Shown here: positions 1 to 64,000 of the stretch, in pieces
How positions within the stretch are numbered: the first letter of the stretch is position 1
Layout: every line of letters starts with the position of its first letter
Assembly (NCBI RefSeq): GCF_022869005.1
Contig: NZ_JALIEA010000017.1
Coordinates: 62,001-126,000 of the forward strand
Direction of reading: 5' to 3'
Source of the DNA: Corynebacterium kalidii
GTDB taxonomy: Bacteria > Actinomycetota > Actinomycetes > Mycobacteriales > Mycobacteriaceae
Length of the DNA: 64,000 nt
Notes under the pieces: generated by a model
What the model was told of the DNA's origin: nothing
The model's input: the letters and a program-made list of their open reading frames with translations, nothing else
Database searches by the model: none
Program-made: the position numbers and the translations under genes

Positions 1-1
1 G

Positions 2-337
2 AAGGATGCAGCGCAGCACATCGTCCGGGACGTGTGGGAGACGAACCCGGAGAAGCGGCGGATCCTCGATGCGCATCGTGCAGCTCGTCTGAGAGCGCGG
101 GAGGCGCGTGGGGAGTTGCCGCCGGGGACGGCGCCGGAGACCGCCGGCGATACCGGCATGGTCGCGATCGAGCCGCGGAGTGAGGACACCGCGGTCCGGT
201 GGCGGGAGGTCCGTGCGGGTATCGCGCAGCGTGCGCGGGACCGTCGGATCGCAGAGCGGGAGGCCGCCGGTCGTGGCGAGCTTTTCGAGGACATGAACAA
301 CCAACCCGGGGAAGAGCCCCCGGAGAACGGAGCCTAG
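2..337 (+). CDS. C-terminal part of an unrecognised phage early protein (5' end outside the window)
   Basis: The reading frame is open from the first bases of the window, so the GTG at 32 is probably internal and the gene starts to the left. The visible part is about 111 residues, rich in Arg, Ala and Glu, predicted mostly helical, and ends in an acidic, Pro-rich tail. No domain is recognisable. It stops two bases before the single-stranded DNA-binding protein gene, so it is probably in the same early recombination or replication operon, where a recombinase or nuclease partner would be expected. That functional suggestion comes from position only. Confidence 0.55.
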   Translation, partial: KDAAQHIVRDVWETNPEKRRILDAHRAARLRAREARGELPPGTAPETAGDTGMVAIEPRSEDTAVRWREVRAGIAQRARDRRIAEREAAGRGELFEDMNNQPGEEPPENGA

Positions 338-339
338 AC

Positions 340-810
340 ATGGCACAGATCAGTATCACCGGAACCCTCGGCAAGGACCCGGAGGGCAAGACCAGCAACG
401 CGGGGAAGCCCTTCGCCCGGTTCTCCCTGGCGTGGTCGGAGTCGAGCAAGGACCAGAACGGACAGTGGATGGACGGCCCCACGCAGTGGGTGCAGGTCAC
501 CTGCTTTGGCAGGGTGGCGCAGAACCTGGTGGCGTCGCTGCACAAGGGTGACCGGGTGAACGTGACCGGTCGGATCAAGCCGGAGTCGTGGTCGTCGCAG
601 CAGGGTGAGCAGACGGTGCTGGCGCTGACCGCGGATACGGTGTCGCCGGATCTCACGTTCGCGTCGGTGCAGGTGCAGAAGAACCCGAAGGGGCAGCAGG
701 GCGGCGGGCAGCAGCAGGGTGGTTTCGGCGGTCAGCAGGGCGGGGGAGACCCGTGGAACAGCGGTCCGAATCCGAACGCGTTCGATGACGGCTCCACTCC
801 GCCTTTCTAG
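340..810 (+). CDS. ssb: Single-stranded DNA-binding protein, phage-encoded
   Basis: This 156-residue protein has the single OB-fold expected of SSB in residues 1 to about 110: it begins MAQISITGTLGKDPE and contains the WVQVTCFGRVAQN strand region. A Gly/Gln-rich linker follows (about 113-140), and the protein ends in an acidic tip, FDDGSTPPF, of the type that recruits SSB partner proteins. It coats single-stranded DNA during phage replication and recombination. The ATG at 340 is chosen because the OB-fold begins there; the same frame is open further upstream inside the preceding gene but that stretch is not SSB-like. Length is normal for the family. Confidence 0.93.
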   Translation: MAQISITGTLGKDPEGKTSNAGKPFARFSLAWSESSKDQNGQWMDGPTQWVQVTCFGRVAQNLVASLHKGDRVNVTGRIKPESWSSQQGEQTVLALTADTVSPDLTFASVQVQKNPKGQQGGGQQQGGFGGQQGGGDPWNSGPNPNAFDDGSTPPF

Positions 811-845
811 CCGTCGAATACCCCGAACCCCTACAAGTACCCACC

Positions 846-887
846 AAACCCCGTTCAGTCGCTCCACAGGGCTCCTGGGCGGGGTTT
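846..887 (+). terminator. Stem-loop in the ssb leader/terminator element
   Basis: AAACCCCG (846-853) pairs with CGGGGTTT (880-887) around a long loop. It lies between ssb and a gene whose AAGGAGG ribosome site starts 15 bases later. It is the first of several similar GC stem-loops placed just before a strong ribosome site in this prophage. Confidence 0.5.
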
Positions 888-916
888 CGCCTACCTACAG
901 CAAGGAGGACACCACC

Positions 917-1720
917 ATGACCACCTGCACAAGACCCCGGTGCGACCGAAAGGTCAAGTCCGGCCACGCCTACTGCCACCGACACCTCTACAGCGAGGGG
1001 ATCTTCAAGCCCCGCGTACCCGTCGGCCCCATCCGAGACCACCTGCAGCGATGCGTCGAGCAGGGCGCGACCCTCAACACGATCGCCCGAGCCGTCGGCG
1101 TGCCACCAGTGACCGTCTACCAGGCCGCCGGCAGCTACACCGACTACCGCGACCAGGTCGGCATCGCCCACGACGTCGCAGTGAAACTCATGCGCGCCAC
1201 CCCCGACATGGCCGGCCACGTGCCCGCCTGGCCCTACGTCCGCCGCGTCCGTGCCCTGCGTGCCGCCGGGCATGACCTCGCCACCATCGCAGACGGACTG
1301 GGCATCAGCCTCTGCGCCGTCAGCCACATGTCCGCCGCGAAATACCAGCAGGTCACCATCGCCACCGCAGAGAAGATCCGGGCCGGCTACGAGACCATGA
1401 GCGCGTGGCCTGCCGGTAGTATCACGACCCGCATCCTCGCCTATGGGTGGGCCCCGCCGATGCTGTGGGACGACATCGACGACCCGGACGAGGACCACGA
1501 GGTGCCGGCAGGCAGCGTGCACGTCTCCGGTCCGGTCCTCGCCGCCGTCGGCGTGCTGGACACCGCCTACGGTCGCCCGGGCACGGCGCAAGCCACCGGC
1601 GTGTCGCAGGCACTGCTGAGACACTTCGTCGCCGGCAGTCGTCCCCACACCAGCCTCGACACGGCCCGGTCGATCCTGCGGGCCGCGGCCCGGGTGCAGC
1701 GGCAGGCGGTGGCGGCATGA
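917..1720 (+). CDS. Putative DNA-binding phage protein with an N-terminal Cys cluster and two helix-turn-helix segments
   Basis: A 267-residue protein not recognised as a named family. The N-terminus has Cys4, Cys9, Cys20 and nearby His residues, a possible zinc site. Two segments look like helix-turn-helix units: residues about 52-70 (ATLNTIARAVGVPPVTVYQ) and about 121-138 (LATIADGLGISLCAVSHM). A regulatory or DNA-binding role is inferred from these. The ATG at 917 is supported by AAGGAGG eight bases upstream. The last codons overlap the next gene by ATGA, implying translational coupling with the WhiB-like gene. It could alternatively be a replication-associated protein. Confidence 0.7.
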   Translation: MTTCTRPRCDRKVKSGHAYCHRHLYSEGIFKPRVPVGPIRDHLQRCVEQGATLNTIARAVGVPPVTVYQAAGSYTDYRDQVGIAHDVAVKLMRATPDMAGHVPAWPYVRRVRALRAAGHDLATIADGLGISLCAVSHMSAAKYQQVTIATAEKIRAGYETMSAWPAGSITTRILAYGWAPPMLWDDIDDPDEDHEVPAGSVHVSGPVLAAVGVLDTAYGRPGTAQATGVSQALLRHFVAGSRPHTSLDTARSILRAAARVQRQAVAA

Positions 1721-2091
1721 CCGACCGCACCCGATGGCTGCCACGGGCCGCATGCCTCGGCTCCGACCCGGGCGATTTCGACATCATCACGAACGTCACC
1801 GCCACCGTGCCCACACCGACGCGCATGGACCGGATGTGGGACCAGGGCACGATCTGTGAATCCTGCCCCGTCGTCCGCGAGTGCGCGGCGGATGCTCTCG
1901 ACCAGCGGGACATCGGCATCGTCCGCGGCGGGGTGCCGGTCGTAGCGAACGGGAGCATGGCGTGGAGGCAGATGGAGCGGGCGGCGCTGACGGCCATGTC
2001 AGTGACCGACTCCCCGGCGGAGACGCGCAGGGTGTGGCGGGCCGCGGCACAGCGCGCCGCGGCGAAGATCCGGGCGGAGCGCGCCGCATGA
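1717..2091 (+). CDS. WhiB-like iron-sulfur transcriptional regulator, phage version
   Basis: This 124-residue protein has the four-cysteine pattern of WhiB proteins: Cys13, then Cys47-x2-Cys50-x5-Cys56, which in the family bind a [4Fe-4S] cluster. The family's glycine-rich turn, normally G[VI]WGG, is present as GIVRGG (67-72), so the conserved Trp used to contact the sigma factor is replaced. The C-terminal half is basic and Ala/Arg-rich, suitable for DNA contact. WhiB-like genes are common in actinophages, where some interfere with host WhiB function and septation. It is coupled by ATGA overlaps to the genes on both sides. Confidence 0.85.
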   Translation: MTDRTRWLPRAACLGSDPGDFDIITNVTATVPTPTRMDRMWDQGTICESCPVVRECAADALDQRDIGIVRGGVPVVANGSMAWRQMERAALTAMSVTDSPAETRRVWRAAAQRAAAKIRAERAA

Positions 2092-2378
2092 CGACCATGT
2101 TCCGCTCCCAACGCCGCGCCCTGCTCGCCCTCGCCGACACCGGCGTCTGCGAGGTGTGGCATGCCCGGGACTTCATCGACGACGGCTACGCCCTCCCCGC
2201 TTGCCACGACCGCGGCGGCCACTCGTGTATGCGCGACACGTGCGACGGGTGGTGGCGGTGGGTGCTCACCGACCACGGCCGGCACGTGGTGTGGCTCCTG
2301 CGTGCCATCAGCGACGAGCTGGCGCAGGACACGGCGCCTCCCCTGACCCAGCTCACGATCCCGGGGGTAGCCGCATGA
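2088..2378 (+). CDS. Small phage protein of unknown function
   Basis: A 96-residue protein coupled by ATGA overlaps at both ends. It begins with a segment resembling a short helical DNA- or RNA-binding motif (RSQRRALLALADTG), has four Cys and several His in the middle (around CHDRGGHSCMRDTC), which could be a metal site, and ends in a hydrophobic helix. No family is recognised. Its position between a WhiB-like regulator and a RusA-like resolvase places it in the early operon. Confidence 0.65.
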   Translation: MTTMFRSQRRALLALADTGVCEVWHARDFIDDGYALPACHDRGGHSCMRDTCDGWWRWVLTDHGRHVVWLLRAISDELAQDTAPPLTQLTIPGVAA

Positions 2379-2749
2379 CGACGTGGACGATGCCCCTGGC
2401 CTATGAAAAGCCCCCGCTGAGCCTGAATCAGCGCGGCCATTGGGCGAAGACCGACCCGCACCGCAAAGCCCTGCGAGCCTGGTCCGCCGCCGCAGCCCGG
2501 AAGCTCGGCATCCCCACCGGCCTCGACCACATCACCACCCGCCTGCACTACCGCGCACCGGACCGCCGGCGCCGCGACGAGGACAACCTGATCCTCACCG
2601 CGAAGCCCCTGTGGGACGGGCTGGTCGACGCCGGGATCGTCCCGGACGACACCAGCGACTACATGACCAAACTCATGCCAAAGATCCACCCACCAACCCC
2701 GGAGGGCCCGGCCCTCTGGCTGACCATCACAGAAGGAGACCCACCATGA
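2375..2749 (+). CDS. RusA-like Holliday junction resolvase
   Basis: This 124-residue protein matches the RusA family: the N-terminal strand plus LNQRGHW, followed by the acidic metal-binding core RRRDEDNL (Asp68, Asp70) and WDGLVDAGIVPDDTSDY (Asp91/Asp92). These Asp residues bind magnesium and cut four-way DNA junctions. In phages the enzyme resolves recombination intermediates and branched DNA before packaging. Length is typical. The gene overlaps its upstream neighbour by ATGA and ends four bases past the start of the next one. Confidence 0.9.
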   Translation: MTTWTMPLAYEKPPLSLNQRGHWAKTDPHRKALRAWSAAAARKLGIPTGLDHITTRLHYRAPDRRRRDEDNLILTAKPLWDGLVDAGIVPDDTSDYMTKLMPKIHPPTPEGPALWLTITEGDPP

Positions 2750-2925
2750 CCCGACGGCGTACCCACTGCCCTGAGTGTGGTCGCTCCCACCGCACCCGCC
2801 ACCCGGACGACGACCGGTGCCTCCCACACCGCGCACAGGGCCACATGCCCGTCGGTGACATGTCCAAGGCGGACCTGGACGAGATCCTGCGTGACCAGGT
2901 GTGCCCGGGAGGTGAACCCCGATGA
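2746..2925 (+). CDS. Small zinc-ribbon-like phage protein
   Basis: A 59-residue protein with CPECGRSH near the N-terminus and further Cys/His residues (CLPH), a probable small zinc-binding fold. No specific function can be assigned. An AGAAGGAGA ribosome site precedes the ATG, and the gene overlaps both neighbours by ATGA. Confidence 0.65.
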   Translation: MTRRRTHCPECGRSHRTRHPDDDRCLPHRAQGHMPVGDMSKADLDEILRDQVCPGGEPR

Positions 2926-3557
2926 GCCGCCACACTGTGTGCGATGTCGTCCCGTCCGGCCGCCCGGATCCCCGCGACCCGTGGTCGGAGGGGGAGATCT
3001 GGAAGCCCATACCGGGGTACGAAGGCTACTACGAAGTGTCCGATCAGGGGAGAGTTAAGAGGGTAGCCAGAATGGCAACCGACAAAAGTGGAAGGAGGAA
3101 GTTCTACCCGGAGAGAATCAAATCTCCTCGCACCGAAAAGAGATTTGGGTACAAGCTGGCGGGATTGTCAGTCGGGGGGAGAGGTAAGAGTATTCGCGTC
3201 CACCGTCTGGTCATGGCTGCCTTCGTCGGCCCGTGCCCTGAAGGCATGGAAGTGTGCCACAACAACGGAGACCCGGCAGACAACCGGCTGGTGAACCTCC
3301 GGTACGACACGAGGGTCGGGAACCGGCGCGACCAACAGCGGCACGGAACTGACCACGAGGTCAACAAGACCCACTGCCCGTTTGGACACGACCTCGTCAC
3401 CCCGAACCTCCGTCCCTGGATCCTCCAGCAGGGCCGCCGAGGGTGCCTTGCCTGCGAGCGTGCACGGTCCTACGTCAAGTACCACACGGAACTTCGCGAC
3501 GACTTCGAAGAGATCTCCGACCGCTACTACGGAGCGATCATGGGAGGTGCCGCATGA
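2922..3557 (+). CDS. HNH homing endonuclease with NUMOD4 domain
   Basis: This 211-residue protein has a NUMOD4 module at about 26-75 (EIWKPIPGYEGYYEVSDQG), then an HNH nuclease core at about 90-140 with His94, His113 and Asn121 (VHRLVMAAF, CHNNGDPADNRLVNL), and a C-terminal Cys/His cluster (Cys152, His156, Cys175, Cys178) that probably binds zinc. The first 25 residues are not part of the nuclease and resemble the start of the next gene (see findings). Bases about 3,045-3,180 are clearly richer in A and T than the surroundings, a sign of separate origin. It probably cuts a related phage lacking the insertion. Confidence 0.88.
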   Translation: MSRHTVCDVVPSGRPDPRDPWSEGEIWKPIPGYEGYYEVSDQGRVKRVARMATDKSGRRKFYPERIKSPRTEKRFGYKLAGLSVGGRGKSIRVHRLVMAAFVGPCPEGMEVCHNNGDPADNRLVNLRYDTRVGNRRDQQRHGTDHEVNKTHCPFGHDLVTPNLRPWILQQGRRGCLACERARSYVKYHTELRDDFEEISDRYYGAIMGGAA

Positions 3558-3787
3558 GGTTCTGCGAGTGCGTGGAGGTCCCCACTGGCCGCCCGGACCC
3601 ACGCTCCCCATACGACGAGGGGTGGCAGCTGATCTGGAACCCCCTATGCCCCCGACATGGCGCCGACGACGTCGACCCTGACCATGACCTCATCGACCAG
3701 GAGTACGGCCTCGTCCAGACCGGGGCGGGGGAGTGGGTCGACCGCGAGGACTTCGACGACGACACCGGCGAGAGGCGAAGCGCATGA
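3554..3787 (+). CDS. Small phage protein of unknown function, likely paralogue of the HNH protein's N-terminus
   Basis: A 77-residue acidic protein. It starts with a CEC motif and contains VEVPTGRPDPR near residue 8, very similar to VVPSGRPDPR near the start of the preceding HNH protein. After that the two diverge. It ends in an Asp-rich tail. No family is recognised. It is coupled to the HNH gene by an ATGA overlap. Confidence 0.6.
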   Translation: MRFCECVEVPTGRPDPRSPYDEGWQLIWNPLCPRHGADDVDPDHDLIDQEYGLVQTGAGEWVDREDFDDDTGERRSA

Positions 3788-3861
3788 CCCGGTTCAGACC
3801 CCACCCCATACGCCGACCACGCACGTGGATCTGGCGCCTACTCCGAAGGAGAACCCGATGA
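3784..3861 (+). CDS. Possible 25-residue Arg-rich micro-ORF
   Basis: An ATG overlapping the preceding stop (ATGA) opens 25 codons of a very basic peptide that ends in another ATGA overlap with the next gene. It may only serve to carry ribosomes across (translational coupling). Nothing else supports a protein function. Confidence 0.3.
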   Translation: MTRFRPHPIRRPRTWIWRLLRRRTR

Positions 3862-4049
3862 CCACCCTCGAAACCGCGTTCGCGCTGGCCTTGTTCTTCC
3901 TGGTGCCTGCTGTCGTCTGGCTCGCCGTCGACACCTGGGCGCTCCGCCGGATACGAGCAGCGCGTGATCTGCACCGACGAGACCGGCCCGTGGGAAGCCA
4001 CCGCACAGGATGCCCGGGAGTTCGCCTACGCCCTCCTCGCCGCAGCTGA
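3858..4049 (+). CDS. Small single-pass membrane protein, 3' half possibly out of frame
   Basis: The ATG at 3858 follows a GAAGGAGA ribosome site. Residues 6-28 form a hydrophobic segment (ALALFFLVPAVVWLAVDTW), so the product would sit in the membrane. After about residue 35 the frame becomes Arg-rich and unlike a normal protein, while the +1 frame over the same bases reads as a good protein sequence (next entry). This suggests that a small deletion or frameshift near 3,945 has fused or broken two genes. Function unknown. Confidence 0.5.
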   Translation: MTTLETAFALALFFLVPAVVWLAVDTWALRRIRAARDLHRRDRPVGSHRTGCPGVRLRPPRRS

Positions 4050-4074
4050 CTACGCAGAAAGTACCAAGGGATGA
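3949..4074 (+). pseudogene. Start-less coding remnant of a small phage protein
   Basis: Reading in frame from 3949 gives 41 residues that look like a real protein (GYEQRVICTDETGPWEAT followed by an Ala-rich helix) and ends in TGA at 4072-4074, which overlaps the ATG of the next gene as is usual for this operon. There is no usable start codon: the frame runs back without ATG or a plausible GTG to a stop at 3859-3861. It is therefore a remnant, or it is reached by frameshifting from the preceding gene. Confidence 0.45.
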
Positions 4075-4377
4075 GCCTCGGAAACCAAGATAAAGCCCTG
4101 GGGGCACTCGCCTACGGGCGGATAAGAGGTCTGACAGAGATCCAGGTAGTCCACCTCCTCGAACAAGGACAACCTACTCGTCCCGGACCCGAAGACCATC
4201 CGCACCATGGAGGAGCTAGAAGCCCTCGACCCGGATGCGCTGCTACTGCGCGCAGACGGCAACGTCTTCTATGCAGGTGGACGCATCATCGACGACCTCC
4301 CCGCCGTGGTGGTCGCTACCGGCGAGCACGTCCGCGCCTGCCGGGAAGCACTCGGAGTGGAGACCGGGGCCGAATGA
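4071..4377 (+). pseudogene. Small phage gene, apparently frame-broken
   Basis: From ATG 4071 the first about 31 codons look genuine (DKALGALAYGRIRGLTEIQV). The reading frame then degenerates, while the +1 frame from about 4,160 continues well (DNLLVPDPKTIRTMEELEALD) and ends at a TGA at 4375-4377. The two halves together would make a protein of about 100 residues. Alternatively the 3' half is a separate 56-residue gene starting at ATG 4207. Function unknown. Confidence 0.45.
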
Positions 4378-4381
4378 GCAA

Positions 4382-4555
4382 TCAGACGTTGCGCTTCGAC
4401 TCCTCCGAATCGTCCTTCATCGCGCCCAGCTCAGCCTTGAAAATCCGCAATGACTGGCCCAGCGACCTCGCCGCATCAGGCAACCTCGCCGACCCGAACA
4501 GCAACACGATCACAAGCACCACAATCAGCCAGTGGGAAGGGGCCAACGCACCCAT
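4382..4555 (-). CDS. tatA: TatA-type twin-arginine translocase subunit encoded in the prophage
   Basis: The reverse strand encodes a 57-residue protein with the layout of TatA: a short N-terminus, one membrane helix (residues 8-20, [13 protein letters not shown]), the conserved Phe-Gly hinge followed by RLP ([14 protein letters not shown]), an amphipathic helix (to about 40) and a charged tail. TatA subunits form the pore of the Tat export system. It is the only rightward-opposed gene in the early region and is short but complete. A GAGG ribosome site lies just upstream of its ATG (complement of 4553-4555). The forward frame over the same bases is open but reads as antisense. The host should also have its own tatA near tatC, outside this window. 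Confidence 0.82.
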
Positions 4556-4654
4556 ATCAACCTCGATTCAGAGACAACCAACCGATCACACGCTACGCCC
4601 CACAATGCCCACTGCGACAGCACGACCCCTCGATTCGCTCAGATAGGAGACCGC

Positions 4655-5011
4655 ATGACCCCCGAAGAAGCACGAGTAGTACAGGACGCACGGCTTTCCG
4701 CCGGGTGGGACTGGTGCCCCGACGACATGCACGACTCCCTCGAAGAGGACATGAGCGCCACCATCGCCGCGCTCCAGTGGGAGTACGGGGTGGAGCAGGA
4801 CAATGTCCACTGCGCCCACTTCGAGCACGGCGCGGACCCCACCCGCTGCCGGTACACCACGTGGCTCTCCGATGAGGACACCGCCCGCCTCGCCGCCGAC
4901 ATGCCTTTCCGCACCGACCGACACCCTCGCCTCGTCCGCCGACCCGTCGGACCCGTGGAGGTGGTGGAGGTGGTGGAGGCTTCAGTCAGAACAGTGGAAG
5001 GTCACAATTAG
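4655..5011 (+). CDS. Phage protein of unknown function
   Basis: A 118-residue acidic protein with an AGATAGGAGA ribosome site before ATG 4655. It contains WDWCPDDMHDS and a Cys/His group (CAHFEHGADPTRC) that could be a metal site. The C-terminus has a VEVVEVVEA run produced by a short GGTGGTGGAGGT repeat. No family is recognised. Its last codons contain the first of two GGTCACAA repeats that precede the stress cassette. Confidence 0.6.
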   Translation: MTPEEARVVQDARLSAGWDWCPDDMHDSLEEDMSATIAALQWEYGVEQDNVHCAHFEHGADPTRCRYTTWLSDEDTARLAADMPFRTDRHPRLVRRPVGPVEVVEVVEASVRTVEGHN

Positions 5012-5018
5012 GTCACAA
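5000..5018 (+). promoter_or_regulatory. Direct repeat GGTCACAA-TTA-GGTCACAA, candidate operator
   Basis: Two identical 8-base units start 11 bases apart (5000 and 5011), one helical turn, which is the geometry expected for a tandem response-regulator dimer site. The repeat lies about 80 bases before the CsbD-like gene and overlaps the previous stop codon. The unit resembles GTCACA boxes bound by MtrA in actinobacteria; this identity is inference. Confidence 0.4.
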
Positions 5019-5054
5019 AGAGCGGGCACGCGAGCGAGAAGACAGGGCAATCCT

Positions 5055-5060
5055 TATACT
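5055..5060 (+). promoter_or_regulatory. Candidate -10 box TATACT
   Basis: TATACT lies 41 bases before the CsbD-like start in an otherwise GC-rich region. No convincing -35 is seen at normal spacing, so the promoter may depend on an activator, for example at the GGTCACAA repeats. Confidence 0.35.
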
Positions 5061-5100
5061 CAGTTAGGTATCCATGCTTCCAACACGAAAGGTCAACACC

Positions 5101-5298
5101 ATGGGTCTCGACGACAAGATCAAGAACGCCGCAGAAGACGCCACCGGAAAGGCCAAGGAGGCCGCCGGCGACGCCACCAACAACGACAAGCTCAAGGGCG
5201 AAGGCAAGACCGACCAGGCCAAGGCCAGCGTCAAGGACGCCGCCGAGAACGCCAAGGACAAGATCTCCGAAGGCATCAACAAGATCACCGGAAACTAA
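5101..5298 (+). CDS. CsbD-like general stress protein
   Basis: This 65-residue protein is almost entirely helical, rich in Lys, Ala, Asp and Gly, with the family's pattern of repeated K-x-x-x-G-K-A-K-E-A-A-G-D segments. CsbD-like proteins accumulate in Gram-positive bacteria under general, osmotic or stationary-phase stress; their molecular role is unknown. The ATG at 5101 has AAAGG upstream; an in-frame ATG at 5074 would add nine residues unlike the family. It is the first gene of a three-gene cassette inserted in the prophage early region. Confidence 0.85.
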   Translation: MGLDDKIKNAAEDATGKAKEAAGDATNNDKLKGEGKTDQAKASVKDAAENAKDKISEGINKITGN

Positions 5299-5315
5299 CC
5301 GACACTGGGGCTACG

Positions 5316-5579
5316 ATGGCGAAAACAGACAGCACCACCTCGGCCACGACACGGCAGCGCTCGTCCGTCGGACTGGTTGCCACTACCGCAATCGTCGTTA
5401 TCGTGGCCATCGCCCTGATCATCCTCATCGGGCAAAATACGGACCAGGTCGACATCGGTTTCCTCGCATGGGAGTTCGCATTCCCGCTCTCCATCGGACT
5501 CGTTGTCGCCGCGGTCGGCGGAGCAGTATTCGCCTTCGCACTGTCTGGCCTCATCGCCCTACGACGCAGGAAGCGCTAA
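5316..5579 (+). CDS. LapA-domain (DUF1049) small membrane protein
   Basis: This 87-residue protein has a polar N-terminus, one hydrophobic helix (about 21-38), the motif GQNTDQVDIGFLAWEF typical of the LapA/DUF1049 domain, a second helix (about 57-79) and a short basic tail (RRRKR) that should face the cytoplasm. Members are small inner-membrane proteins of poorly defined function, often near stress or envelope genes. It begins 17 bases after the CsbD-like gene and is probably co-transcribed. Confidence 0.82.
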   Translation: MAKTDSTTSATTRQRSSVGLVATTAIVVIVAIALIILIGQNTDQVDIGFLAWEFAFPLSIGLVVAAVGGAVFAFALSGLIALRRRKR

Positions 5580-5616
5580 CCCTGTCCATCCTCACCTCCC
5601 CAAGAAAGGGAATATC

Positions 5617-5916
5617 GTGGATTCGAACACCGTAATCCTCGCCGCCGAGTCGGCCCCGCCACTTGGCTTCATCGGTTGGATCATCGTCGGCGGTCTCGCC
5701 GGCTGGATCGGCTCGAAGATCATGGGCACCGACGCGTCGATGGGGATCATCCTCAACATCGTCGTCGGTGTGGTCGGCGGCTTCCTCGGCGGCTGGCTGC
5801 TGACCCTGTTCGGCGTCGACGTTGCCGGAGGCGGCATCATCTTCAGCTTCATCACCTGCCTCATCGGTGCGGTGATCCTGCTGTGGATCGTCGGGCTCGT
5901 AACCAGACGAAAGTAG
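5617..5916 (+). CDS. GlsB/YeaQ/YmgE family membrane protein (transglycosylase-associated family)
   Basis: This 99-residue protein has a GTG start with AGAAAGGG upstream. Three hydrophobic segments carry the family's Gly-rich motifs (GLAGWIGSKIMG, VVGVVGGFLGGWLL), and the end is basic (TRRK). The family is named transglycosylase-associated but is really a small stress-induced membrane protein. A GTG rather than any internal ATG is chosen because the first helix starts at about residue 18. It closes the CsbD/LapA-like/GlsB-like cassette and is followed by a terminator. Confidence 0.85.
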   Translation: MDSNTVILAAESAPPLGFIGWIIVGGLAGWIGSKIMGTDASMGIILNIVVGVVGGFLGGWLLTLFGVDVAGGGIIFSFITCLIGAVILLWIVGLVTRRK

Positions 5917-5923
5917 CTAGACA

Positions 5924-5990
5924 GGGGGTGTCTCTTGCCCCCAATCAAAACCCCCGCTCCAGGTACGTAGATACCGCCTGGGACGGGGGT
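5924..5990 (+). terminator. Terminator(s) after the stress cassette
   Basis: A short GGGGG/CCCCC hairpin (5924-5942) is followed by a longer one: ACCCCCG (5950-5956) pairs with CGGGGGT (5984-5990), with TCCAGG/CCTGGGA extending the stem, then TTCTT. It ends the cassette transcript. Confidence 0.65.
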
Positions 5991-6047
5991 TCTTGCATGA
6001 AATCACACATCCTCGCACACCGCGACAGACAACAACCTCATTACCCC

Positions 6048-6071
6048 GAACCCCGCCATCGAGCGGGGTTC
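6048..6071 (+). terminator. Stem-loop just before the next phage gene
   Basis: GAACCCCGC (6048-6056) pairs perfectly with GCGGGGTTC (6063-6071). It ends about 20 bases before an ATG. The stem is similar in sequence to those at 846-887 and 16,943-16,969, so it is one of the repeated leader stem-loops. Confidence 0.55.
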
Positions 6072-6090
6072 ATCCAGTTAGGAGCCGCGA

Positions 6091-6666
6091 ATGACCACGC
6101 CGGACGAATTCCGGACCACCCTGCAGCACCTCGCCGAGTACTGCGCTCTCATCGAGCAGGACCTCCAGGACTCCGCATACCCCGCCGCAGCATCATCCAA
6201 CGCCGGCGCCCGCCCCATCGGCCCCAAGGGCAAACCTCCGTGTTCGATCGTCGACCTGGACTACATCATCGAGGACGTCGCGCCCCGCATCAAGGGATGG
6301 TGCTTCAACCTCCAGGAGTCCGCCCACGTCACCGGCCTGCCCGTGAACCGGCCGCTGAACGTGTGGGTTGCCTGGCTCTCGCGCCATCGGGTGACGCTCC
6401 TCGACCAGGACTGGGGAGAGGACGCCGCCGACGAACTCCGCACACTGACGCGAGAGCTCCACGATCGCCTGCACCCGAAGCCGGACACGAAGCGCCCGGA
6501 CGTCGGCGAGTTCGCCACCGCCGAGGAGATCGCCCACGCCACCGGACGCAGCGTCGCCAGCGTGCGGAAGTGGTGCCAACGCCACGATGTTGAGCACTGG
6601 GACATCGGCGGCGTACGGCAGTACCGCACCAGCCAGGTGAGGTACACATACGCCTCTGACCAGTAG
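6091..6666 (+). CDS. Phage protein with C-terminal MerR-like helix-turn-helix
   Basis: A 191-residue protein. The N-terminal about 140 residues are not recognised. Residues about 142-185 (FATAEEIAHATGRSVASVRK, then a Tyr/Arg wing) look like an excisionase/MerR-type helix-turn-helix that reads DNA. This suggests a regulator or a packaging-site binding protein. The nearest promoter and structured region lie right after it. The ATG at 6091 is preceded by TTAGGAG. Confidence 0.6.
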   Translation: MTTPDEFRTTLQHLAEYCALIEQDLQDSAYPAAASSNAGARPIGPKGKPPCSIVDLDYIIEDVAPRIKGWCFNLQESAHVTGLPVNRPLNVWVAWLSRHRVTLLDQDWGEDAADELRTLTRELHDRLHPKPDTKRPDVGEFATAEEIAHATGRSVASVRKWCQRHDVEHWDIGGVRQYRTSQVRYTYASDQ

Positions 6667-6693
6667 CTGAAGGCAAATGTCCACTAGTCGTGC

Positions 6694-6699
6694 TATGAT
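6694..6699 (+). promoter_or_regulatory. Candidate -10 box TATGAT of a rightward promoter
   Basis: TATGAT sits 28 bases after the preceding stop codon and 17 bases before a long hairpin. No clear -35 is visible. It could start transcription of the structured non-coding region and the tRNA. Confidence 0.4.
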
Positions 6700-6705
6700 C
6701 GTTCT

Positions 6706-7085
6706 AGCGCTACGTGGCCCCGACGACCGGTCCCTTTCGAGGACTGGTCGCCGGGGCTTCGTCATGCGCTCGGCAGGTGGGTCCTGTCGCGGGATGTGGT
6801 GTCCCAGTGGTCGTGCCGGGCAGGGCGTCGAGCCGTCATCTCCGCCCGCCCGGCACAGTGGACCCCCTCCGGTCGGTGTCGTATAGGGACACCCGCAGCA
6901 CACACGGGGCGTCCTCGTCACGCGTCCCGCTGCGGCAGCCGTCTGCAACCGACGGACCGATCACAAGCCCATCCTCCGGCGTGGTCATGCCGGGGGAGGG
7001 GCAAGGAAGAAGCACACTCCCCGGTGATGGCTCCCTTGTGGAGGGACGCTGACCTCACGGATGGTCCGTCAAGCCATCCGCACGC
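6706..7085 (+). ncRNA. Structured region without a convincing gene, candidate phage non-coding RNA
   Basis: About 380 bases lie between a regulator gene and the tRNA. All six frames have open stretches but none has a ribosome site or recognisable protein. Several stem-loops are visible: 6717-6757, GGTGTC/GACACC near 6,877-6,895, CTCCGGCG/TGCCGGGGGAG near 6,973-7,000, and a long-range GACGGACC (6951-6958) with GGTCCGTC (7063-7070). Such density suggests a folded RNA. Confidence 0.35.
6716..6760 (+). terminator. Long GC-rich hairpin, terminator or 5' stabilising structure
   Basis: GCCCCG-A-CGACCGGTCC (6717-6733) pairs with GGACTGGTCG-C-CGGGGC (6741-6757): about 16 pairs with one A/C mismatch and one G/T wobble, and a 7-base loop. 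Only TTC follows, so it is a weak candidate for intrinsic termination and might instead cap a transcript started at 6,706 or so. Confidence 0.5.
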
Positions 7086-7087
7086 AT

Positions 7088-7158
7088 TGCTCCGTCGTCT
7101 AGCGGCAAGACACCCGGCTCTGGACCGGACGACCGAGGTTCGAATCCTTGCGGAGCAG
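7088..7158 (+). tRNA. tRNA-Gln (anticodon CTG), phage-encoded
   Basis: A 7-base acceptor stem (TGCTCCG 7088-7094 with CGGAGCA 7151-7157) is perfect. The D arm has GTCTAGCGGCAAGAC, the anticodon loop CTCTGGA gives CTG, and the T arm is CGAGG-TTCGAAT-CCTTG. One C/A mismatch closes the anticodon stem. No CCA end is encoded. It reads CAG, a common Gln codon in this GC-rich phage. It could also be a chromosomal-type tRNA captured by the phage. Confidence 0.88.
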
Positions 7159-7187
7159 CGCAGGCCAATCCGGCCTATCCTGGGCTC

Positions 7188-7820
7188 ATGTGTGCGACGT
7201 ATGGTCTGCAGCCCTTCTTCGATCTCCCACCGATGGATGAGCGGGAGAACCGCCGGCTGCTCGAGCAGTGGATGGATGAGCGTGGCGGCACCGCGAAGAT
7301 CACCGGGGCGAAGGCGAGGAACCTCAACCCGTTGATCACCGCCGACGAGGACGGCCACCGGGAGCTCGACCTCGCCTGGTGGTGGATCCACGTCGGTGGA
7401 GCCCCGGCGAAGTTCTCCGCGTTCAACGCGAGGGACGACAAGTTGCTCAGTTCCCGCGTGTGGAAGGGGCCGTTCAAGCAGCACCGCGCCCTCGCCGCAG
7501 CATCGTGGTACATCGAGAAGGGGAAGCGCTTCGCCCTCCCCGACGGGGAGACCTTCGGCATCGCGTCGATCACCACCACCGCGCAGACTGATGCCGGCGA
7601 CATGCTGACCTACGCGCTTGTCACCCGCGACGCGGTGGAGCAGGCGGCGACTGTGCACCCACGCATGCCGCTCATCCTGCCTCGCGACCTGCACGACGAC
7701 TGGCTGGACCCCACCATCCCCGGTGATGGGGAGCTACTAGCCGAGGCACTGTCTGCGTCCGAGGAACTCAGCCGCAGCGTTCGCATCGTGCATCCAGACT
7801 CATCCGACGCCCTGTTCTAA
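7188..7820 (+). CDS. SRAP-domain protein (HMCES/YedK family, abasic-site shield)
   Basis: This 210-residue protein starts Met-Cys, leaving Cys2 at the N-terminus after Met removal, the residue that forms a covalent link to abasic sites in single-stranded DNA. Other family residues are present: Asn80 (FSAFNARDD), Glu110 (ASWYIEKGKR in place of the usual FYEW) and His157 (VHPRMPLIL). It probably protects phage DNA with abasic sites during replication. The ATG at 7188 is required by the Cys2 rule. It lies just downstream of the tRNA and is followed by a terminator. Confidence 0.9.
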   Translation: MCATYGLQPFFDLPPMDERENRRLLEQWMDERGGTAKITGAKARNLNPLITADEDGHRELDLAWWWIHVGGAPAKFSAFNARDDKLLSSRVWKGPFKQHRALAAASWYIEKGKRFALPDGETFGIASITTTAQTDAGDMLTYALVTRDAVEQAATVHPRMPLILPRDLHDDWLDPTIPGDGELLAEALSASEELSRSVRIVHPDSSDALF

Positions 7821-7834
7821 CCACAGACCACACG

Positions 7835-7866
7835 AGCCCCTCCGCCCACCACGGGTGTGAGGGGCT
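7835..7866 (+). terminator. Terminator after the SRAP gene
   Basis: AGCCCCTC (7835-7842) pairs with GAGGGGCT (7859-7866), followed by TACTCATGCC and a new AGGAGGAA ribosome site. The TTACTCATGCC sequence recurs after another terminator at 14,216. Confidence 0.7.
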
Positions 7867-7893
7867 TACTCATGCCCACACCAGGAGGAAACC

Positions 7894-8094
7894 ATGGCCA
7901 CACCGCCCAACCACATCCGCATCTACCGTGACCGGACCGGTAAGCATGTCACCCTCGACGGCCACGAGCTCCTCCTCGACAATGACAACGGCATCTTCAT
8001 CGACGGCGCCGACAACCCCGACGAAGTCACCAAGGTGTACCTCACCCTCACCTGCCCCAAGGTCACCGTCGAGTCAGACCTGGTCGACATGTAG
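7894..8094 (+). CDS. Small phage protein of unknown function
   Basis: A 66-residue acidic protein beginning MATPPNHIRIYRDRTGK, with predicted beta strands and the stretch LLDNDNGIFIDGADNPDEV. It has a strong AGGAGGAA ribosome site. Nothing like it is recognised; its length and strand pattern fit a small phage accessory fold. It lies immediately before the P-loop/HNH gene. Confidence 0.65.
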   Translation: MATPPNHIRIYRDRTGKHVTLDGHELLLDNDNGIFIDGADNPDEVTKVYLTLTCPKVTVESDLVDM

Positions 8095-8109
8095 GAGGTG
8101 GGGCAGCCG

Positions 8110-8844
8110 ATGCTGCGAGTAGTGATCGGCCCACCAGCCGCCGGCAAGTCCACCTACATCCGGGAGCACATGACCGACGGCGACATCGTCATCGACTACG
8201 ACATCCTCGCCAACGCACTGTCCGGACGAGACCTCGCCAACCACCAGCACACCCGGGCGGTGAAGCAGGTAACCAAGGCAGCACGCGACGCCGCCATCAC
8301 CACCGCACGCACACACGCCGACACCATCGACGTGTGGATCATCCACTCAACACCGGCCCAATCCACCATCGACCAATACCAGGACGACGGAGCCGAGGTG
8401 ATCGTCATCGACCCAGGCAAGGACACCGTGATGCACAGGGTGAAGCACCAACGACCCGCACACCTCCTCCCCGTCGCAGCGAAATGGTACGACCAACAGG
8501 CAGCATCGAAGCGCCCACGGTCAACGACCGAACGCGGATACGGCCACCGGCACCAGACCATCCGCCGACGACTTCTCCACAACCACACCGACGGCACACC
8601 CTGCGACTGGTGCGGACAACCCATGTACCGCGACGCGAAACGCAACTTCGACCACGCACCCCTCGAAGCCGACCACACCAACGACCTCAAACACCACGGC
8701 CACGGAGACGCAGACAGGCTCCTGCACCGTCGATGCAACCGGCAACGCAAGGACGGCCAGGAACACCGCCGGCCCGGGGCGCCATCAACCCCCACGCCCC
8801 GCGTGGACGGACCGCCGGCAGTCACCCCATTCGAGTGGGGTTAG
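8110..8844 (+). CDS. P-loop kinase-like domain fused to an HNH endonuclease
   Basis: A 244-residue protein. Residues 7-15 (GPPAAGKST) are a Walker A loop, followed by Asp29/Asp31 and helices like zeta-toxin or polynucleotide-kinase P-loop proteins. The C-terminal about 85 residues are an HNH nuclease: Cys165-x2-Cys168, EADH (His189) and a final HRRCN (Cys209). HNH proteins just before the terminase genes usually help make the cohesive-end cut. ATG 8110 is chosen because AGGAGG at 8093-8098 is correctly spaced for it; the GTG at 8098 overlaps that site. The stop codon lies beside a hairpin. Confidence 0.82.
   Translation: MLRVVIGPPAAGKSTYIREHMTDGDIVIDYDILANALSGRDLANHQHTRAVKQVTKAARDAAITTARTHADTIDVWIIHSTPAQSTIDQYQDDGAEVIVIDPGKDTVMHRVKHQRPAHLLPVAAKWYDQQAASKRPRSTTERGYGHRHQTIRRRLLHNHTDGTPCDWCGQPMYRDAKRNFDHAPLEADHTNDLKHHGHGDADRLLHRRCNRQRKDGQEHRRPGAPSTPTPRVDGPPAVTPFEWG
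8824..8842 (+). terminator. Small hairpin overlapping the end of the P-loop/HNH gene
   Basis: ACCCCA (8824-8829) pairs with TGGGGT (8836-8841) around TTCGAG, immediately at the stop codon. It is followed by TAGG rather than a T run, so it is a weak terminator candidate or part of the cos-region structure. Confidence 0.45.
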
Positions 8845-8940
8845 GCAACCCTGACTACTGAAGAATGGGTGAATAATCTTAGAGGGGTTCCCGGCTGACT
8901 CACCCCGGCACCCCACTCAGTCAGGATTTTCTTCAGGATC
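8833..8940. other. Candidate cos / packaging-site region
   Basis: Between the HNH gene and the small terminase gene lie three pairs of reverse-complementary words in the same order: GAGTGGGG (8833), CCTGACT (8850), CTGAAGAA (8858), then CCCCACTC (8911), AGTCAGG (8919), TTCTTCAG (8929). The location, between HNH and terminase genes, is where cohesive ends often lie. No cut position can be read from sequence. Confidence 0.4.
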
Positions 8941-8977
8941 ACGAATTTTATGCATCCAGCGCGGAGGTGATCGGCCC

Positions 8978-9313
8978 TTGAACTGGGAAGACGGCGATGA
9001 ATACGGCCCCGGCGGTCGGGCACTGTACCAGGATCTGCATCGGGACTCGGATGACGTGGCGACGACGGACCTGATTGTCGAGGCATGCAGGGCGAAGGAT
9101 CGCCTGGATCGGCTTCACAAGGTCGTGAGTGGGGACGTGGACTCGTGGACTCGCATCTTCAACGAGGACGGCGGGGAGTACGTCCTGAAGTTGGACACGG
9201 CCGTGTCCGAGGTTCGACAGCTCGCGACGACGTTCCGGCATTTGCTGACGGAGATCCAGAGGAGGCAGGGCGATGTCTCAGGTGGCGGAGAGGACGGTTT
9301 CGCCGGCCTCTGA
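8978..9313 (+). CDS. Terminase small subunit (probable)
   Basis: A 111-residue protein directly before the large terminase gene and overlapping it by 41 bases. The TTG start at 8978 has a good GGAGGTGA site 8 bases upstream; no ATG fits. The sequence is helical with Arg/Asp-rich helices (DLIVEACRAKDRLDRLH) and a coiled C-terminal half (TAVSEVRQLATTFRHLL), as in small terminase oligomers. It would recognise the packaging site and recruit the large subunit. Assigned mainly by position. Confidence 0.7.
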   Translation: MNWEDGDEYGPGGRALYQDLHRDSDDVATTDLIVEACRAKDRLDRLHKVVSGDVDSWTRIFNEDGGEYVLKLDTAVSEVRQLATTFRHLLTEIQRRQGDVSGGGEDGFAGL

Positions 9314-10856
9314 CGATGAGGCGTTCCGGGAGATCATCGAGCGTGAGTTCCCGACGCTGGAGGGCAGGCAGTTCCCGGAGGTGATGTTCTCCTCGGGTCC
9401 GGGTGACCGTACGCATGGGGACAAGGCGATTGAGCTGGCTCGCCGGTTCGGGCTGAAGCTGATGCCGTGGCAGCAGGAGCAGGTCCACCTGGCGCTGGCG
9501 ACGGATGAGGATGGTCGGTGGCTGCATCAGGATGTGGTGCTGATCTGCCCGCGGCAGAACGGCAAGAGCCTGATCCTCGAGGTGATCATCCTGTATCGGT
9601 TCTTCATCCTGAACAACAAGATCATCTTCACGGCCCACCAGTGGAAGACGGCGAAGTCGATTCGGAACCGGCTGTGGAAGCGGATCAAGAACCGGACGTG
9701 GGCGGCGCGGAAGCTGGAGGCGAAGAACGGCGGCCGGAATACCGCTTCTGCCGGCGAGGCCGAAATGGAGGAGTCTGGTGGCGGGAAGATCCAGTTCACG
9801 ACCCGCTCGGCGGATGCCGGTCGTGGCTTCGACGAGATCGACCTTCTGCTGCTGGACGAGGCGTACAACCTCGAGGCCGGAGAGCTCGATGCGATCACGC
9901 CGATTCAGTTGGCGGCGCAGGATCCGCAGACGTACTACACCTCCTCGGCGGTGAACGCGGAGAAGCAGGTGAAGGGCGTGGAGTTGTCGAGGGTGCGGAA
10001 GCGCGCTCTGGATGGCGAGACGGACGGGATGCTGTATTCGGAGTTCCGTGCCCCGGACGGGATGGACCCGGACGACCCGGAGACGTGGAAGCTGGGGAAC
10101 CCGTCGTACGGGGTGGTTGCGACGGAAAAGAAGATCCGGTCGCTGAAGGCGAAGCTCACCCCGAAGGGATTCCATGTCGAGGTACTGGGGTGGGGTGACT
10201 GGTTCTCCATCGGTGACAGCGCAGCGGAGACGATCATCGACCTGGACGTGTGGGAGTCTCTGGCTGATGCGGCGCCGTCTCTAGCGGGGGACTCGTGCTT
10301 GGCCGCGGATGTCACCCCGGATGGGAAGCGGGTCGGCGTGGTCGCCGCCCTGGCCCGTGCGGATGGCGGGGTGCACCTGTCCCTGAATCCAGCACGGGAC
10401 TTCGACCGGGTGGACGTGGTCTCCTCGGTCGTGAGGACGGTGGAGATGAACGACCCGCTGGCGGTCGTGCTGGACCCGAAGGGACCGGCATCGACGTTGA
10501 TCGACCCGCTGACGAAGCTGGGTGTGGAGCCGGAGGAGCTGTCGTGGCCGCAGGTGTCTGCTGCCACGGAGTTGTTCATGCGCCTGGTTCAGGAGAAGAA
10601 GATCTCGCACGACGGTGCGCCGCGGTGGGTGGAGGCCTTGGAGGTCGCTGCGTTCCGTGGTGGCGGTGAGGGTGGTCGGGCGCTGACCCGGAAGGGCGGG
10701 GTGGTGTGCGAGCTGGTCGCGGCAACGTTCGCTGTGTGGGGGCTGGTGGAGTACGCAATCCCGGAGAAGCCGGCGGACGTGAAGCGGAAGACGAAGTTCG
10801 TGGGCCGTCCGGAGATCGTCCCGGCGGTGCCGGCAATGGCGACGATGGCTTTCTAG
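9273..10856 (+). CDS. Terminase large subunit
   Basis: This 527-residue protein is the packaging motor. It has an N-terminal ATPase with Walker A CPRQNGKS (92-99) and Walker B DLLLLDEA (190-197), a coupling region TSSAVNAEK, then the nuclease domain with Asp residues such as AADVTPDGK and VVLDPKGP that bind metal for DNA cutting. Length and order fit the family. ATG 9273 follows AGAGGAGG and lies within the end of the small subunit gene. It is followed by the portal gene after 13 bases. Confidence 0.96.
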   Translation: MSQVAERTVSPASDDEAFREIIEREFPTLEGRQFPEVMFSSGPGDRTHGDKAIELARRFGLKLMPWQQEQVHLALATDEDGRWLHQDVVLICPRQNGKSLILEVIILYRFFILNNKIIFTAHQWKTAKSIRNRLWKRIKNRTWAARKLEAKNGGRNTASAGEAEMEESGGGKIQFTTRSADAGRGFDEIDLLLLDEAYNLEAGELDAITPIQLAAQDPQTYYTSSAVNAEKQVKGVELSRVRKRALDGETDGMLYSEFRAPDGMDPDDPETWKLGNPSYGVVATEKKIRSLKAKLTPKGFHVEVLGWGDWFSIGDSAAETIIDLDVWESLADAAPSLAGDSCLAADVTPDGKRVGVVAALARADGGVHLSLNPARDFDRVDVVSSVVRTVEMNDPLAVVLDPKGPASTLIDPLTKLGVEPEELSWPQVSAATELFMRLVQEKKISHDGAPRWVEALEVAAFRGGGEGGRALTRKGGVVCELVAATFAVWGLVEYAIPEKPADVKRKTKFVGRPEIVPAVPAMATMAF

Positions 10857-10869
10857 AGGAGGTGGTCCG

Positions 10870-12309
10870 GTGGCTGAGATCACGGAGAAGCCGAGGGAGA
10901 TTGGTCATGCGCTGACCGTCTCGGTCGGCGGCACGTCGGAGGATAACTGGGAACTGCGGTTCCCCCAGTCGGCCAAGATCTTCGCGAAGATGGGCCGGGA
11001 GGATTCCCAGGTCACGTCCGTGCTGAACGCGGTGTCCTTGCCGATCAAGCGGGCATCGTGGCGCCTGGACCCGAACGGGTCTGACCCGGATGTGGTCCGG
11101 CACGTGTCGGAGGATCTGCGACTGCCCGTGCTGGGCGAGGATCAGGACAAACCAGCGGCACGGCGCCGGGGTCGGGTGGCGTGGCATGAGCACCTGCACT
11201 CGGCACTGCTGGCGCTGCAGTTCGGGCACATGTTCTTCGAGCAGGTGTACGCCCCGGGGACGGATGGTCGGGAGCATCTGGTGAAGCTGGCGCCGCGGCG
11301 TCCCGGGTCGCTCAAGCGGATCAACGTCGCGGCTGACGGTGGTCTGGAGTCGATCGAGCAGTCCGCAGTGACGACGCCTGGTGGGGTATCCGCCCCGGCG
11401 TCGAGGATCCCGGTGTCCCGACTGGTGGCGTACGTCCATGACCCGAAGGATGCGTCGTGGACGGGGTCGAGCGTGTTGCGGCCGGCGTACAAGCACTGGC
11501 GGCTGCGCGACCGGTTCCTGATGCTCGAGGCTGACGTCCTGGACCGTAACGGCATGGGCGTGCCCGTGTACGAGGGCAGTGAGCTGGCGCAGGATCCGCA
11601 GAAGGATCTGGCGTACGGGCAGGAGCTGGCGCAGAAGGTGCGCGCTGGGGCTGCGGCGGGTGCGGCGGTGCCGGCGAAGGCGAAGCTGTCGCTGGTTGGT
11701 GTGTCCGGCCAGCTGGTGTCGCCTCGTGAGGCGATCGCGTACCACGACAGCATGATGGCCCGTGCGGTGCTGGCGCACTTCCTGAACTTGGAGGGCAAGG
11801 GCGGCAGCTACGCCTTGGCGGAAACACAGTCGGATCTGTTCATCCAGTCGCTGCAGACCATCGCTGAGTGGATCGCCGACACGGCCACACAGCACATCGT
11901 CGAGGACCTCGTGGATGTGGCATTCCCGGACTACGACGGCCTGTGCCCCCGGATCGTATTCGACCCGATCGCGTCGAAGAAGGAGCTGGCGGCGGAAGCG
12001 CTGGCCACGCTCGTGCGCGACAAGGTGATCCAGCCGGACCGGGATCTCGAGGAGGAGATCCGTCGCCGCTACAGCCTGCCGGGGAAGCGTCCGCGGCAGG
12101 AAGCGGAGGCAGACGGGTCTATTACGGCGCCGGAGGACAAGGCGAAGCACGCCGAGCCGGCGGAGCTCGCCCAGCTCGTGGATGCGGCGAAGTCTCTGAT
12201 GGAGTTGGGCATGTCGAAGGATCAAGCGCTGATAGCGACCGGTCTGGACAAGCTCATGGAATCAACACCCGGTGAACCGCCGGGGGAGGAGGTGGTCAGC
12301 GATGGCTGA
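10870..12309 (+). CDS. Portal protein, Mu gp29-like (DUF935)
   Basis: This 479-residue protein matches the DUF935/Mu gp29 portal family: an N-terminal segment with AVSLPIKRASWRL, the central VHDPKDASWTGSSVLRPAYK and the conserved helical core HFLNLEGKGGSYALAETQSD, where portal subunits meet in the ring. The C-terminus (DGSITAPEDKAKHAEP onward) is acidic and probably disordered. The GTG start is supported by AGAGGAGGT. It forms the DNA entry channel of the head. The end overlaps the protease gene by 8 bases. Confidence 0.93.
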   Translation: MAEITEKPREIGHALTVSVGGTSEDNWELRFPQSAKIFAKMGREDSQVTSVLNAVSLPIKRASWRLDPNGSDPDVVRHVSEDLRLPVLGEDQDKPAARRRGRVAWHEHLHSALLALQFGHMFFEQVYAPGTDGREHLVKLAPRRPGSLKRINVAADGGLESIEQSAVTTPGGVSAPASRIPVSRLVAYVHDPKDASWTGSSVLRPAYKHWRLRDRFLMLEADVLDRNGMGVPVYEGSELAQDPQKDLAYGQELAQKVRAGAAAGAAVPAKAKLSLVGVSGQLVSPREAIAYHDSMMARAVLAHFLNLEGKGGSYALAETQSDLFIQSLQTIAEWIADTATQHIVEDLVDVAFPDYDGLCPRIVFDPIASKKELAAEALATLVRDKVIQPDRDLEEEIRRRYSLPGKRPRQEAEADGSITAPEDKAKHAEPAELAQLVDAAKSLMELGMSKDQALIATGLDKLMESTPGEPPGEEVVSDG

Positions 12310-13678
12310 TCTGCTGATCTACGGTGAGATCGGGTGGGATGTGCAGGCCAGTGAGGTCGTCGCACAGATCCAGGCGATGGACGCCGAGGACATCACGGTC
12401 CGCGTCAACAGCCCGGGTGGGGATGTCTACGACGGGCTCGCGATCATGAACGCGTTGATCGCCCATGAGGGGATGGTCACCGCGGTTGTGGAGGGGTTGG
12501 CTGCGTCGGCTGCCAGCTTCATCGCCGTCGGCGGTGCCGACCGGGTGGTGATGCGGCCGACTGCAGAGTTGATGATCCATGACGCCATGAGCTTCGTCGG
12601 CGGCAACGCAGACGAGATGCTGCGGGCGATCACGGACCTGGAGCGCATCTCCGACAACCTCGCTGGCATCTACGCCACGAAGGCCGGCGGCGACTCTGGC
12701 GAATGGCGTGACCTTATGAAAGCGGAGACCTGGTACTCCGCGCAGGAAGCGGTGGATGTCGGCCTCGCCGACGCCGTCGAGGACGGGCGTCGGGTCGAGG
12801 CTCAGGCCGGCCGCCGTCTGGTGATGAACCGCTTCCGGTACCAGGGCCGTCGGGATGCCCCGACGCCCACAGTCAACCGCCCTGAGGGGCACGACAGGAA
12901 GGAGGGCGGCATGTCCGCTCTTGCTGACCTGGCCCAGGAGATGGGCCTGTCCGAGGACCAGGTGAAGGCTGCTTTCGCCCGCGTGGTCCTGAATGAAGAG
13001 GTCACGGTCACCAGTACCGTGGACATCACCTACCCGGAGGGCACCACGGTGGTGCCTACCGGCAAGGCGACGATCTCCCCGGTGGAGGAGGTGCCGCAGG
13101 GGCTCGTATTCACTGTGGGTGAGGCTCCTGACGGCTGGACCGCGGAGGTCGACGAGGCCACCGGCTCCCTGAGCGTCACCGCCCCCGCCGGTGCTGAGCC
13201 GGACGACGAGGTGGAGCTGACCGTCACCGTCACGGGCAATGACGCCCCGGTGGAGATCCCCGTCGTCATCACGGTGAAGGCCGCTGCTGGCGAGGATGAG
13301 GAGACCGCCCCGCTGGAGCCGGCTGGTGACCCGGACCGGGTGACCCTCGACCGCGACACCTACAACGACCTCCAGGCGGCCGCGAAGCTCGGCTGGGAGG
13401 CGAAGAACAAGGCCGACGCTGCAGCCCGTGCTGCGGAGGTGGACCGGTGGATCGCCGAGGGCCGCGTGAACGCCGCCCGCCGGTCGAAGGTCATCGCCGC
13501 GATGGAGAAGGACCCCGTCGCCGCCCGCGACCTGTACGGCTCCATCCCGAAGAACACGATCCCCCGCGGGGAGATCGGCCACGGCCAGGACAGTGAGGAC
13601 ACGCAGGCCAGTGGCGCCGGTGACCTTGCCGCCAAGCTGGACAAGGCCCGTCTCCTGTCCGCCCCGAACCTCTACTAG
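12302..13678 (+). CDS. Head maturation protease (ClpP-like) with Ig-like insert and scaffold-like C-terminus
   Basis: A 458-residue protein in three parts. Residues 1-170 are ClpP-like serine protease, with VNSPGGDVYDG (oxyanion region), Ser69 in GLAASAAS and His93 in MIHDA. Residues about 222-325 form an Ig/beta-sandwich-like domain (VTVTSTVDITYPEGTTVVP through VVITVKAA). Residues about 340-458 are helical, resembling the tail of Mu gpI-type proteases (VDRWIAEGRVNAARRSK). An in-frame ATG at 12911 with a very strong ribosome site would yield the C-terminal two parts alone as scaffold. The enzyme trims head proteins during maturation. Confidence 0.92.
   Translation: MADLLIYGEIGWDVQASEVVAQIQAMDAEDITVRVNSPGGDVYDGLAIMNALIAHEGMVTAVVEGLAASAASFIAVGGADRVVMRPTAELMIHDAMSFVGGNADEMLRAITDLERISDNLAGIYATKAGGDSGEWRDLMKAETWYSAQEAVDVGLADAVEDGRRVEAQAGRRLVMNRFRYQGRRDAPTPTVNRPEGHDRKEGGMSALADLAQEMGLSEDQVKAAFARVVLNEEVTVTSTVDITYPEGTTVVPTGKATISPVEEVPQGLVFTVGEAPDGWTAEVDEATGSLSVTAPAGAEPDDEVELTVTVTGNDAPVEIPVVITVKAAAGEDEETAPLEPAGDPDRVTLDRDTYNDLQAAAKLGWEAKNKADAAARAAEVDRWIAEGRVNAARRSKVIAAMEKDPVAARDLYGSIPKNTIPRGEIGHGQDSEDTQASGAGDLAAKLDKARLLSAPNLY
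12911..13678 (+). CDS. Probable nested scaffold protein (internal start of the protease gene)
   Basis: The ATG at codon 204 of the protease gene is preceded by AGGAAGGAGGG (12896-12906), better than the site of many real genes here, with 5 bases of spacing after GGAGG. It starts right after a Pro/Arg-rich linker that ends the protease domain and would make a 255-residue protein (MSALADLAQEMGLSED then the Ig-like domain and helical tail). The same layout exists in lambda, where the scaffold Nu3 is made inside the protease gene C. It would direct capsid assembly. Confidence 0.65.
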   Translation: MSALADLAQEMGLSEDQVKAAFARVVLNEEVTVTSTVDITYPEGTTVVPTGKATISPVEEVPQGLVFTVGEAPDGWTAEVDEATGSLSVTAPAGAEPDDEVELTVTVTGNDAPVEIPVVITVKAAAGEDEETAPLEPAGDPDRVTLDRDTYNDLQAAAKLGWEAKNKADAAARAAEVDRWIAEGRVNAARRSKVIAAMEKDPVAARDLYGSIPKNTIPRGEIGHGQDSEDTQASGAGDLAAKLDKARLLSAPNLY

Positions 13679-13687
13679 GAGATCCTC

Positions 13688-14113
13688 ATGGCAACCCCTA
13701 CTTTCCGCTCCGGCCCGATCACGTTCCGGGTGAAGGAGAACGTCAAGAAGTTCCGTCTCGTCGCTGTCGATGCTGACGGCGCCGCTCACGCTGGTGCTAG
13801 CGGCCCGGTGTACGGCGCTGTCGTCTCCGACGCGCATGTTCCGTCTGAGCCGCAGCCGAACAGCCTGTACATCGGCAACCCGCCGGTCGTCTCGGTGTTC
13901 ATCGGCCCGGCGACTGTGCCCCTGGAGGTCGACGGCGACGCCGACGGCATCTCGCAGGGAACCCCGATCTACGCCGCCGCAGACGGGAAGGTCTCCACCT
14001 CGGGGGCCCTCCTGGTCGGCGTGGCCGCCCGTGACGGCGGCTCCGGTCGAGTGAAGACCACCCTCATCACCCCCGCCGTCGCAACCGCCGGTGGCGGGGC
14101 CGAGGGGGAATGA
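13688..14113 (+). CDS. Head decoration protein (DUF2190-like)
   Basis: A 141-residue beta-rich protein with the small-decoration pattern: FRSGPITFRVKENVKKFRLV, repeated GPVYGAVV and PLEVDGDADGISQGTPIY, and a GVAARDGG turn. Decoration proteins trimerise on the capsid outside and stiffen it. It ends with a Gly-rich linker GGGAEGE, directly followed, in the -1 frame, by a related micro-ORF (next entry). AGGAGATCCTC precedes the ATG. It lies between protease and capsid genes, as usual. Confidence 0.88.
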   Translation: MATPTFRSGPITFRVKENVKKFRLVAVDADGAAHAGASGPVYGAVVSDAHVPSEPQPNSLYIGNPPVVSVFIGPATVPLEVDGDADGISQGTPIYAAADGKVSTSGALLVGVAARDGGSGRVKTTLITPAVATAGGGAEGE

Positions 14114-14163
14114 GATTCCCCGGGGACAACCGCTTCCCCGGGGATGACGTCTACCCCGCCTGA
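14110..14163 (+). CDS. 17-residue micro-ORF after the decoration protein (possible frameshift extension)
   Basis: The ATG overlaps the decoration stop (ATGA) and encodes MRFPGDNRFPGDDVYPA. The bases gccgagggggaatga span the end of the decoration gene; a -1 slip on the G run would append this peptide to it. The product closely resembles the micro-ORF at 17,705 that follows the major tail protein. No ribosome site has proper spacing, so it is either reinitiated or frameshifted. Function unknown. Confidence 0.5.
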   Translation: MRFPGDNRFPGDDVYPA

Positions 14164-14184
14164 CAAGGCAACAACCCTGGCATG

Positions 14185-14216
14185 ACCCCCGCCCCTCACC
14201 CCGAGGGGACGGGGGT
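14185..14216 (+). terminator. Strong terminator between decoration and capsid genes
   Basis: ACCCCCG-CCCCTC (14185-14197) pairs with GAGGGG-A-CGGGGGT (14203-14216), followed by TTACTCATGCCC. Placed inside the structural operon just before the capsid gene, it may reduce upstream read-through, or a new promoter may follow. Confidence 0.7.
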
Positions 14217-14251
14217 TTACTCATGCCCACTTACCCCCTTGAGGAGGGACA

Positions 14252-15172
14252 ATGTCGCAGCTGATTACCAGCGCGTATGACGGTGTCGAGATCACCGTCG
14301 ACGAGATGATGGCCGACCCGACTTTCATCCCGCAGCGCATCGTGAACAACCTCGATGGCGCTTTCATGGAAGACCTGTTCTTCCGACAGGCCGAGTCGAA
14401 CAAGGGCACCATCGCGTTCCGCGAGGCCGCCGGAGAGTACCTCGCTGACGACTCGGAGGAGATCGGCGAGTACGGAGAGATCCCCGTCTCCACCCCGGAG
14501 TACGGCGAGCTGAAGGCCGCGTTCGGCATCAAGACCGGCCAGGCCATCCGGGTCTCCTGGGAGCAGCGCAACGAGAACAAGGTCGACGTCGTCAACAAGT
14601 CGATCAGCGCGCTGCAGAAGACCGTCATCCGCAACGGCGTCAACGCCGTCGTCGGGGTCTTCACCTCCGCGAACGTTCCGGAACTGCAGGCGTCCGCACC
14701 GTGGACCGGCGGAGAGCCGGACAAGGACGTCCTCGACGGCATCGAGCTGGTGCAGGGCGCCCACGAGGACGACGACGAGTCGAAGGTCTTCGACTACGAC
14801 CCGGACACCATCCTGCTGCACCCGCAGTCGCTGACGAAGCTGCTTCGCAACGAGCAGGTGCAGAAGTACTACATCGGCAACATGGCGAACGAGAACCCGG
14901 TGTTCAAGGGCCTGACGACCACCCAGCTGTTCGGTCAGCTGCAGGTCGCCACGTCCCGCCTGATCTCGAAGGACTCGGCGTACATCTTCGAGCGGGGTGC
15001 TGCGGGCTTCAAGTCCGACACCATGCCGCTGACCGCCACCCCGATGTACTCCGAGGGCGGCGAGTCTCAGATCGGCGGCCCGACGATGTCGTGGCGCTCG
15101 GACCTGGTCCGCAAGCGCGCCATCGCCGTGGACAACCCGAAGTCCGTGCTGAAGATCGTGGGGATCGCCTGA
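14252..15172 (+). CDS. Major capsid protein (HK97-like fold)
   Basis: A 306-residue protein with a capsid layout: an N-terminal arm, an extended loop (EYLADDSEEIGEYGEIPVST), the spine helix (RNENKVDVVNKSISALQKTVI), a central domain and a C-terminal beta strand region ending in AIAVDNPKSVLKIVG. The spine and peripheral domains fit HK97-like phages. No long N-terminal scaffold domain is present, so a separate scaffold (the nested product at 12,911) is likely. Strong ribosome site TTGAGGAGGG. It is the main building block of the head. Confidence 0.93.
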   Translation: MSQLITSAYDGVEITVDEMMADPTFIPQRIVNNLDGAFMEDLFFRQAESNKGTIAFREAAGEYLADDSEEIGEYGEIPVSTPEYGELKAAFGIKTGQAIRVSWEQRNENKVDVVNKSISALQKTVIRNGVNAVVGVFTSANVPELQASAPWTGGEPDKDVLDGIELVQGAHEDDDESKVFDYDPDTILLHPQSLTKLLRNEQVQKYYIGNMANENPVFKGLTTTQLFGQLQVATSRLISKDSAYIFERGAAGFKSDTMPLTATPMYSEGGESQIGGPTMSWRSDLVRKRAIAVDNPKSVLKIVGIA

Positions 15173-15510
15173 TGCCCACGATCACGCTGGCCCGGGCATG
15201 GAATCCGGGCGCCGAGCACCACGCACCGGGCGATGAGGTCGACGTCGACGATGATGTCGCAGCGTGGCTGACCCGTACCGGCGCAGTGGCCCGCCCTACA
15301 CGGAAGCGCAAGGCAGCCCCGGCCGTCGAGCCTTCCGAGGACGAAAGCGCCGCGGAGGCCCCGGCCGTCGAGCCTTCCGAGGACGACGGCGACGAGGACA
15401 AGCGCCCGGCCCGGACCGCTTCCCTCGACACCTGGAAGGCCTTCGCCGAGAAGCAGGGCATCCAGACCAAGGGCATGAGCAAGCAGGACATCATCGCCGC
15501 TACCGCGTAG
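15172..15510 (+). CDS. Small acidic head-tail region protein with a 15-residue duplicate
   Basis: A 112-residue protein. An N-terminal beta-like segment (ITLARAWNPGAEHHAPGDEV) is followed by a linker with two near-identical copies of APAVEPSEDE/APAVEPSEDD and a C-terminal helix-extended-loop-helix segment (SLDTWKAFAEKQGIQTKGMS) similar to SAP/Rho-N-type DNA binding ends found on capsid-adjacent proteins of actinophages. TGATG overlap with the capsid gene. Probably a head-tail interface protein; exact role unknown. Confidence 0.65.
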   Translation: MPTITLARAWNPGAEHHAPGDEVDVDDDVAAWLTRTGAVARPTRKRKAAPAVEPSEDESAAEAPAVEPSEDDGDEDKRPARTASLDTWKAFAEKQGIQTKGMSKQDIIAATA

Positions 15511-15519
15511 GAGGCTCAC

Positions 15520-15939
15520 ATGGTCACCGTCGACGACGTCGAGAAGCGGCTACCCCGTGATCTCGACCCCGCGGAGAAGGACCGGGCCGGATATCTGATC
15601 GAGGATGCCGAAGCCCGGATCGCCGAGGAGTTCGGGCGGGTGGGCATGGACCTTGACCGGTTCCTGGAGCTCCCGTGGTTCCGGGCGACGTATGAGCGCG
15701 TGGTCCGGGAGATGGTCGCCGCCCCGATCCTGGTCGGCATCAACGCGGGTATGCGGTCGGCGTCGTCGTCGACGATGCAGGAATCGGACAGCGTCACCTT
15801 CGCTGATGTGGAGTCCGTGTCGTGGGGCGGGGTGACCCTCACCGACCAGCAGCGCGCAGATCTCGGGCTGCCGGCCGGGGGCCTCCCCAGAGGATGGTTC
15901 CCCTGCCCGCCGCGGTGGCCGGAACGGAGACTCCGATGA
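15520..15939 (+). CDS. Head-tail connector protein (Gp19/Gp15-like)
   Basis: A 139-residue protein with helices typical of the first connector ring: it begins VTVDDVEKRLPRDLDPAEKD, then a long helix, and later a conserved GVTLTDQQRADLGL turn. Such proteins sit below the portal and join the head to the tail. Position, after the capsid gene and before further connectors, fits. It overlaps the next gene by ATGA. Confidence 0.82.
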   Translation: MVTVDDVEKRLPRDLDPAEKDRAGYLIEDAEARIAEEFGRVGMDLDRFLELPWFRATYERVVREMVAAPILVGINAGMRSASSSTMQESDSVTFADVESVSWGGVTLTDQQRADLGLPAGGLPRGWFPCPPRWPERRLR

Positions 15940-16268
15940 GCGAGCAGATCACCATCCATCCGCAGTCCCGCGGCGTCGACGATGACGGGCGTCCGCTGCC
16001 CACGCCACCGGATAGGTCGGTGTGGGTGAAGTCCGTGCAGCAGGTGTCGGCGGAGGAGCTTTCGGACGAGGACAAGTCCGGAAGTGTCCGCGTCCTGCGT
16101 GTCTGGTGCTCGTCGTCTGACGGGGCCGCCGACAGCGATGATGTCACGATCCGTGGCCTGCGCTACCAGGTGCGCGTGTCGGCGTGGGACCCGGCGGCTC
16201 ACCGACGGCCCGTGCTCTCCCGGCACCGACCGTCAGCTGTTTTCGATGCGGTGAGGGGTGAGGGCTGA
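15936..16268 (+). CDS. Head closure protein (probable)
   Basis: A 110-residue protein at the second connector position. It carries beta strands and a final RYQVRVSAWDPAAHRRP segment seen in stopper proteins of siphoviruses. Coupled by ATGA to the previous gene and TGATG to the next. It probably closes the channel after packaging. Assignment is by order more than by motif. Confidence 0.65.
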   Translation: MSEQITIHPQSRGVDDDGRPLPTPPDRSVWVKSVQQVSAEELSDEDKSGSVRVLRVWCSSSDGAADSDDVTIRGLRYQVRVSAWDPAAHRRPVLSRHRPSAVFDAVRGEG

Positions 16269-16555
16269 TGGCGAAGAAGGACGGCATGCGTATTGCCCGG
16301 CTGCCGCCGGGGTTCGCGGAGACCGCTTTCTCCAACGCCGAGGCTGCCCTACCGAAGCTGGGGAAGCGGATTCAGGCTGGTGTGCCGCGGCAGTACTCGA
16401 CGGGCATCCGCGTGGAGCGCAACCGCGCTGGCCGCCCGGTGCTGCTCGTCGCTATCACCGAGACGAATGGCGCGGCGATCGAGGCGAAGCACGGTGACCT
16501 GAAGCGGTCGGCGGCGCAGCAGGGCCTCGATGTCAACCGGTATGGGGGTGGCTGA
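16268..16555 (+). CDS. Tail completion protein (HK97 gp10-like, probable)
   Basis: A 95-residue basic protein (MAKKDGMRIARLPPGFAETA) with helix-strand pattern and a C-terminal KHGDLKRSAAQQGLDV. Its place between head closure and tail terminator is that of HK97 gp10-like proteins, which join the tail to the head. No diagnostic motif is visible. Confidence 0.6.
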   Translation: MAKKDGMRIARLPPGFAETAFSNAEAALPKLGKRIQAGVPRQYSTGIRVERNRAGRPVLLVAITETNGAAIEAKHGDLKRSAAQQGLDVNRYGGG

Positions 16556-16926
16556 TGCTGGTGCAGCAGGACGCGCCCCAGATGGTACGGGTGGCGCTGC
16601 GGTCTGCATTCCCTGATCTCCGCGTCGTATCGGAACTGCCGGACTCGTGGGCCTCGGCTTCCGCCCCGGTGGTGACGGTGATCTCTGCGGGTACTCCGCT
16701 GTCGTCGGTTCCGTGGGCGCGGGAGCAGGTCCTCGTCACGGCCTATGCCGGTGAAGAACCGACCGCCCGTCAGATCGTCGCCAAAGTTGATGCCTACCTG
16801 ATCGACCCTGTCCGCCCGCACGGGATGCTCGTCACCCCGGCGGCCGGCCCCGACATCGTCCGAGACCGTGACCTGGGGTGCTTCCTCGGCGCGACGACGG
16901 TGCAGGTCGCTACCCAGCGACGATAA
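16555..16926 (+). CDS. Tail terminator protein (probable)
   Basis: A 123-residue protein with alternating strands and helices (VVSELPDSW, PVVTVISAGTPL, EQVLVTAYAGEEPTARQIV), the usual fold of the ring that stops tail-tube polymerisation. It directly precedes the major tail protein, as in most siphoviruses. Overlap by TGATG with the previous gene. Confidence 0.72.
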   Translation: MLVQQDAPQMVRVALRSAFPDLRVVSELPDSWASASAPVVTVISAGTPLSSVPWAREQVLVTAYAGEEPTARQIVAKVDAYLIDPVRPHGMLVTPAAGPDIVRDRDLGCFLGATTVQVATQRR

Positions 16927-16942
16927 CCCCCAACAATCCCGG

Positions 16943-16969
16943 ACCCCGTGAGTCTCCTGGCCGCGGGGT
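16943..16969 (+). terminator. Stem-loop before the major tail protein
   Basis: ACCCCG (16943-16948) pairs with CGGGGT (16964-16969) around a 15-base loop; TCACCCATTCC and a strong AGGAGGAA site follow. It repeats the terminator-plus-leader pattern seen before other abundant structural genes. Confidence 0.5.
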
Positions 16970-16994
16970 TCACCCATTCCTATAGGAGGAAATC

Positions 16995-17708
16995 ATGGCT
17001 GAGCGTGAGATCGACCTCACCGCGCCGAACTACGAAACCGCGCTGATCACCCTCGGTGTTACCGGCGCGCTGTCCTACGCCCCGCACGGCACGGAGATGC
17101 CGGAGAACATGGCCGACTACGAGGTCCCGTGGGTGGACCTCGGATGGATCGGCGACGGCGGTGTCGGCGAGTCCCTGAACCAGGAGCGCGAGGACTGGAC
17201 CCCGTGGCAGGCCGTCGGCCCGCAGCGCGGTCAGATCACCTCGGAGGAAGTGCAGTTCACCGCGACGCTGTGGTCGCTCGGTGGCCTGGCGACCGCCCTG
17301 TACTACGGCGTAGCTGAAGAGGACATGACCTTCGACACCGCTTCTGGTGTCACCCGCTTCGAGCAGGGCGCCGAACTCCCGGAGGACTTCCGGTTCTGCC
17401 TCGCTTTCGACCTCATCGACGGGCAGAAGGCACGCCGGTTCCTGCTCCCTGCAGCGTCGGTCGTGGAGCGTGGCGACGTCACCTACACGAAGACGGAACT
17501 GGTCGGCTACGAGCTGACGTTCAAGACCAACTTCGACGCGGAGGCAGGCTTCGCCATCGCCCGAGAGTTCAAGGAGGGATGGAAGCCCGGCACCTCCGGA
17601 ACCATCCTCGAGGGCGGGGGCGTGAAGGACCTGGGTGACTGGTCCACCCCGGCGAGTGATGCCCCGGCCGATGGTGGCGAGACCCCCGGTGGGGCTGAGG
17701 GGGAATGA
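16995..17708 (+). CDS. Major tail protein
   Basis: A 237-residue protein with beta-rich segments of a tail-tube subunit (EIDLTAPNYETALITLGVTG, WTPWQAVGPQRGQITSEE, RFLLPAASVVERGDVTYT) and a conserved ELTFKTN strand near the end. It stacks as rings around the tape measure. The C-terminus is a Gly/Ala/Pro-rich linker ending GAEGE, identical in ending to the decoration protein, and is followed by a related micro-ORF. A strong AGGAGGAAA site indicates high expression. Confidence 0.9.
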   Translation: MAEREIDLTAPNYETALITLGVTGALSYAPHGTEMPENMADYEVPWVDLGWIGDGGVGESLNQEREDWTPWQAVGPQRGQITSEEVQFTATLWSLGGLATALYYGVAEEDMTFDTASGVTRFEQGAELPEDFRFCLAFDLIDGQKARRFLLPAASVVERGDVTYTKTELVGYELTFKTNFDAEAGFAIAREFKEGWKPGTSGTILEGGGVKDLGDWSTPASDAPADGGETPGGAEGE

Positions 17709-17776
17709 CGTGGCCGGGGGAGCAGTCCTACCCCGGCCCTGACCTATACCCGACCGACCCGAGTGAGGATTCCTGA
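17705..17776 (+). CDS. 23-residue micro-ORF after the major tail protein (possible frameshift extension)
   Basis: The ATG overlaps the tail stop (ATGA) and the peptide runs MTWPGEQSYPGPDLYP plus TDPSEDS. The gene end gctgagggggaatga matches the decoration gene end almost exactly. A -1 slip on GGGGG would join this peptide to the tail protein. It aligns with the 17-residue peptide at 14,110: PG-x-x-x-[FY]PG-x-D-[VL]-YP. Either reinitiation or frameshift would express it. Confidence 0.5.
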   Translation: MTWPGEQSYPGPDLYPTDPSEDS

Positions 17777-18123
17777 TGGCTGACTACGAGAAGATCAACT
17801 GGCAGAACGGCGAGGCTGGCGGCACCCCCACCTCCGCGGAGAACTTCAACCGCATGGACGACGGGATCGCTACCGCGCAGTCCACCGCCGATGCCGCCCA
17901 GTCCGCTGCCGATGCTGCCCAGCGCACTGCTGACAGCAAGGCCGACCCCGGGGATATCCCCGATGTGACCGGTTTCGTGACACAGGCCGACATCGACAGT
18001 GCTGTTGAGGGGTTGGCTGCTGCCAGCGACATCCCTGACGTGTCCGGCCTTGCCACGCAGTCGGACCTCGACGCTGCCCTCGCACGTATCGCCGTGCTCG
18101 AAGACGCCGGCAACGGCGCGTAG
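17776..18123 (+). CDS. Fibre-like protein with coiled-coil segment
   Basis: A 115-residue protein. The N-terminus (INWQNGEAGGTPTSAENFNR) is a pattern common at the start of phage fibres and receptor-binding proteins, followed by an Ala/Asp-rich coiled coil (TAQSTADAAQSAADAAQRTA) and two repeated DIPDV(T/S)G-x-(V/A)TQ units (about 55-100). It could be a head or tail-shaft fibre. Placement between the major tail protein and the chaperones is unusual for a fibre. Confidence 0.6.
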   Translation: MADYEKINWQNGEAGGTPTSAENFNRMDDGIATAQSTADAAQSAADAAQRTADSKADPGDIPDVTGFVTQADIDSAVEGLAAASDIPDVSGLATQSDLDAALARIAVLEDAGNGA

Positions 18124-18147
18124 CCCCAGGGGTGGGGTGGGGGATCC

Positions 18148-18200
18148 TCGGCAGGTCTCTCCCTCACCCCTTCAACTTTCACCCCCGTAAGCAGACCTGC
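18148..18200 (+). promoter_or_regulatory. Inverted repeat GGCAGGTCT/AGACCTGCC before the tail chaperone
   Basis: GGCAGGTCT near 18,148 pairs with AGACCTGCC near 18,192-18,200; GACCTGCCA occurs again right at the chaperone start. It may be a leader structure controlling translation or a weak terminator. Confidence 0.4.
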
Positions 18201-18228
18201 CACACCAACTTTTCTAAGGAGACCTGCC

Positions 18229-18597
18229 ATGGCCGATGTTGATATCAAGAAGATGCTGGAGAAGCGTCGTGAGGCTGTCGGCTCGGAGCACAAGTTCCGT
18301 GCCCGGTTCGACGACCGGGAGTTCTGGATCGTCGCCCAGGAGCTCGCGCCCCGTTCCCACCGGGAGCGTCTCGCCGAGATCCAGGCAGACGTCGAGGACG
18401 AGGTACTGACGCCTTTTGAGGGCGAGGACGCCGTCATCGAGCAGTACCTCGGGGACCAGGCCGACGCTTTCCGTGAGATGTGCGATGAGGTTGATTTCGA
18501 CCCGTTCGAGGCGCTGAACATGGCGCTGAGTGAGCACAACAAGGAGGTCCGCCGGAACCCTACCCAGCGGTCCTCGCGGAACACCCGGAGGCGGTAG
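18229..18597 (+). CDS. Tail assembly chaperone, upstream part (G-type)
   Basis: A 122-residue helical protein (MADVDIKKMLEKRREAVGSE, DREFWIVAQEL) in the position of the first tail chaperone, before the tape measure gene. An open reading frame in the -1 frame begins inside its end and continues to 18,959, so part of the ribosomes probably shift to make a longer G-T protein, the arrangement conserved in long-tailed phages. AAGGAGA precedes the ATG. Confidence 0.82.
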   Translation: MADVDIKKMLEKRREAVGSEHKFRARFDDREFWIVAQELAPRSHRERLAEIQADVEDEVLTPFEGEDAVIEQYLGDQADAFREMCDEVDFDPFEALNMALSEHNKEVRRNPTQRSSRNTRRR

Positions 18598-18959
18598 AGG
18601 CGTCCCTCGACGCCCACTACGGTCGTGACATCGTCGCCGACTACTGGCGTGGCGAGGTCACGACCCGAAGGCTGATGGTCCTGATCCGCGGGCTGCCCGA
18701 GGGGTCGGCCCTGCACCGGGAGATGAACGACGGTCGCCTGTGGACGATGGAGCACTCACTGCTGTGGCACGTTGCCTACCTCCTGCAGCGCGTCGAGATC
18801 GTACTCGGCGCCCAGGGCGTGAAGAAGAAGCCCCAGATGCCGAAGAAGCAGAGCACCCCGTGGGACGACGACGGCAAGACGAAGCGTACCGGCCGGGTCG
18901 ACGCCGGCGACGAAGAGGCCGCAGTGAATTACCTGATGGGGCTGCGAAAGAAGACGTAG
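18534..18959 (+). CDS. Tail assembly chaperone, frameshifted downstream part (T-type)
   Basis: The -1 frame relative to the upstream chaperone is open from 18,534 (after a TGA at 18,531-18,533) to 18,959. It reads as a normal protein (EHPEAVEASLDAHYGRDI, RRLMVLIRGLPEGSALHREM, then a Lys-rich part) and has no ribosome site of its own, so it should be made by a -1 shift between 18,534 and 18,597. CCCTACC near 18,558 is one possible slip point but is not a classical heptamer. It lies right before the tape measure gene. Confidence 0.75.
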   Translation, partial: AQQGGPPEPYPAVLAEHPEAVEASLDAHYGRDIVADYWRGEVTTRRLMVLIRGLPEGSALHREMNDGRLWTMEHSLLWHVAYLLQRVEIVLGAQGVKKKPQMPKKQSTPWDDDGKTKRTGRVDAGDEEAAVNYLMGLRKKT

Positions 18960-18969
18960 GAGGTGCCCG

Positions 18970-21900
18970 ATGGCTGAGGCGTCTGGATATGCTGTCCTGC
19001 CGGTCACGGTCTCACTGAAGGGTGTGACGGGCCAGCTGAACAAGGCTCTGGTGGGCCCGTCTGAAAAGGCGGCGAAGAAGTCGTCGGGTGCTATCGCTAA
19101 GTCGATGGAAGACGGCGTCAAGAAGGCGTCGAAGGCTGTCGACTCTGCGTCTAAGGCTCAGGTCGCCGCCCGTGACAAGGCTACTGATGCGGCCGAGAAG
19201 ACTGCCCTGATGGAGCAGCGGCTCGCCGAGGTGCTGGAGAAGCACGAAGCCGGATCAGCGAAGGGTATCAAGGCGGCCAACGACCTGGAGAAGGCGCGGC
19301 GTGACCAGGCTCGCGCTGACGGTGCCGCGGAGAAGGCGACCGCTGACCTGGAGAAGGCGCAGGGGGAGCTGGAGACCGCTACGGCGGACGCCTCGTCGGG
19401 GATTGCTGAGCAGGCCCGGGCGATGGAGGAGGCCGAGGACCGGTCGAAGAAGTTCAGCAAGGCGCTGGACGGTGCGGCGCTGGCTATCGGCGGTATGGCC
19501 CTGGGCGCTACCGGTGCGCTGGTGAAGCTGGGCACGGATTTCGACGAGGCTTTCCGCACGATCCGCACTGGTACCGGTGCCACTGGTGAGGCATTCGAGG
19601 GACTGAAGGACTCCGCCCTGTCCGTGATGGAGACCGTGCCGGCGATGGACGGCGGCATGGCCCAGATCTCCGAGACCCTCGCCGACCTGAACACCAGGCT
19701 GGGGCTGACGGACGAGCCGCTGGAGACGATGACCGGGCAGATGGTCGCCCTGTCGAATATGGGCGTTGATGCGGACATCAACGCCGTGTCGCAGGCGATG
19801 AATGGGTTCGGGATCGAAGCCAAGGACATGCCGGATGCCTTGGACGAGCTGTTCCAGGTGTCCCAGGCCACCGGTCTGTCGATCACTGAGCTGGCGAACT
19901 CGGCGGCAAAGTCCGGCCCCCAGCTGCGCGGATTCGGGTTCTCCATGCAGGACTCCGCTGCGCTGGTCGGACAGATGGACAAGGCCGGTATCGACGCCGA
20001 CGGGACGCTCAACCGACTGTCGCGGGCGATGTCGACCTTCGCTGAAGAGGGTAGGGATGCTCCGGAAGCGCTGAAGGAAACCATCACCGAGATCGACAGC
20101 TTCATCGAGTCCGGTGATGAGGCCGCCGCGATGAACCTGGCGACGGACCTGTTCGGCACCCGTGGTGCTGCTCAGTTCGTCGACGCGGTGAAGAGCGGCA
20201 CACTCTCGGTCGACGACTTCATGGCAGCCACCGGTGCGACCACTGACACGATCCTTGGGGTGTCCGAGGAGACCCGGACGATGGGCGAGTCTTTCCAGCT
20301 GCTCAAGCAGAAGGGGGAGACTGCGCTGCAGCCGATCGCGTCGCAGCTCGTCGACGCGCTGATCCCGGCGATCGAGACCGGAGCCCAGAAGCTCGAGGAT
20401 TTCATGGGCTGGATCGAGGACAACGAGGGCCTCGTGAAGGGGCTCGCTGTCGGCGTCGGCGTCGCGGCCGCAGCCTTCGTCACCTGGCGGGGAGCGGTCG
20501 CTGCGATCACCCTCGGGCAGAAGGCCTTCGCTACGGCCACAGCCCTGTCCACGGGCGGCATCAAGGCGATGAACGCGGCGATGAAGGCCAACGTCATCGG
20601 CCTGATCGCCACCGCTGTTGCCGGCCTCGTTGCCGGCCTCGTGTGGTTCTTCACCCAGACAGAGACCGGACAGCGAATCTGGTCAGGATTCATGGATGTC
20701 CTCAAGGGCGCGTGGGAGTGGCTGAAGGACACGTTCACGCCCGTGTTCGAGTGGCTCGGTGGGGTCATCTCGTCCGTCTGGGAGGGGATCAAGTCCGGAT
20801 GGGACACGCTATGGCAGGGAATTCAGACCGCCTGGAATTCGTTTCTGAAACCCGTATTTGATGCGATATGGACGGTCGCTTCCACAACGATCGGGATTAT
20901 CGGGACAGTAATTCTCGCTCCGCTGCTCCTGGCATGGCAGGCAATGTCTACGGGAATCCAGGCTGCGTGGAATGGGCTGATCAAGCCTGCGTGGGATGCC
21001 CTCGCGGCTGCTGGACAGTGGTTATGGAACACCGTGCTCAAGCCGGTCTTCGGCTTCATCAAGCAGGGGTGGGACAACCTCTCGAACGCTATCCAGGCGG
21101 CATGGGACAACATCATCAAGCCTGCGTGGGATGCAGTCGGTAACGCGCTGCAGGCGTTGTGGGACAATGTCGTGTCCCCGGTCATCGGTTTCATCCAGGA
21201 CCGGTGGGATGATATGGGTAACGGAATCCGGATCATCTACGATTCGGTGATTTCCCCGGCGTTCGATGCTCTGAAGAATGGCCTGCAGAAGGTCAAGGAT
21301 TTCTTCGGCACCGTCGTCGACGGGATCAAGGGTGTGTGGGAGAAGCTGCGCGGCATTCTCGCGAAGCCGATCAACTTCATGATCAACACCGTGTACAACG
21401 GCGGAATCCTGAAGGCCTGGAACACGATCGCTGGTTTCATCCCCGGCCTAAATAAGGCTGACGAGCTGAGCGGAATCCCCGAGCACGCGACTGGTGGTGC
21501 TATCCGCGGCCCCGGCACCGGCACGTCAGACGACGTGCTGATGTGGGGCTCCAACGGCGAGCACATGCTCACCGCCAAGGAGGTCGAAGCACTCGGCGGA
21601 CAGCAGGCCGTGTACACGATGCGCGCTCTGATCGACGACGGGAAGACCTTCACGGTCTCCGCCGACGGCGGGATCTTCGTCTCCGGTACCGACCAGGCGG
21701 ACAACGGGCCGATGGTGCCTGTCCTGCCTGCGTACAAGGACGGTGGCGAGATCCGGCCCGCATGGGAGGACAAGGTCGCACGCGGTCACGAGTGGGCAAA
21801 GAAGCAGGACAACAAGCCGTACCTCGCGGGTAACCAGTTCCCCGCGGGCGCGGACTGCTCCGGCTACATGTCCGCGCTCGCCGGGGTGATCCTCAACGGC

Positions 21901-23967
21901 GACGACTCGGCGCACTGGACGACGGTCGCTTTCCCTGCCAGTCAGGGGCAGACGGTCGATGCAGCTGGTCAGCCGTGGGTCGCTGGCCTGGGCCAGGGCA
22001 TGTCGATCGGCATGTCCGGTGGACCGGCGTCCGGCGGGCAGAACGGCCACACCGCCGGCACCCTGTCAGCTGCGGGCAAGTACTCGGCGGTCAACGTCGA
22101 GTCCGGCGGCGCGAACTCCCGTGTGAAGTACGGAGCCGGGGACGCTGCAGGCGCTGACCACAGCCAGTTCAACTCCCAGTACCACCTGGCCATCGGTGCT
22201 GACGGTGACTTCGAAGCAGCTGGCGGGCCATCGCCGGAGCAGAAGAAGGGTTTCCTTCGCGACAAGGTGAAGGGCATCTTCGAGGAGATCCTGGGCCCGA
22301 TCAAGGACATGTTCGCGTCTGCGATCGGAGAGCCGCCGCCGGAGTGGCTGGGGATCCCCCCGAATGCAATGTCCTCGTCGAAGGACAAGATCGTCGACTT
22401 CGTCTTCGACAGGATCGAGGATCTGGGCAACCTCGTGGGGAAGACCTACGACGTTGCCAAGGAGATGGGCTCGACGCTCTTTGAGTGGGGCAAGAGTGGC
22501 GTGGGATGGGTCGGCGACAAGGTCGGTGGCCTGTTCCGTGACCAGGGCGGTTGGATCCCGAACGGGCTGTCCATTGTCCGGAATGAGACCGGCCGGCCAG
22601 AGGCCGTGCTGAACTGGGAGCAGGTCGAGGCCATCAAGGCCATGATCGACAACTTCGGCGTCGGGTACGCCCCGGTGGCGGAGGCGGAGAAGATCCTGCG
22701 GAACCCGACCGAGGGCGGCTCCACTCCGCAGGAGGCTGTGCAGGGCGGCACCCAGGTCGCCCAGCACGTGTTCGCCCAGGAGATGGGCGACAAGTCTGCC
22801 CTGGAGCACGCCACGGACGCGGTGTTCGACTTCTTCGGGATGGGCGACAGCCTGACGAAGAAGCTGCTCACCACCCCGGCGGATGAGCTTGCGCCGCTGC
22901 CGGACTGGTACACCAAGGACCAGGGCGGTGACACGGAGTCCCCGGCGACGGAGACATCGACCTCATCTGCCGATGTTTCGGGCGCCGGTGTGGTCATGGA
23001 GGATGTGTCCTCCTCGACCTCGGATGACATCTCAGTGACCGCTGAGATGCCGGACGACTACGTGGCGAATCCTGTGCCGACGGTCGCAGGGCAGTCAGAG
23101 TCGCTGGTGGTGGATCTCGATGAGATTGACCCGGACCGGCACAAGACGCCGGAGGGCGGACCCGAGGGATACGTGTACGGCATCGTGCAGTCGGCCCTGG
23201 ACCATGGTCTGCCGGCGTCCGGGGCGAGGATCGGCGTCGCAACTGCTCTGGTGGAGGCGGGCGACCCGCTGCAGATGTGGGCGAACCACGCGGTCCCGGA
23301 GTCGCTGAACTACCCGCACGACGCGGTCGGTTCGGATCACGATTCTGTCGGCTTGTTCCAGCAGCGGGACAACGGCGCGTGGGGCACCGTTGCGCAGAGG
23401 ATGGATCCGTACGAGAGTGCGGGCCTGTTCTTCGATGCGATGCTGCAGAAATTCCCGGATTGGGAGTCGATGGACCCCGGTGCGGTGGCGCAGGGTGTGC
23501 AGGTCAGTGCTTTCCCCGACCGGTACGCCACGAAGATGGGCCGCGCCGAGGAACTCGTCGCCGAGGCCGGACTGTATGACAACGGCGGCACCATCCCGGA
23601 TGGCGCCCTGGCCGTGAATCTGTCCGGATCCCCCGAGCATGTCTTCACGGACCGTGCGATGGAGGATTTCGTGGATTCCTCGGACTCCATGAAGGACGCC
23701 GCGGAGGACCTGTCCCATGTCGCCGACATGTCCACTCCGGACATGGCGGCACCGGTGATCGCCGCCCCTGAGGTCGACGCACCGTCCTCAGAGGACGGCC
23801 AGTCCGAAGCCGGGGAGATCACATTGGTGATCAACCTTGACGGGGAGAAGATCCTCGAGAAGCGCGTCGACGCTGTCGAGGGCCGGGTGGAGGTCAACGA
23901 GAAGGACATCCGGAAGATGAAAACCGCACGTCGCGCAGTGGATGCCGGCGTGACGCTTCTGAGCTAG
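18970..23967 (+). CDS. Tape measure protein with NlpC/P60-like and lytic transglycosylase-like domains
   Basis: This 1,665-residue protein sets tail length. Residues about 20-170 are coiled coil; about 175-470 are the TP901-type core (LSVMETVPAMDGGMAQISET). Two membrane helices lie near 496-520 and 538-562. Trp-rich repeats follow (about 560-800; WNGLIKPAWDAL, WDNIIKPAWDAV). Residues about 935-1075 look like an NlpC/P60 peptidase with Cys963 in ADCSGYM and NGHTAG. Residues about 1385-1535 resemble a lytic transglycosylase (Glu1429 in ATALVEAGD, then GSDHDSVGLFQQR). The enzymes probably open the host wall at infection. Confidence 0.93.
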   Translation: MAEASGYAVLPVTVSLKGVTGQLNKALVGPSEKAAKKSSGAIAKSMEDGVKKASKAVDSASKAQVAARDKATDAAEKTALMEQRLAEVLEKHEAGSAKGIKAANDLEKARRDQARADGAAEKATADLEKAQGELETATADASSGIAEQARAMEEAEDRSKKFSKALDGAALAIGGMALGATGALVKLGTDFDEAFRTIRTGTGATGEAFEGLKDSALSVMETVPAMDGGMAQISETLADLNTRLGLTDEPLETMTGQMVALSNMGVDADINAVSQAMNGFGIEAKDMPDALDELFQVSQATGLSITELANSAAKSGPQLRGFGFSMQDSAALVGQMDKAGIDADGTLNRLSRAMSTFAEEGRDAPEALKETITEIDSFIESGDEAAAMNLATDLFGTRGAAQFVDAVKSGTLSVDDFMAATGATTDTILGVSEETRTMGESFQLLKQKGETALQPIASQLVDALIPAIETGAQKLEDFMGWIEDNEGLVKGLAVGVGVAAAAFVTWRGAVAAITLGQKAFATATALSTGGIKAMNAAMKANVIGLIATAVAGLVAGLVWFFTQTETGQRIWSGFMDVLKGAWEWLKDTFTPVFEWLGGVISSVWEGIKSGWDTLWQGIQTAWNSFLKPVFDAIWTVASTTIGIIGTVILAPLLLAWQAMSTGIQAAWNGLIKPAWDALAAAGQWLWNTVLKPVFGFIKQGWDNLSNAIQAAWDNIIKPAWDAVGNALQALWDNVVSPVIGFIQDRWDDMGNGIRIIYDSVISPAFDALKNGLQKVKDFFGTVVDGIKGVWEKLRGILAKPINFMINTVYNGGILKAWNTIAGFIPGLNKADELSGIPEHATGGAIRGPGTGTSDDVLMWGSNGEHMLTAKEVEALGGQQAVYTMRALIDDGKTFTVSADGGIFVSGTDQADNGPMVPVLPAYKDGGEIRPAWEDKVARGHEWAKKQDNKPYLAGNQFPAGADCSGYMSALAGVILNGDDSAHWTTVAFPASQGQTVDAAGQPWVAGLGQGMSIGMSGGPASGGQNGHTAGTLSAAGKYSAVNVESGGANSRVKYGAGDAAGADHSQFNSQYHLAIGADGDFEAAGGPSPEQKKGFLRDKVKGIFEEILGPIKDMFASAIGEPPPEWLGIPPNAMSSSKDKIVDFVFDRIEDLGNLVGKTYDVAKEMGSTLFEWGKSGVGWVGDKVGGLFRDQGGWIPNGLSIVRNETGRPEAVLNWEQVEAIKAMIDNFGVGYAPVAEAEKILRNPTEGGSTPQEAVQGGTQVAQHVFAQEMGDKSALEHATDAVFDFFGMGDSLTKKLLTTPADELAPLPDWYTKDQGGDTESPATETSTSSADVSGAGVVMEDVSSSTSDDISVTAEMPDDYVANPVPTVAGQSESLVVDLDEIDPDRHKTPEGGPEGYVYGIVQSALDHGLPASGARIGVATALVEAGDPLQMWANHAVPESLNYPHDAVGSDHDSVGLFQQRDNGAWGTVAQRMDPYESAGLFFDAMLQKFPDWESMDPGAVAQGVQVSAFPDRYATKMGRAEELVAEAGLYDNGGTIPDGALAVNLSGSPEHVFTDRAMEDFVDSSDSMKDAAEDLSHVADMSTPDMAAPVIAAPEVDAPSSEDGQSEAGEITLVINLDGEKILEKRVDAVEGRVEVNEKDIRKMKTARRAVDAGVTLLS

Positions 23968-23980
23968 GAGGTGATGGCCG

Positions 23981-24766
23981 GTGGCGGAGCCGATGCAGAT
24001 CTCCCTGACCGACAGGTGGGGGATTCAGTGGGCGCTGTCTGACACGGCGCCGGGCCGGAAGGGCGTGTCCCTGATGGGCCCGGTGGGCCTGGCGTCACCT
24101 ATCCAGGTGACTGCCCGGCAGACGACTTCCCAGGTCGGGGTGTCTCCGATGTCATGGAAGGCAGGGCAGATGGAGGCGTCGTGGTCGCTGCGTCTACACA
24201 GTGAGGGCGGCGTTGACCTGCGAGAGTCGTTCTACATGCTCATCCGAGGGGTGACCCCGCTGGTGGCGTCGACGTTGCGGGTGACACACCCCGGTCGGGG
24301 GACGTTGACGTGCCCGATCGTGCGGACGTCGGAGCCGGTGGACCCGGAGCAGGCGCCGGATTCGGTCCGGATGCCGTGGCTGGACATCGATTTCGACGTG
24401 ACGTCGTATCAGGGCTGCTGGCACGGCGAGACGATCACCCACCGTGGGGTGTCGACGCTCAGCAATACGGGCGACCTCGACTCGTGGCCGGTTGTGGAGT
24501 GGTCGGGCGCTGGCGCGTCGGTCACTGCCCCGGGCATCGGGAAGGTCATCCTGCCGGATACGGGCGGGCGCACCGCGGTCCTGGAGACCGACCCGGCTTT
24601 CGCGTCCCGTGTCACGGTCGACGGGGTGGATGCCCCCGACTTGTGGCGCGGCATGCGCGGCCGTCTCTTCCCCCTACCCGTGAGCGCCCACTCCACCACC
24701 CGATGGACCTTCGACGGGTGCGTGGGGCGTCTGACCTCACGGCATTCGCACATGTGGAGGTGGTGA
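23981..24766 (+). CDS. Distal tail protein
   Basis: A 261-residue protein right after the tape measure, where distal tail (Dit) proteins are encoded. It has an N-terminal beta-rich half (QISLTDRWGIQWALS) and a C-terminal galectin-like half (WPVVEWSGAGASVTAPGIGK, VLETDP). It forms the hub to which baseplate and fibres attach. GTG 23981 is used because TAGGAGGTG precedes it by 9 bases; an ATG at 23974 is out of frame. Confidence 0.8.
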   Translation: MAEPMQISLTDRWGIQWALSDTAPGRKGVSLMGPVGLASPIQVTARQTTSQVGVSPMSWKAGQMEASWSLRLHSEGGVDLRESFYMLIRGVTPLVASTLRVTHPGRGTLTCPIVRTSEPVDPEQAPDSVRMPWLDIDFDVTSYQGCWHGETITHRGVSTLSNTGDLDSWPVVEWSGAGASVTAPGIGKVILPDTGGRTAVLETDPAFASRVTVDGVDAPDLWRGMRGRLFPLPVSAHSTTRWTFDGCVGRLTSRHSHMWRW

Positions 24767-24767
24767 C

Positions 24768-26402
24768 ATGACGGCAGGTGTCCTCTCCGGCACGGAGATC
24801 CTGCAGGCCGCGGATTTCGATTGGGAGTCGTGGCAGGCTGCTCGTCGAGCGGAGCACGCACTCGGCGCCCGGACGATCTGGCTGGCTGACAATCACATGA
24901 CGCCGGTGTGCTCCCTGTCGGGGTTCCTGCAGGGGTCCTACGGCGACAAGGCCAACGCTGCCGGATCCATCGAGCTCACCCTGCCTGGCGACCACCCGGC
25001 TGTACCGACGCTGCTCATAGCTGACGGGGACGGCGCGACCGACCCGAATGCGCTGCTGACGCAGTGGTACTGGATCATCGTGGAGACCGCGCACTACCGG
25101 GTGACGTACCGTCTGGCGGAGCTGGAGCTGATCCAGACCGACACCGTCTCATCGGTGACAGTGCTGGGTGAGGGCCTGTGGGAGCACCTGAATCACCTGC
25201 CCCTGTGGGCGAATCCGGGTAGTGCGCTGGCCGTCCAGCTCAAGTACGCCGACATCCGATTTGGCGACTCGCTGCGGGTGGTCAAGGGGTTCATGCAGGC
25301 GAACCTTGCCGGCCAGTTTCAGCGGTCGGTGCTGGGGTCGTGGGACATGTGGTCCCCGTCGACGTGGGCGAAGATCCGCGAGCAGGATTGGCCGATCATG
25401 GTCAATCCGATCCACGAGTCCCTGACCACCGAATGGACCGTCCTGGACTCGCGTTTCAACATGGCCGGCGAGACCTTCGCCTCCACACTGGACGCTGCGG
25501 GCCTGCTGGTCACCCTGGACCTGTGGCTGCCCGGCGATGAGCAGCCCGCACCGTCGCATGTCACGCTGACGAAGCCGACGATCTGGATCGACGTGAAGCC
25601 CCGTGCCTTCGACTCGTCGTCGACGGGCCGGCCGACGGACATCATCCGCGGCATCCGGGCGACGATCTCCGGCGACCAGACGACCAAGGCGCTCGTCCTC
25701 GACGACGAGTGGTTCAACGGTGAGAATCCGCACGCGTGGTGTGTGTGGTCGGCGGACCACATGCATGGCACGGAGCACCGGCTGATCGTCCGGAAGTCGA
25801 CCGACTCGCATGTGATCGTCGGCGGGCGATCGCCGCAGATCGTCAATAGCCTTATCGCCGCAGGTAGTAATGCCCTGTGGCAGGGGATCGGTGCCGGCGT
25901 CGGCATGCTCTTCCCACCGCTGGCGCCGCTCGCTGTCGCGGCCGGTGCCTTCCTCGGGCACGTCCAGGGCGAGCTGCTCAAGGACAAACTATTCGCGTGG
26001 GCGCAGTACAGCAGCGCTGCGCGGGCGGCCGCACACGGGCCGTACCGCTACCGTGGCATCGTCACCCCTGGCGACGGATTCAGCCTATCGAGTCTGCAGG
26101 CGGGCTTCACCGGCCTGCAGTCCACGCAGGGATCCATCGGCACCGAATTCACCGTCGGGGACGGACAGCCGTACGTCCTCGGCCGGGACTACCTCGCCGG
26201 CGACCAAGCGGGCGTCATCTCCCACGACATCGTCTTCGCCACTTACGTCGCCGAGTGGGACGTGACCGTCACTCCGGACGGGGACGACGTGTCTCTCGGT
26301 CTGGGTGATCCGCGGCTACGCGAGGACCCGGCCCGGTCGCTGGAGCGCAGCGTGAAGACCTTGTCGTCGGCCATTGATCGGGTGAAGACAGCCATACCGT
26401 AA
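24768..26402 (+). CDS. Tail protein, Gp37-like (baseplate/hub)
   Basis: A 544-residue protein of the ReqiPepy6 Gp37-like family, seen in Rhodococcus and related phages. It begins VLSGTEILQAADFDWESWQA, has FLQGSYGDKANAAGSIELTL (hub-like strands), a central region with MFNM-like helix and a Gly/Ala-rich hydrophobic segment (about 365-402, GIGAGVGMLFPPLAPLAVAA), and ends in a DPRLREDPARSLERSVK helix. It is the second baseplate protein, probably the tail-associated hub. Confidence 0.8.
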   Translation: MTAGVLSGTEILQAADFDWESWQAARRAEHALGARTIWLADNHMTPVCSLSGFLQGSYGDKANAAGSIELTLPGDHPAVPTLLIADGDGATDPNALLTQWYWIIVETAHYRVTYRLAELELIQTDTVSSVTVLGEGLWEHLNHLPLWANPGSALAVQLKYADIRFGDSLRVVKGFMQANLAGQFQRSVLGSWDMWSPSTWAKIREQDWPIMVNPIHESLTTEWTVLDSRFNMAGETFASTLDAAGLLVTLDLWLPGDEQPAPSHVTLTKPTIWIDVKPRAFDSSSTGRPTDIIRGIRATISGDQTTKALVLDDEWFNGENPHAWCVWSADHMHGTEHRLIVRKSTDSHVIVGGRSPQIVNSLIAAGSNALWQGIGAGVGMLFPPLAPLAVAAGAFLGHVQGELLKDKLFAWAQYSSAARAAAHGPYRYRGIVTPGDGFSLSSLQAGFTGLQSTQGSIGTEFTVGDGQPYVLGRDYLAGDQAGVISHDIVFATYVAEWDVTVTPDGDDVSLGLGDPRLREDPARSLERSVKTLSSAIDRVKTAIP

Positions 26403-26422
26403 CCCTCAGGAGGAATGTCACT

Positions 26423-26959
26423 GTGACGAATCGTCAGATGCAGTTCATGTTCGAGAATGAGCCTCCTGAGGGGGTGCATCCGCTTGCCCCGCTGTTCCTC
26501 CATCCGCTGGGGATGAAGTTCACCCCAGAGATGATGAACGAGCTCGCGACGCACATCTTCGACATGTGCGGGGCGAAACTCTACGACGTCGCGCCGACAT
26601 CGGTGGAGTACTTCCGGGACTGGAAGGACGACCGGGAGATCGACGAGGTCGTGCCGGGGTCGGAGTACACCGCGGCGTGGTCGGAGCAGCTGCCCCCAGG
26701 AATCAGTCTGTGTCCGCGGACCGGGCGGATGGTCGGGACGCTGCCGCGGGGTCAGTACCGGTGGACGGTGCGTCTCGGTCCGCAGCTGCGGTATGACGCG
26801 CTCGGCGGGTCCGGGTCGCCTCATGAGGACGGCCGGTGGATCGGTGCGCTAGAGGAGCGGGAGCCGGTCGCTGCCCCGACGGTGGACGTCCATGCGCTGA
26901 CCCCGGAGCAGCGGGCGGCGCTGCGCGCCGACCTGGCGTCGATGGACGAGGAGGACTGA
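26423..26959 (+). CDS. Minor tail protein of unknown role
   Basis: A 178-residue protein in the minor tail cluster. It starts at GTG 26423 because the ATG at 26415 meets a stop after three codons; a CAGGAGGAA site supports it. Segments such as HPLAPLFLHPLGMKFTPEM and PPGISLCPRTGRMVGTLPRG (resembling an Ig/cadherin-type putative-Ig turn) suggest a baseplate accessory. Confidence 0.6.
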   Translation: MTNRQMQFMFENEPPEGVHPLAPLFLHPLGMKFTPEMMNELATHIFDMCGAKLYDVAPTSVEYFRDWKDDREIDEVVPGSEYTAAWSEQLPPGISLCPRTGRMVGTLPRGQYRWTVRLGPQLRYDALGGSGSPHEDGRWIGALEEREPVAAPTVDVHALTPEQRAALRADLASMDEED

Positions 26960-26960
26960 G

Positions 26961-27746
26961 ATGGGTATCTCACCGGACCAGTATCAGCCCGCGTGGGACG
27001 GCTCACCGCAGGACATCGGCGCGCTGTCTCGTGCCGGCGGGGATCTGGGTGGTGGTCTGGCGGGGTCGATGCAGGACACCGTCGGCGGGATCGCCGAGGG
27101 TCTGATGAATGGCCTGCGCGGGATCCTCACCGGCGGCCCGTTCGCCCCCGCGGAGGAGGCGGGCGAGGAGTTCCGTAATGGTCAGCTGGACTTGAATGAT
27201 CGAATTGACCTTTTATTCGGAATCAGCGGCTACGGATTCTCGTATATGTCGAAAAATATTAACGCGCAGTGGTCGCTGAATAGTACCCGACGAATGCCGT
27301 TCGATAAGCAGCTCGGCCCGGCGAAAAATACCCACATCACCGAAGATGGCAGACTGTCGCTCGACGGTGCAGGCGCGTGGCTGATCCTGGTGAAAGCGCA
27401 TGCCCGGGGGACCGGTTTTACCGGCAGTGCGGAAATTAGTATGACGACCCGGGTTCGCAGGCCTAACGGAGATCTCTACCATCAGACCACCGATAATGTG
27501 AGCACTTTCATGGACACCGGAATCGTGAATCACGTGCGCGGCCCCGCCACCATCCTCGCGGTTTTCCCGGTCGTCGTCGACGAGCCGGGTTGCACGGTGG
27601 AGGCGGAGACGTGGACCGGGGCGTGGCGCTGGTGGGACGGCGGTACGCGCTACTCGATGATGGCCGCGATCCGGCACTCCACGGACACGGAGAATCGCGG
27701 CGACGAGACGGTGCCCGACGAGACAGAGAGCGAGGCAGGCCAATGA
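26961..27746 (+). CDS. Minor tail protein with an AT-rich module
   Basis: A 261-residue protein. The first about 70 residues are Gly-rich and helical (GGDLGGGLAGSMQDTVGG); then a beta-rich domain follows, starting DLNDRIDLLFGISGYGFSYM, in a stretch (about 27,185-27,500) with many more A and T than the neighbours. Such mosaic stretches indicate module exchange between phages, often at host-contact proteins. The end overlaps the next gene by ATGA. Confidence 0.65.
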   Translation: MGISPDQYQPAWDGSPQDIGALSRAGGDLGGGLAGSMQDTVGGIAEGLMNGLRGILTGGPFAPAEEAGEEFRNGQLDLNDRIDLLFGISGYGFSYMSKNINAQWSLNSTRRMPFDKQLGPAKNTHITEDGRLSLDGAGAWLILVKAHARGTGFTGSAEISMTTRVRRPNGDLYHQTTDNVSTFMDTGIVNHVRGPATILAVFPVVVDEPGCTVEAETWTGAWRWWDGGTRYSMMAAIRHSTDTENRGDETVPDETESEAGQ

Positions 27747-29497
27747 CGGTGCTGTACGGACATCTGCAGGATGTCATGGGGACGGCCTTCGACCAGCAGG
27801 GTACGGCGGTGGTGATCTCGGCGACGCAGGCTCGCCCGGCGATGCACTCCGACGCGCTGACGCTGGTGGAGCTGGCGCGGATCCCGATGGAGGACTCCGG
27901 CGGGCATTTCGAGACCGAGGAGCTGGACCCGGGCCCGGTGATCGTGATGCTGGAGGGTGGGGTGTCCCATGGTCAGCAGTGGGAGATCGGCATCCCGGAT
28001 GACGGGGAGCGGTGGAATCTGGCTGACCTGATCGGTGAGCAGGTGGAGTGGGAGCCGATCGTGGTGGCTCGTGCTGAGGCGGCCGCCCGGGAGTCTCGTC
28101 AGTACGCCGAGCAGGCGGAGGCACTGTACGGGGATCTGGACGCGGTGAGCACGGCGCGGGACGACTCGGTGTCGGCGGCCGGCGCGGCTGATGTCTCGCA
28201 GAAGGCCGCGGCGACGTCGGAGACCAACTCGGCCGGTCATGAGGAGCGTGCCCGGGCGGAGGCTGATCGGTCTGCTGGTCAGGCTCGTGCGTCGGCGGAC
28301 AGTGCGGGGGATGCGTCGGCGTCGGCGGTGGCTGCCGCGGAGTCCGAGGATGAGGCGGGTAAAGCCCAGGTCGCGTCGGCTGGTCATGAGGAGGCGGCCC
28401 GCGGCTACTCCGTGGCCGCCGGTGAGCACGCTACGACGGCTGATGGTCATCGGCTGGCGTCCGCGACATCCGAGGCGAACGCAGCGACGTCGGAGACGAA
28501 CGCTGATGCGGCCGCGACCCGTGCCGAGGAGGCTGCGGCCACTGCCGATCAGACTGTCGGGGATGCGGTCGTCGAGGTCACCGCGGTGACTGACGGTCAT
28601 CGGCAGGCTGCGGAGACCGCGGCTGGGGAGGCCCGGTCGTCGGCGACGGAGGGCCGTGGCTACCGCGATGATGCCCGGCAGGCCGCGGCCCAGGCCGAGG
28701 ACATCGCGATGGGGGATCTCCCGTCGGCGTCGGAGACGACCCGTGGCCTACTCACGATGACCGGCGATCTGGCCGGTAGCGGCGATGATCCCCGGGTGCC
28801 AGCACTGGCGCTGGCGGCGCCGGGGGCGAGCGTGCAGGTCGTACCCCCGGCACCGGGGTGGGCCAATGCAGTCGCTGATGCAGCGACGACCCCGACCGGA
28901 TGGGATTTCGATGGTGAGTGGCTGACCCCGCCCCGCTGGGTGGGGCTGGTGCACGTCACCGTGGAGTGGTGTGGTGGCTCGTCGGTGGTGCTGCGGGGCC
29001 GGCGCCCGGATGGCACGGCGGTGACCCTGGCGACAGTGCCCGCCGGTACCCCGGAGACGCACCGGCAGGTCGCGACGGTGGTGGACCTGGATACCCACCC
29101 GTCGCTGGCGATCGGTGCGGAGTGGACCGCGAAGGACGTCGAGGCCGTGTGTACCGCAAGCCTGGTGGTGCAGGTGCTGCCGGCCCATGAGCACACTCGG
29201 GCGGATCTGCCGTGGTGGGACGAGGTGATGTCCCAGTATGTGCGTGGGGATGATGCCCGCCTGTCGGACCCTCGCTCACCGACGGCGCATGAGCACCCCA
29301 CCGGTCAGGTGACGGGGCTGGATGTTGCCCTGGCGGAGCGTCCGACGCGGGCGGAGGTGCAGGCGCGTCCGGCGATGTGGATCTGGGACGGGCTCACCGA
29401 GTGGGTCGCCCCGGCCGGGGCGGTCGCGACGGACACTGTCCTGAATCTCGACACCGGCGAGCTGCACACGATCGAGGAGGTGACCGGCGATGAGTGA
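27743..29497 (+). CDS. Tail fibre with a long Ala-rich coiled coil
   Basis: A 584-residue protein. The N-terminal about 110 residues attach to the baseplate (VLYGHLQDVMGTAFDQQGT); residues about 111-330 are an Ala/Glu/Ser coiled coil with repeats such as AATSETNA and AAAESEDEAGKAQV; then a beta-rich domain (about 355-500) and a final VRGDDARLSDPRSPTAHEHP motif typical of fibre ends. It is probably the main host-contact fibre. Overlaps the next gene by 8 bases. Confidence 0.8.
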   Translation: MTVLYGHLQDVMGTAFDQQGTAVVISATQARPAMHSDALTLVELARIPMEDSGGHFETEELDPGPVIVMLEGGVSHGQQWEIGIPDDGERWNLADLIGEQVEWEPIVVARAEAAARESRQYAEQAEALYGDLDAVSTARDDSVSAAGAADVSQKAAATSETNSAGHEERARAEADRSAGQARASADSAGDASASAVAAAESEDEAGKAQVASAGHEEAARGYSVAAGEHATTADGHRLASATSEANAATSETNADAAATRAEEAAATADQTVGDAVVEVTAVTDGHRQAAETAAGEARSSATEGRGYRDDARQAAAQAEDIAMGDLPSASETTRGLLTMTGDLAGSGDDPRVPALALAAPGASVQVVPPAPGWANAVADAATTPTGWDFDGEWLTPPRWVGLVHVTVEWCGGSSVVLRGRRPDGTAVTLATVPAGTPETHRQVATVVDLDTHPSLAIGAEWTAKDVEAVCTASLVVQVLPAHEHTRADLPWWDEVMSQYVRGDDARLSDPRSPTAHEHPTGQVTGLDVALAERPTRAEVQARPAMWIWDGLTEWVAPAGAVATDTVLNLDTGELHTIEEVTGDE

Positions 29498-29810
29498 TCT
29501 CGTCCTCGGCCCGGTGATCGGCAAGCTCGGCGGTGCCGCGGACCCGGTGCCGATCCCGCTGACCCCGGGTGTCGGAGACCGCACCGCGAGCCTGCCGGAC
29601 GGGGAGTGGTTGCTGATCGTCCGCGCCACTCGCACCAGTGTCGGCAGCTCCCGCCTGACGATCCGTGCAGGCGGCGAGCCCGTCGCTGAGCTGGGGCTGT
29701 CGGGGCACGCGATGCTCGCTGTCCGCCACGTCTCCGGCGACGTCACCCTGGATGGCTCCGGCGTCGTGACCTTCACCGACGCCGTCGCCTTCCCCGACCC
29801 GACTTCTTAG
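29490..29810 (+). CDS. Small fibre-associated protein
   Basis: A 106-residue beta-rich protein (VLGPVIGKLGGAADPVPIPL, EWLLIVRATRTSVGSSRLTI, DGSGVVTFTDAV), encoded right after the fibre and before the lysin. It could be a fibre tip, chaperone or decoration protein. No family is recognised. Confidence 0.6.
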   Translation: MSDLVLGPVIGKLGGAADPVPIPLTPGVGDRTASLPDGEWLLIVRATRTSVGSSRLTIRAGGEPVAELGLSGHAMLAVRHVSGDVTLDGSGVVTFTDAVAFPDPTS

Positions 29811-29812
29811 AC

Positions 29813-29850
29813 CTGGACCTTCCGGGTCACTTCTCATGCCCTGAAAGGGG
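29813..29850 (+). promoter_or_regulatory. Stem-loop and leader before the endolysin gene
   Basis: GACCTGG-ACCTT-CCGGGTC (about 29,811-29,829) forms a small hairpin, followed by ACTTCTCATGCCC and GAAAGGGG ribosome site. It again resembles the recurring stem-loop plus CTCATGCC leader. Confidence 0.4.
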
Positions 29851-29858
29851 TGATGCTG

Positions 29859-31289
29859 ATGACTACCGTCATCGATTTCAGCGCCAGATTCCCGTCTGGC
29901 GCGTCCATCAAGGCGGCCGGGCACGACGGTGTGGTCGCGTACATCTCGCCGGCTCGTGAGAGCTGGATGCAGGCGAAGCCGCTGACGAAGGCCCGCGTCG
30001 ACGAGTACCGGTCCGCCGGGCTGCAGGTCGCCGTCGTGTGGCAGTACGGCGCCGGGACCGCATCGGCGTCGGACGTGATGCGCGGCGCCGCGGGTGGACG
30101 GGCGGATGCGGAAGCCGCACAGAAGCAGCTCAACCAGATCGGGCTGAGCGGTCACCCCGTGTTCTTCGCGTGCGATTTCGACATCAGCCTGGCGCAGTGG
30201 AACTCGACCGCGGTGGAGTATTTCCGGGCGGCGGGGGAGGTCCTCGGCCGGCATCGCGTCGGTATCTACGGACACTCCCGCGTCGTCCACTGGGCCATGG
30301 AGGACGACGTCGTCGCGCAGGTGGCCCCGGGCCGGGTCCTCGGGTGGGTCACGCGCTCCTGGTCCGGCGGGCACACCGGCGCCGACTACGCCGTGCTGTA
30401 CCAGCGCGTGCACAACGTCGGCGGGCCCGACGGCGTGCAGATCGACATCAACGACGCCCTACACGGGGAGTGGGGGCACCGGGCGATCCCGAAGCCCAAG
30501 CCGCCGGCGGTCGACCTGGCCCGTCTGCCGCGGGTCGACGATACGATCTGGCTGAACAAGCACTACACCCCGGGGCGCGTCTGGAAGGGCGTGTCCCGGA
30601 AGGTCGAGTACATCACCCGCCACCACATGGGCGGGATCGGTGACACTCAGCAGTGCTGGAACTGGTGGCAGGACCGGAAGGCGAGCGCGCACTACGCCGT
30701 GGACCCGCACGGCAAGGTCGGCCAGCTCGTCCGCGACGAGGACACCGCCTGGTCGAACGCGGACGACGCCTCCAACGCGGTGTCCATCGCCATCGAGCAC
30801 TCCAACTCCGCGGGCCCGGCCCAGGACTGGCCGATCTCGACCAAGACGATCGACGCCGGCGCCCGGCTGGCCGCCGAACTGTGCCTCAAGCACGAGCTCG
30901 GCAGGCCCCAGTTCGGCAAGAACATCCGCGACCACTGCGAATTCGGGGCCACCGCCTGCCCCTACCACCTGCGCAACGGCGGCAAGTACCACGACCGGTG
31001 GATGCGCGTCGCCCAGGAGCACTACGACCAGATCACGACTCAGTCCGAGGAGGACGAGATGACACCTGAAGATCGCACGCTGCTGCGGCTGGTCCTGGAC
31101 CAGATCGCCGGCCCGGGCCGCACACCCGACGGCACGCCGTCGTACGGCGGCTGGGACATCGACTCGATCATCACCGCCGGTAAGGCGAAGCTCCGGGAGA
31201 CCGGGGGCTGCACTGTGCCGGAGATGATCGCCATCGTCGGCGAGGACAAGCTCCGCGCCATCATCGCAGAAGGGAAGGCACAGTCATGA
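29859..31289 (+). CDS. Endolysin: DUF1906 hydrolase-like domain plus peptidoglycan amidase
   Basis: A 476-residue enzyme. Residues about 3-205 are a DUF1906 (Rv2525c-like, glycoside-hydrolase fold) domain: VIDFSARFPSGASIKAAGHD, FFACDFDISLAQWN, VGIYGHSRVVHWAM. Residues about 225-375 are an Amidase_2/PGRP domain with zinc ligands His255, His359 and Cys367 (ITRHHMGG, RDHCEFGATACPYH). The tail (about 395-476) is a helical, possibly wall-binding part. ATG 29859 is chosen for its spacing to GAAAGGGG; GTG 29850 and ATG 29853 are too close. It breaks the mycolata wall at lysis. Confidence 0.9.
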   Translation: MTTVIDFSARFPSGASIKAAGHDGVVAYISPARESWMQAKPLTKARVDEYRSAGLQVAVVWQYGAGTASASDVMRGAAGGRADAEAAQKQLNQIGLSGHPVFFACDFDISLAQWNSTAVEYFRAAGEVLGRHRVGIYGHSRVVHWAMEDDVVAQVAPGRVLGWVTRSWSGGHTGADYAVLYQRVHNVGGPDGVQIDINDALHGEWGHRAIPKPKPPAVDLARLPRVDDTIWLNKHYTPGRVWKGVSRKVEYITRHHMGGIGDTQQCWNWWQDRKASAHYAVDPHGKVGQLVRDEDTAWSNADDASNAVSIAIEHSNSAGPAQDWPISTKTIDAGARLAAELCLKHELGRPQFGKNIRDHCEFGATACPYHLRNGGKYHDRWMRVAQEHYDQITTQSEEDEMTPEDRTLLRLVLDQIAGPGRTPDGTPSYGGWDIDSIITAGKAKLRETGGCTVPEMIAIVGEDKLRAIIAEGKAQS

Positions 31290-31738
31290 CCGAACAGAAG
31301 CGCACTACGAAGTGGTCCCAGCCCTGGTTCATCCGGCGGGCCTGCTACGCCATCGTCGGCCTGGTGCTCCTGGCCCTCGCCGGCCTCGGCTTCATCGAGG
31401 AGGGACAGATCGACAGCATCGCCGCGTCCCCGATCCTCGGTACCGCGATCGCGTGGATGGCCGCCGCGAAGACCCACCCCGGCTCCGACTCGACAACGAC
31501 GAATGAGGACCTGGAGGTGTCGCAGCGTGCCCGTGCGGAGCTGCAGACCCAGATCACCGCCCTGCAGTCGCAGATCGGCGAGCAGGTGCAGTCTGCTCTG
31601 TCCGGGGTGGTGGATGCGCTGCCGGACCGGGTGCAGGACGCGGTCCGCAGGGTGTACGACGAGCCCTACGGCCGCCACGACGCCGCGGCCCCGGAGCCTG
31701 ACCCCGCCGGACCCGGGCGGTACCCAGGGAGCCTGTGA
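31286..31738 (+). CDS. Holin-like membrane protein with coiled coil
   Basis: A 150-residue protein: a basic N-terminus, two hydrophobic segments (YAIVGLVLLALAGLGF, SPILGTAIAWMAAAK), then a coiled-coil region (RAELQTQITALQSQIGEQVQ) and Pro-rich tail. It overlaps the endolysin by ATGA. Class-II holin topology fits. It would make membrane holes timed for lysis; the exact role is inferred from position and shape. Confidence 0.72.
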   Translation: MTEQKRTTKWSQPWFIRRACYAIVGLVLLALAGLGFIEEGQIDSIAASPILGTAIAWMAAAKTHPGSDSTTTNEDLEVSQRARAELQTQITALQSQIGEQVQSALSGVVDALPDRVQDAVRRVYDEPYGRHDAAAPEPDPAGPGRYPGSL

Positions 31739-32163
31739 TGCGCCGGGTCGACTACCTCCTCGCCCGCGGCTACACCGCCCTGCGGTCGGGGTGGGTCGTG
31801 CTCGGCGTCATCGGCCTGGCGACGATCATCCGCGGAGCTTTCTACTTGCCCGCCGTCGTCCGAGAATCTGACCGACTACCCACGGTGGAGCGATTCGCCC
31901 CGCTGTCGGTCTGGGCCGCGGTGTGGATCACTGTCGGCGTGCTCGCGGTGGTCTGCGCGGTACGGCGCCGACACCTCGGCCTCGGTGTCGCCGTGGTCAC
32001 CGCCCTGCCCGCCGGGTGGGGCACGCTCTACCTCGGCGCCTGGATCGCCGGATGGTCCCAGGCGGGCTACATCACCGCGCTGACGTACCTGCTGGTGGCG
32101 TGCCTGACCCTGGCGTACTACGCCCGCGCCGCCATCGACGACGAGGGGGAGGTGGCGTCATGA
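31738..32163 (+). CDS. Multi-pass membrane protein of the lysis cassette
   Basis: A 141-residue protein with four hydrophobic helices (about 20-40, 57-77, 84-103, 109-128) and short polar loops. It starts at ATG 31738, overlapping the holin-like stop by one base. No named family is recognised; it may be a second holin or holin-regulating protein. Confidence 0.65.
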   Translation: MRRVDYLLARGYTALRSGWVVLGVIGLATIIRGAFYLPAVVRESDRLPTVERFAPLSVWAAVWITVGVLAVVCAVRRRHLGLGVAVVTALPAGWGTLYLGAWIAGWSQAGYITALTYLLVACLTLAYYARAAIDDEGEVAS

Positions 32164-32519
32164 GCCTGGAGGTAGGACTGTGGGGACTGCTCGGTGCCCT
32201 GGTGACCGGTGTTTTCGGCGTCCTCGCGCAGCGGGTCATCGCGCAGAGTGCGATACAGAAAGCCCGGGTCGAGGCGAAGGCGACGACCGTACAGACCGAC
32301 AGTCAGCGGATCCAGTCCCTGTGGGATCGGGTTGATACCCTCTCGTCACAGGTCAGTACGCTGCAGACTCAGGTGCTAGACCTGCGGTCGGAGCTGGGCG
32401 CGGAGCAGTCGAAGCGTCATGCCCTGGTGCAGCATGTGCATGACTGGCGGACGCTGCATCCGGACCGCGGGTCGTGGCCTCGGCTTCCCCCGATCTTGCA
32501 CGATGACCTGGCGACGTGA
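32160..32519 (+). CDS. Membrane-anchored coiled-coil protein of the lysis cassette
   Basis: A 119-residue protein: an N-terminal hydrophobic helix (VGLWGLLGALVTGVFGVLAQ), a long coiled coil (WDRVDTLSSQVSTLQTQVLD) and a basic Pro-rich end. This resembles spanin-like or holin-associated proteins that follow endolysins in actinophages. ATGA overlap with the preceding gene. Confidence 0.62.
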   Translation: MSLEVGLWGLLGALVTGVFGVLAQRVIAQSAIQKARVEAKATTVQTDSQRIQSLWDRVDTLSSQVSTLQTQVLDLRSELGAEQSKRHALVQHVHDWRTLHPDRGSWPRLPPILHDDLAT

Positions 32520-32657
32520 GGTGGCGTCATTCGTGGCGGGGGGTGCGCCACGGTCCCGGCAGGTCACCTATGTCAAGCGTACGATGGACCTATCAGGACG
32601 AGCGGAATCGCCGATCGTCCTCAATGGCCCGGGGACGGGCCGGTACAGAGGTGCAGC

Positions 32658-33095
32658 ATGACTGCAAACATCCGTAAACCCCAGTGGCTCAACGACCTCT
32701 CCAACAGATTCACCCGAAAGCCAGAAGCGGTGACAAACCTCATCTCACGGACGAGTGCCTCGTTCCGGCTCGTGTGGTGGCCAGCCTCCCACCACATCGA
32801 AGAAGAGCTTCCCGGTCTCCTCGAGAGCATCGCGATCAACGTTGGGCTGGTCGTGGAGGTCGAGGTACCTGACGGCGAGTGGATCATCCCCGACGGCGAC
32901 CTGGTTGTCATGGGCGCGCAAGTCCCGGTCGTCAGTGTCGGACATCTACGCTCGAATGAGGCCCGGGTGTGGTTGTCCGACGACCGGTCGCTGACGTTCG
33001 ATGTGGTCTACCCTGACGAGAGTGTGCGCCTGTGGTCCAGGATGTTCCCTGGCAAGCAGGACACTCAGTGGGTCGACGACGGAGGCCATCAGTAA
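32658..33095 (+). CDS. Phage or cargo protein of unknown function
   Basis: A 145-residue protein not overlapping its neighbours and with its own likely promoter (TACGAT at 32,580-32,585). It has a basic N-terminus, the segment FRLVWWPASHHIEEELPGLL and a beta-rich second half. No family recognised. Being last in the phage and separately promoted, it may be a lysogenic conversion (moron) gene. Confidence 0.6.
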   Translation: MTANIRKPQWLNDLSNRFTRKPEAVTNLISRTSASFRLVWWPASHHIEEELPGLLESIAINVGLVVEVEVPDGEWIIPDGDLVVMGAQVPVVSVGHLRSNEARVWLSDDRSLTFDVVYPDESVRLWSRMFPGKQDTQWVDDGGHQ

Positions 33096-33252
33096 CCGGC
33101 CTCCTCGATGAGAGTTCGACCCCGCGCTTTCGGTGGAGTTTCCGCATTGGCCAGCGGGCCACAGTCTCGGAGCGGTAGCGTCAGTCCGTGGCGGGGCCCC
33201 TAGACCCGCCCGGGTTGAGCGCCGACAGTCCCTCCGCGGCCGCTCCCCAACA

Positions 33253-33286
33253 GCCCCCACCGTCACACGGACGGTGGGGGCCTTTT
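33253..33286 (+). terminator. Strong terminator at the right end of the prophage genes
   Basis: GCCCCCACCGT (33253-33263) pairs perfectly with ACGGTGGGGGC (33271-33281), followed by CTTTTC. It is the best intrinsic terminator of the phage part and marks its right transcription limit. Confidence 0.85.
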
Positions 33287-33973
33287 CTCGTGCGGGTCAG
33301 CTCTAGTCTGTAGTTCTGAGGAAATGCTCGGCGACGACGACGCCTATCGAGTAACAGGGAATTCGGCTGGTCGAAATGCGGATTCGCGACCCGAGAGGAC
33401 CGCCGGCGTCATTCCGAATCCATCCGGCCGCGGGCTCCGTTCCGCTCATTCGAGGCGCCGCCAGGCGCACCATGGTATGCCGCTGACCTGCGGCACAGAG
33501 ATGCCGGCAGGTAGACGATTCCGGTAAAAGGTGCTACTAAAATCATCACCGAGCCCCTACTGCGATCGGCGGTTCGACACCCTCGCCGCGTGTTCACAAC
33601 CTCACGGGGAACTACACCTAGTCTCGATCTCGATTTCCTGGCATAGCTCGCATTCGTTGCCTGAAATGCTAGGTTATTGAGTGCCGAGTGCCGAGTGCGC
33701 GCAGCGCGAAGCCGGACTCCCCCTTTGTGGGCGTTGACATCGTGTGCTTCTTCAACGGCAATTGTGAACCTGAGTCGCCGTAATTACGAATCTACTTCAT
33801 AACTGCAGGTTTCCGCACACTCAAGATTACTGCTCTCGTCGACCATCGTGTTATTGAATCGGTCTATTTGTGATAGTACGACACGATTCTGAAACATCGA
33901 TGGGAGATCGAATTAAGTCACATCGATCCTCTGAGGCGACGGCAAAAACACACCTACAGGCCAGCACAACCTG
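33287..33973. other. Low-GC border region without a convincing gene
   Basis: About 690 bases with lower GC than the neighbours. No open frame has a family match or ribosome site. A short tandem GTGCCGA repeat (GTGCCGAGTGCCGAGTGCGCGCAGCGC, about 33,681-33,707) is visible. It may hold the phage attachment site, but the left end is outside the window so no att pair can be found. Confidence 0.4.
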
Positions 33974-34918
33974 TTAGGCGGTGTCGAGGGAAATCGCGGT
34001 TCCTGACACTGTGATACCGCCCTCAGGCGGCACTTTGACGAGGAGCAGGCTGGGGCGACCGACATGTCGTCCCTGGCGGACGATGATCTGAAGAGGAGTC
34101 GTAATTGTTCCTAGCTCGCGAAGATATCCTCCGAATGCCGCCGCGGCTGATCCCGTTGCGGGATCCTCGGTGATATCGCCGACCGGGAAGAGGTTACGCG
34201 CATCCACACAGAGGGGCGAAGTGTCATCAGAGTCCTGACGGCAGACGATCGTCACCGTTCCGGGCCATCCCTGCGTATCCATTAATGCACGTATGGCGTC
34301 GGGGTCGAAGGAGAATGTGTCGAAGACCTCCTGGGTGCGGATGGCAATGATGGGATGCCAGTTCCCGGCATATGCTTCGTGCGGCGGCCAGTGCTCGTCC
34401 AGGTCGGAGCGGCTCAGGCCCAGGAGTGAGAGCAGGGTGTCCGCGACGTCACTATCAAGGTCGCGAATCCTCGGTTCGACGCTCGTAAAAGAGGCTGTGA
34501 CGGGAGTGTCAGTCAGGCCTCCGCCAGAGGTGATACTCTCCGCTGTAGATGTGTCGACGATGACTCGGCCCACGGCAGTCTCGAGCGTGAAGGGGCCGAC
34601 TCCTCGTTGCTGCGCGAGAGCGACTGCCGCTGCGACGGTAGCATGACCGCAGAAGGGCACCTCCGCTTCGGGGGAGAAGTAGCGTACACGCAGCGTTCGG
34701 TCGTCAGTCTCGTTGCTTGCGGGGATCAAGAATGCCGTTTCGGAGTAGCCGATGTCGGAGGCGATCTGCTGCATCGCTGATTCGGTGAGTGTGGACGCAT
34801 CGAGGACAATGCCGGCCGGATTTCCTCCGCCGAGCTCGGAGGCGAATGCCGCGAGACGAAGGAGCTCTACTGGCGACCGGGAGGATCTTATCGGGGACGT
34901 CGGTTGCAATGAAGGCAT
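33974..34918 (-). CDS. PhzF-family epimerase/isomerase
   Basis: A 314-residue protein with the PhzF family's landmarks: GNPAGIVL near the start, the SETAF motif holding the catalytic Glu, FSPEAEVPFCGHAT and a C-terminal EDPATGSAAAAFGGYL. These proteins fold as twin hot-dog barrels and isomerise or epimerise small acids. The substrate here is unknown. The start is uncertain: ATG 34918 is used, ATG 34984 is also open, and neither has a clear ribosome site. Its codon use is less GC-biased than the core genes, consistent with transfer. Confidence 0.85.
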   Translation of the reverse strand: MPSLQPTSPIRSSRSPVELLRLAAFASELGGGNPAGIVLDASTLTESAMQQIASDIGYSETAFLIPASNETDDRTLRVRYFSPEAEVPFCGHATVAAAVALAQQRGVGPFTLETAVGRVIVDTSTAESITSGGGLTDTPVTASFTSVEPRIRDLDSDVADTLLSLLGLSRSDLDEHWPPHEAYAGNWHPIIAIRTQEVFDTFSFDPDAIRALMDTQGWPGTVTIVCRQDSDDTSPLCVDARNLFPVGDITEDPATGSAAAAFGGYLRELGTITTPLQIIVRQGRHVGRPSLLLVKVPPEGGITVSGTAISLDTA

Positions 34919-35006
34919 GCGGTAAGAATGCCACAAGCCCGTGCCAAGAGGTGAATCGCTCCGGGGGTAATGGAGGCAGGGCAAGTTGGAAGAAGGAGAT
35001 CCTCAC

Positions 35007-35262
35007 GTGCCGGTGGAATACACCGACGAACTCAACGCTCGTGCCGTCGAGATCGTCATGGATGTCCAGGTGGATTCGGACACCGCGATCGGGACGATCA
35101 CCCGTATAGCGAGCGATCTTGGTCTCAACAATGAGCTCCCGCGGACCTGGGTGTGTAAGTACAAGGACTTGGGCAAGACCGGACTGACTGAGTCGGCCGA
35201 TCTTGAAGCGAGCGTCGGTTTTCTTCGCGGCGGAGCTAGTGTCGCGATACGTTAATTCCTAA
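35007..35262 (+). pseudogene. Frame-broken remnant of an IS3-family transposase orfA
   Basis: From GTG 35007 the frame reads VEYTDELNARAVEIVMDVQ and a helix-turn-helix (IASDLGLNNELPRTWV) as in IS3 orfA. The frame later degenerates, while a different frame near 35,214-35,262 reads KRASVFFAAEL..., matching the typical orfA end (…ASAFFAAELDR). No orfB follows. It is a degraded insertion sequence copy. Confidence 0.7.
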
Positions 35263-35861
35263 CTGCTCCGTGGTGTGGGCAAATAAACCTCACCCAACAA
35301 CCCTGAACTCGTCCCGATCCTGGGCGACGGTGACCAGCAGATTATGGAGTGTATGCGACATGCCGGACGTGGAACTGGACACCGGGCGTACCGGTGCACA
35401 CTGTCGGGGTTACACCGCCTACCCTGCAGGAGCTGCCGTATGACGACGCCGACGTACCGTGCGACCTAGGGCAGCCAGGCAAAGGTGAACAACGCTCACT
35501 GTGGTTCGGATTCCGGTAGTATCGGCACAGCGTCTCCAGTCCCATGGAAGCGCTCTGTGGAAGGCTCCCGGTGCCAGCCGACACTAGCGCCTGGAGTAGT
35601 CGGATCTGCCTAACGCGGCCCCGATAATGGGCCCCATCGCCTTCGGGCGGTGGGGCCTTCATCATCGTCTGCGCGGAATCTGGCAGACGTCGGCATCCTT
35701 GATCCGCCCGTTGACTCGGGTGGGCTCGCGGTGCATCCGGCGTTGGGAGTTGCCCGTATTCTGCCCGTACCAGACTGCGCGTAGTCCGATTCAGACGCCG
35801 TCATGCGTGCCATGCGATGCCGATGACCTGCGATGATTCACTGACCTGTATAGGGGGCTAG
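35263..35861. other. Non-coding border region with an orphan terminator
   Basis: About 600 bases with short open frames but no supported gene. A strong hairpin at 35,630-35,657 is present. It lies between the IS remnant and the acyl-CoA dehydrogenase remnant and looks like decayed or transferred sequence. Confidence 0.4.
35630..35660 (+). terminator. Orphan intrinsic terminator
   Basis: GGCCCCATCGCC (35630-35641), loop TTCG, GGCGGTGGGGCC (35646-35657), then TTC. It is perfect over 12 pairs but no gene ends just before it on either strand. Confidence 0.7.
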
Positions 35862-35930
35862 ATCACCCAGATCTACGAAGGCACCAACCAGATCTGCCGC
35901 ATGGTGATGGGCCGCCAGATCCTCAAGTAG
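35862..35930 (+). pseudogene. C-terminal 22 codons of an acyl-CoA dehydrogenase gene
   Basis: The frame reads ITQIYEGTNQICRMVMGRQ then ILK and a TAG stop. IYEGTNQIQR-x-V-x-GR-x-L is the conserved C-terminal end of acyl-CoA dehydrogenases. Upstream the frame is closed by a TAG at 35,859. Only this end remains, with the gene's terminator behind it, so the rest lies elsewhere or was lost when the adjacent region inserted. Confidence 0.75.
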
Positions 35931-35982
35931 AGGTCAGAGGGTCCGGTGCCCCCTGCAGGGCAGGCGGGGCACCACACAGTAA

Positions 35983-36008
35983 ACCCCCGGCCCAATGGGT
36001 CGGGGGTC
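35983..36008 (+). terminator. Terminator after the acyl-CoA dehydrogenase remnant
   Basis: ACCCCCGGCCC (35983-35993) pairs with GGTCGGGGGT (35998-36007) with one G/T-type pairing and an AATG loop. It presumably ended the former dehydrogenase transcript and may also serve the leftward DUF402 transcript. Confidence 0.65.
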
Positions 36009-36206
36009 AACTGCTGACGTTTCAAGAGGAGAATGCTCAGCTGCCGTATACGAGGTGTCCTTCCGGTCGCTTCTGTGCCTGTCGGCCACCGTTGCGGCGG
36101 CTCTGACAAGTAATCTACGGCCGGGGTCTGGCAGGACGCTGGTAACGGCCTGCGGCGTCAGTGGAAGTTCACGTAGCGGTCGCGCAAGGGGGGGCAGGCA
36201 CGGGGG

Positions 36207-36752
36207 TCACAGGTCCTCCGGTGCCGCGTAGTCGACGGTGTCGGCCCAGGACAGGCGGAACCCCCGGGACGCCAGCCAGGGTTCCACCCCGCCGGCGCCG
36301 AGCATGCCGTCGATGAGCTGTTGGGACGCCCCCAGTGCCCGCGCGGCGGTGGGGGCGTCGATGTAGCCGGCGGTGAGTGCCTCCCCGAGCTCCTCCAGGT
36401 CGAGCACCTCCCACCGGCCGCCGGCGTAGGTGACCAGGTCCACGTACAGGTCTGTGGTGCGCCAGAGGCCGTCGGCGGGTTCGGTGCGGGCGATGTCGAC
36501 GTAGAGGTCCTGGCCGGGGAACCTGCCGCCGTGACCGTCCCGGAAGTGGAAGCGGTTCACGCGGAGGTCGAGGTCGGGGATCAGCCAGCTCTCCAGGTAG
36601 CCGAAGCGGGGGTGGTCGGCCGGGCGTGCCATGTACAGCATGCCGTCACGCAGCGCCCAGCGCTCGACCTGCCGGCGGAACCCCTTGGGGTCGGTGTTGA
36701 CCTTCCCCGCGATGTCGAAGGTCTCGGTCTTGGGGTGGTGGAGGTCGCTCAT
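36207..36752 (-). CDS. DUF402-domain protein
   Basis: A 181-residue protein with the DUF402 core: FRDGHGGRFPGQDLYVDIAR, TTDLYVDLVTYAGGRWEVLD, then the helix EALTAGYIDAPTAARALGAS. Characterised DUF402 members (FomD and SA0684-type) are nucleotide hydrolases with Asp-bound metals; the Asp residues of DLYVD and DLEEL fit. It is downstream of the secreted-protein gene by 30 bases and probably shares its transcript. Confidence 0.82.
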   Translation of the reverse strand: MSDLHHPKTETFDIAGKVNTDPKGFRRQVERWALRDGMLYMARPADHPRFGYLESWLIPDLDLRVNRFHFRDGHGGRFPGQDLYVDIARTEPADGLWRTTDLYVDLVTYAGGRWEVLDLEELGEALTAGYIDAPTAARALGASQQLIDGMLGAGGVEPWLASRGFRLSWADTVDYAAPEDL

Positions 36753-36782
36753 CGGAACGTGTCGGCCGCGGTGTGCAGGGGA

Positions 36783-37538
36783 CTACCGGACGTTGAAGAT
36801 CCCGGCGGTCGGCAGGAAGGTGCAGTTGCCCTGGGTGCCTTCTTCGTCGGTGGTGACGCCACCCTCCAGCAGTGCCAGGACGTGCCCGGGGCCGGTGTCC
36901 GCCAGGCCGTTGATCGTGGCGGGGCCCTCCGGGTTGATCCCGCCGTAGCCCAGCGGGGTCTGGCCGACGCGGCCGTTGTTGATGTTGACCCAGTGCACGC
37001 GCATGCCGGTGTTCTGCTGCTCCGCGACCGTGCCGGTGCCCAGCGCGGTGAAGACGAAGGAGACGTGGCCGGCGGGGACACCGGGAAGCGGCAACGGGGC
37101 GGGGCCCGGTACGCCCATCGCCATGCCGACGGCGTTGCTCGTGCCGCCGATGCAGTTCTGTGCCAGCGTGGGCCACCCGAACTGGGTGAAGCCGGGCCCG
37201 TTCTCCGGGATGCCGACACCGGGTTCACCGTCGCCACGGAAGAAGCCGACGACGCGCTTGAGGATGCCGCTGACGTTCTCCGGGACCTCCGGGCGGTTTG
37301 CGAAGTCCTCGATCTGCTGGAGCAGCTCGGGGGTGGGGCGCCCGAGGTTGTCGATCGGCAGCGGCGGGAGGCCGGGGAGTGCCGGTGCGGGAGCGGAGTG
37401 GGCTGCGGGCGCGGCGGCCAGGGCCGTACCTGTGGAGACGGCGACTGCGGTCAGGACGGCGGACAGCGCGCGGGGGACGCGGCGGGCCGGTCGTTCGGTC
37501 CGGGCCGGGCGCGCGGTACGGGTGAGCTGGGAAAGCAC
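36783..37538 (-). CDS. Secreted protein of unknown function
   Basis: A 251-residue protein. From the GTG at 37538 (GAGAGG ribosome site upstream) a signal peptide is seen: Arg-rich start, hydrophobic core ALSAVLTAVAVSTGTALAAA, then cleavage after AHSA. The mature protein has NRPEVPENVSGILKRVVGFF and two Cys (near ..NCIGG.. and ..GNCTF..) which may pair. Related secreted proteins occur across Corynebacteriales; function unknown. ATG 37643 would add 35 residues and hide the signal sequence, so it is not preferred. Confidence 0.75.
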   Translation of the reverse strand: MLSQLTRTARPARTERPARRVPRALSAVLTAVAVSTGTALAAAPAAHSAPAPALPGLPPLPIDNLGRPTPELLQQIEDFANRPEVPENVSGILKRVVGFFRGDGEPGVGIPENGPGFTQFGWPTLAQNCIGGTSNAVGMAMGVPGPAPLPLPGVPAGHVSFVFTALGTGTVAEQQNTGMRVHWVNINNGRVGQTPLGYGGINPEGPATINGLADTGPGHVLALLEGGVTTDEEGTQGNCTFLPTAGIFNVR

Positions 37539-37616
37539 GGGCAGCCTCTCGGTGGTTGTGAATCGTGTCGTCGGTGGGAACGCCACGAGCGCATCAAACG
37601 TCACATTCGCCCCAAC

Positions 37617-37632
37617 AGTAACACGAGTAACA
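37617..37632. promoter_or_regulatory. Direct repeat AGTAACA-CG-AGTAACA in the typA/secreted-gene divergent region
   Basis: Two identical 7-base units lie 9 bases apart in the 279-base region between the leftward secreted-protein gene and rightward typA. Tandem GTAAC units are typical of response-regulator sites such as MtrA in actinobacteria. The link is inference. Confidence 0.4.
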
Positions 37633-37817
37633 TTCGGGGCCAAGGTTCTCTTTTGACCACCATATCAGTGAGGGGCGTTCACCCGCGCCGGAATCGGTCG
37701 ATGAGAAAAATCCGCGTTGTGTCGAGTACCCTGGAACGTCGTCGTCCCCCGAGGGGCCTGTGAGGGGTCCCGGGCCCCCGACCACGACTGACTCCCAATT
37801 AGGAAGCTGAAGGATCT

Positions 37818-39728
37818 GTGTCACTGACTGAATTCCGTAATGTCGCCATCGTCGCCCACGTTGACCACGGCAAGACCACTCTCGTCGACGCAATGCTGCG
37901 TCAGTCAGGGGTGTTCGATGCCCATGGCGAGGTTGAGGACCGTGTCATGGATTCGGGGGACCTGGAGAAGGAGAAGGGCATCACCATCCTGGCCAAGAAC
38001 ACGGCGATCCGCCGTGCCGGCCTGGGTAAGGACGGTGCTGACCTCGTCATCAACGTCATCGACACCCCCGGCCACGCCGACTTCGGCGGCGAGGTCGAGC
38101 GTGCCCTGTCGATGGTCGACGGTGTCGTCCTGCTGATCGACGCCTCCGAGGGGCCGCTGCCCCAGACCCGTTTCGTGCTCGGCAAGGCCCTCGAGGCCAA
38201 GATGCCGGTCATGATCTGCGTGAACAAGACCGACCGCCCGGACGCCCGGATCGATGAGGTCGTCACCGAGGCCCAGGACCTGCTGCTGGAGCTTGCCTCG
38301 GCACTTGAGGACGAGGAGGCCGCGGCCGCCGCCGAGACCCTGCTCGACCTCCCGGTCCTGTACGCCTCCGGGCGCGCCGGCAAGGCCTCCACCGAGAACC
38401 CCGGCAACGGCAACGTGCCCGAGGCGGAGGACCTGCAGGCGCTCTTCGACGTCCTCTACGACGTCCTGCCCGAGCCGTCCGCGGACATCGAGGCGCCGCT
38501 GCAGGCCCACGTGACCAACCTGGACTCCAGCTCCTTCCTGGGCCGTATCGGCCTGATCCGTGTCTTCGCCGGCACGATCCGCAAGGGCCAGCAGGTGTCC
38601 TGGATCCACTACGACGCCGACGGCGTCGAGCACCGTAAGACCGCCAAGATCGCCGAACTCCTGCGCACCGTGGGTGTCTCCCGTGTGCCCGCCGACGAGG
38701 TCATCGCCGGTGACATCGCCGCGGTGTCGGGTATCGAGGACATCATGATCGGCGACACCCTCGCCGACCCCGACCACCCGGTCGCGCTGCCGCGCATCAC
38801 CGTCGACGAGCCCGCGATCTCGATGACCATCGGTGTGAACACCTCGCCGATGGCCGGTCGTGGCGGCGGCGACAAGCTCACCGCCCGTGTCGTCAAGGCC
38901 CGTCTGGACCAGGAGCTGATCGGTAACGTGTCGATCCGCGTCCTGCCGACCGAGCGTCCCGACGCCTGGGAGGTCCAGGGCCGTGGTGAGATGGCGCTCT
39001 CCGTGCTCGTCGAGACGATGCGCCGTGAGGGCTTCGAGCTGACCGTCGGTAAGCCGCAGGTCGTCACCCGTACCGTCGACGGCAAGCTCCAGGAGCCCTA
39101 CGAGCACATGGTCATCGACGTGCCGGAGGAGCACCTCGGTGCCGTCACCCAGCTCATGGCCGGCCGCAAGGGTCGTATGGAGGGCATGGACAACACCGGT
39201 AGTGGGTGGATCCGGATGAACTTCACCGTCCCGTCCCGTGGCCTCATCGGCTTCCGCACCATCTTCATGACCGAGACCCGTGGCACGGGCATCGCCAACC
39301 ACTACTCGGCCGGGTACGAGGCGTGGGCCGGCGAGATCAAGGGCCGTCCCAACGGTTCCCTGGTCTCCGACCGTACCGGCCAGATCACCGCGTACGCGTT
39401 GACCCAGCTCGCCGACCGCGGCGACTTCTTCGTCGAGCCCGGCACCCAGACCTACGAGGGTATGGTCGTCGGTCAGAACAACCGTGACGAAGACATGGAC
39501 ATCAACATCACCAAGGAGAAGAAGCTCACCAACATGCGTTCGGCCACCGCCGACGCCACGGTGACGCTGGCCAAGGCGCGTAACCTCACCCTCGACGAGG
39601 CCATGGAGTTCTGTGGCCAGGACGAGTGCGTGGAGGTCACCCCGGAGAACATCCGGGTGCGTAAGACGGTCCTCGGTGCCACCGAGCGTGCCCGCGCCCT
39701 GTCGCGCATGAAGGCCCGCAACAAGTAG
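37818..39728 (+). CDS. typA: Ribosome-associated GTPase TypA/BipA
   Basis: This 636-residue translational GTPase begins with the G1 motif HVDHGKTTL and has the G3 DTPGHADF and G4 NKTDRPDA motifs, then EF-G-like domains and the TypA-specific C-terminal domain (GRPNGSLVSDRTGQITAYAL). It binds the 70S ribosome and helps assembly and stress adaptation. GTG 37818 is preceded by GAAGGA. Length is usual. The gene order typA-lpqW-mshB is conserved in Corynebacteriales. Confidence 0.96.
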   Translation: MSLTEFRNVAIVAHVDHGKTTLVDAMLRQSGVFDAHGEVEDRVMDSGDLEKEKGITILAKNTAIRRAGLGKDGADLVINVIDTPGHADFGGEVERALSMVDGVVLLIDASEGPLPQTRFVLGKALEAKMPVMICVNKTDRPDARIDEVVTEAQDLLLELASALEDEEAAAAAETLLDLPVLYASGRAGKASTENPGNGNVPEAEDLQALFDVLYDVLPEPSADIEAPLQAHVTNLDSSSFLGRIGLIRVFAGTIRKGQQVSWIHYDADGVEHRKTAKIAELLRTVGVSRVPADEVIAGDIAAVSGIEDIMIGDTLADPDHPVALPRITVDEPAISMTIGVNTSPMAGRGGGDKLTARVVKARLDQELIGNVSIRVLPTERPDAWEVQGRGEMALSVLVETMRREGFELTVGKPQVVTRTVDGKLQEPYEHMVIDVPEEHLGAVTQLMAGRKGRMEGMDNTGSGWIRMNFTVPSRGLIGFRTIFMTETRGTGIANHYSAGYEAWAGEIKGRPNGSLVSDRTGQITAYALTQLADRGDFFVEPGTQTYEGMVVGQNNRDEDMDINITKEKKLTNMRSATADATVTLAKARNLTLDEAMEFCGQDECVEVTPENIRVRKTVLGATERARALSRMKARNK

Positions 39729-39772
39729 GCCGATCCCGTCCAGCAGCCCGGATCATGAGGAGCCGTCGCCAG

Positions 39773-41704
39773 GTGAAGCAGTTCAACAGGTCCCGGCGGC
39801 GTTCGTCGTCCGTCATCGCCGTCGCATCGGTCGCCACAGTCTGTGGACTGGTGCTCTCCGGCTGCCAGGCGGACCCCGGCGACGCGCCCACCGTCGACGA
39901 CGCCGAGGAGGCGGTCGACGCGCAACGCGGCGGGTCCGGGGACGGGCACGGCGGTGACGGCGGTGGGGCCGTCCCCAAGGAGCTGCGCACCATCACGGTG
40001 GGGGTCGACCGGATCCCCGCGGACCTGAACCCGCACCTGGTCGCGTCCCGGTCCATGCTGACGTCCGCGGTGGCTGACCTGACCATGCCCAGCGCCTTCA
40101 CCGTCGACGACGACGGGCTCCGCACGGTGTTGAACTCCGACCTGCTGGACGCCGTCGACGTACTCGCCGGGGGAGAGGACGCACCCACGAAGGTGCGCTA
40201 CACCCTCGCCGACGGGGCCCAGTGGTCCGACGGGACCCCGATCAGCGGTTCCGACTTCCACTACCTGTGGCAGCAGGTGACGACCATGCCGGGCACCACC
40301 GACAACGCCGGCTACGGCGATATCGCCGACCTCGAGGTGTCCGCCGGCGGCAACACCGTGACCGTCACGTTCACCCGGCCGCAGCAGGACTGGCGCGAGC
40401 TCTTCACCCACCTGCTGCCCAGCCACATCTACGGCGCCGAAGGCCGGAACTTCACCACTGTCCTCGGCACCCTCCCGGCGGCGTCAGGCGGGGTCTACAC
40501 CGTGCGGCAGTTCGATCCCGGCCGGGGGAACCTCGTGCTCGAGCGCAACACCAGGTACTGGGGGACCTCGCCCGCCCGCACCGACCGGGTCGTGTTCTCC
40601 GAGTCGGGGGACCTGGACACCGCGACACAGATGCTGCGCGCGGGTCAGTTCCAGATGCTCACGACCCGCGGTGGCGCGGTCACCGGTGAGTCGTTGGACA
40701 GTCTGCCCGCCGTCGGCGCCACCACGGTGGACCTGGACACCCGTCTGGACCTGGTGCCGAATGTCGCCGCCGGTCGTCTGGAGACCGCGGACGCCCGACG
40801 GGCTCTGTTGTCCACCGTCGACGCGGACAAGGTCGCCCGGCTGGTCACCGGCGACCCCGCCGCCGCTGCCCCGGACAGTGGGCCGGGGGCGTTCCACGGA
40901 CACGGCGCCGTCGAGGACGCTGCGGGCGTCATCGGTGCGACGCGCTCCGACCCGCTGCGGATCGCCGCCGACACACTGGACGACGAGGCCGTCGAGGCCG
41001 CCAGACGGGTGGTCGACCAGCTCATCACCGCCGGGGTCCCCGCCACGGTGGTCACCCCGACGGCCTCCGACCTGTACTCGGCGTTCCTGCCGAGGGGCCA
41101 GGTCGATGCGGTGATCGCCCGGCAGGACCTCGAACGCACCCGGACGGACCTGCGCAGCGGGTTCTCCTGCGACGCCGCCGATCGCCCGGTGCAGTCCGCG
41201 TCCCAGGAGCTGCCCACCGAGTCCGACCTGGCCACCGGCACCGCGACGGAACCAGGGGCCGCTTCGGAGACGGAGTCGGGGTCAGCGACCCCGTCTGGGA
41301 CCTCGTCAGCGTCGTCAGCGTCGTCGTCAGAGTCCGGCGCGGACGCCGAGGCCTCGGCACCGAACGCCCGGGCGTCGAACGTGTCGGGCTTCTGCGACGC
41401 CGAACTGGACGGGCTGCTGCTGGAGGGCAGCGACGCCCAGATCACCGACTACCTGTCGGGGCAGGCGCTGGCCCTGCCGTTGATCGGCGACCGGGTCGTG
41501 GTCGGACGGTCCGCCGACCTCGTCGGCCCGCCCGGCAGGATCGCCTCCTGGCCGGTAGGGGAGCGGTCGGGTCCCTTCGTCTCCGTCGCGGAATGGTTCC
41601 GCGCCGGTGCACGTACCACCGGGGAAGGGAACACCGGCGACGAGAACGCCGGCGATGAGACTGGTGCAGACACGGACACGACCGGAAAGGCAGACAATGA
41701 GTGA
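39773..41704 (+). CDS. lpqW: Lipoprotein LpqW, oligopeptide-binding-like
   Basis: A 643-residue lipoprotein. From GTG 39773, Arg/Ser-rich start, hydrophobic core VIAVASVATVCGLVLSGC and lipobox Cys31. The mature part has the SBP_bac_5 fold (DGAQWSDGTPISGSDFHYLW, FDPGRGNLVLERNTRYWG), split in the C-terminal half by a Ser/Ala/Thr/Asp linker at about 490-530. In mycobacteria and corynebacteria LpqW controls the branch point of lipomannan/PIM synthesis. GTG 39773 is favoured by AGGAG 10 bases upstream; ATG 39755 is also in frame. Its end overlaps mshB. Confidence 0.87.
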   Translation: MKQFNRSRRRSSSVIAVASVATVCGLVLSGCQADPGDAPTVDDAEEAVDAQRGGSGDGHGGDGGGAVPKELRTITVGVDRIPADLNPHLVASRSMLTSAVADLTMPSAFTVDDDGLRTVLNSDLLDAVDVLAGGEDAPTKVRYTLADGAQWSDGTPISGSDFHYLWQQVTTMPGTTDNAGYGDIADLEVSAGGNTVTVTFTRPQQDWRELFTHLLPSHIYGAEGRNFTTVLGTLPAASGGVYTVRQFDPGRGNLVLERNTRYWGTSPARTDRVVFSESGDLDTATQMLRAGQFQMLTTRGGAVTGESLDSLPAVGATTVDLDTRLDLVPNVAAGRLETADARRALLSTVDADKVARLVTGDPAAAAPDSGPGAFHGHGAVEDAAGVIGATRSDPLRIAADTLDDEAVEAARRVVDQLITAGVPATVVTPTASDLYSAFLPRGQVDAVIARQDLERTRTDLRSGFSCDAADRPVQSASQELPTESDLATGTATEPGAASETESGSATPSGTSSASSASSSESGADAEASAPNARASNVSGFCDAELDGLLLEGSDAQITDYLSGQALALPLIGDRVVVGRSADLVGPPGRIASWPVGERSGPFVSVAEWFRAGARTTGEGNTGDENAGDETGADTDTTGKADNE

Positions 41705-42659
41705 CGTAGCAGCACGCGGTGACCTGGCAGGACTGCGGATCGTCGCCGTCCACGCCCATCCCGACGACGAGTCGATCTGGGGTGGACTCGCCCTGGCCAA
41801 CTGGATCCGCCGCGGTGCCGAGGCGACCGTGGTCACCTGCACCCTCGGCGAGGAGGGCGAGGTCATCGGCGGGAAGTACGCCAGCCTCGTCGCCGACGAG
41901 CGCGACATGCTCGGCGGCTACCGTATCTCCGAACTGCAGCGTGCACTCACCGAACTGGGCGCGGGCCGGCCGGTCTTCCTCGGCGGTCCGGGCCGGTGGC
42001 GTGACTCCGGCATGGTCGGGACCCCCGCCGCCGACCATCCCCGCGCATTCGTGAAGTCCGGGGACCGTGCGGTGGAGCAGCTCATGGAACTCTTCGACGA
42101 CCTCCGCCCGCACGTGGTCGTCACCTACGGGCCGGACGGCGGGTACGGTCACCCGGACCATATCCGTGCCCACGAGATCACCCACCTTGCCACCGCCCGC
42201 GCGGAGGAGCAGGGGCGCTGGGCCCCCGTCAGGATCTACTGGACCGCGCAGGAACGCGAGCGCGTGGAGGCCGGGCTGGAGGAACTGGCACAGGCCGGTG
42301 GGCCGCCCGAGGGGTGGCGTTTCCCCGCGCCCGGGGAGTTGGCGACGGTGCCGGCCGACACCGTCGACGTCCGGGTCGAGGGCACGGAGGGAGACGTCGC
42401 TGCGAAGCGCCGGGCGATGGCGGCCCACGCGACGCAGCTGTGGGTGGCCGACGGTTCCGTCTCCGACGTCAACGACCGCCCGCGCTACTCCGCCGGGCGG
42501 ACCGCGTTCTGCCTGTCGAACCTCATCGCCCAGCCTCTCCTCGACTCGGAGAGCTACACGCTGGGGGCCGAGTTCCCGGGGCAGGGCAGGTTGTCACCCG
42601 AGACGATGGACAGACTAGACTGTCTATTTGCCGAAGGGAGGTGCCCCGATGACGTCTGA
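41697..42659 (+). CDS. mshB: GlcNAc-Ins deacetylase of mycothiol synthesis (MshB)
   Basis: A 320-residue zinc deacetylase. VHAHPDDESIWGG (His21, Asp24) and GGYGHPDHIRAHE hold the metal site of the LmbE family. It removes the acetyl group of GlcNAc-inositol, the second step of mycothiol, the thiol antioxidant of actinobacteria. ATG 41697 overlaps the end of lpqW. The next gene starts 11 bases before its stop, so these genes form an operon. Confidence 0.93.
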   Translation: MSDVAARGDLAGLRIVAVHAHPDDESIWGGLALANWIRRGAEATVVTCTLGEEGEVIGGKYASLVADERDMLGGYRISELQRALTELGAGRPVFLGGPGRWRDSGMVGTPAADHPRAFVKSGDRAVEQLMELFDDLRPHVVVTYGPDGGYGHPDHIRAHEITHLATARAEEQGRWAPVRIYWTAQERERVEAGLEELAQAGGPPEGWRFPAPGELATVPADTVDVRVEGTEGDVAAKRRAMAAHATQLWVADGSVSDVNDRPRYSAGRTAFCLSNLIAQPLLDSESYTLGAEFPGQGRLSPETMDRLDCLFAEGRCPDDV

Positions 42660-43104
42660 CGACACGTCCACCGTGGACCCCGGTGCCGAACCGCACTGGG
42701 GTGACCCGGAGCGTCCGCAGGTCCGTCGGGACACCACCCGTGCGGAACGCGTCGCCGGGATCGTCTGGCTGTGTGTCGGCGCGCTGGTGGCGATCCTGCT
42801 CTCGGTCCTGTACCTGGGCTCGAGGATCACCGTCGGTGACGTCTCGGTGCCCTTCCCGTGGCCGGTCCTCGCCGCCCCGTGGTTCAACTACGTGCTGGTG
42901 AAGACGGCCCTGCTGTGGACCGACGACAGGCGCGTCGCCGCAGCCCCGCTGTGGGTGTGGCTGGCCGGATACGCTCTCCTGCTGTTCTGGCCGGTGCTCC
43001 CGGGACTCGGCGGTGACACGGTCCTCGCCGGGACGGTGTGGGCGCTGCTGCTCCTCCCGCTGGGGGCGGCCGGCGGCGGTTGGGCATTACTGAGGTTGAA
43101 GTGA
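42649..43104 (+). CDS. Small membrane protein next to mshB (Rv1171-like)
   Basis: A 151-residue protein: polar N-terminus, then four hydrophobic helices (about 36-57, 70-88, 99-117, 122-141). AAGGGAGG precedes ATG 42649. A similar membrane protein follows mshB in mycobacteria, so conserved position supports a real gene; its role is unknown. Confidence 0.8.
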   Translation: MTSDDTSTVDPGAEPHWGDPERPQVRRDTTRAERVAGIVWLCVGALVAILLSVLYLGSRITVGDVSVPFPWPVLAAPWFNYVLVKTALLWTDDRRVAAAPLWVWLAGYALLLFWPVLPGLGGDTVLAGTVWALLLLPLGAAGGGWALLRLK

Positions 43105-43216
43105 GAAGATCGCTGCAGCAGCAGGCGGCAGTGGTCGGCAGTGCTCGGCAGAGCCCGGCAACTGCAGGGCAGGTGCCCTGCACCACCGTCGGCCGTAACC
43201 CGGTGACACCGGGGCG

Positions 43217-43249
43217 GTTGACGGACGTCGGCGGATGCTGACGGATAAT
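43217..43249 (+). promoter_or_regulatory. Candidate promoter of the ferredoxin-dapC unit
   Basis: TTGACG at 43,217-43,222 is followed by GATAAT near 43,244-43,249; the 21-base spacer is long, so either box could be shifted. It lies about 45 bases before the ferredoxin start. Confidence 0.4.
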
Positions 43250-43293
43250 GTGAGAACCCTAGACAGTGACGAACTCCAGAAGGTGACAATCAG

Positions 43294-43617
43294 ATGACCT
43301 ACGTGATCGCGCAGCCGTGTGTGGACGTGATGGACCGGGCGTGCGTGGAAGAGTGCCCGGTCGACTGCATCTACGAGGGCAAGCGCATGCTGTACATCCA
43401 CCCGGACGAATGCGTGGACTGCGGTGCGTGCGAGCCGGTCTGCCCGGTCGAGGCGATCTTCTACGAGGACGACGTCCCCGACGAGTGGGAGGAGTACTTC
43501 GACTACAACGTGGCCTTCTTCGATGAGCTCGGCGATCCCGGCGGAGCCGCGAAGCTCGGCCCGCAGGACTTCGACGTGGAGGGGATCAAGAACCTCCCGC
43601 CGCAGAACCAGGACTAG
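43294..43617 (+). CDS. fdxC: 7Fe-type ferredoxin FdxC-like
   Basis: A 107-residue electron carrier. Cys9, Cys17, Cys21 and Cys25 ([18 protein letters not shown]) and Cys40, Cys43, Cys46, Cys50 ([13 protein letters not shown]) carry one [3Fe-4S] and one [4Fe-4S] cluster. The acidic C-terminus is typical of actinobacterial FdxC. It is 51 bases upstream of dapC, an arrangement kept in mycobacteria and corynebacteria. AGAAGGTGAC precedes the ATG. Confidence 0.95.
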
Positions 43618-43667
43618 CCCCCAGCCGGCTCTCCGCCGACGCGACCGTTTGTTTGAGGATGAACCCC

Positions 43668-44795
43668 ATGCCGCGCCATTCACGACGCACCCTGTCCACT
43701 GAGCTCCCCGATTTCCCGTGGGACTCGCTGTCCGGCGCGAAGCAGGTGGCGTCCGCGCACCCCGAGGGGATCGTCGACCTGTCGGTGGGGACCCCCGTCG
43801 ACGAGGTCGCCCCGTCGATCCAGTTGGCGCTGGCGGAGAACGCGTCCGCGCCCGGCTACCCGCAGACGGTCGGCACCCCGGAGTTGCGGCGGGCGATCGT
43901 CGCCGCCCTGGACCGTCGTTTCGGCGTCGCCGGGGTGGGGGAGGACGCCGTCCTCCCCGTGGTGGGGACGAAGGAGGCCATCGCCTGGCTGCCGTTCCTG
44001 CTGGGGGTGACGCCGGGCCAGACCGTGGTCATCCCGGAGCTGGCCTACCCGACCTACGAGGTTGGTGCCCGGCTCGCCGGGGCGACGGCGGTACGCAGCG
44101 ACTCCCTGCTGAAGCTGGGGCCCGAGACGCCCTCGCTGATCTTCATCAACTCGCCGGCGAACCCGCACGGCAAGGTCCTCGGGGTCGACCACCTGCGCAA
44201 GGTCGTCGAGTACGCCCGGGACCGCGATGTCGTCGTCGTCTCCGACGAGTGCTACCTGGGCCTGGGTTGGTCGCAGGAGGATGCCCCGGTCTCCATCCTC
44301 GACCCGCGGGTGTGCGGTGACGACCACACGAACCTCATCGCGGTCCACTCCCTGTCAAAGACCTCGAACCTGGCGTCCTACCGGTCCGGCTTCCTCGTCG
44401 GCGACCGGGCCCTGATCGGTGAGCTGCTCAGCGTGCGCAAGAACGCCGGTCTGATGATGCCCGGCCCGATCCAGGCCGCCAGCGTCGCGGCCCTGGACGA
44501 CGACGGGCAGGAGACGCTGCAGAAGGAGCGTTACCGGAAGCGTCGTGAGCTGCTGTCGGCGGCCGTGGAGGCCGCCGGCCTGCGCATCGACGACTCCGAC
44601 GGCGGACTCTACCTGTGGGCGACGGAGGGCCGGCCGTGCCGTGAGACGGTCGACCGGCTGGCCCGGATCGGTATCCTCGTCGCCCCCGGCGACTTCTACG
44701 GCCCCGCCGGCGCCGAGCACGTGCGCATCGGGTTGACGGCGACGGACGCGCAGGTCGTCGCCGCCGCCCGACGCCTGGCCGGCGGGCTGGGGTAG
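43668..44795 (+). CDS. dapC: N-succinyldiaminopimelate aminotransferase DapC
   Basis: A 375-residue class-I PLP aminotransferase. Lys231 in VHSLSKTSNLASYRSGF binds the cofactor; SPANPHGKVLG, VVSDECYLGL and the C-terminal VRIGLTAT are family features. It makes N-succinyl-diaminopimelate for lysine and peptidoglycan. ATG 43668 is chosen because GAGG lies 9 bases upstream; TTG 43653 and ATG 43659 are less well placed. The gene faces dapD, with a small hairpin between them. Confidence 0.93.
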   Translation: MPRHSRRTLSTELPDFPWDSLSGAKQVASAHPEGIVDLSVGTPVDEVAPSIQLALAENASAPGYPQTVGTPELRRAIVAALDRRFGVAGVGEDAVLPVVGTKEAIAWLPFLLGVTPGQTVVIPELAYPTYEVGARLAGATAVRSDSLLKLGPETPSLIFINSPANPHGKVLGVDHLRKVVEYARDRDVVVVSDECYLGLGWSQEDAPVSILDPRVCGDDHTNLIAVHSLSKTSNLASYRSGFLVGDRALIGELLSVRKNAGLMMPGPIQAASVAALDDDGQETLQKERYRKRRELLSAAVEAAGLRIDDSDGGLYLWATEGRPCRETVDRLARIGILVAPGDFYGPAGAEHVRIGLTATDAQVVAAARRLAGGLG

Positions 44796-44809
44796 ACCGG
44801 ACACCGGTC
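44795..44809. terminator. Small hairpin between convergent dapC and dapD
   Basis: GACCGG (44795-44800) pairs with CCGGTC (44804-44809) around ACA. With GC flanks it may end one or both transcripts, though no T run is present. Confidence 0.4.
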
Positions 44810-44834
44810 CTACGTCCGGGGCCCGCCCGCAGGG

Positions 44835-45779
44835 TCAGTTCTTGTGGAGGTCTTCGTTGAGTTCCACCGACCCGGTCGTCCGGGCGACGGCCTCGACCGC
44901 GCCGGTGACGGAGTTGCGGCGGAACAGGACATTGGAGATCCCGGAGAGCTCGGAGGCCTTCACGGTGTCGCCGTCAGCGGCGCCGACCGCCTCGGCGACG
45001 GCGCCGGAGACCACGGCCTTGGTACCGAAGGTGACGTAGAGGCCGGCCTCGATCACGCAGTCGTCGCCGAGGGAGATCCCGAGTCCGGAGTTCGCGCCGA
45101 GCAGGCAGCGCTGCCCGACGGAGATCACGGCCTTGCCGCCCCCGGACAGGGTGCCCATGATCGACGCACCACCACCCACGTCCGAACCGTCGCCGACGAC
45201 GACGCCGCCGGAGATACGGCCCTCGACCATCGAGGAGCCCAGGGTGCCGGCGTTGAAGTTCACGAAGCCCTCGTGCATCACGGTGGTGCCCTCGGCGAGG
45301 TGGGCACCGAGACGGACCCGGTCGGCGTCGCCGATACGCACACCGGTGGGCACGACGTAGTCCACCATCCGCGGGAACTTGTCGATGGACAGGACGGTCA
45401 CGTGGCCCCGTCGTCCCAGCCGCGCCCGGGTGGCCTCGAAGCCGTCGACGGCGCACGGGCCGAAGTTGGTCCACACGACGTTGGACAGCATGCCGAAGAC
45501 CCCGTCGAGGTTGCACCCGTGGGGGCGGATCTCGCGACCGGAGATCAGGTGCAGGCGTAGGTAGACGTCGGCGGCGTCGGCGGGTGCGTCGTCCAGGTCG
45601 GCGATGACGGTGTGCACCACGGTGCGGCGCACACCGCGGTCGGCGTCCTCGCCCTCGAGGTGGGAGAAGTCGGAGGGGGTCGACGGGGCGTCCCCGAGGC
45701 CGAACTCGGGGTACCACACGTCAAGGACGGTGTCGTCGGCGGTCAGGGTGGCGATTCCGGTTCCATATGCGGCAGTCAT
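44835..45779 (-). CDS. dapD: Tetrahydrodipicolinate N-succinyltransferase DapD
   Basis: A 314-residue enzyme of the left-handed beta-helix acyltransferase family: N-terminal domain ([20 protein letters not shown]), hexapeptide-repeat coil (about 155-260, [40 protein letters not shown]) and a C-terminal extension. It succinylates tetrahydrodipicolinate in the same pathway as dapC and dapE. ATG 45779 is used since longer open frame upstream is not family-like. It is leftward, unlike dapC. Confidence 0.95.
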
Positions 45780-45828
45780 GGTGAGCCAGTCTACCTGCCG
45801 CGCCCGGGGTGCCGCGGGGTGCCGTCCG

Positions 45829-47292
45829 CTACTGCGCGGACGCTGCGTCCGCCGCTGCGTCCGCCGGTTCATCCCCGTTCTGCGCGACCTTGCGGGCGTG
45901 CCGGCGGGTGACGAACAGCCCCAGCAGGCTCAACGCGGTGAACGCCACGGCCACGGTGGCCACCTGGTCGCGGGCGGTCTCGTCGAAGAGCATCAGGACC
46001 GCGAGCCCCACCAACGCCACCAACGTGATGACCGGCAACGTCGGCCATGCCCACATCCGTACCTTCAGGCTGCCCTCGGCCTCGAGCTGCGGTCGCAGCT
46101 TCAGCTCGCTGAGCACGATGATGAACCAGATCACCAGCAGGCAGCCGCCGACGGCGTTGAAGAGGATGTTGATCAGGTTGTCCGGACCCCAGACCTGCAG
46201 ACCGACGGAGATGAAGGCGAAGACCAGCGAGCAGATCACCGCGGCGGTCGGGACCTTCTGCGCCGAGACCTTCCGGAAGACCCGGGGGGCGTTGCCCTGG
46301 TGGGCGAAGGAGAAGGTCAGCCGGGAGGTCCCGTAGATCTGTGCGTTGAACGCCGAGAGCAACGCCAGCACGATGATCACCTCCATGAACCCGACGACGC
46401 CGGGGATGTCGGCCATCGCCAGCACCCGGGTGAAGGGGGAGTCGGCGGCGCCCTGGGCGTCGTCGAGGGTGGTGAAGTTCAGCAGGGCGGTGATCACCAG
46501 CACCGAGCCCAGGTAGAACAGCGAGATGCGCCACACCACGGCGCGCACGGCCGCGGTGATCGCCTCGCTGGGCTTCTCCGACTCGGCGGCCGCGATGGTC
46601 ACGATCTCGATGCCGCCGAAGGCGAACGCCACGGCCAGCAGACCGGCGGCGATACCGGAGATCCCGTTCGGGACGAACGGGGTGAAGTTGTCGGCCCCCA
46701 CCGGCTCGTGACCCGGCAGGAACCCGAAGATCAGCAGCACGCCGACGACGAGGAAGAAGACGATGACGGCGACCTTCACGAAGGAGAACCAGTACTCGAA
46801 CTCGCCGAACCCACGCACCGAGAACAGGTTGACCACGGTGAACAGGATCACGCACAGCAGGCCCGGGATCCACCCCTCCACGCCGAACCAGGTGCCCATG
46901 ATGGCGCCGGCGCCGGTGATCTCGGCACCCATGACCATGATCAGCATGAACCAGTACAACCAACCGGTGGCGAAGCCCGCCCACGGGCCCATCGCCATCT
47001 TCGCGTAGGTCGCGAACGTGCCCGACGCCGGGCGGGCCGCGGCGAGCTCGCCGAGCATGCGCATGACGAAGACGACGATGACCCCGGCGACGATGTACGA
47101 GAACAGCACCGCCGGCCCCGCCGCCCTGATGCCCACACCGGTGCCGAGGAAGAGGCCCGCGCCGATCGCGGACCCCAGGCCCATCATCGTCAGGTGCCGG
47201 ACCTTGAGGCTGTGTCCGAGGTCCCGGTTGCCGGCCTCGGTCTGTGAGGCACCCCGGGAATCGGTGGAGGTGTCGGTGTGCTGAGTGCTCAT
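45829..47292 (-). CDS. Amino-acid permease, APC superfamily (GABA/aromatic type)
   Basis: A 487-residue transporter with 12 hydrophobic helices. The APC signature is in helix 1 ([20 protein letters not shown]), then [18 protein letters not shown] and [20 protein letters not shown]. The sequence resembles the AroP/GabP-type group; the precise substrate cannot be read. A similar permease gene sits between dapD and dapE in other corynebacteria. The C-terminal tail is Ala/Asp-rich and cytoplasmic. Divergent from dapE with a 64-base gap. Confidence 0.9.
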
Positions 47293-47340
47293 ACTTCCGG
47301 ATTCTCGCACACTCGTCAGGCGGGCGAGGCCAGAGGCCAC

Positions 47341-47346
47341 TAGAGT
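47341..47346 (+). promoter_or_regulatory. Candidate -10 box TAGAGT of dapE (possibly leaderless)
   Basis: TAGAGT lies 10 bases before the dapE ATG at 47357, so transcription could begin at or close to the start codon, as is common in corynebacteria. Confidence 0.45.
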
Positions 47347-47356
47347 GTGTGGCACG

Positions 47357-48532
47357 ATGATGAATTCCCCGTCTACCTCCGCACCTACCTCCGCACCACT
47401 GACCGCCGCCGACCTCTCGGCCGACCCGGTGGAGCTGACCCGCCGGCTCGTCGACATCCCGAGCACCTCCCACGAGGAGGAGGCCATCGCCGACGCCCTG
47501 CACGCCGCGCTCCAGGGGCTGCGCGCCGAGCACCCGCATGTCACCGTCGACCGCCACGGCAACACGGTGGTGGCCCGGACGCACCGCGGACTGCCTACCA
47601 GGGTGATCCTCGCCGGCCACATCGACACCGTGCCGCCGGCGGACAACCTGCCCTCGGTCCGGCGTCCGGACGACGCCGGACAGGACAGCATCCACGGTCT
47701 CGGGTCCGTGGACATGAAGTCCGGCGACGCGGTGTACATCCACGCCTTCGCGACCCTGGCCGGGGACCCCCGGCTGGCCCATGACCTCACCCTCGTGCTC
47801 TACGAGGGCGAGGAGGTCGCGACCCGTTACAACGGTCTCGGCCACCTGGCACGGCACCACCCGGAGTGGCTGGCCGGCGACGTCGCGCTGCTGGGGGAGC
47901 CCTCCGGTGCGGTGATCGAGGCCGGGTGCCAGGGGACGCTGCGGGTGCGGGTGACCGCGCACGGCACCCGGGCGCACTCCGCGAGGTCCTGGCTCGGCGA
48001 CAACGCCGTCCACCGCCTGTCGCCGGTGATCGCGCGGGTGAGCGACTACCGCCCCCGCGACGTCGAGATCGACGGCTGCCACTACCGGGAGGGGCTCAAC
48101 GTGGTCCACCTCGAGGCCGGTGTGGCGACCAACACCGTCCCCGACGAGGCGTGGATGTTCGTGAACTTCCGCTTCGCGCCCGACCGTACGGGTGAGGAGG
48201 CGCTCGCCCACACGCTGGACGTCCTCGGCGTCGGGACCCCGGAGGCCCCGGCCGAGGGATTCAGTGTGGAGGTCGACGACCTCGCCCCCGGCGCGCTACC
48301 GGGCCTCAGCCAGCCTGCGGCGGCCACGCTCGTCGAGGCCACCGGAGGTAACGTCCGCGCGAAGTTCGGCTGGACTGACGTGTCGCGCTTCTCCGCGCTG
48401 GGCATCCCGGCGGTGAACTTCGGCCCCGGCGACCCGGGGTTGTGCCACACCCCGCAGGAGAACTGCCCGGTGGAGATGATCGTGACCGTGAGTGACCAGT
48501 TGACCGACTACCTGACCCGGAAGGCGCGGTGA
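47357..48532 (+). CDS. dapE: Succinyl-diaminopimelate desuccinylase DapE
   Basis: A 391-residue M20 metallohydrolase. LAGHIDTVPPADN, GSVDMKSGDA, EGEEVATRYNG, LGEPSGAVIEAGCQG and GDPGLCHTPQE hold the two-metal site; the HGTRAHSARSW segment is the dimerisation and substrate part. It completes the succinylase branch with dapC and dapD. ATG 47357 or 47360 may be used. The next gene starts 6 bases after the stop. Confidence 0.95.
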   Translation: MMNSPSTSAPTSAPLTAADLSADPVELTRRLVDIPSTSHEEEAIADALHAALQGLRAEHPHVTVDRHGNTVVARTHRGLPTRVILAGHIDTVPPADNLPSVRRPDDAGQDSIHGLGSVDMKSGDAVYIHAFATLAGDPRLAHDLTLVLYEGEEVATRYNGLGHLARHHPEWLAGDVALLGEPSGAVIEAGCQGTLRVRVTAHGTRAHSARSWLGDNAVHRLSPVIARVSDYRPRDVEIDGCHYREGLNVVHLEAGVATNTVPDEAWMFVNFRFAPDRTGEEALAHTLDVLGVGTPEAPAEGFSVEVDDLAPGALPGLSQPAAATLVEATGGNVRAKFGWTDVSRFSALGIPAVNFGPGDPGLCHTPQENCPVEMIVTVSDQLTDYLTRKAR

Positions 48533-48538
48533 CGTGCG

Positions 48539-49405
48539 ATGGCCGACCATGAACCACAACCCTTCACCTTCCAGGGGCCGGTGATGCGCCGCGGCATCGA
48601 CGGTGTCTACCCGGGCACCCGGTACCCGGGTTCCACCACCGACCAGCGGTTGCTGGACGAACAGCCCAACACCGACTGGCTGCACGCGGACCCGTGGCGG
48701 GTGATGCGCATCCAGTCCGAGTTCGTCGAGGGCTTCGGCGCGCTGGCCGAGTTGCCCAAGGCCGTCACCGTGTGGGGGTCTGCGCGGGTGTCGCCGGACC
48801 ACGAGTACTACGAGATGGGTCGTGAACTCGGTAAACGGCTCAAGGAGGCCGGCTACGCGGTGATCACCGGTGGCGGTCCCGGGCTGATGGAGGCCCCGAA
48901 CCGTGGCGCGGCCGAGAACGGCGGGCTGTCGGTGGGCCTGGGGATCGAGCTGCCGCACGAGCAGGGACTGAACTCCTGGGTGAACCTGGGGCTGAACTTC
49001 CGCTACTTTTTCGTCCGTAAGACGATGTTCCTGAAGTACGCCCAGGCCTTCATCTGCCTGCCCGGTGGCTTCGGGACCCTCGACGAGCTCTTCGAGGCCC
49101 TGGTGATGGTGCAGACCGGGAAGGTCCGACAGTTCCCGATCGTGCTGCTGGGCTGCGAATTCTGGGGCGGGTTGGTCGAGTGGATCACCAGCCGGCTCGT
49201 CGACGAGGGGATGATCTCCGAGGGCGACCCCGACCTGTTCCTGCTCACCGACTCGCCCGAGGAGGCCGTCGCCTACTGTGTGGAGGCCCACCAGGGGCAG
49301 GTCGAGGAACTCGAGGAGCGGCGGAGAGAGCTTCTCCGGGAGCTGGAGAACCTGGAGAAGCAGGCCGGACGGATGTCGGGCGGCGCCGGTCCGGACGACC
49401 GGTAG
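48539..49405 (+). CDS. LOG-family nucleotide phosphoribohydrolase (TIGR00730-like)
   Basis: A 288-residue protein with the LOG signature PGGFGTLDE and GGGPGLMEAPNRGA. In plants and mycobacteria (Rv1205) such enzymes release cytokinin-like bases from nucleotide monophosphates. The C-terminal about 60 residues, a Glu/Arg coiled coil (EELEERRRELLRELENLEKQ), extend beyond the enzyme domain. Probably in the same transcript as dapE. Confidence 0.9.
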   Translation: MADHEPQPFTFQGPVMRRGIDGVYPGTRYPGSTTDQRLLDEQPNTDWLHADPWRVMRIQSEFVEGFGALAELPKAVTVWGSARVSPDHEYYEMGRELGKRLKEAGYAVITGGGPGLMEAPNRGAAENGGLSVGLGIELPHEQGLNSWVNLGLNFRYFFVRKTMFLKYAQAFICLPGGFGTLDELFEALVMVQTGKVRQFPIVLLGCEFWGGLVEWITSRLVDEGMISEGDPDLFLLTDSPEEAVAYCVEAHQGQVEELEERRRELLRELENLEKQAGRMSGGAGPDDR

Positions 49406-49425
49406 TTGGGGTATCCTCGACTCCC

Positions 49426-49605
49426 ATGTATCTGCTCGTCACCGTCATCGCGTCACTGCTGGTGGGCCTGATCCTCGTCTACCTGGTGCTGACGGTGTTC
49501 GACCGCGAGCCACCGGCACCGGGGCGTACCCGTAGGACCCGGCGGGTACGGGCGCAGGACGCGGTCATCGGTGAGCACGGCGAACAGCACGAGAGGGCAC
49601 AGTGA
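49426..49605 (+). CDS. Small single-pass membrane protein
   Basis: A 59-residue protein: N-terminal helix YLLVTVIASLLVGLILVYLV, then Pro/Arg-rich tail (APGRTRRTRRVRAQD). A TATCCT-like box is just upstream, but co-transcription with the LOG gene is likely. It overlaps the next gene by GTGA. Corynebacterial tiny proteins of this layout are common; role unknown. Confidence 0.7.
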   Translation: MYLLVTVIASLLVGLILVYLVLTVFDREPPAPGRTRRTRRVRAQDAVIGEHGEQHERAQ

Positions 49606-51095
49606 AGAAGATCCCGAATCTACCTCGGCCGGTACCGGAGATCACGGTGGGGGACACCGTGACCGGCAGCGACGTCATCGACTGCCGGATCCTCCGGATG
49701 CCGGAGGAGACAGGGGGCCCAGGACACGCAGCGCGCCCAGGGCACGCACGTCACACCGGTCCCGGCGTGGAGCTGGCCGACGACGGCGTGTGGGAGGTCC
49801 GGGTGCCGGCGGTGCCGTCCGCCCTGACCGACCTGGCCGAGCTCTCCGACGAACCCCGCCTCGCCGAGGACGGGTGGCGGGCCGTGGCAGCGGCACTGGT
49901 CCGTCGGCTCGGGGTACTCGTCGACGGCCACCCCGTGCGTGCGAAACGGCATACCGTGCAGATCCGCGTGCCGGAGGGCACCACCGTGCACAACCTGCGC
50001 AATCTGAGCCAGGGCATCGTGCTGGGCGGACGACAGCTGGTGACCAGCAGGAAGGACCCGGCCGCCGATGTCCGGTCGGTCCATCTCGACCTGACCGCGC
50101 TCGCCGGTGACCCGGTGGCCGAGCGCGCCGAGGACGCCGTGCACCGGGGGCTGGTGCTCGGGGCGGCCACGGCACTGGCCAGGGACATCGACGCGGTGCC
50201 GGCTCCGGCGGCGACGTCGGCATGGTGGCGGCGCAAGGCCAAGGCGTTCCTCGGCGATGTGCCGGGGGTCCGGGTGAAGACCCACGGGCGCGGCTGGTTG
50301 CAGCGCAAGGGGTTCGGCGGCATCCTGGCCACCGCCGCTGCAGGGCCCGGGCAGAACGACCCCGGAGTGGACGACGAGACCGGTTTCGTCGAGATGGTCT
50401 GGGACCCGGACGCGGCCGAGGGCGACCTCACCGACGAGCGGCCGGACGTCCTGCTGGTCGGCGGGGCGACGGTGCCGGCGGTGATCCGTGCCCTGGCCGA
50501 GCTGAAGGGGCCGCGGAAGGTCGTCGGCCTGGTGCCCGTGCACGGCTACACTCCGCCGGTCTCCGTCCCGGGGCGGGCCCGGACGGTGGTCGAACACGTC
50601 GACGGGACCACGACGCAGGTCCCCGGTGCGGGCAGTGCCGCGGAAACGGCGGAGATCTGCCGACGCCTGGCACTCGCGGACGCCGTGGCCTGGGGTGTCC
50701 GGCGCTACCGGCCGCGACGGGTCGTGGTGGTCGGGCCGGTGTCGACGGCGTCGAAGACGGCGTTCGGTGAACTGACCGGCGCCGTGACCGGTGACGAGCA
50801 GGCGGTCCGTCGGGTGACGCTGCGTGGTGCACGGGTCGGGGAGCGGTGGTGGCCGCTGCCCACCCCGTCCTACCTGGAGGCCAACGTCACCGCCCGCGAG
50901 GCCGATGTCACCGTCGCCCCCGAAGGCCCCGGTGCACTGACGGCGGCGATGTTCCTGCGTCGCTTCGCCGACGGCGTGCCCTCCACGGTCCTCGACACGA
51001 CGGGGCCGTCGTGGTCGGATTCCGTGCGCGGTGACATCGGCCGGGGTAGCACGGGTTTTGCGGCCCGTACTCTTGTAGAGTGGTTCCGGAAGTAG
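49602..51095 (+). CDS. Degenerate leucyl aminopeptidase-like (M17) protein
   Basis: A 497-residue protein that follows the M17 layout: an N-terminal domain, then RGWLQRKGFGGILATAAAGPG and PDVLLVGGATVPAV, and a C-terminal GPGALTAAMFLRRFADG and LDTTGPSWSDSVRG. The catalytic metal motifs of active enzymes (FDTGG-type and NTDAEGR) are not present at the expected places; the latter aligns to AAETAEICRRLALADAV. Therefore it is probably a non-enzymatic or altered member. GTG 49602 overlaps the previous stop. Confidence 0.72.
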   Translation: MKKIPNLPRPVPEITVGDTVTGSDVIDCRILRMPEETGGPGHAARPGHARHTGPGVELADDGVWEVRVPAVPSALTDLAELSDEPRLAEDGWRAVAAALVRRLGVLVDGHPVRAKRHTVQIRVPEGTTVHNLRNLSQGIVLGGRQLVTSRKDPAADVRSVHLDLTALAGDPVAERAEDAVHRGLVLGAATALARDIDAVPAPAATSAWWRRKAKAFLGDVPGVRVKTHGRGWLQRKGFGGILATAAAGPGQNDPGVDDETGFVEMVWDPDAAEGDLTDERPDVLLVGGATVPAVIRALAELKGPRKVVGLVPVHGYTPPVSVPGRARTVVEHVDGTTTQVPGAGSAAETAEICRRLALADAVAWGVRRYRPRRVVVVGPVSTASKTAFGELTGAVTGDEQAVRRVTLRGARVGERWWPLPTPSYLEANVTAREADVTVAPEGPGALTAAMFLRRFADGVPSTVLDTTGPSWSDSVRGDIGRGSTGFAARTLVEWFRK

Positions 51096-51144
51096 CCGAT
51101 CCGGCGCTTTTCCCGTTCCACTACCGAGGGGAGACCCCGCACCC

Positions 51145-52026
51145 GTGCTCTCTGATGTCATCGACCTTCTCGCCGACCCGGTGGACGGCACCCCGTTGCG
51201 CGCCGGTGACGACGCGTGGAAAACACTGGTGTCCGAATCCGGTCACAACTACGACGTGGCCCGCCAGGGCTACGTCACCCTCGCCGGTGGCGCCGGACTG
51301 CGCTACACCGGCGACGACGCCGAAATGATCCAGGCACGGGAGACGTTCCTCTCCGGCGGGCATTTCGCCCCCTTCGTCGAGTCGATCACCGAGCACGTGG
51401 GCCAGGCGCTCGACGACGCCGCCGTCGCCGACGACGCGCACCCGGCGATCGTGGAGATCGGGGCCGGCACGGGCTACTACCTGTCGCACACCCTGGATTC
51501 GATCGAGAACTCCCGGGGTGTCGGCATCGACGTGTCCGTGCCCGCGGCGAAGCGGCTGGCGGCGTGCCACCGTAACATCGGCGCGGTCGTGGCGGACGCC
51601 TGGTCGCGCCTGCCGCTGCGCGACGGGGTCGTCGACGCGGTGACGGTGATCTTCGCACCCCGTAACGCCGCCGAGTTCGCCCGGGTCCTGTCGCCGGAGG
51701 GGCAGGTCATCGTGCTCACCGCCGACGCCGGCCACCTGGCGGAGCTGCGCGAGCCCCTCGGCATCATCGACGTCGAGGAGGGGAAGGTGGAGCGGATGAT
51801 CGCCCAGGCCTCGGGCCACCTCGTGCCGGTGGGGGAGCCGGAGAGCGTGGAGTTCGAGATGACCCTGGACCAGGCGTCGATCGCCGCACAGATCGGGATG
51901 AGCCCCTCGGCCCGTCACATCCACCCGACGGTGCTGGCCGAGCGCATCGCCGCGCTGCCGGAGACCATGACCGTCACGGCCCGGGCGGCGATCACCCGCC
52001 TGCGGCGGGACCCCGGCCTGGGCTGA
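51145..52026 (+). CDS. RlmA-type 23S rRNA guanine methyltransferase-like
   Basis: A 293-residue SAM enzyme: N-terminal region (YDVARQGYVTLAGG, MIQARETFLSGGHFAPF) and the Rossmann SAM site VEIGAGTGYYLSHTL, later VTVIFAPRNAAEFARV. This matches RlmA/TlrB-like enzymes that methylate 23S rRNA G745/G748. The four zinc Cys that normally begin these enzymes are absent. GTG 51145 follows GAGGGGAGA. In the dapE-sigE block. Confidence 0.85.
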   Translation: MLSDVIDLLADPVDGTPLRAGDDAWKTLVSESGHNYDVARQGYVTLAGGAGLRYTGDDAEMIQARETFLSGGHFAPFVESITEHVGQALDDAAVADDAHPAIVEIGAGTGYYLSHTLDSIENSRGVGIDVSVPAAKRLAACHRNIGAVVADAWSRLPLRDGVVDAVTVIFAPRNAAEFARVLSPEGQVIVLTADAGHLAELREPLGIIDVEEGKVERMIAQASGHLVPVGEPESVEFEMTLDQASIAAQIGMSPSARHIHPTVLAERIAALPETMTVTARAAITRLRRDPGLG

Positions 52027-52037
52027 GCCCCCGCAGC

Positions 52038-52064
52038 CAGGGTTATTCCCCAGGGTTATTCCCC
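52038..52064. repeat. 13-bp tandem duplication CAGGGTTATTCCC
   Basis: CAGGGTTATTCCC occurs at 52038-52050 and again at 52051-52063, over the stop codon of the leftward hydrolase-like gene, giving a second TAA behind the first. Confidence 0.7.
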
Positions 52065-53579
52065 GGGGTCGATCCCGGCGGCGAGGTCCCGGTCGGCCAG
52101 GACGGCCTCGCGGATGAGCTTCTCCTGCTCCGCGGGGTCGTCCAGGTGCGCCAGCTGACGCTGGAGCTGGCGGCCCAGGGACTCCATGGCCGACAGCACC
52201 CGGGCGCCGCCGGTGGCCCGGACCGCGAACCGGTCGAAGGCCCGTGGCCCGGTCAGCGCCGTCGTCAGGGACACCAGGCCGCCGTCGGCGAAGACCTCGC
52301 AGACCGGGCCGTCGACCAAGATGGTCAGGGTGTCGCTGTCCCCGTCGCTGAGGGGGGCGACACGGGTGTCACCGTCCCTGGTCACCGAGACCTGCCCGCC
52401 GGAATGGGCGACGCTGAGGATGACGCCGCCGTCCTTGTCCAGCAGGTCCACGGTGGCGGTACCGGCCTCGACGTCGAGCTGGGCGGTGTAGACCGCGGCT
52501 CGGTCGGTGTAGGACCGTACGGCCGTGGGGAGACCGATGACGTCCTGGTAGAGGTGACCGTCGCGCAGGGTGAGGAACCGCGGCACCGACAGGCAGTTCG
52601 CCCAGGTGGCTGGTTCGTCGCCCGGGCCGCTGTGGGGGTACGCCCCCACCAGCCCGGAGAGCACCGGGCGGGTCCCGTGGACCAGGCGTGGGCGGGTGAA
52701 GTCGTGGCCGTGGTCGAGGAGCTGGAAGGTCGTGGAGGTGTGGAAGGTGGTCCCGTCGAGCCGGCCCACGATGTAGCCGGTGACCTCGCGGCCGCCGTCC
52801 CCCGTCCCGGCGGAGCCGTCGTCGGGGAAGGTGATGAACAGGACGTCGCGCTCCTCCCCGGTGCCGAGGTCGGTCATCCGGGTCAGACGCGGGGCGTAGG
52901 GCCGGCCGTGCGGGACGGTGTCACCGGTGATCCGGAGGTCCCCGCGGACCGTCCACGCCTGGCGGTCGGCGGACTCCAGCACCACGATGCGGGCGTCGAC
53001 GTCGTCGATGAGATCGAGGGCGACCATGGTCCACCCGTCGCCGTGCCGGAGCACGGACGGGGTGGCCAGGTCGTGGACGGGGCAGGCGGAGTCGTCGATG
53101 TCCACCGGGCCGAGGCGCTCGACGAAGGGGGACACCACGCTGGGGTCGTCGGAGACCTCGGCGGTCGCGGCCCCGAGATCGGCGATCCGGGCGCGCTGGA
53201 GGGTGAAGGTCCGGTCGCCCCGGTGGCCGTGGGGGAGGGCGTTGGAACGCAGGCCGGAGGCGGTGGCGTCGCCGGCCGGGGCGGTGGTGACGAAGAACAG
53301 CTCGACGCCGTCGCCGACGGGGACGGCGGACCCCGCCAGGCAGTCGATCTCGTCGTCGTGCGGGACGAGGACGTCGTCGCACACGTCCCAGCCGTAGGGG
53401 ATGTTCGAGGCGATCTGGTGGGCCCAGCGGGCGCCACTGTCAGGACGGGGCCGGAACTGGTGGAAGACGTGGAGCGAGTCACCCCGGCTCAGGGCCCCGG
53501 CGGGCGCCTCGAGGACTCCGACTTCCGCGGTGACGTGTAGTTCAGGTCTGTAGCGGTTCACGTCATCCCTGTATACCAC
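52056..53579 (-). CDS. GH32-like glycoside hydrolase, altered catalytic region
   Basis: A 507-residue protein with GH32 architecture: beta-propeller starting RYRPELHVTAEVGVLEAPAG, DSLHVFHQFRP, ARWAHQIASNIPYGW, then a C-terminal sandwich with CEVFADGG. Active beta-fructosidases carry Asp in W-[ML]-NDPNG; here this reads GVLEAPAG, so the nucleophile seems replaced. The RDP-like and EC-like motifs are also not clear. It may bind rather than cleave sugar. The GTG start is uncertain within a few codons. Confidence 0.78.
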   Translation of the reverse strand: MVYRDDVNRYRPELHVTAEVGVLEAPAGALSRGDSLHVFHQFRPRPDSGARWAHQIASNIPYGWDVCDDVLVPHDDEIDCLAGSAVPVGDGVELFFVTTAPAGDATASGLRSNALPHGHRGDRTFTLQRARIADLGAATAEVSDDPSVVSPFVERLGPVDIDDSACPVHDLATPSVLRHGDGWTMVALDLIDDVDARIVVLESADRQAWTVRGDLRITGDTVPHGRPYAPRLTRMTDLGTGEERDVLFITFPDDGSAGTGDGGREVTGYIVGRLDGTTFHTSTTFQLLDHGHDFTRPRLVHGTRPVLSGLVGAYPHSGPGDEPATWANCLSVPRFLTLRDGHLYQDVIGLPTAVRSYTDRAAVYTAQLDVEAGTATVDLLDKDGGVILSVAHSGGQVSVTRDGDTRVAPLSDGDSDTLTILVDGPVCEVFADGGLVSLTTALTGPRAFDRFAVRATGGARVLSAMESLGRQLQRQLAHLDDPAEQEKLIREAVLADRDLAAGIDPGE

Positions 53580-53624
53580 CGTCAGGGACCTCGGTGCTGC
53601 CGCTCACCGGCCACCCCCCGGCCG

Positions 53625-54281
53625 TCAGGCGCCGTGCTTGGTGATGACGGTGCAGCCCGCGCCCAACGGCAGGCGTGCCACCGTGATGCCGTCGAGGGAC
53701 CGCAGGTGTGCCTCGGCCTCGGCGGCGGCCCGGGTCTGGCGGTCGGTGTGGTCGGGGTCGGCCAGGGTGCCGTCGAGCAACGAATCCAGCAGCACCAGCA
53801 CCCCGCCGGGGCGCAGGACGGGCAGCGCGGCGTCGACTGTCGCCGAGAGGTGCTCGATCATCGACTGGGAGACGATGATGTCGTAGGCGTCGGTGGCCAG
53901 CCGGGACACGCCGACCAGCGGTGCCGACGGCAGGAACCGGTAGGCGTTCGGCCTGATGCCGGCCAACGAGAAGGCACTGCGTGCCAGAGACTGGTGCTGC
54001 ACCTCCGGGTCGATGCAGGTGACGTGCCCGTTGTCGGCGAAGCCGGCGAAGAGGTGCAGGCCGATCACCCCGTACGCCGGGGACATCACCACCGCGGTGG
54101 GGGACGGAGTGGTGATCTGCGCCGCCAGGAACGTGAGGAACTCACCGGTCATGGCGTCGGGGGTGAGCAACCCGTACTCGGCAGCGGAATCACGGGCAGC
54201 GTCGAGGGACTCGTCGGTGGCGGCGGTGCCGTTGACGTAGTCGCGGACGGCGTCGAGGGCGGAGCGGGATTCTGCGTTCAC
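53625..54281 (-). CDS. SAM-dependent O-methyltransferase (Rv1220c-like)
   Basis: A 218-residue methyltransferase of the class-I COMT-like type: PTAVVMSPAYGVIGLHLFAG (SAM region), TCIDPEVQHQ, YDIIVSQSM, and GGVLVLLDSLLDGTLADPD. In mycobacteria the homologous gene lies divergently beside sigE, exactly as here. Its substrate is unknown. GTG 54281 is used since the longer frame upstream lacks family similarity. Confidence 0.85.
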   Translation of the reverse strand: MNAESRSALDAVRDYVNGTAATDESLDAARDSAAEYGLLTPDAMTGEFLTFLAAQITTPSPTAVVMSPAYGVIGLHLFAGFADNGHVTCIDPEVQHQSLARSAFSLAGIRPNAYRFLPSAPLVGVSRLATDAYDIIVSQSMIEHLSATVDAALPVLRPGGVLVLLDSLLDGTLADPDHTDRQTRAAAEAEAHLRSLDGITVARLPLGAGCTVITKHGA

Positions 54282-54378
54282 GGGTGTAACTGTAGGTGTG
54301 CTGAGCTGCCGATGTGGTGACCGCCCCCGGCGCGTCGGCACGACACTGCCCTGTCCCTGGTCAGTCACCGCCCCACGT

Positions 54379-54408
54379 GGGAAAACTGTGCTTGGTGGGG
54401 CGTGAGTT
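54379..54408 (+). promoter_or_regulatory. Candidate ECF-type promoter of sigE (GGGAAAA ... CGTGAGTT)
   Basis: GGGAAAA (54379-54385) and CGTGAGTT (54401-54408) resemble the -35 and -10 of SigE/SigH promoters, which would allow autoregulation. The distance to sigE is about 130 bases. Support is by motif only. Confidence 0.35.
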
Positions 54409-54536
54409 ACATCTTTACATTCAGCTGTCCCACAAGATACATTTGAGGGTGAAAGCCATCGGGGGCCCAGGTGCTCACAGCGAATCCGAAGCGCCCGGGC
54501 ACACAAAGGTAATGGACGTGCGTCAGGATGGTAACC

Positions 54537-55124
54537 ATGAACACCGCAGCAGACCCCGGCGCTGGCGGGGCGACAGGTGCCTTCGACCGTGGCGAAGGCG
54601 CGATCCCGTCATGGACCGAACTCGTCGAAGAACATGCGGACAGCGTCTACCGTCTGGCGTACCGCCTCAGTGGTGACCGGCAGGATGCCGAGGACCTCAC
54701 CCAGGACACCTTCATGCGGGCCTTCCGGTCGCTGAAGTCCTACCGGCCGGGCACGTTCTCCGGCTGGCTGCACCGGATCACGACCAACCTCTTCCTCGAC
54801 ATGGTGCGCCACCGGGGAACGATCCGTATGGAGGCGCTGCCCGAGGACTACGACCGTGTCGAGGGCACCCGCGTCGGCCCGGAGCGGGCCTTCGAGATGA
54901 ACAACCTCGACCCCGCGCTGGAACGCGCGCTCGACGACCTGAGCCCTGAATTCCGTGTCGCGGTCATCCTGTGTGACGGGCTGGACATGACCTACGAGGA
55001 GATCGCGGACACGCTGGGGTTGAAGATGGGGACGGTTCGCTCGCGTATCCACCGTGCCCGTACCCAGCTCCGCGCCGGTCTCGCCCGGTCGGCCGGCGAG
55101 CTCAGTTATGTCCCGCAGACGTAG
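54537..55124 (+). CDS. sigE: ECF sigma factor SigE
   Basis: A 195-residue sigma-70-like ECF factor. Region 2 ([34 protein letters not shown]) recognises the -10 and region 4 ([20 protein letters not shown], then a helix-turn-helix [14 protein letters not shown]) the -35. It controls cell-surface stress response in corynebacteria and mycobacteria. ATG 54537 is preceded by AGGATGG; ATG 54528 is also possible. Followed by its anti-sigma gene and tatB. Confidence 0.94.
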
Positions 55125-55192
55125 CGGATGTCGCGCTATCATCGACGGGAGATGAGGCACGCGGCGTGCGAGTCGTCTAGGAGGTCCCAGTC

Positions 55193-55624
55193 ATGTCGGA
55201 AGTCGATAAGCTGTCGGATGTAGGGCATCTGACGCCGGAGGTCGTCGCTGCGCTGGTCGACGGGGAGTTGACCCGTGGGGCCGAACACCGGGCGAGGATC
55301 CACCTGGTGCACTGTGTGGAGTGCCGGGACGAGGTCCGGGAGCAACGGCAGGCCTCCGAGCTGCTCCGTGGCAGTATCCCGCTGGACCAGGTTCGTGTCT
55401 CCGGGAGTCTGCTGAGCCGCCTGGTCCAGATCCCCGACCACTGTGCGGCGGGGGACGTCGCCGAACCGGGCCATGACGCGGTCGGGATCGACGGGTGCCG
55501 TCGGCCGGACAGCATCACCGGCCGGATGGCGGCGGTGGCGCGGAAGGTCCAGCGACGGACGTCGAGAAGTGCGAAGTCGGGGAGGGGACGGGCGCCGTCG
55601 GCGGATCCGGGCAGCGGGGGTTAG
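55193..55624 (+). CDS. cseE: Zinc-containing anti-sigma factor CseE/RseA
   Basis: A 143-residue soluble anti-sigma protein. The ZAS motif is HLVHCVECRDEV (His-x3-Cys-x2-Cys), preceded by VVAALVDGELTRGAEHRARI, the helices that hold the sigma factor. The C-terminus is Arg/Ser/Gly-rich without membrane helix. In corynebacteria the pair sigE-cseE is conserved. AGGAGG precedes ATG 55193. Confidence 0.93.
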   Translation: MSEVDKLSDVGHLTPEVVAALVDGELTRGAEHRARIHLVHCVECRDEVREQRQASELLRGSIPLDQVRVSGSLLSRLVQIPDHCAAGDVAEPGHDAVGIDGCRRPDSITGRMAAVARKVQRRTSRSAKSGRGRAPSADPGSGG

Positions 55625-55663
55625 AATCAGAGCGTTGCCAGTGTCAAGAGAAAGGCGTGTCTG

Positions 55664-56230
55664 GTGTTCTCCAGCGTCGGATGGGGCGAGGTCCTCATCC
55701 TGATTGTCGTGGGCATTATCGTCGTCGGCCCTGAACGACTGCCCAGGTTGATCACCGACCTCAAAGCTCTGCTCCTCGCGGCGCGGACAGCGATCGCCAA
55801 TGCGAGGGAAGAACTCGACAAGGATTTCGGCGAGGAATTCGAGGAGTTCCGCAAGCCGCTGTCACAGCTCAACAGCGTCCGTCAGATGGGTGCCCGGGGG
55901 TTCATCACCAAGACCCTGCTGGACGACGACGACAGTTTCCTCACCGACCTGGAGTCGACGGCCAAAGACGTGACGGGTGCCGTGCGGGGGACCGGCGCCA
56001 CGATCGCCGGGACGTCGCCGAAGAACCCGCCACGGCCGAGCGAGGTCCCCGCCACGCCCGCCGACGGTGGCACGGGTGGTGCCGGGGCTCCTGCCGCCGG
56101 GGATGCCCGGGGCACCGGCGAGTCGCGTGTGGAGCTGCCGCAGCAGGACGAGGTCGGTGCGCCGGCAGATCGTCCGGCCGGACAGACGCGGGACTGGCGG
56201 GACCCGGGGAATCTCGACGACACCTTGTAG
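55664..56230 (+). CDS. tatB: Sec-independent translocase protein TatB
   Basis: A 188-residue protein with the TatB layout: one N-terminal membrane helix ([15 protein letters not shown]), then [20 protein letters not shown] as hinge and amphipathic helix, and a long variable C-terminus (Pro/Gly/Thr-rich after about 110). It works with TatC to bind twin-arginine signal sequences. It lies behind sigE-cseE as in other corynebacteria. The start is GTG 55664 with GAGAAAGGC. The prophage TatA at 4,382 could interact with it. Confidence 0.94.
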
Positions 56231-56250
56231 ACCGGGGGCACAGCCGGGCA

Positions 56251-56306
56251 CACCGGTGGCACACCCGGGCAACACCGGTGGCACACCCGGGCAACACCGG
56301 TGGCAC
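56251..56306. repeat. 22-bp tandem repeat after tatB
   Basis: The unit CACCGGTGGCACACCCGGGC plus AA occurs at 56251-56272 and 56273-56294, with a third partial copy (12 bases) at 56295-56306. It lies between convergent tatB and mrp and is GC-rich with internal ACCGGT palindromes. Confidence 0.8.
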
Positions 56307-56318
56307 GCCAGCCCCGGA

Positions 56319-56338
56319 GCCCCTGTGTGGAGGGGGGC
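56319..56338. terminator. Candidate terminator between tatB and mrp
   Basis: GCCCCT (56319-56324) pairs with AGGGG.GC (56331-56338) around GTGTGG. No T run; it could reduce read-through from both sides. Confidence 0.4.
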
Positions 56339-56342
56339 AGGC

Positions 56343-57473
56343 CTACTGCCCGGCGACGCCGAGGTTCAGCTGACGGCCGGCCAGCGACTGCCGGCGGGTG
56401 GCCAGCTTGTCGGCCACCGCCCCCAGTGCCTTCCCCGCCGGGGAGTCTGGCTCCGACATGCTGATCGGGTTGCCGAGGTCGCCACCGATACGCAGGTTCG
56501 GGTCCAGCGGGATCTGCCCCATCAGCGGGACCTCGCCGCCGGTGATCTCACTGAGACGATCGGCGACGACCTGCCCGCCACCGGAACCGAAGATCTCCAT
56601 GCGGCTACCGTCCGGCATGTCCATCCAGCTCATGTTCTCGATGACACCGCCGATGCGCTGGCGCGTCTGCTGGGAGATGCTCCCGGCGCGCTCCGCGACC
56701 TCGGCGGCCGCCGCCTGCGGCGTGGTCACGATGAGCAGTTCGGCGTTCGGGACCAGCTGGGCCACCGAGATCGCCACGTCACCGGTTCCCGGCGGCAGGT
56801 CGAGCAGCAGGATGTCCAGGTCGCCCCAGAAGACGTCCGCGAGGAACTGCTGGATCGCCCGGTGCAGCATCGGCCCACGCCACACGACAGGGGAGTTCCC
56901 CTCGAGGAAGTGCCCGATCGACATGATCTTCACACCGTGGGCCTGCGGCGGGATGATCATGTCGTCGACCTGGTGGGGGCGGTGGTCGGAACCCATCATG
57001 TGGGGCACCGAGTGCCCGTAGATGTCGGCGTCGACGACGCCGACCTGGAGGCCACGCTTGGCCAGCGCCGTGGCGAGGTTGACGGTCACCGACGATTTAC
57101 CGACACCACCCTTGCCGGATGCCACGGCGAAGACCCGCGTCGTCGACTCGGGCTGGGCGAAGGGGATGACCGGCTCCGCGCCGCTACCACGCAGCCGGGT
57201 GCGCAGTTCGCGGCGCTGCTCGTCGCTCATCACGTCGGTGGTCACCGTGACGCGGGCGACGCCTTCCACACCCTCGGCGGCCTCGCGCGTGCGGGTCGTC
57301 AGGGTGGACTTCATGGGGCAGGCGGCGATGGTGAGGTAGATCTCCACGGCGACATGGTCACCGTCGACGTCGATCGACTTGACCATCCCCAGGTCGGTGA
57401 TGGGCTTGTTGAGCTCCGGGTCCTCCACAGTGGCCAGGGCACTGCGAACCGCTGATTCAGTGACAGTAGACAT
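56343..57473 (-). CDS. mrp: Iron-sulfur cluster carrier Mrp/ApbC
   Basis: A 376-residue P-loop protein of the Mrp/NBP35 family. An N-terminal MIP18-like domain (VRSALATVEDPELNKPITDL) is followed by the ATPase with GKGGVGKSSVTVNLA, VDADIYGHSVPHMMG and LDLPPGTGDVA. It delivers iron-sulfur clusters to target enzymes. The usual CxxC near the C-terminus is not seen, as in several actinobacterial members. It heads a leftward block (mrp) and follows the DUF1003 gene. Confidence 0.92.
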   Translation of the reverse strand: MSTVTESAVRSALATVEDPELNKPITDLGMVKSIDVDGDHVAVEIYLTIAACPMKSTLTTRTREAAEGVEGVARVTVTTDVMSDEQRRELRTRLRGSGAEPVIPFAQPESTTRVFAVASGKGGVGKSSVTVNLATALAKRGLQVGVVDADIYGHSVPHMMGSDHRPHQVDDMIIPPQAHGVKIMSIGHFLEGNSPVVWRGPMLHRAIQQFLADVFWGDLDILLLDLPPGTGDVAISVAQLVPNAELLIVTTPQAAAAEVAERAGSISQQTRQRIGGVIENMSWMDMPDGSRMEIFGSGGGQVVADRLSEITGGEVPLMGQIPLDPNLRIGGDLGNPISMSEPDSPAGKALGAVADKLATRRQSLAGRQLNLGVAGQ

Positions 57474-57522
57474 TGCCCATGATGATACGCCCACCCCAGT
57501 TCAGGGCCAATGTCAGGGCCGT

Positions 57523-58080
57523 TCACCGCCCGGTGTCGGGCGTGGCGCCGTCGGCCCTGTCGGCCCTGTCGACGCGGTCGTCGTTGCGCTGATCCTCCAG
57601 TTTGTCCTCGATCCGGCGGAGGAGGTCCCCGAGATCGTCGAGTTCGTGGCGGAGGTAGTCACGCGTCACGTTCTCGCCGACCGCGATGCGTAGCCCGGCG
57701 AGTTCGCGTGCGAGGAACTCGGTGTCGGCCTTGGTCTCCTCGGCGCGTCGACGGTCCTCGTTGAGTGCGACACGGTCGCGGTCGTCCTGCCGGTTCTGCG
57801 CCAGCAGGATCAACGGGGCGGCGTAGGCCGCCTGCGTGGAGAAGGCGAGGTTCAGCAGGATGAAGGGGTAGGGGTCCCAGTTCCACCAGAAGGCACCCAC
57901 GTTGAGGCAGATCCAGATGACCACGATGATGGTCTGCCACATCAGGTAGCGTCCCGTCCCCAGGAACCGCGCTACCTTCTCGGCGCCGACGCCGACAGCG
58001 TCGTCGTTGTAGGCGATGAGCCTGCGTCGCGGACCCGCGGAGGGAGTGTCGAGGTCAGTTCTCGAGAAGTTGTCGGGCAC
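57523..58080 (-). CDS. DUF1003 membrane protein
   Basis: A 185-residue protein with the DUF1003 core: two hydrophobic helices (YLMWQTIIVVIWICLNVGAF and FILLNLAFSTQAAYAAPLIL), then a polar helix (AQNRQDDRDRVALNEDRRRA) and a coiled C-terminus (LRHELDDLGDLLRRIEDKLE). Function unknown; usually 150-200 residues. The GTG start has a GAGAGTGA-type site. Located between mrp and the MgtE-like gene, as in other corynebacteria. Confidence 0.86.
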   Translation of the reverse strand: MPDNFSRTDLDTPSAGPRRRLIAYNDDAVGVGAEKVARFLGTGRYLMWQTIIVVIWICLNVGAFWWNWDPYPFILLNLAFSTQAAYAAPLILLAQNRQDDRDRVALNEDRRRAEETKADTEFLARELAGLRIAVGENVTRDYLRHELDDLGDLLRRIEDKLEDQRNDDRVDRADRADGATPDTGR

Positions 58081-58087
58081 GGTGCAC

Positions 58088-59392
58088 TCACTCTCGTCCG
58101 GTGGTTACGGGGGAGGACGCCGAAACGGCCGTCCGGTTGCTGCGCCAGTCCTCGTCGCGCCAGTTCTCCGGCAGCAGGTGGTCGAGCAGGTCGTCGACAC
58201 CGACCACCCCGAGGAGGTGGCTGTCCTCGTCGAGCACCGGGGCGGAGACCAGGTTGTACGTCGCGAAGTAGCGGGCGGCGGTCTCCTCGGTGTCGTCGGG
58301 GTGCAGGGCGGGGAGCTCGAGATCCAGGATTCCGCCGACCAGGGATGACGGTGGCTCACGCAGCAGTTTCTGCAGATGGACACAACCCAGGTACCGGCCG
58401 GTCGGCGTGGCCTGGGGAGGACGCACCACGAAGATCAGCGAACTCAGCGAGAGCGGGACCTCCGGATTCCGGGCGTGCGCCAGGGCCTCGGCGACGGTCG
58501 CCTGCGGGGTCAGGATGATCGCCTCGGAGGTCATCAGCGCACCGACGGTGTCCGGGGAGAAGCTCATCAGGCGGCGCACCGGCTCGGATTCCTCGGGGTC
58601 CATGAGCTCCAGCAGGACGTCGGCCTTGTCACCGGGGAGTTCCCCCAGCAGGTCCGCGGCGTCGTCCGGGTCCATCTCCTCCAGGATCGTCGCGGCGCGT
58701 TCGATGTTGAGTTCCTCGACGATCTCGGTCTGCTCGTCGTCGGGCAGCTCGGCGATCACGTCGGCGAGCCGTTCGTCGTCGAGCTCCGAGGCGATCCGCA
58801 GCCTGCGCTCGGCGGTCATGTCACGCAGCGCATGGGCGATGTCGGCGTTGCGCATCGTGGTGAACTCGGCGATGAGTTCGGCGTCGACGTCACGCGGCCC
58901 CGTCCCGGACGCGGACAGTCCGTGGACGTGGGTGAAGGGTATGACCGCCGGTGCGGAGCGTCGTCCCAGCCGGCCGCGGGTGATCACCGCGACGCGGCTC
59001 AGCTCCCATTCTCGGCTCCGGGTGCGCTCGAGCTCGACATCGGAGATCTCCACGGCGCGCCCGGAGAGATGGCTGAACTCGGGGTCGTCGGTGTGCACCT
59101 TCGCGCCGATGAGGTCGTCCATCACCGTGAGCTCACCGGCGCGCGAACGGAACGGGCGCATATTCACCGAGCTGGTGTTCAACGTCACCTCCTTGGGGTC
59201 GATGGAGGTGATGCGCCCCATGGGCAGGAAGATCCTGCGTTTCCCGGCGACTTCGGCGACAAGTCCGAGCGCGACCGCCCTGGTCGACCGGATCGTCAGG
59301 ACGACGTCGCGGACCCGGCCCAGTGATTCGCCGTCCGCGCCGAGGAGAAGCATGCCGGCGAGACGTCCGGCGAAAACCCGTGTGGTGTCCAT
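58088..59392 (-). CDS. MgtE-like intracellular domain protein with CBS pair
   Basis: A 434-residue soluble protein: PRC-barrel-like N-terminus (FAGRLAGMLLLGADGESLGR), MgtE_N superhelix (about 180-280, DMTAERRLRIASELDDERLA, ELPDDEQTEIVEELNIERAA) and two CBS domains (SFSPDTVGALMTSEAIILTP, LGVVGVDDLLDHLLPENW). The membrane domain of true MgtE magnesium channels is missing. It may sense magnesium and act on another channel. Found at this place in other corynebacteria. Confidence 0.88.
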   Translation of the reverse strand: MDTTRVFAGRLAGMLLLGADGESLGRVRDVVLTIRSTRAVALGLVAEVAGKRRIFLPMGRITSIDPKEVTLNTSSVNMRPFRSRAGELTVMDDLIGAKVHTDDPEFSHLSGRAVEISDVELERTRSREWELSRVAVITRGRLGRRSAPAVIPFTHVHGLSASGTGPRDVDAELIAEFTTMRNADIAHALRDMTAERRLRIASELDDERLADVIAELPDDEQTEIVEELNIERAATILEEMDPDDAADLLGELPGDKADVLLELMDPEESEPVRRLMSFSPDTVGALMTSEAIILTPQATVAEALAHARNPEVPLSLSSLIFVVRPPQATPTGRYLGCVHLQKLLREPPSSLVGGILDLELPALHPDDTEETAARYFATYNLVSAPVLDEDSHLLGVVGVDDLLDHLLPENWRDEDWRSNRTAVSASSPVTTGRE

Positions 59393-59532
59393 GGATCTAG
59401 AGATTACGGCACAGTATCCCGTGCGCGCGCTGTGAACCTGCGCCACGGGCCGGACGTCGCTTCTGCGGCGGTGGTGGGTGCAGGTATTCTTAGGCGGATG
59501 TCGAGGTACCGGTGGACCTACGGGAGGAAACA

Positions 59533-59727
59533 ATGTCGCGACTGATCGCCGGCGGTCTGTGCGGGATCGCCGTGATCCTGGCGGTGCTGGGCAGCCCGTT
59601 GTGGATCCCGCATGCGGTGGGAGGGGTGGTGGCCACCGCGGGCGCCCTGCTCTCCGACCGGGCCCGGGCCTGGGGTGTGGTGCCGTGGCTTGCGCTGGTG
59701 GGTGTCTATGCCGTGGCATGGTGGTGA
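59533..59727 (+). CDS. Small two-helix membrane protein
   Basis: A 64-residue hydrophobic protein with two membrane segments (GGLCGIAVILAVLGSPLWIP and VVPWLALVGVYAVAWW). GGGAGGAAA precedes ATG 59533. A homologous small membrane protein lies in the same place in related genomes; role unknown. Immediately upstream of the lipoprotein gene. Confidence 0.75.
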   Translation: MSRLIAGGLCGIAVILAVLGSPLWIPHAVGGVVATAGALLSDRARAWGVVPWLALVGVYAVAWW

Positions 59728-59766
59728 GATGATGGTCGGGTGCGGCAGGACGGACGGGAGACGGGC

Positions 59767-60447
59767 GTGAGTCGATTCTGGAGGACGGCGTCGTCAGGGC
59801 GGCAGGGACGCCGGGGACGTCGGGGACGCGGCGCGGGACGGCACGGACGGGCCGTCCTGGCGACGGTCGTCGGTGTGACGGTATCCGTCGGGCTCGTCGG
59901 CTGCGCGTCGGGAGGGGTCACCGGCCCGGCGCAGGTGCGGATGGACGAGGAGCTGTCCGGCCCGATCTACCTCGGGCTGACCGACGACCCCGTCCAACTG
60001 CGGCTGGCCGGGAGTTACGAGGACGCCTTCGCCGCCACGGGCCGCCCGGTGGAGTTCCGGGACGTCGACAGTGCCGACCGCCTGGACATGCTGCAGGCAG
60101 GGGAGGTCAACGTGGTCCTCGGTTGTGTCGGGGAGCTGCTCGACGTCCTCGACCCGGACAAGGGCGATGAACTCCGTGGGCTCTACGCCGAGGCGGTCGA
60201 GGAGGGGGCGGACCCCGCCCAGTGGCGCGACATCACCCACACGACGATGTTCTCCGCACTGCCGACGGACCTGCAGGCCAGTGACCCCGGAGAGGCTGTG
60301 GGGTGCACGGACGACTCGTTGCCGCAGAACACCGTCGCGGTGTACCGCAAGACCGCGCTCGAGCGTTCGGACCGTCGGGCGTTGAACAATGTGGCGGGCG
60401 GGGTCGACAGCAGTGACCTGGCGGAGGAGTCCGAGGGCCGGGACTGA
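59767..60447 (+). CDS. Putative lipoprotein of unknown function
   Basis: A 226-residue protein. From GTG 59767 an Arg-rich start and hydrophobic core VLATVVGVTVSVGLVGC give a signal with lipobox VGLVGC. The mature part has a binding-protein-like pattern: ISGPIYLGLTDDPVQLRLAG-type strand, SADRLDMLQAGEVNVVLGCV. It resembles substrate-binding parts of ABC transporters but is short and no transporter genes are adjacent. GTG 59740 is an alternative start. Confidence 0.72.
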   Translation: MSRFWRTASSGRQGRRGRRGRGAGRHGRAVLATVVGVTVSVGLVGCASGGVTGPAQVRMDEELSGPIYLGLTDDPVQLRLAGSYEDAFAATGRPVEFRDVDSADRLDMLQAGEVNVVLGCVGELLDVLDPDKGDELRGLYAEAVEEGADPAQWRDITHTTMFSALPTDLQASDPGEAVGCTDDSLPQNTVAVYRKTALERSDRRALNNVAGGVDSSDLAEESEGRD

Positions 60448-60494
60448 CGTCTGTCGCCGCGACGGGGGAGCGGCACGGGTGCGGCACAGCAAAA

Positions 60495-60540
60495 GGACCC
60501 GGTGGGAGGGGACATGGTGTGTGTCCCTCCCACCGGGTCC
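60495..60540. terminator. Bidirectional terminator between the lipoprotein gene and odhA
   Basis: GGACCCGGTGGGAGGG (60495-60510) pairs with CCTCCCACCGGGTCC (about 60,526-60,540), a long GC stem with AAAA before and TGCCC after. It separates convergent genes. Confidence 0.85.
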
Positions 60541-60597
60541 TGCCCGTACCGGCCGTCCCCACGGGGTTTGGGCCGGTGAGCGTGCACCGGTGCGGTG

Positions 60598-63500
60598 CTA
60601 CTTCGCGAAGGCCTCGTTGAGCAGCTGCTCCTGCTCAAGCTTGTGGACCTTGGCCAGGCCGGTCGCGGTGGAGGACTGGGCCCGACGGGAAATCCGCTTG
60701 AGCTTCAGACCCTCGATGCGCTCCGGCAGGTTGAGGGCGATGAACGGCCACGGGCCCTGGTTGGCGGGCTCGTCCTGGACCCACCGGAACTCGGCGTTCG
60801 GGTAGCGGTCGAGGACGTCGCGGATGCGGTTGTGCGGCAGCGGGTGCAGCATCTCCACACGGGCGATGGCGACATCGTCGCGGCCGTCCTCCTGGCGCTT
60901 CTTCTCGAGGTCGTAGTAGATCTTGCCCGAGCAGAGCAGGACGGTCGTGATCTCGTCGTGCGTACCTTCGCCGTCCTGCAGGCGGGGATCGTCGAGGACG
61001 GAGCGGAAGCTCGTGACCTCGGTGAAGTCCTCGACCGGCGAGGTGGCGGCCTTGTTGCGCAGCATCGACTTCGGGGTGAAGACGACCAGCGGGCGACGCA
61101 TGGTGCCCATGGCGTGGCGGCGCAGCAGGTGGAAGTGGTTCGCGGGGGTGGACGGCTGGGCGATCGTCATCGACCCCTCGGCCGCCATCTGCAGGAACCG
61201 CTCGATGCGGGCGCTGGAGTGGTCCGGGCCCTGGCCCTCGTAACCGTGGGGCAGCAGCAGGATCACGCTGGAGAGCTGGCCCCACTTCGCCTCACCGGAG
61301 GCGACGTACTGGTCGATGATGGTCTGGGCACCGTTGGCGAAGTCACCGAACTGCGCCTCCCACGCCACGACTGCGTCGATGTTGCCCACGGAGTAGCCGT
61401 ACTCGAAGCCGAGGCCGGCGAACTCGGTGAGCGGGGAGTTGTAGGCGCGGAAGGAGCCGCCGTTGCCGGACTCCTCGGCGAGCTTCTCCAGCGGGCTGTA
61501 GGGTTCGGTCGTCTCGGAGTCGAAGAGGACCGCGTGGCGCTGGGTGAAGGTACCACGCAGGGAGTCCTCACCGGCCAGGCGCACGAGCCGGCCGTCCTGG
61601 GCCAGCGTGGAGAACGCGAGGAGTTCACCGAACGCCCAGTCGACGTCACCCTTGCGGGTCATCTCCTGGCGACGCTTGACCACCGGCTTCACCCGCTGGT
61701 GGACGGTGAAGCCCTCGGGCACGTTGGCGAACGCGTCACCGACGGCCTCGATGACCTCACGGGAGATGGAGGTGTCCAGACCCCGGGTCAGTGCCTGGGA
61801 GCCGGCGATACCGGTCTGCTCGGCGGGGACGGCGTCCTTCTCGGCCTGACGGACCTGGTTGAACACGGTCTCCAGCTGGCCCTGGAAGTCGTCGGAGGCG
61901 CGCTGCGCGTCCTCCTCCGACAGCTCGCCACGACCCACGAGGGTGTCGTGGTAGAGGGCACGCACGGTGGCGCGGTCGTGGATGCGGTCGTACATCTCGG
62001 GCTGGGTCATCGACGGGTCGTCGGACTCGTTGTGGCCGCGGCGACGGTAGCAGACCAGGTCGATGAAGACGTCCTTGCCGAAGCGGCGGCGGTACTCGAC
62101 GGCGAGGCGGGCGACCCACACGACGGCCTCGGGGTCGTCGCCGTTGACGTGGAAGATCGGGGCGTCGAAGCCCTTGGCGAGGTCGGTGACGTAGTGGGTG
62201 GACCGGCCGGCGTCGGGGGTGGTGGTGAAACCGATCTGGTTGTTCACCACGACGTGGACGGTGCCGCCGACGGTGTAGCCGTCCAGCTTGGCCAGGTTGA
62301 TGGTCTCCTGGACCACGCCCAGGCCGCTGAAGGCCGCGTCACCGTGCATCAGGATCGGCATGACCGGGTGGTCGTCGCCGTTGGGGGAGAGGTCCTGGTG
62401 GGCCCGGGAGATACCCTCCATGACCGGGTTGACGGCCTCGAGGTGGGACGGGTTGGCGGTCAGCGTGATGTCGATGTCGTTGTCACCGAACATCTGGGTG
62501 TACTGGCCGGTCTGGCCCAGGTGGTACTTCACGTCACCGGAGCCGCCGGCGACGGTCGGCTCGATGTTGCCCTCGAACTCGGTGAAGACCTTCGAGTAGG
62601 GCTTGCCGACGATATTGGCCAGCACGTTCAGGCGGCCACGGTGGGGCATGCCGATGACGACTTCCTCGAGCCCCTGCTCGGCGGCGGTGTCCACCGCGGC
62701 GTCGAGCAGCGGGATCAGCGACTCGGCACCCTCCAGGGAGAAGCGCTTCTGGCCGATGTACTTGGTCTGCAGGAAGTTCTCGAAGGCCTCGGCCGAGTTC
62801 AGCGTCTGCAGCAGGTACTTCTGCTCCGGGTTGGACAGCTTCGGCTGGCCGGCCTCGATCTGCTGCTCCAGCCACAGGCGCTCGTCGTGGTCGAGGATGT
62901 GGGTGTACTCGGAACCGACCTTGAGGGTGTAGGCGCGACGCAGGGTCGCGAGGACCTCGCGCAGCGTCATCTTCTCCCGGCCAGCGAATCCGCCGACGTT
63001 GAAGCTGCGGTCGTAGTCCCACAGGGTCAGCCCGTGGGTCTCGATCTCCAGGTCGGAGTGGTCGGGGACCGGCAGGCCCGGCTGGGTCCACTGCAGCGGG
63101 TCGATGTCGGCGATCAGGTGGCCGCGGCTGCGGTAGGCCTCGATGAGCTGCATGACGCGGGTCGACTTGTCGACACCGATGTTCGGCAGGTCCTGGCTCC
63201 AGCGGACCGGGGCGTACGGCACCGACATCGCGGCGAACAGGTCGTCCCAGAACTCGTCGTTGATCAGCAGACGGCTGATGTCACGGAGGAACTCGCCCGA
63301 CTCGGCACCCTGGATGATGCGGTGGTCGTAGGTCGAGGTCATGGTGACCAGCTTGCCGACACCCATGTCGGCGAGGCGGTCCTCGGAGGCGCCGGCGAAC
63401 TCGGCGGGGTAGTCCATGGCGCCGACGCCGACGATGGTGCCCTGGCCGCGGGTGAGGCGGGGCACGGAGTGCCGGGTACCGATGCCGCCGGGGTTGGTGA

Positions 63501-64000
63501 GCTGGATGGTCACACCGCTGAAGTCGTCCATCGTGAGCTTGCCGACGCGGGCCCGCTTGACGATGTCCTCGTAGGCGTCGACGAAGCCGTCGAAGGTGAG
63601 GGTCTCGCACTCGCGGATCGCGGCGACGACGAGGTTCCGGGCACCGTTCTTGCTGACCATGTCGATGGCCAGGCCGAGGTTGATGTGCTCGGGGGTGACC
63701 ACGACGGGCTTACCGTCGACGACCTTGTAGCTGTTGTTCATCGAGGGGTGCGCCTGGACCGCCTTGACCATGGCCCAACCGATGATGTGGGTGAAGCTGA
63801 TCTTGCCCTTACCGCGGGAGAGGAGGTGGTCGTTGACCATCGCCCGGTTCTCGAACATGAGCTTGGCGGGCATGTCGCGCACCGTGGTGGCGGTGGGGAT
63901 CTCCAGCGAGATGTCCATGTTCTTCGCGATGGACTTCTGGGCCCCCTTCAGCGGGTGCTCGCCGGCGGCGGGGGCCTCGGCGGGGCCCTTCGGTGCCGGC
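60598..64000 (-). CDS. odhA: 2-oxoglutarate dehydrogenase OdhA, E2-like/E1 fusion (5' end outside the window)
   Basis: At least 1,134 residues are visible, continuing beyond the right edge. The first part is an acyltransferase-like E2 segment ([34 protein letters not shown]); then the thiamine-diphosphate E1 enzyme with [40 protein letters not shown] and the C-terminal [20 protein letters not shown]. This fusion (OdhA/Kgd) is characteristic of Corynebacteriales; it converts 2-oxoglutarate to succinyl-CoA with partner subunits, and OdhI binds it. The protein ends NEAFAK. Confidence 0.96.

What the first reader, a model, noticed from the sequence alone, without database searches (positions are those of the whole stretch)
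17690..17776. The major tail protein carries the same linker, G run and related micro-ORF
The major tail gene also ends gagggggaatga and its protein also ends GAEGE. The overlapped micro-ORF encodes MTWPGEQSYPGPDLYP and a short acidic tail. Aligned with the decoration micro-ORF, PG, the [FY]PG centre, Asp and the final YP match. Two unrelated structural proteins sharing the same terminal module suggests that a display tag, possibly for surface or glycan contact, was copied between them.
Basis: partly seen in the sequence, partly recalled or inferred. Interest (0 to 1): 0.78.

Follow-up and report, generated by a model that had tools for sequence, protein, structure and literature searches.

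The report
Frameshift docking tags on phage particles
A dormant virus in this bacterial genome appears to add the same tiny repeated peptide to some copies of both a head protein and its tail protein by making the ribosome slip, most likely as a hook for a fibre encoded next door, and similar tags turn up unannotated in several laboratory phages.

Summary
Confirmed, and part of something larger. In this prophage (probably Corynebacterium) a small head-protein gene and the major tail gene both end GAGGGGGAATGA. G_GGG_GAA is a known actinophage frameshift heptamer (PMC10885494, passages read). The -1 frame adds three hexapeptides [hydrophobic]-P-[GS]-x-x-x: MRFPGDNRFPGDDVYPA and MTWPGEQSYPGPDLYPT. 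I found equivalent tags on head and/or tail-tube proteins of 15 other phage lineages, reached by -1 frameshift, apparent UAG readthrough (one phage) or in frame. In 10 of 20 -1 tags no start codon lies in the 12 codons before the tag; in 6 of these a stop closes the frame, so a separate micro-ORF is impossible there. All four Pro and Gly codons occur, so the peptide, not the DNA, is conserved. The tag goes with a neighbouring fibre gene: of 29 major-tail loci in the genus, 4 have the fibre domain; 3 of these have the strict motif and 1 a looser one; the 25 others have no strict motif (one chance-like loose match). Best reading: recoding gives a minority of subunits a docking peptide for that fibre. 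Tag and recoding sites are well supported; docking is inferred; expression untested. New variant of a known kind.

The parts
13688..14113 (+). small head-protein gene ('decoration'), 141 aa, ends GGGAEGE
   Evidence: PHROG_20430 (unknown function) E=2e-27 and head scaffolding PHROG_673 E=4.5e-4; lies between the protease and the major capsid gene
14104..14110 (+). slippery heptamer G_GGG_GAA in zero frame of the head-protein gene
   Evidence: sequence; the same heptamer is reported for SEA-PHAGES frameshift genes (PMC10885494, passages)
14110..14163 (+). -1 frame tag MRFPGDNRFPGDDVYPA*; fusion would read ..GAEGGMRFPGDNRFPGDDVYPA
   Evidence: a similar tag follows the same gene in G177; downstream hairpin z=-3.64
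16995..17708 (+). major tail (tail tube) protein gene, 237 aa, ends GGAEGE
   Evidence: PHROG_476 E=5.8e-35, PF25681 E=1.8e-10
17699..17705 (+). slippery heptamer G_GGG_GAA in zero frame of the major tail gene
17705..17776 (+). -1 frame tag MTWPGEQSYPGPDLYPTDPSEDS*
   Evidence: nearly identical tag behind a 28%-identical tail protein in G177; hairpin not better than shuffles (z=-0.99)
17776..18123 (+). fibre gene, 115 aa, N-terminus MADYEKINWQNGEAGGTPTSAENFNRMDDGI, C-terminal ..ALARIAVLEDAGNGA; proposed partner of the tags
   Evidence: PHROG_5711 head fiber E=4.1e-6, PHROG_2012 minor tail E=2.3e-5; relatives

Best explanation
The two gene ends are programmed -1 frameshift sites. Most ribosomes stop at TGA and make the plain protein. 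A minority slip on G_GGG_GAA, perhaps helped by the GC-rich hairpin just downstream, and add a short tag of three hexapeptides [hydrophobic]-P-G-x-x-x. The tag is a docking peptide: it anchors the N-terminal domain (W-x-[ND]-G-x-x-G-G-T-P-x-x-A-x-x-x-N-x-x-[ED]-x-G-[IV]) of the probably trimeric fibre encoded immediately downstream, so that fibres decorate head and tail tube in limited numbers. Shown: the tag reading frames, recoding-type sites, protein-level conservation, distribution, and genetic linkage to the fibre. Inferred: that the shift happens, its rate, presence in virions, the binding, and the trimer.
For: (1) 16 of 16 -1-tagged genes examined have a P-site slip X_XXN within the last three codons, against 18.6% of 896 control ORFs; 6 of 16 have a canonical X_XXY_YYZ heptamer in the last eight codons, against 21 of 896, and 5 more have G_GGG_GAA, an established actinophage frameshift heptamer. 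(2) 10 of 20 -1 tags have no ATG, GTG or TTG in the 12 codons before the tag, and in 6 of these the frame is closed by a stop within that stretch. (3) All four Pro and four Gly codons are used in 22 tags; over 26 tag cores Pro is at positions 8 and 14 in 26 and at position 2 in 25. (4) The tagged genes are head or tail genes of several different families: PHROG_267, 10 and 283 major head proteins; PHROG_476, 117, 3884 and 792 major tail proteins. (5) Of 29 major-tail loci of the genus, 4 have the fibre domain (E 4.4e-15 to 1.4e-3 with a profile that leaves those four out). Three of the four have the strict tag and the fourth (G233) a looser one; none of the other 25 has the strict motif in three frames, and one (L050) has a loose in-frame match judged chance. 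All 6 genus loci with fibre E<=1e-3, and the one further order-level locus, have a tag upstream. (6) Isolated phages: Pumpkin, Murphy, Mao1, Zirinka, Yeezy, BaxterFox, Kumao and BlueNGold have tail gene, -1 tag, fibre in that order. In Jace, Kroos and Pseudomonas phage QdP_Psa3 the gene just before the fibre carries the motif in frame. (7) Tag similarity follows fibre N-terminus similarity (Mantel r=0.42, p=0.003, 13 phages; head tags r=0.56, p=0.007, 9 phages), also after removing host tail-protein similarity (partial r=0.43, p=0.005, 12 phages).
Against: No expression or virion data were seen. The window's own two tags do have an ATG with GAGGGGGA upstream that could act as a ribosome-binding site, so coupled initiation is not excluded at these two sites. 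The head gene at 13688 matches unknown-function and scaffolding families; if it is a scaffold it would not stay in the virion and could not mount a fibre. Only 3 of 6 folded downstream regions beat their shuffles by more than 2 sd; the window's tail-gene hairpin has z=-0.99. Several sites (C_CCU-stop; GGGTTCTTAA in Pumpkin's capsid gene) are not canonical. Some phages with the fibre domain have no tag found: Elesar and 6 of 15 fibre types in IMG/VR, in the stretches held; in four more types (cluster F1-like) the motif is internal to an upstream gene, not a C-terminal tag. Many lineages were found through the fibre, so those cannot count as independent evidence for the link. Tag and fibre are usually neighbours, so joint inheritance could produce much of the correlation. 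The AlphaFold model of the fibre has mean pLDDT 64 and says nothing about binding.
Confidence: 0.64

Rival explanations
1. Recoded tag, different job: the extensions are made by frameshift or readthrough, but touch the host surface, stabilise neighbouring subunits or act in assembly, and the fibre gene is only a frequent neighbour.
For: Bxb1, Wildcat and LeBron capsid and tail proteins share C-terminal extensions of unknown function (PMC8704799 and PMC3029335, passages); lactococcal TpeX extensions bind host cells (PMC6669499, passages). Some fibre-bearing phages have no tag found.
Against: Coincidence of tag and fibre domain over 29 tail loci found without reference to the fibre; in-frame tags also sit just before the fibre gene in Jace, Kroos and QdP_Psa3; tag similarity follows the fibre, not the host protein.
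Confidence: 0.22
2. Coupled micro-ORF: the tag is a separate small peptide started at the ATGA overlap, not a fusion.
For: In both window genes and in the G177 and L110 tail genes, ATG lies in ATGA with GAGGGGGA or CAGGGGGA just upstream; 10 of 20 -1 tags do have a possible start codon.
Against: 6 of 20 -1 tags lie in frames closed by a stop with no start codon, including the same head gene in G177 (GGGAAACTGA) and head genes of G162:C3, G078 and L110; in G008 the tail tag follows TAG in frame and begins ATA; in-frame fusions exist.
Confidence: 0.08
3. Non-functional: GC-rich terminator-like or palindromic DNA that happens to read as PG repeats.
For: Some tags form strong CCCCGGGG hairpins.
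Against: Codons vary freely while residues stay; strict motif 0.55 per 64 kb in shuffles against exact placement at gene ends; slip sites far above control.
Confidence: 0.03

Closest known systems
Frameshift-extended tail and coat proteins: SPP1 gp17.1*, lactococcal MTP-TpeX, Listeria PSA/A118/A500, Lactobacillus A2, T3/T7 gene 10 (PMC5009743, PMC8718954, PMC6669499; passages read)
   Same: A minority of a major tail or coat protein gets a C-terminal addition by recoding at the gene end; in the Listeria phages both coat and tail genes do so.
   Different: Known additions are mostly Ig/FN3-like or carbohydrate-binding domains; here it is a three-hexapeptide tag, of one kind on head and tail, reached by -1 shift, apparent readthrough or in frame, and tied to an adjacent fibre gene.
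Shared C-terminal extensions on capsid and tail tube of Bxb1, LeBron, Wildcat (PMC8704799, PMC3029335; passages read)
   Same: Two different virion proteins carry related C-terminal extensions; dispensable in Bxb1; function reported as unknown.
   Different: Those are part of the annotated proteins, longer (about 70 aa and Ig-like in LeBron and Wildcat); the passages describe no fibre link.
Actinophage frameshift genes with G_GGG_GAA, mostly tail assembly chaperones (PMC10885494, passages)
   Same: Same slippery heptamer in the same phase.
   Different: There the downstream frame is a chaperone domain (recalled), not a short tag.
SEA-PHAGES 'head fiber protein' / PHROG_5711
   Same: The window's fibre matches here (E=4.1e-6).
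   Different: No attachment partner is given in the annotations seen; the -1 tag stretch carries no feature in the records fetched for Pumpkin, Murphy, Mao1, Zirinka, Yeezy, BaxterFox, Kumao and BlueNGold.

Membership tests
Programmed -1 frameshift-extended structural protein | slippery site in zero frame near the gene end | tested here: met
   G_GGG_GAA at both window genes; 16 of 16 tagged genes with P-site slip vs 18.6% of controls
Programmed -1 frameshift-extended structural protein | conserved coding frame after the shift | tested here: met
   tag conserved, codons free
Programmed -1 frameshift-extended structural protein | downstream stimulatory structure | tested here: inconclusive
   3 of 6 regions z below -2
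Programmed -1 frameshift-extended structural protein | both products in the virion | not testable with these tools
   needs mass spectrometry
Ig-like / CBM C-terminal decoration | extension is an Ig, FN3 or CBM fold | tested here: not met
   17 and 23 residues of PG hexapeptides, too short for such a fold
Bxb1-type shared capsid/tail extension | related extensions on a head and a tail protein of one phage | tested here: met
   window plus 8 other lineages with both tags
Bxb1-type shared capsid/tail extension | extension in frame, on all copies | tested here: not met
   -1 frame in the window; in frame only on head genes of L113 and Mao1/L124
Head fiber protein (PHROG_5711) | profile match | tested here: met
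   E=4.1e-6 for 17776-18123
Head fiber protein (PHROG_5711) | attached to the head | not testable with these tools
   no virion data

The most novel reading that the evidence does not exclude
A docking code shared across phages: any virion protein that gains three [hydrophobic]-P-G-x-x-x hexapeptides at its C-terminus, in frame or by recoding, becomes an anchor for a three-fold fibre base, one hexapeptide per fibre chain, and the recoding rate sets how many fibres (plain rods, collagen-like rods, or carriers of an enzyme domain such as Spherulin-4 or lipase) are mounted on head and tail. The system lies unrecognised in several groups of laboratory phages, and one in-frame example is in a Pseudomonas phage.
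Probability: 0.4. Interest if true: 0.86.

Novelty: new variant of a known kind. Interest (0 to 1): 0.75.

Why it matters
It proposes a partner and a stoichiometry mechanism for the 'head fiber protein' annotated in mycobacteriophages and for its unnamed relatives in Gordonia phages, predicts unannotated C-terminal extensions on capsid and tail proteins in those records, and shows one kind of peptide reached by three decoding routes (frameshift, apparent UAG readthrough, in frame). It may bear on why capsid and tail proteins of some actinophages share terminal extensions, which the Bxb1 paper lists as of unknown function. A short genetically encoded tag-fibre pair would also be a natural handle for mounting proteins on phage particles.

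Tried and rejected
Separate micro-ORF as the general rule: rejected, because in 6 of 20 -1 tags the frame is closed with no start codon. Codon or DNA-motif explanation: rejected. Homology search with the tag alone gave only two chance-like hits in phages (E 5 and 1), nothing in plasmids, nothing for the G008 tag, and no confirmed locus from the tag alignment in viral contigs. A DNA search with the tail-tag region found full-length similarity only in G177 (92%); the other 25 genomes had matches of 24-31 bases. Viral-contig searches with the tail protein and whole fibre found no relative; with the head protein two loci, neither tagged; the fibre N-terminal profile worked. PDB: the fibre profile had no significant hit; Wee gp24 matches the Bxb1 collar fibre gp4 mainly through its C-terminal part, so this does not inform docking. 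The lead that Burkholderia P2-like phages use stop readthrough in capsids was a wording of the ordinary tail frameshift. A structural parallel (Mysterious gp40 trimer docking in a pseudo-trimeric claw of the distal tail protein, PMC13252515, section 10 part 1 read) is suggestive; I could not test whether gp40 belongs to this fibre family.

Withdrawn: the Mantel numbers, because I had typed some fibre N-termini with residues I had not seen and one shortened; one search repeats the test with sequences read from the loci. Rows left out: omits the G177 contig 4 tail tag (duplicate of the window), G233 (gapped tag), Kroos, and near-duplicates Murphy, Yeezy, BaxterFox, L124; omits G008 as well. One search tested 16 genes, without Pumpkin, Kumao, Zirinka and BlueNGold (L124 stood for the Mao1 type); its 896 control ORFs are from both strands and overlap, and the 21 control heptamers appear to include tagged genes themselves (3 GGGAAAC, 2 CCCTTTA). 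The trimer reading of the fibre rests on Gly-X-Y repeats in two relatives and an R-h-x-x-h-E coiled-coil end; the meaning of that motif is recalled. Three hexapeptides for three chains is speculation.

Not in print: ten paper searches listed nothing that by title or abstract start describes these tags or their link to the fibre; several listings were capped (for example 15 of 135), only passages or one section of the papers named here were read, and most subscription papers are not in the library, so a missed report is possible.

Full report
Setting. The window is a siphophage-type prophage in an actinobacterial genome, most likely Corynebacterium (nearest phage relatives of the tail protein are Corynebacterium phages, 53-58% identity; the genome itself is unnamed). 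Gene order is terminase, portal, ClpP-type protease, small head protein (13688-14113), major capsid (14252-15172), connectors, major tail protein (16995-17708), a 115-aa fibre-like protein (17776-18123), tail assembly chaperone, tape measure (tape measure by size and position).

The observation. Both the small head gene and the tail gene end GAG GGG GAA TGA and their proteins end GAEGE. The 12-mer is found nowhere else in the 3.02 Mb genome. The -1 frame gives MRFPGDNRFPGDDVYPA* and MTWPGEQSYPGPDLYPTDPSEDS*. A strict period-6 motif occurs in six frames of the window only at these two places; shuffles average 0.55. In 37 sequences (554,853 bases, window included, many fetched because of tags or fibres) there were 29 matches: 22 are tags or the internal gp21 motif described below (two overlap on one tag) and 7 are elsewhere, close to the roughly five expected by chance.

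Relatives of the host genes. The head protein matched in 25 of 242 genus genomes (25 loci); the strict motif follows in 2, the window and G177 (loose matches in L009, L016 and L032 in other frames were judged chance). The tail protein matched in 27 of 242 genomes (29 loci); a tag follows in 4: window, G177 contig 4 and G162 contig 11 with the strict motif, G233 with a looser one (GLHPSPGLHPSTTP); L050 has a loose in-frame match after the stop and no fibre. In G177 the tail protein is only 28% identical to the window's and has an extra C-terminal domain that looks Ig-like by eye, yet the tag DNA and the fibre start are nearly identical. G177's head gene ends GAG GGA AAC TGA, a textbook -1 heptamer G_GGA_AAC, with no start codon in the tag frame. 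One relative (G120) keeps GAGGGGGAATAG and a GAAEGE ending without a tag.

The fibre. The gene after the tag encodes a protein with an N-terminal domain W-x-[ND]-G-x-x-G-G-T-P-x-x-A-x-x-x-N-x-x-[ED]-x-G-[IV] (divergent in some), a variable middle (collagen-like in L110 and G078, a Spherulin-4 domain E=5.6e-30 in G008) and usually a coiled-coil-like end. A profile of the N-terminus found, at E<=1e-3, six places in 242 genus genomes and one more in a sample of 397 order genomes; all seven have a tag directly before the fibre, G233's being the looser one. Fourteen weaker places (E 0.018-0.05) were not examined except one (L188), which did not look like a phage gene. Among the 29 tail loci the fibre domain is present in exactly four, those named above, also with a profile that leaves those four out.

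Other lineages. G008: capsid and tail genes both end GCT TAG followed in frame by MPSPGPGVPGAGLYPSPAVFPDSR and by IPAPGPVSTGAGSFPGPDTFPSGD (begins ATA): apparent UAG readthrough. G078: capsid and tail genes both carry C_CCU_UUA. G162 contig 3: capsid G_GGA_AAC, tail A_AAC_CCU. L103-L110 (eight IMG/VR contigs of one type; both tags seen in L105, L106, L108 and L110): capsid G_GGA_AAC, tail G_GGG_GAA. G177 contig 62: capsid gene with G_GGG_GAA and a later stop, no start codon. G624 and L113: tail genes with C_CCU-stop. Isolated phages: Pumpkin and Murphy (capsid and tail, both -1), Mao1 (gp10, annotated capsid pentamer protein, in frame; tail -1), Zirinka, Yeezy, BaxterFox, Kumao and BlueNGold (tail -1), and in frame Jace gp22, Kroos gp39 and the gene before the fibre in Pseudomonas phage QdP_Psa3. 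In cluster F1-type mycobacteriophages a similar motif is internal in an upstream gene (Wee gp21, three genes before the fibre). Family checks support the host identities: head proteins G078 and G008 (PHROG_267), G162:C3 and G177:C62 (PHROG_10), L110 (PHROG_283); tail proteins G078 and G008 (PHROG_3884), G162:C3, G624, G233 and L110 (PHROG_117), L113 (PHROG_792), G177:C4 and G162:C11 (PHROG_476); L113's tagged head gene falls in PHROG_779, unknown function. Nine lineages have both a head and a tail tag. Tail or capsid relatives fetched without an annotated fibre beside the tail gene (phi673, BFK20, StAB, phi16, Gsput1, phiSASD1, AGM16, phiGD20-1) showed no tag at those genes.

Recoding. 16 of 16 -1-tagged genes tested have a slippable P-site codon in the last three codons (18.6% of 896 control ORFs) and 6 of 16 a canonical heptamer in the last eight codons (21 of 896 controls). 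G_GGG_GAA is described as the only sequence of one motif class, across a thousand motifs of the SEA-PHAGES data (PMC10885494, passages). 10 of 20 -1 tags have no ATG, GTG or TTG in the 12 codons before the tag; in 6 of these a stop closes the frame, in the other 4 the frame is open further upstream. Hairpins follow the slip sites; 3 of 6 tested are much stronger than shuffles (z -3.64 window head gene, -2.63 L110 tail, -4.31 Pumpkin tail) and 3 are not (-0.99 window tail, -1.33 L110 capsid, -1.02 Pumpkin capsid).

Protein-level conservation and link to the fibre. In 22 tags all four Pro and all four Gly codons occur. Over 26 cores Pro is at positions 8 and 14 in all and at position 2 in 25, Gly at 3 in 25 (rows left out are listed under Tried and rejected). 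Tag similarity follows fibre N-terminus similarity (r=0.42, p=0.003, 13 phages; head tags r=0.56, p=0.007, 9 phages) and still does after allowing for host tail protein similarity (partial r=0.43, p=0.005, 12 phages; 60 of 66 host pairs have a normalised score of at most 0.1). Neighbourhood inheritance can explain part of this, but it does suggest that the tag belongs with the fibre, not with the protein it is attached to.

Mechanism. The simplest account is that recoding adds a fibre-docking peptide to a minority of head and tail subunits. Three hexapeptides and a probably trimeric fibre suggest one repeat per chain; this is inference. Where the tag is in frame (head proteins of Mao1 and L113) every copy would be tagged, so a minority share is not universal.

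Known and new. Frameshift-extended coat and tail proteins are known (PMC5009743, PMC8718954, PMC6669499, passages), and so are shared capsid/tail extensions of unknown function (PMC8704799, PMC3029335, passages). A short common tag reached by three decoding routes and linked to a fibre gene did not appear in the listings of ten paper searches.

Noticed in passing
window 12272-13678: ClpP-type head maturation protease with a RibLong-like domain (PF18957, E=3.9e-7) in its C-terminal half; an odd fusion.
   Followed up: no
L029 (G120), head-protein homologue end: Keeps the GAAEGE ending and GAGGGGGAATAG slip sequence but no tag follows: a possible relic or different extension.
   Followed up: partly
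L095 8930-9901 and L217 7995-9449: Fibres with an enzyme domain: Spherulin-4 type in G008 (E=5.6e-30), annotated lipase in Pseudomonas phage QdP_Psa3.
   Followed up: partly
L100 about 18459, L117 6458, L119 6486: Cluster F1-type mycobacteriophage loci carry the hexapeptide motif inside an upstream gene (Wee gp21: FPSEDLYPSVSLFPT), with the fibre three genes later in Wee.
   Followed up: partly
tag ends in L207, L208, L209, L113, L206: The last tag codons CCA GGA GG contain AGGAGG, a likely ribosome-binding site of the fibre gene.
   Followed up: no
L112: Metagenomic fibre contig with two motif copies ending in WPG (SYPSSASYPADDVWPGVE, VFPSSALYPSDLTWPGSD); host genes not identified.
   Followed up: no
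window 7088-7159: tRNA-Gln(ctg) shortly before the prophage structural genes; possible attachment site.
   Followed up: no
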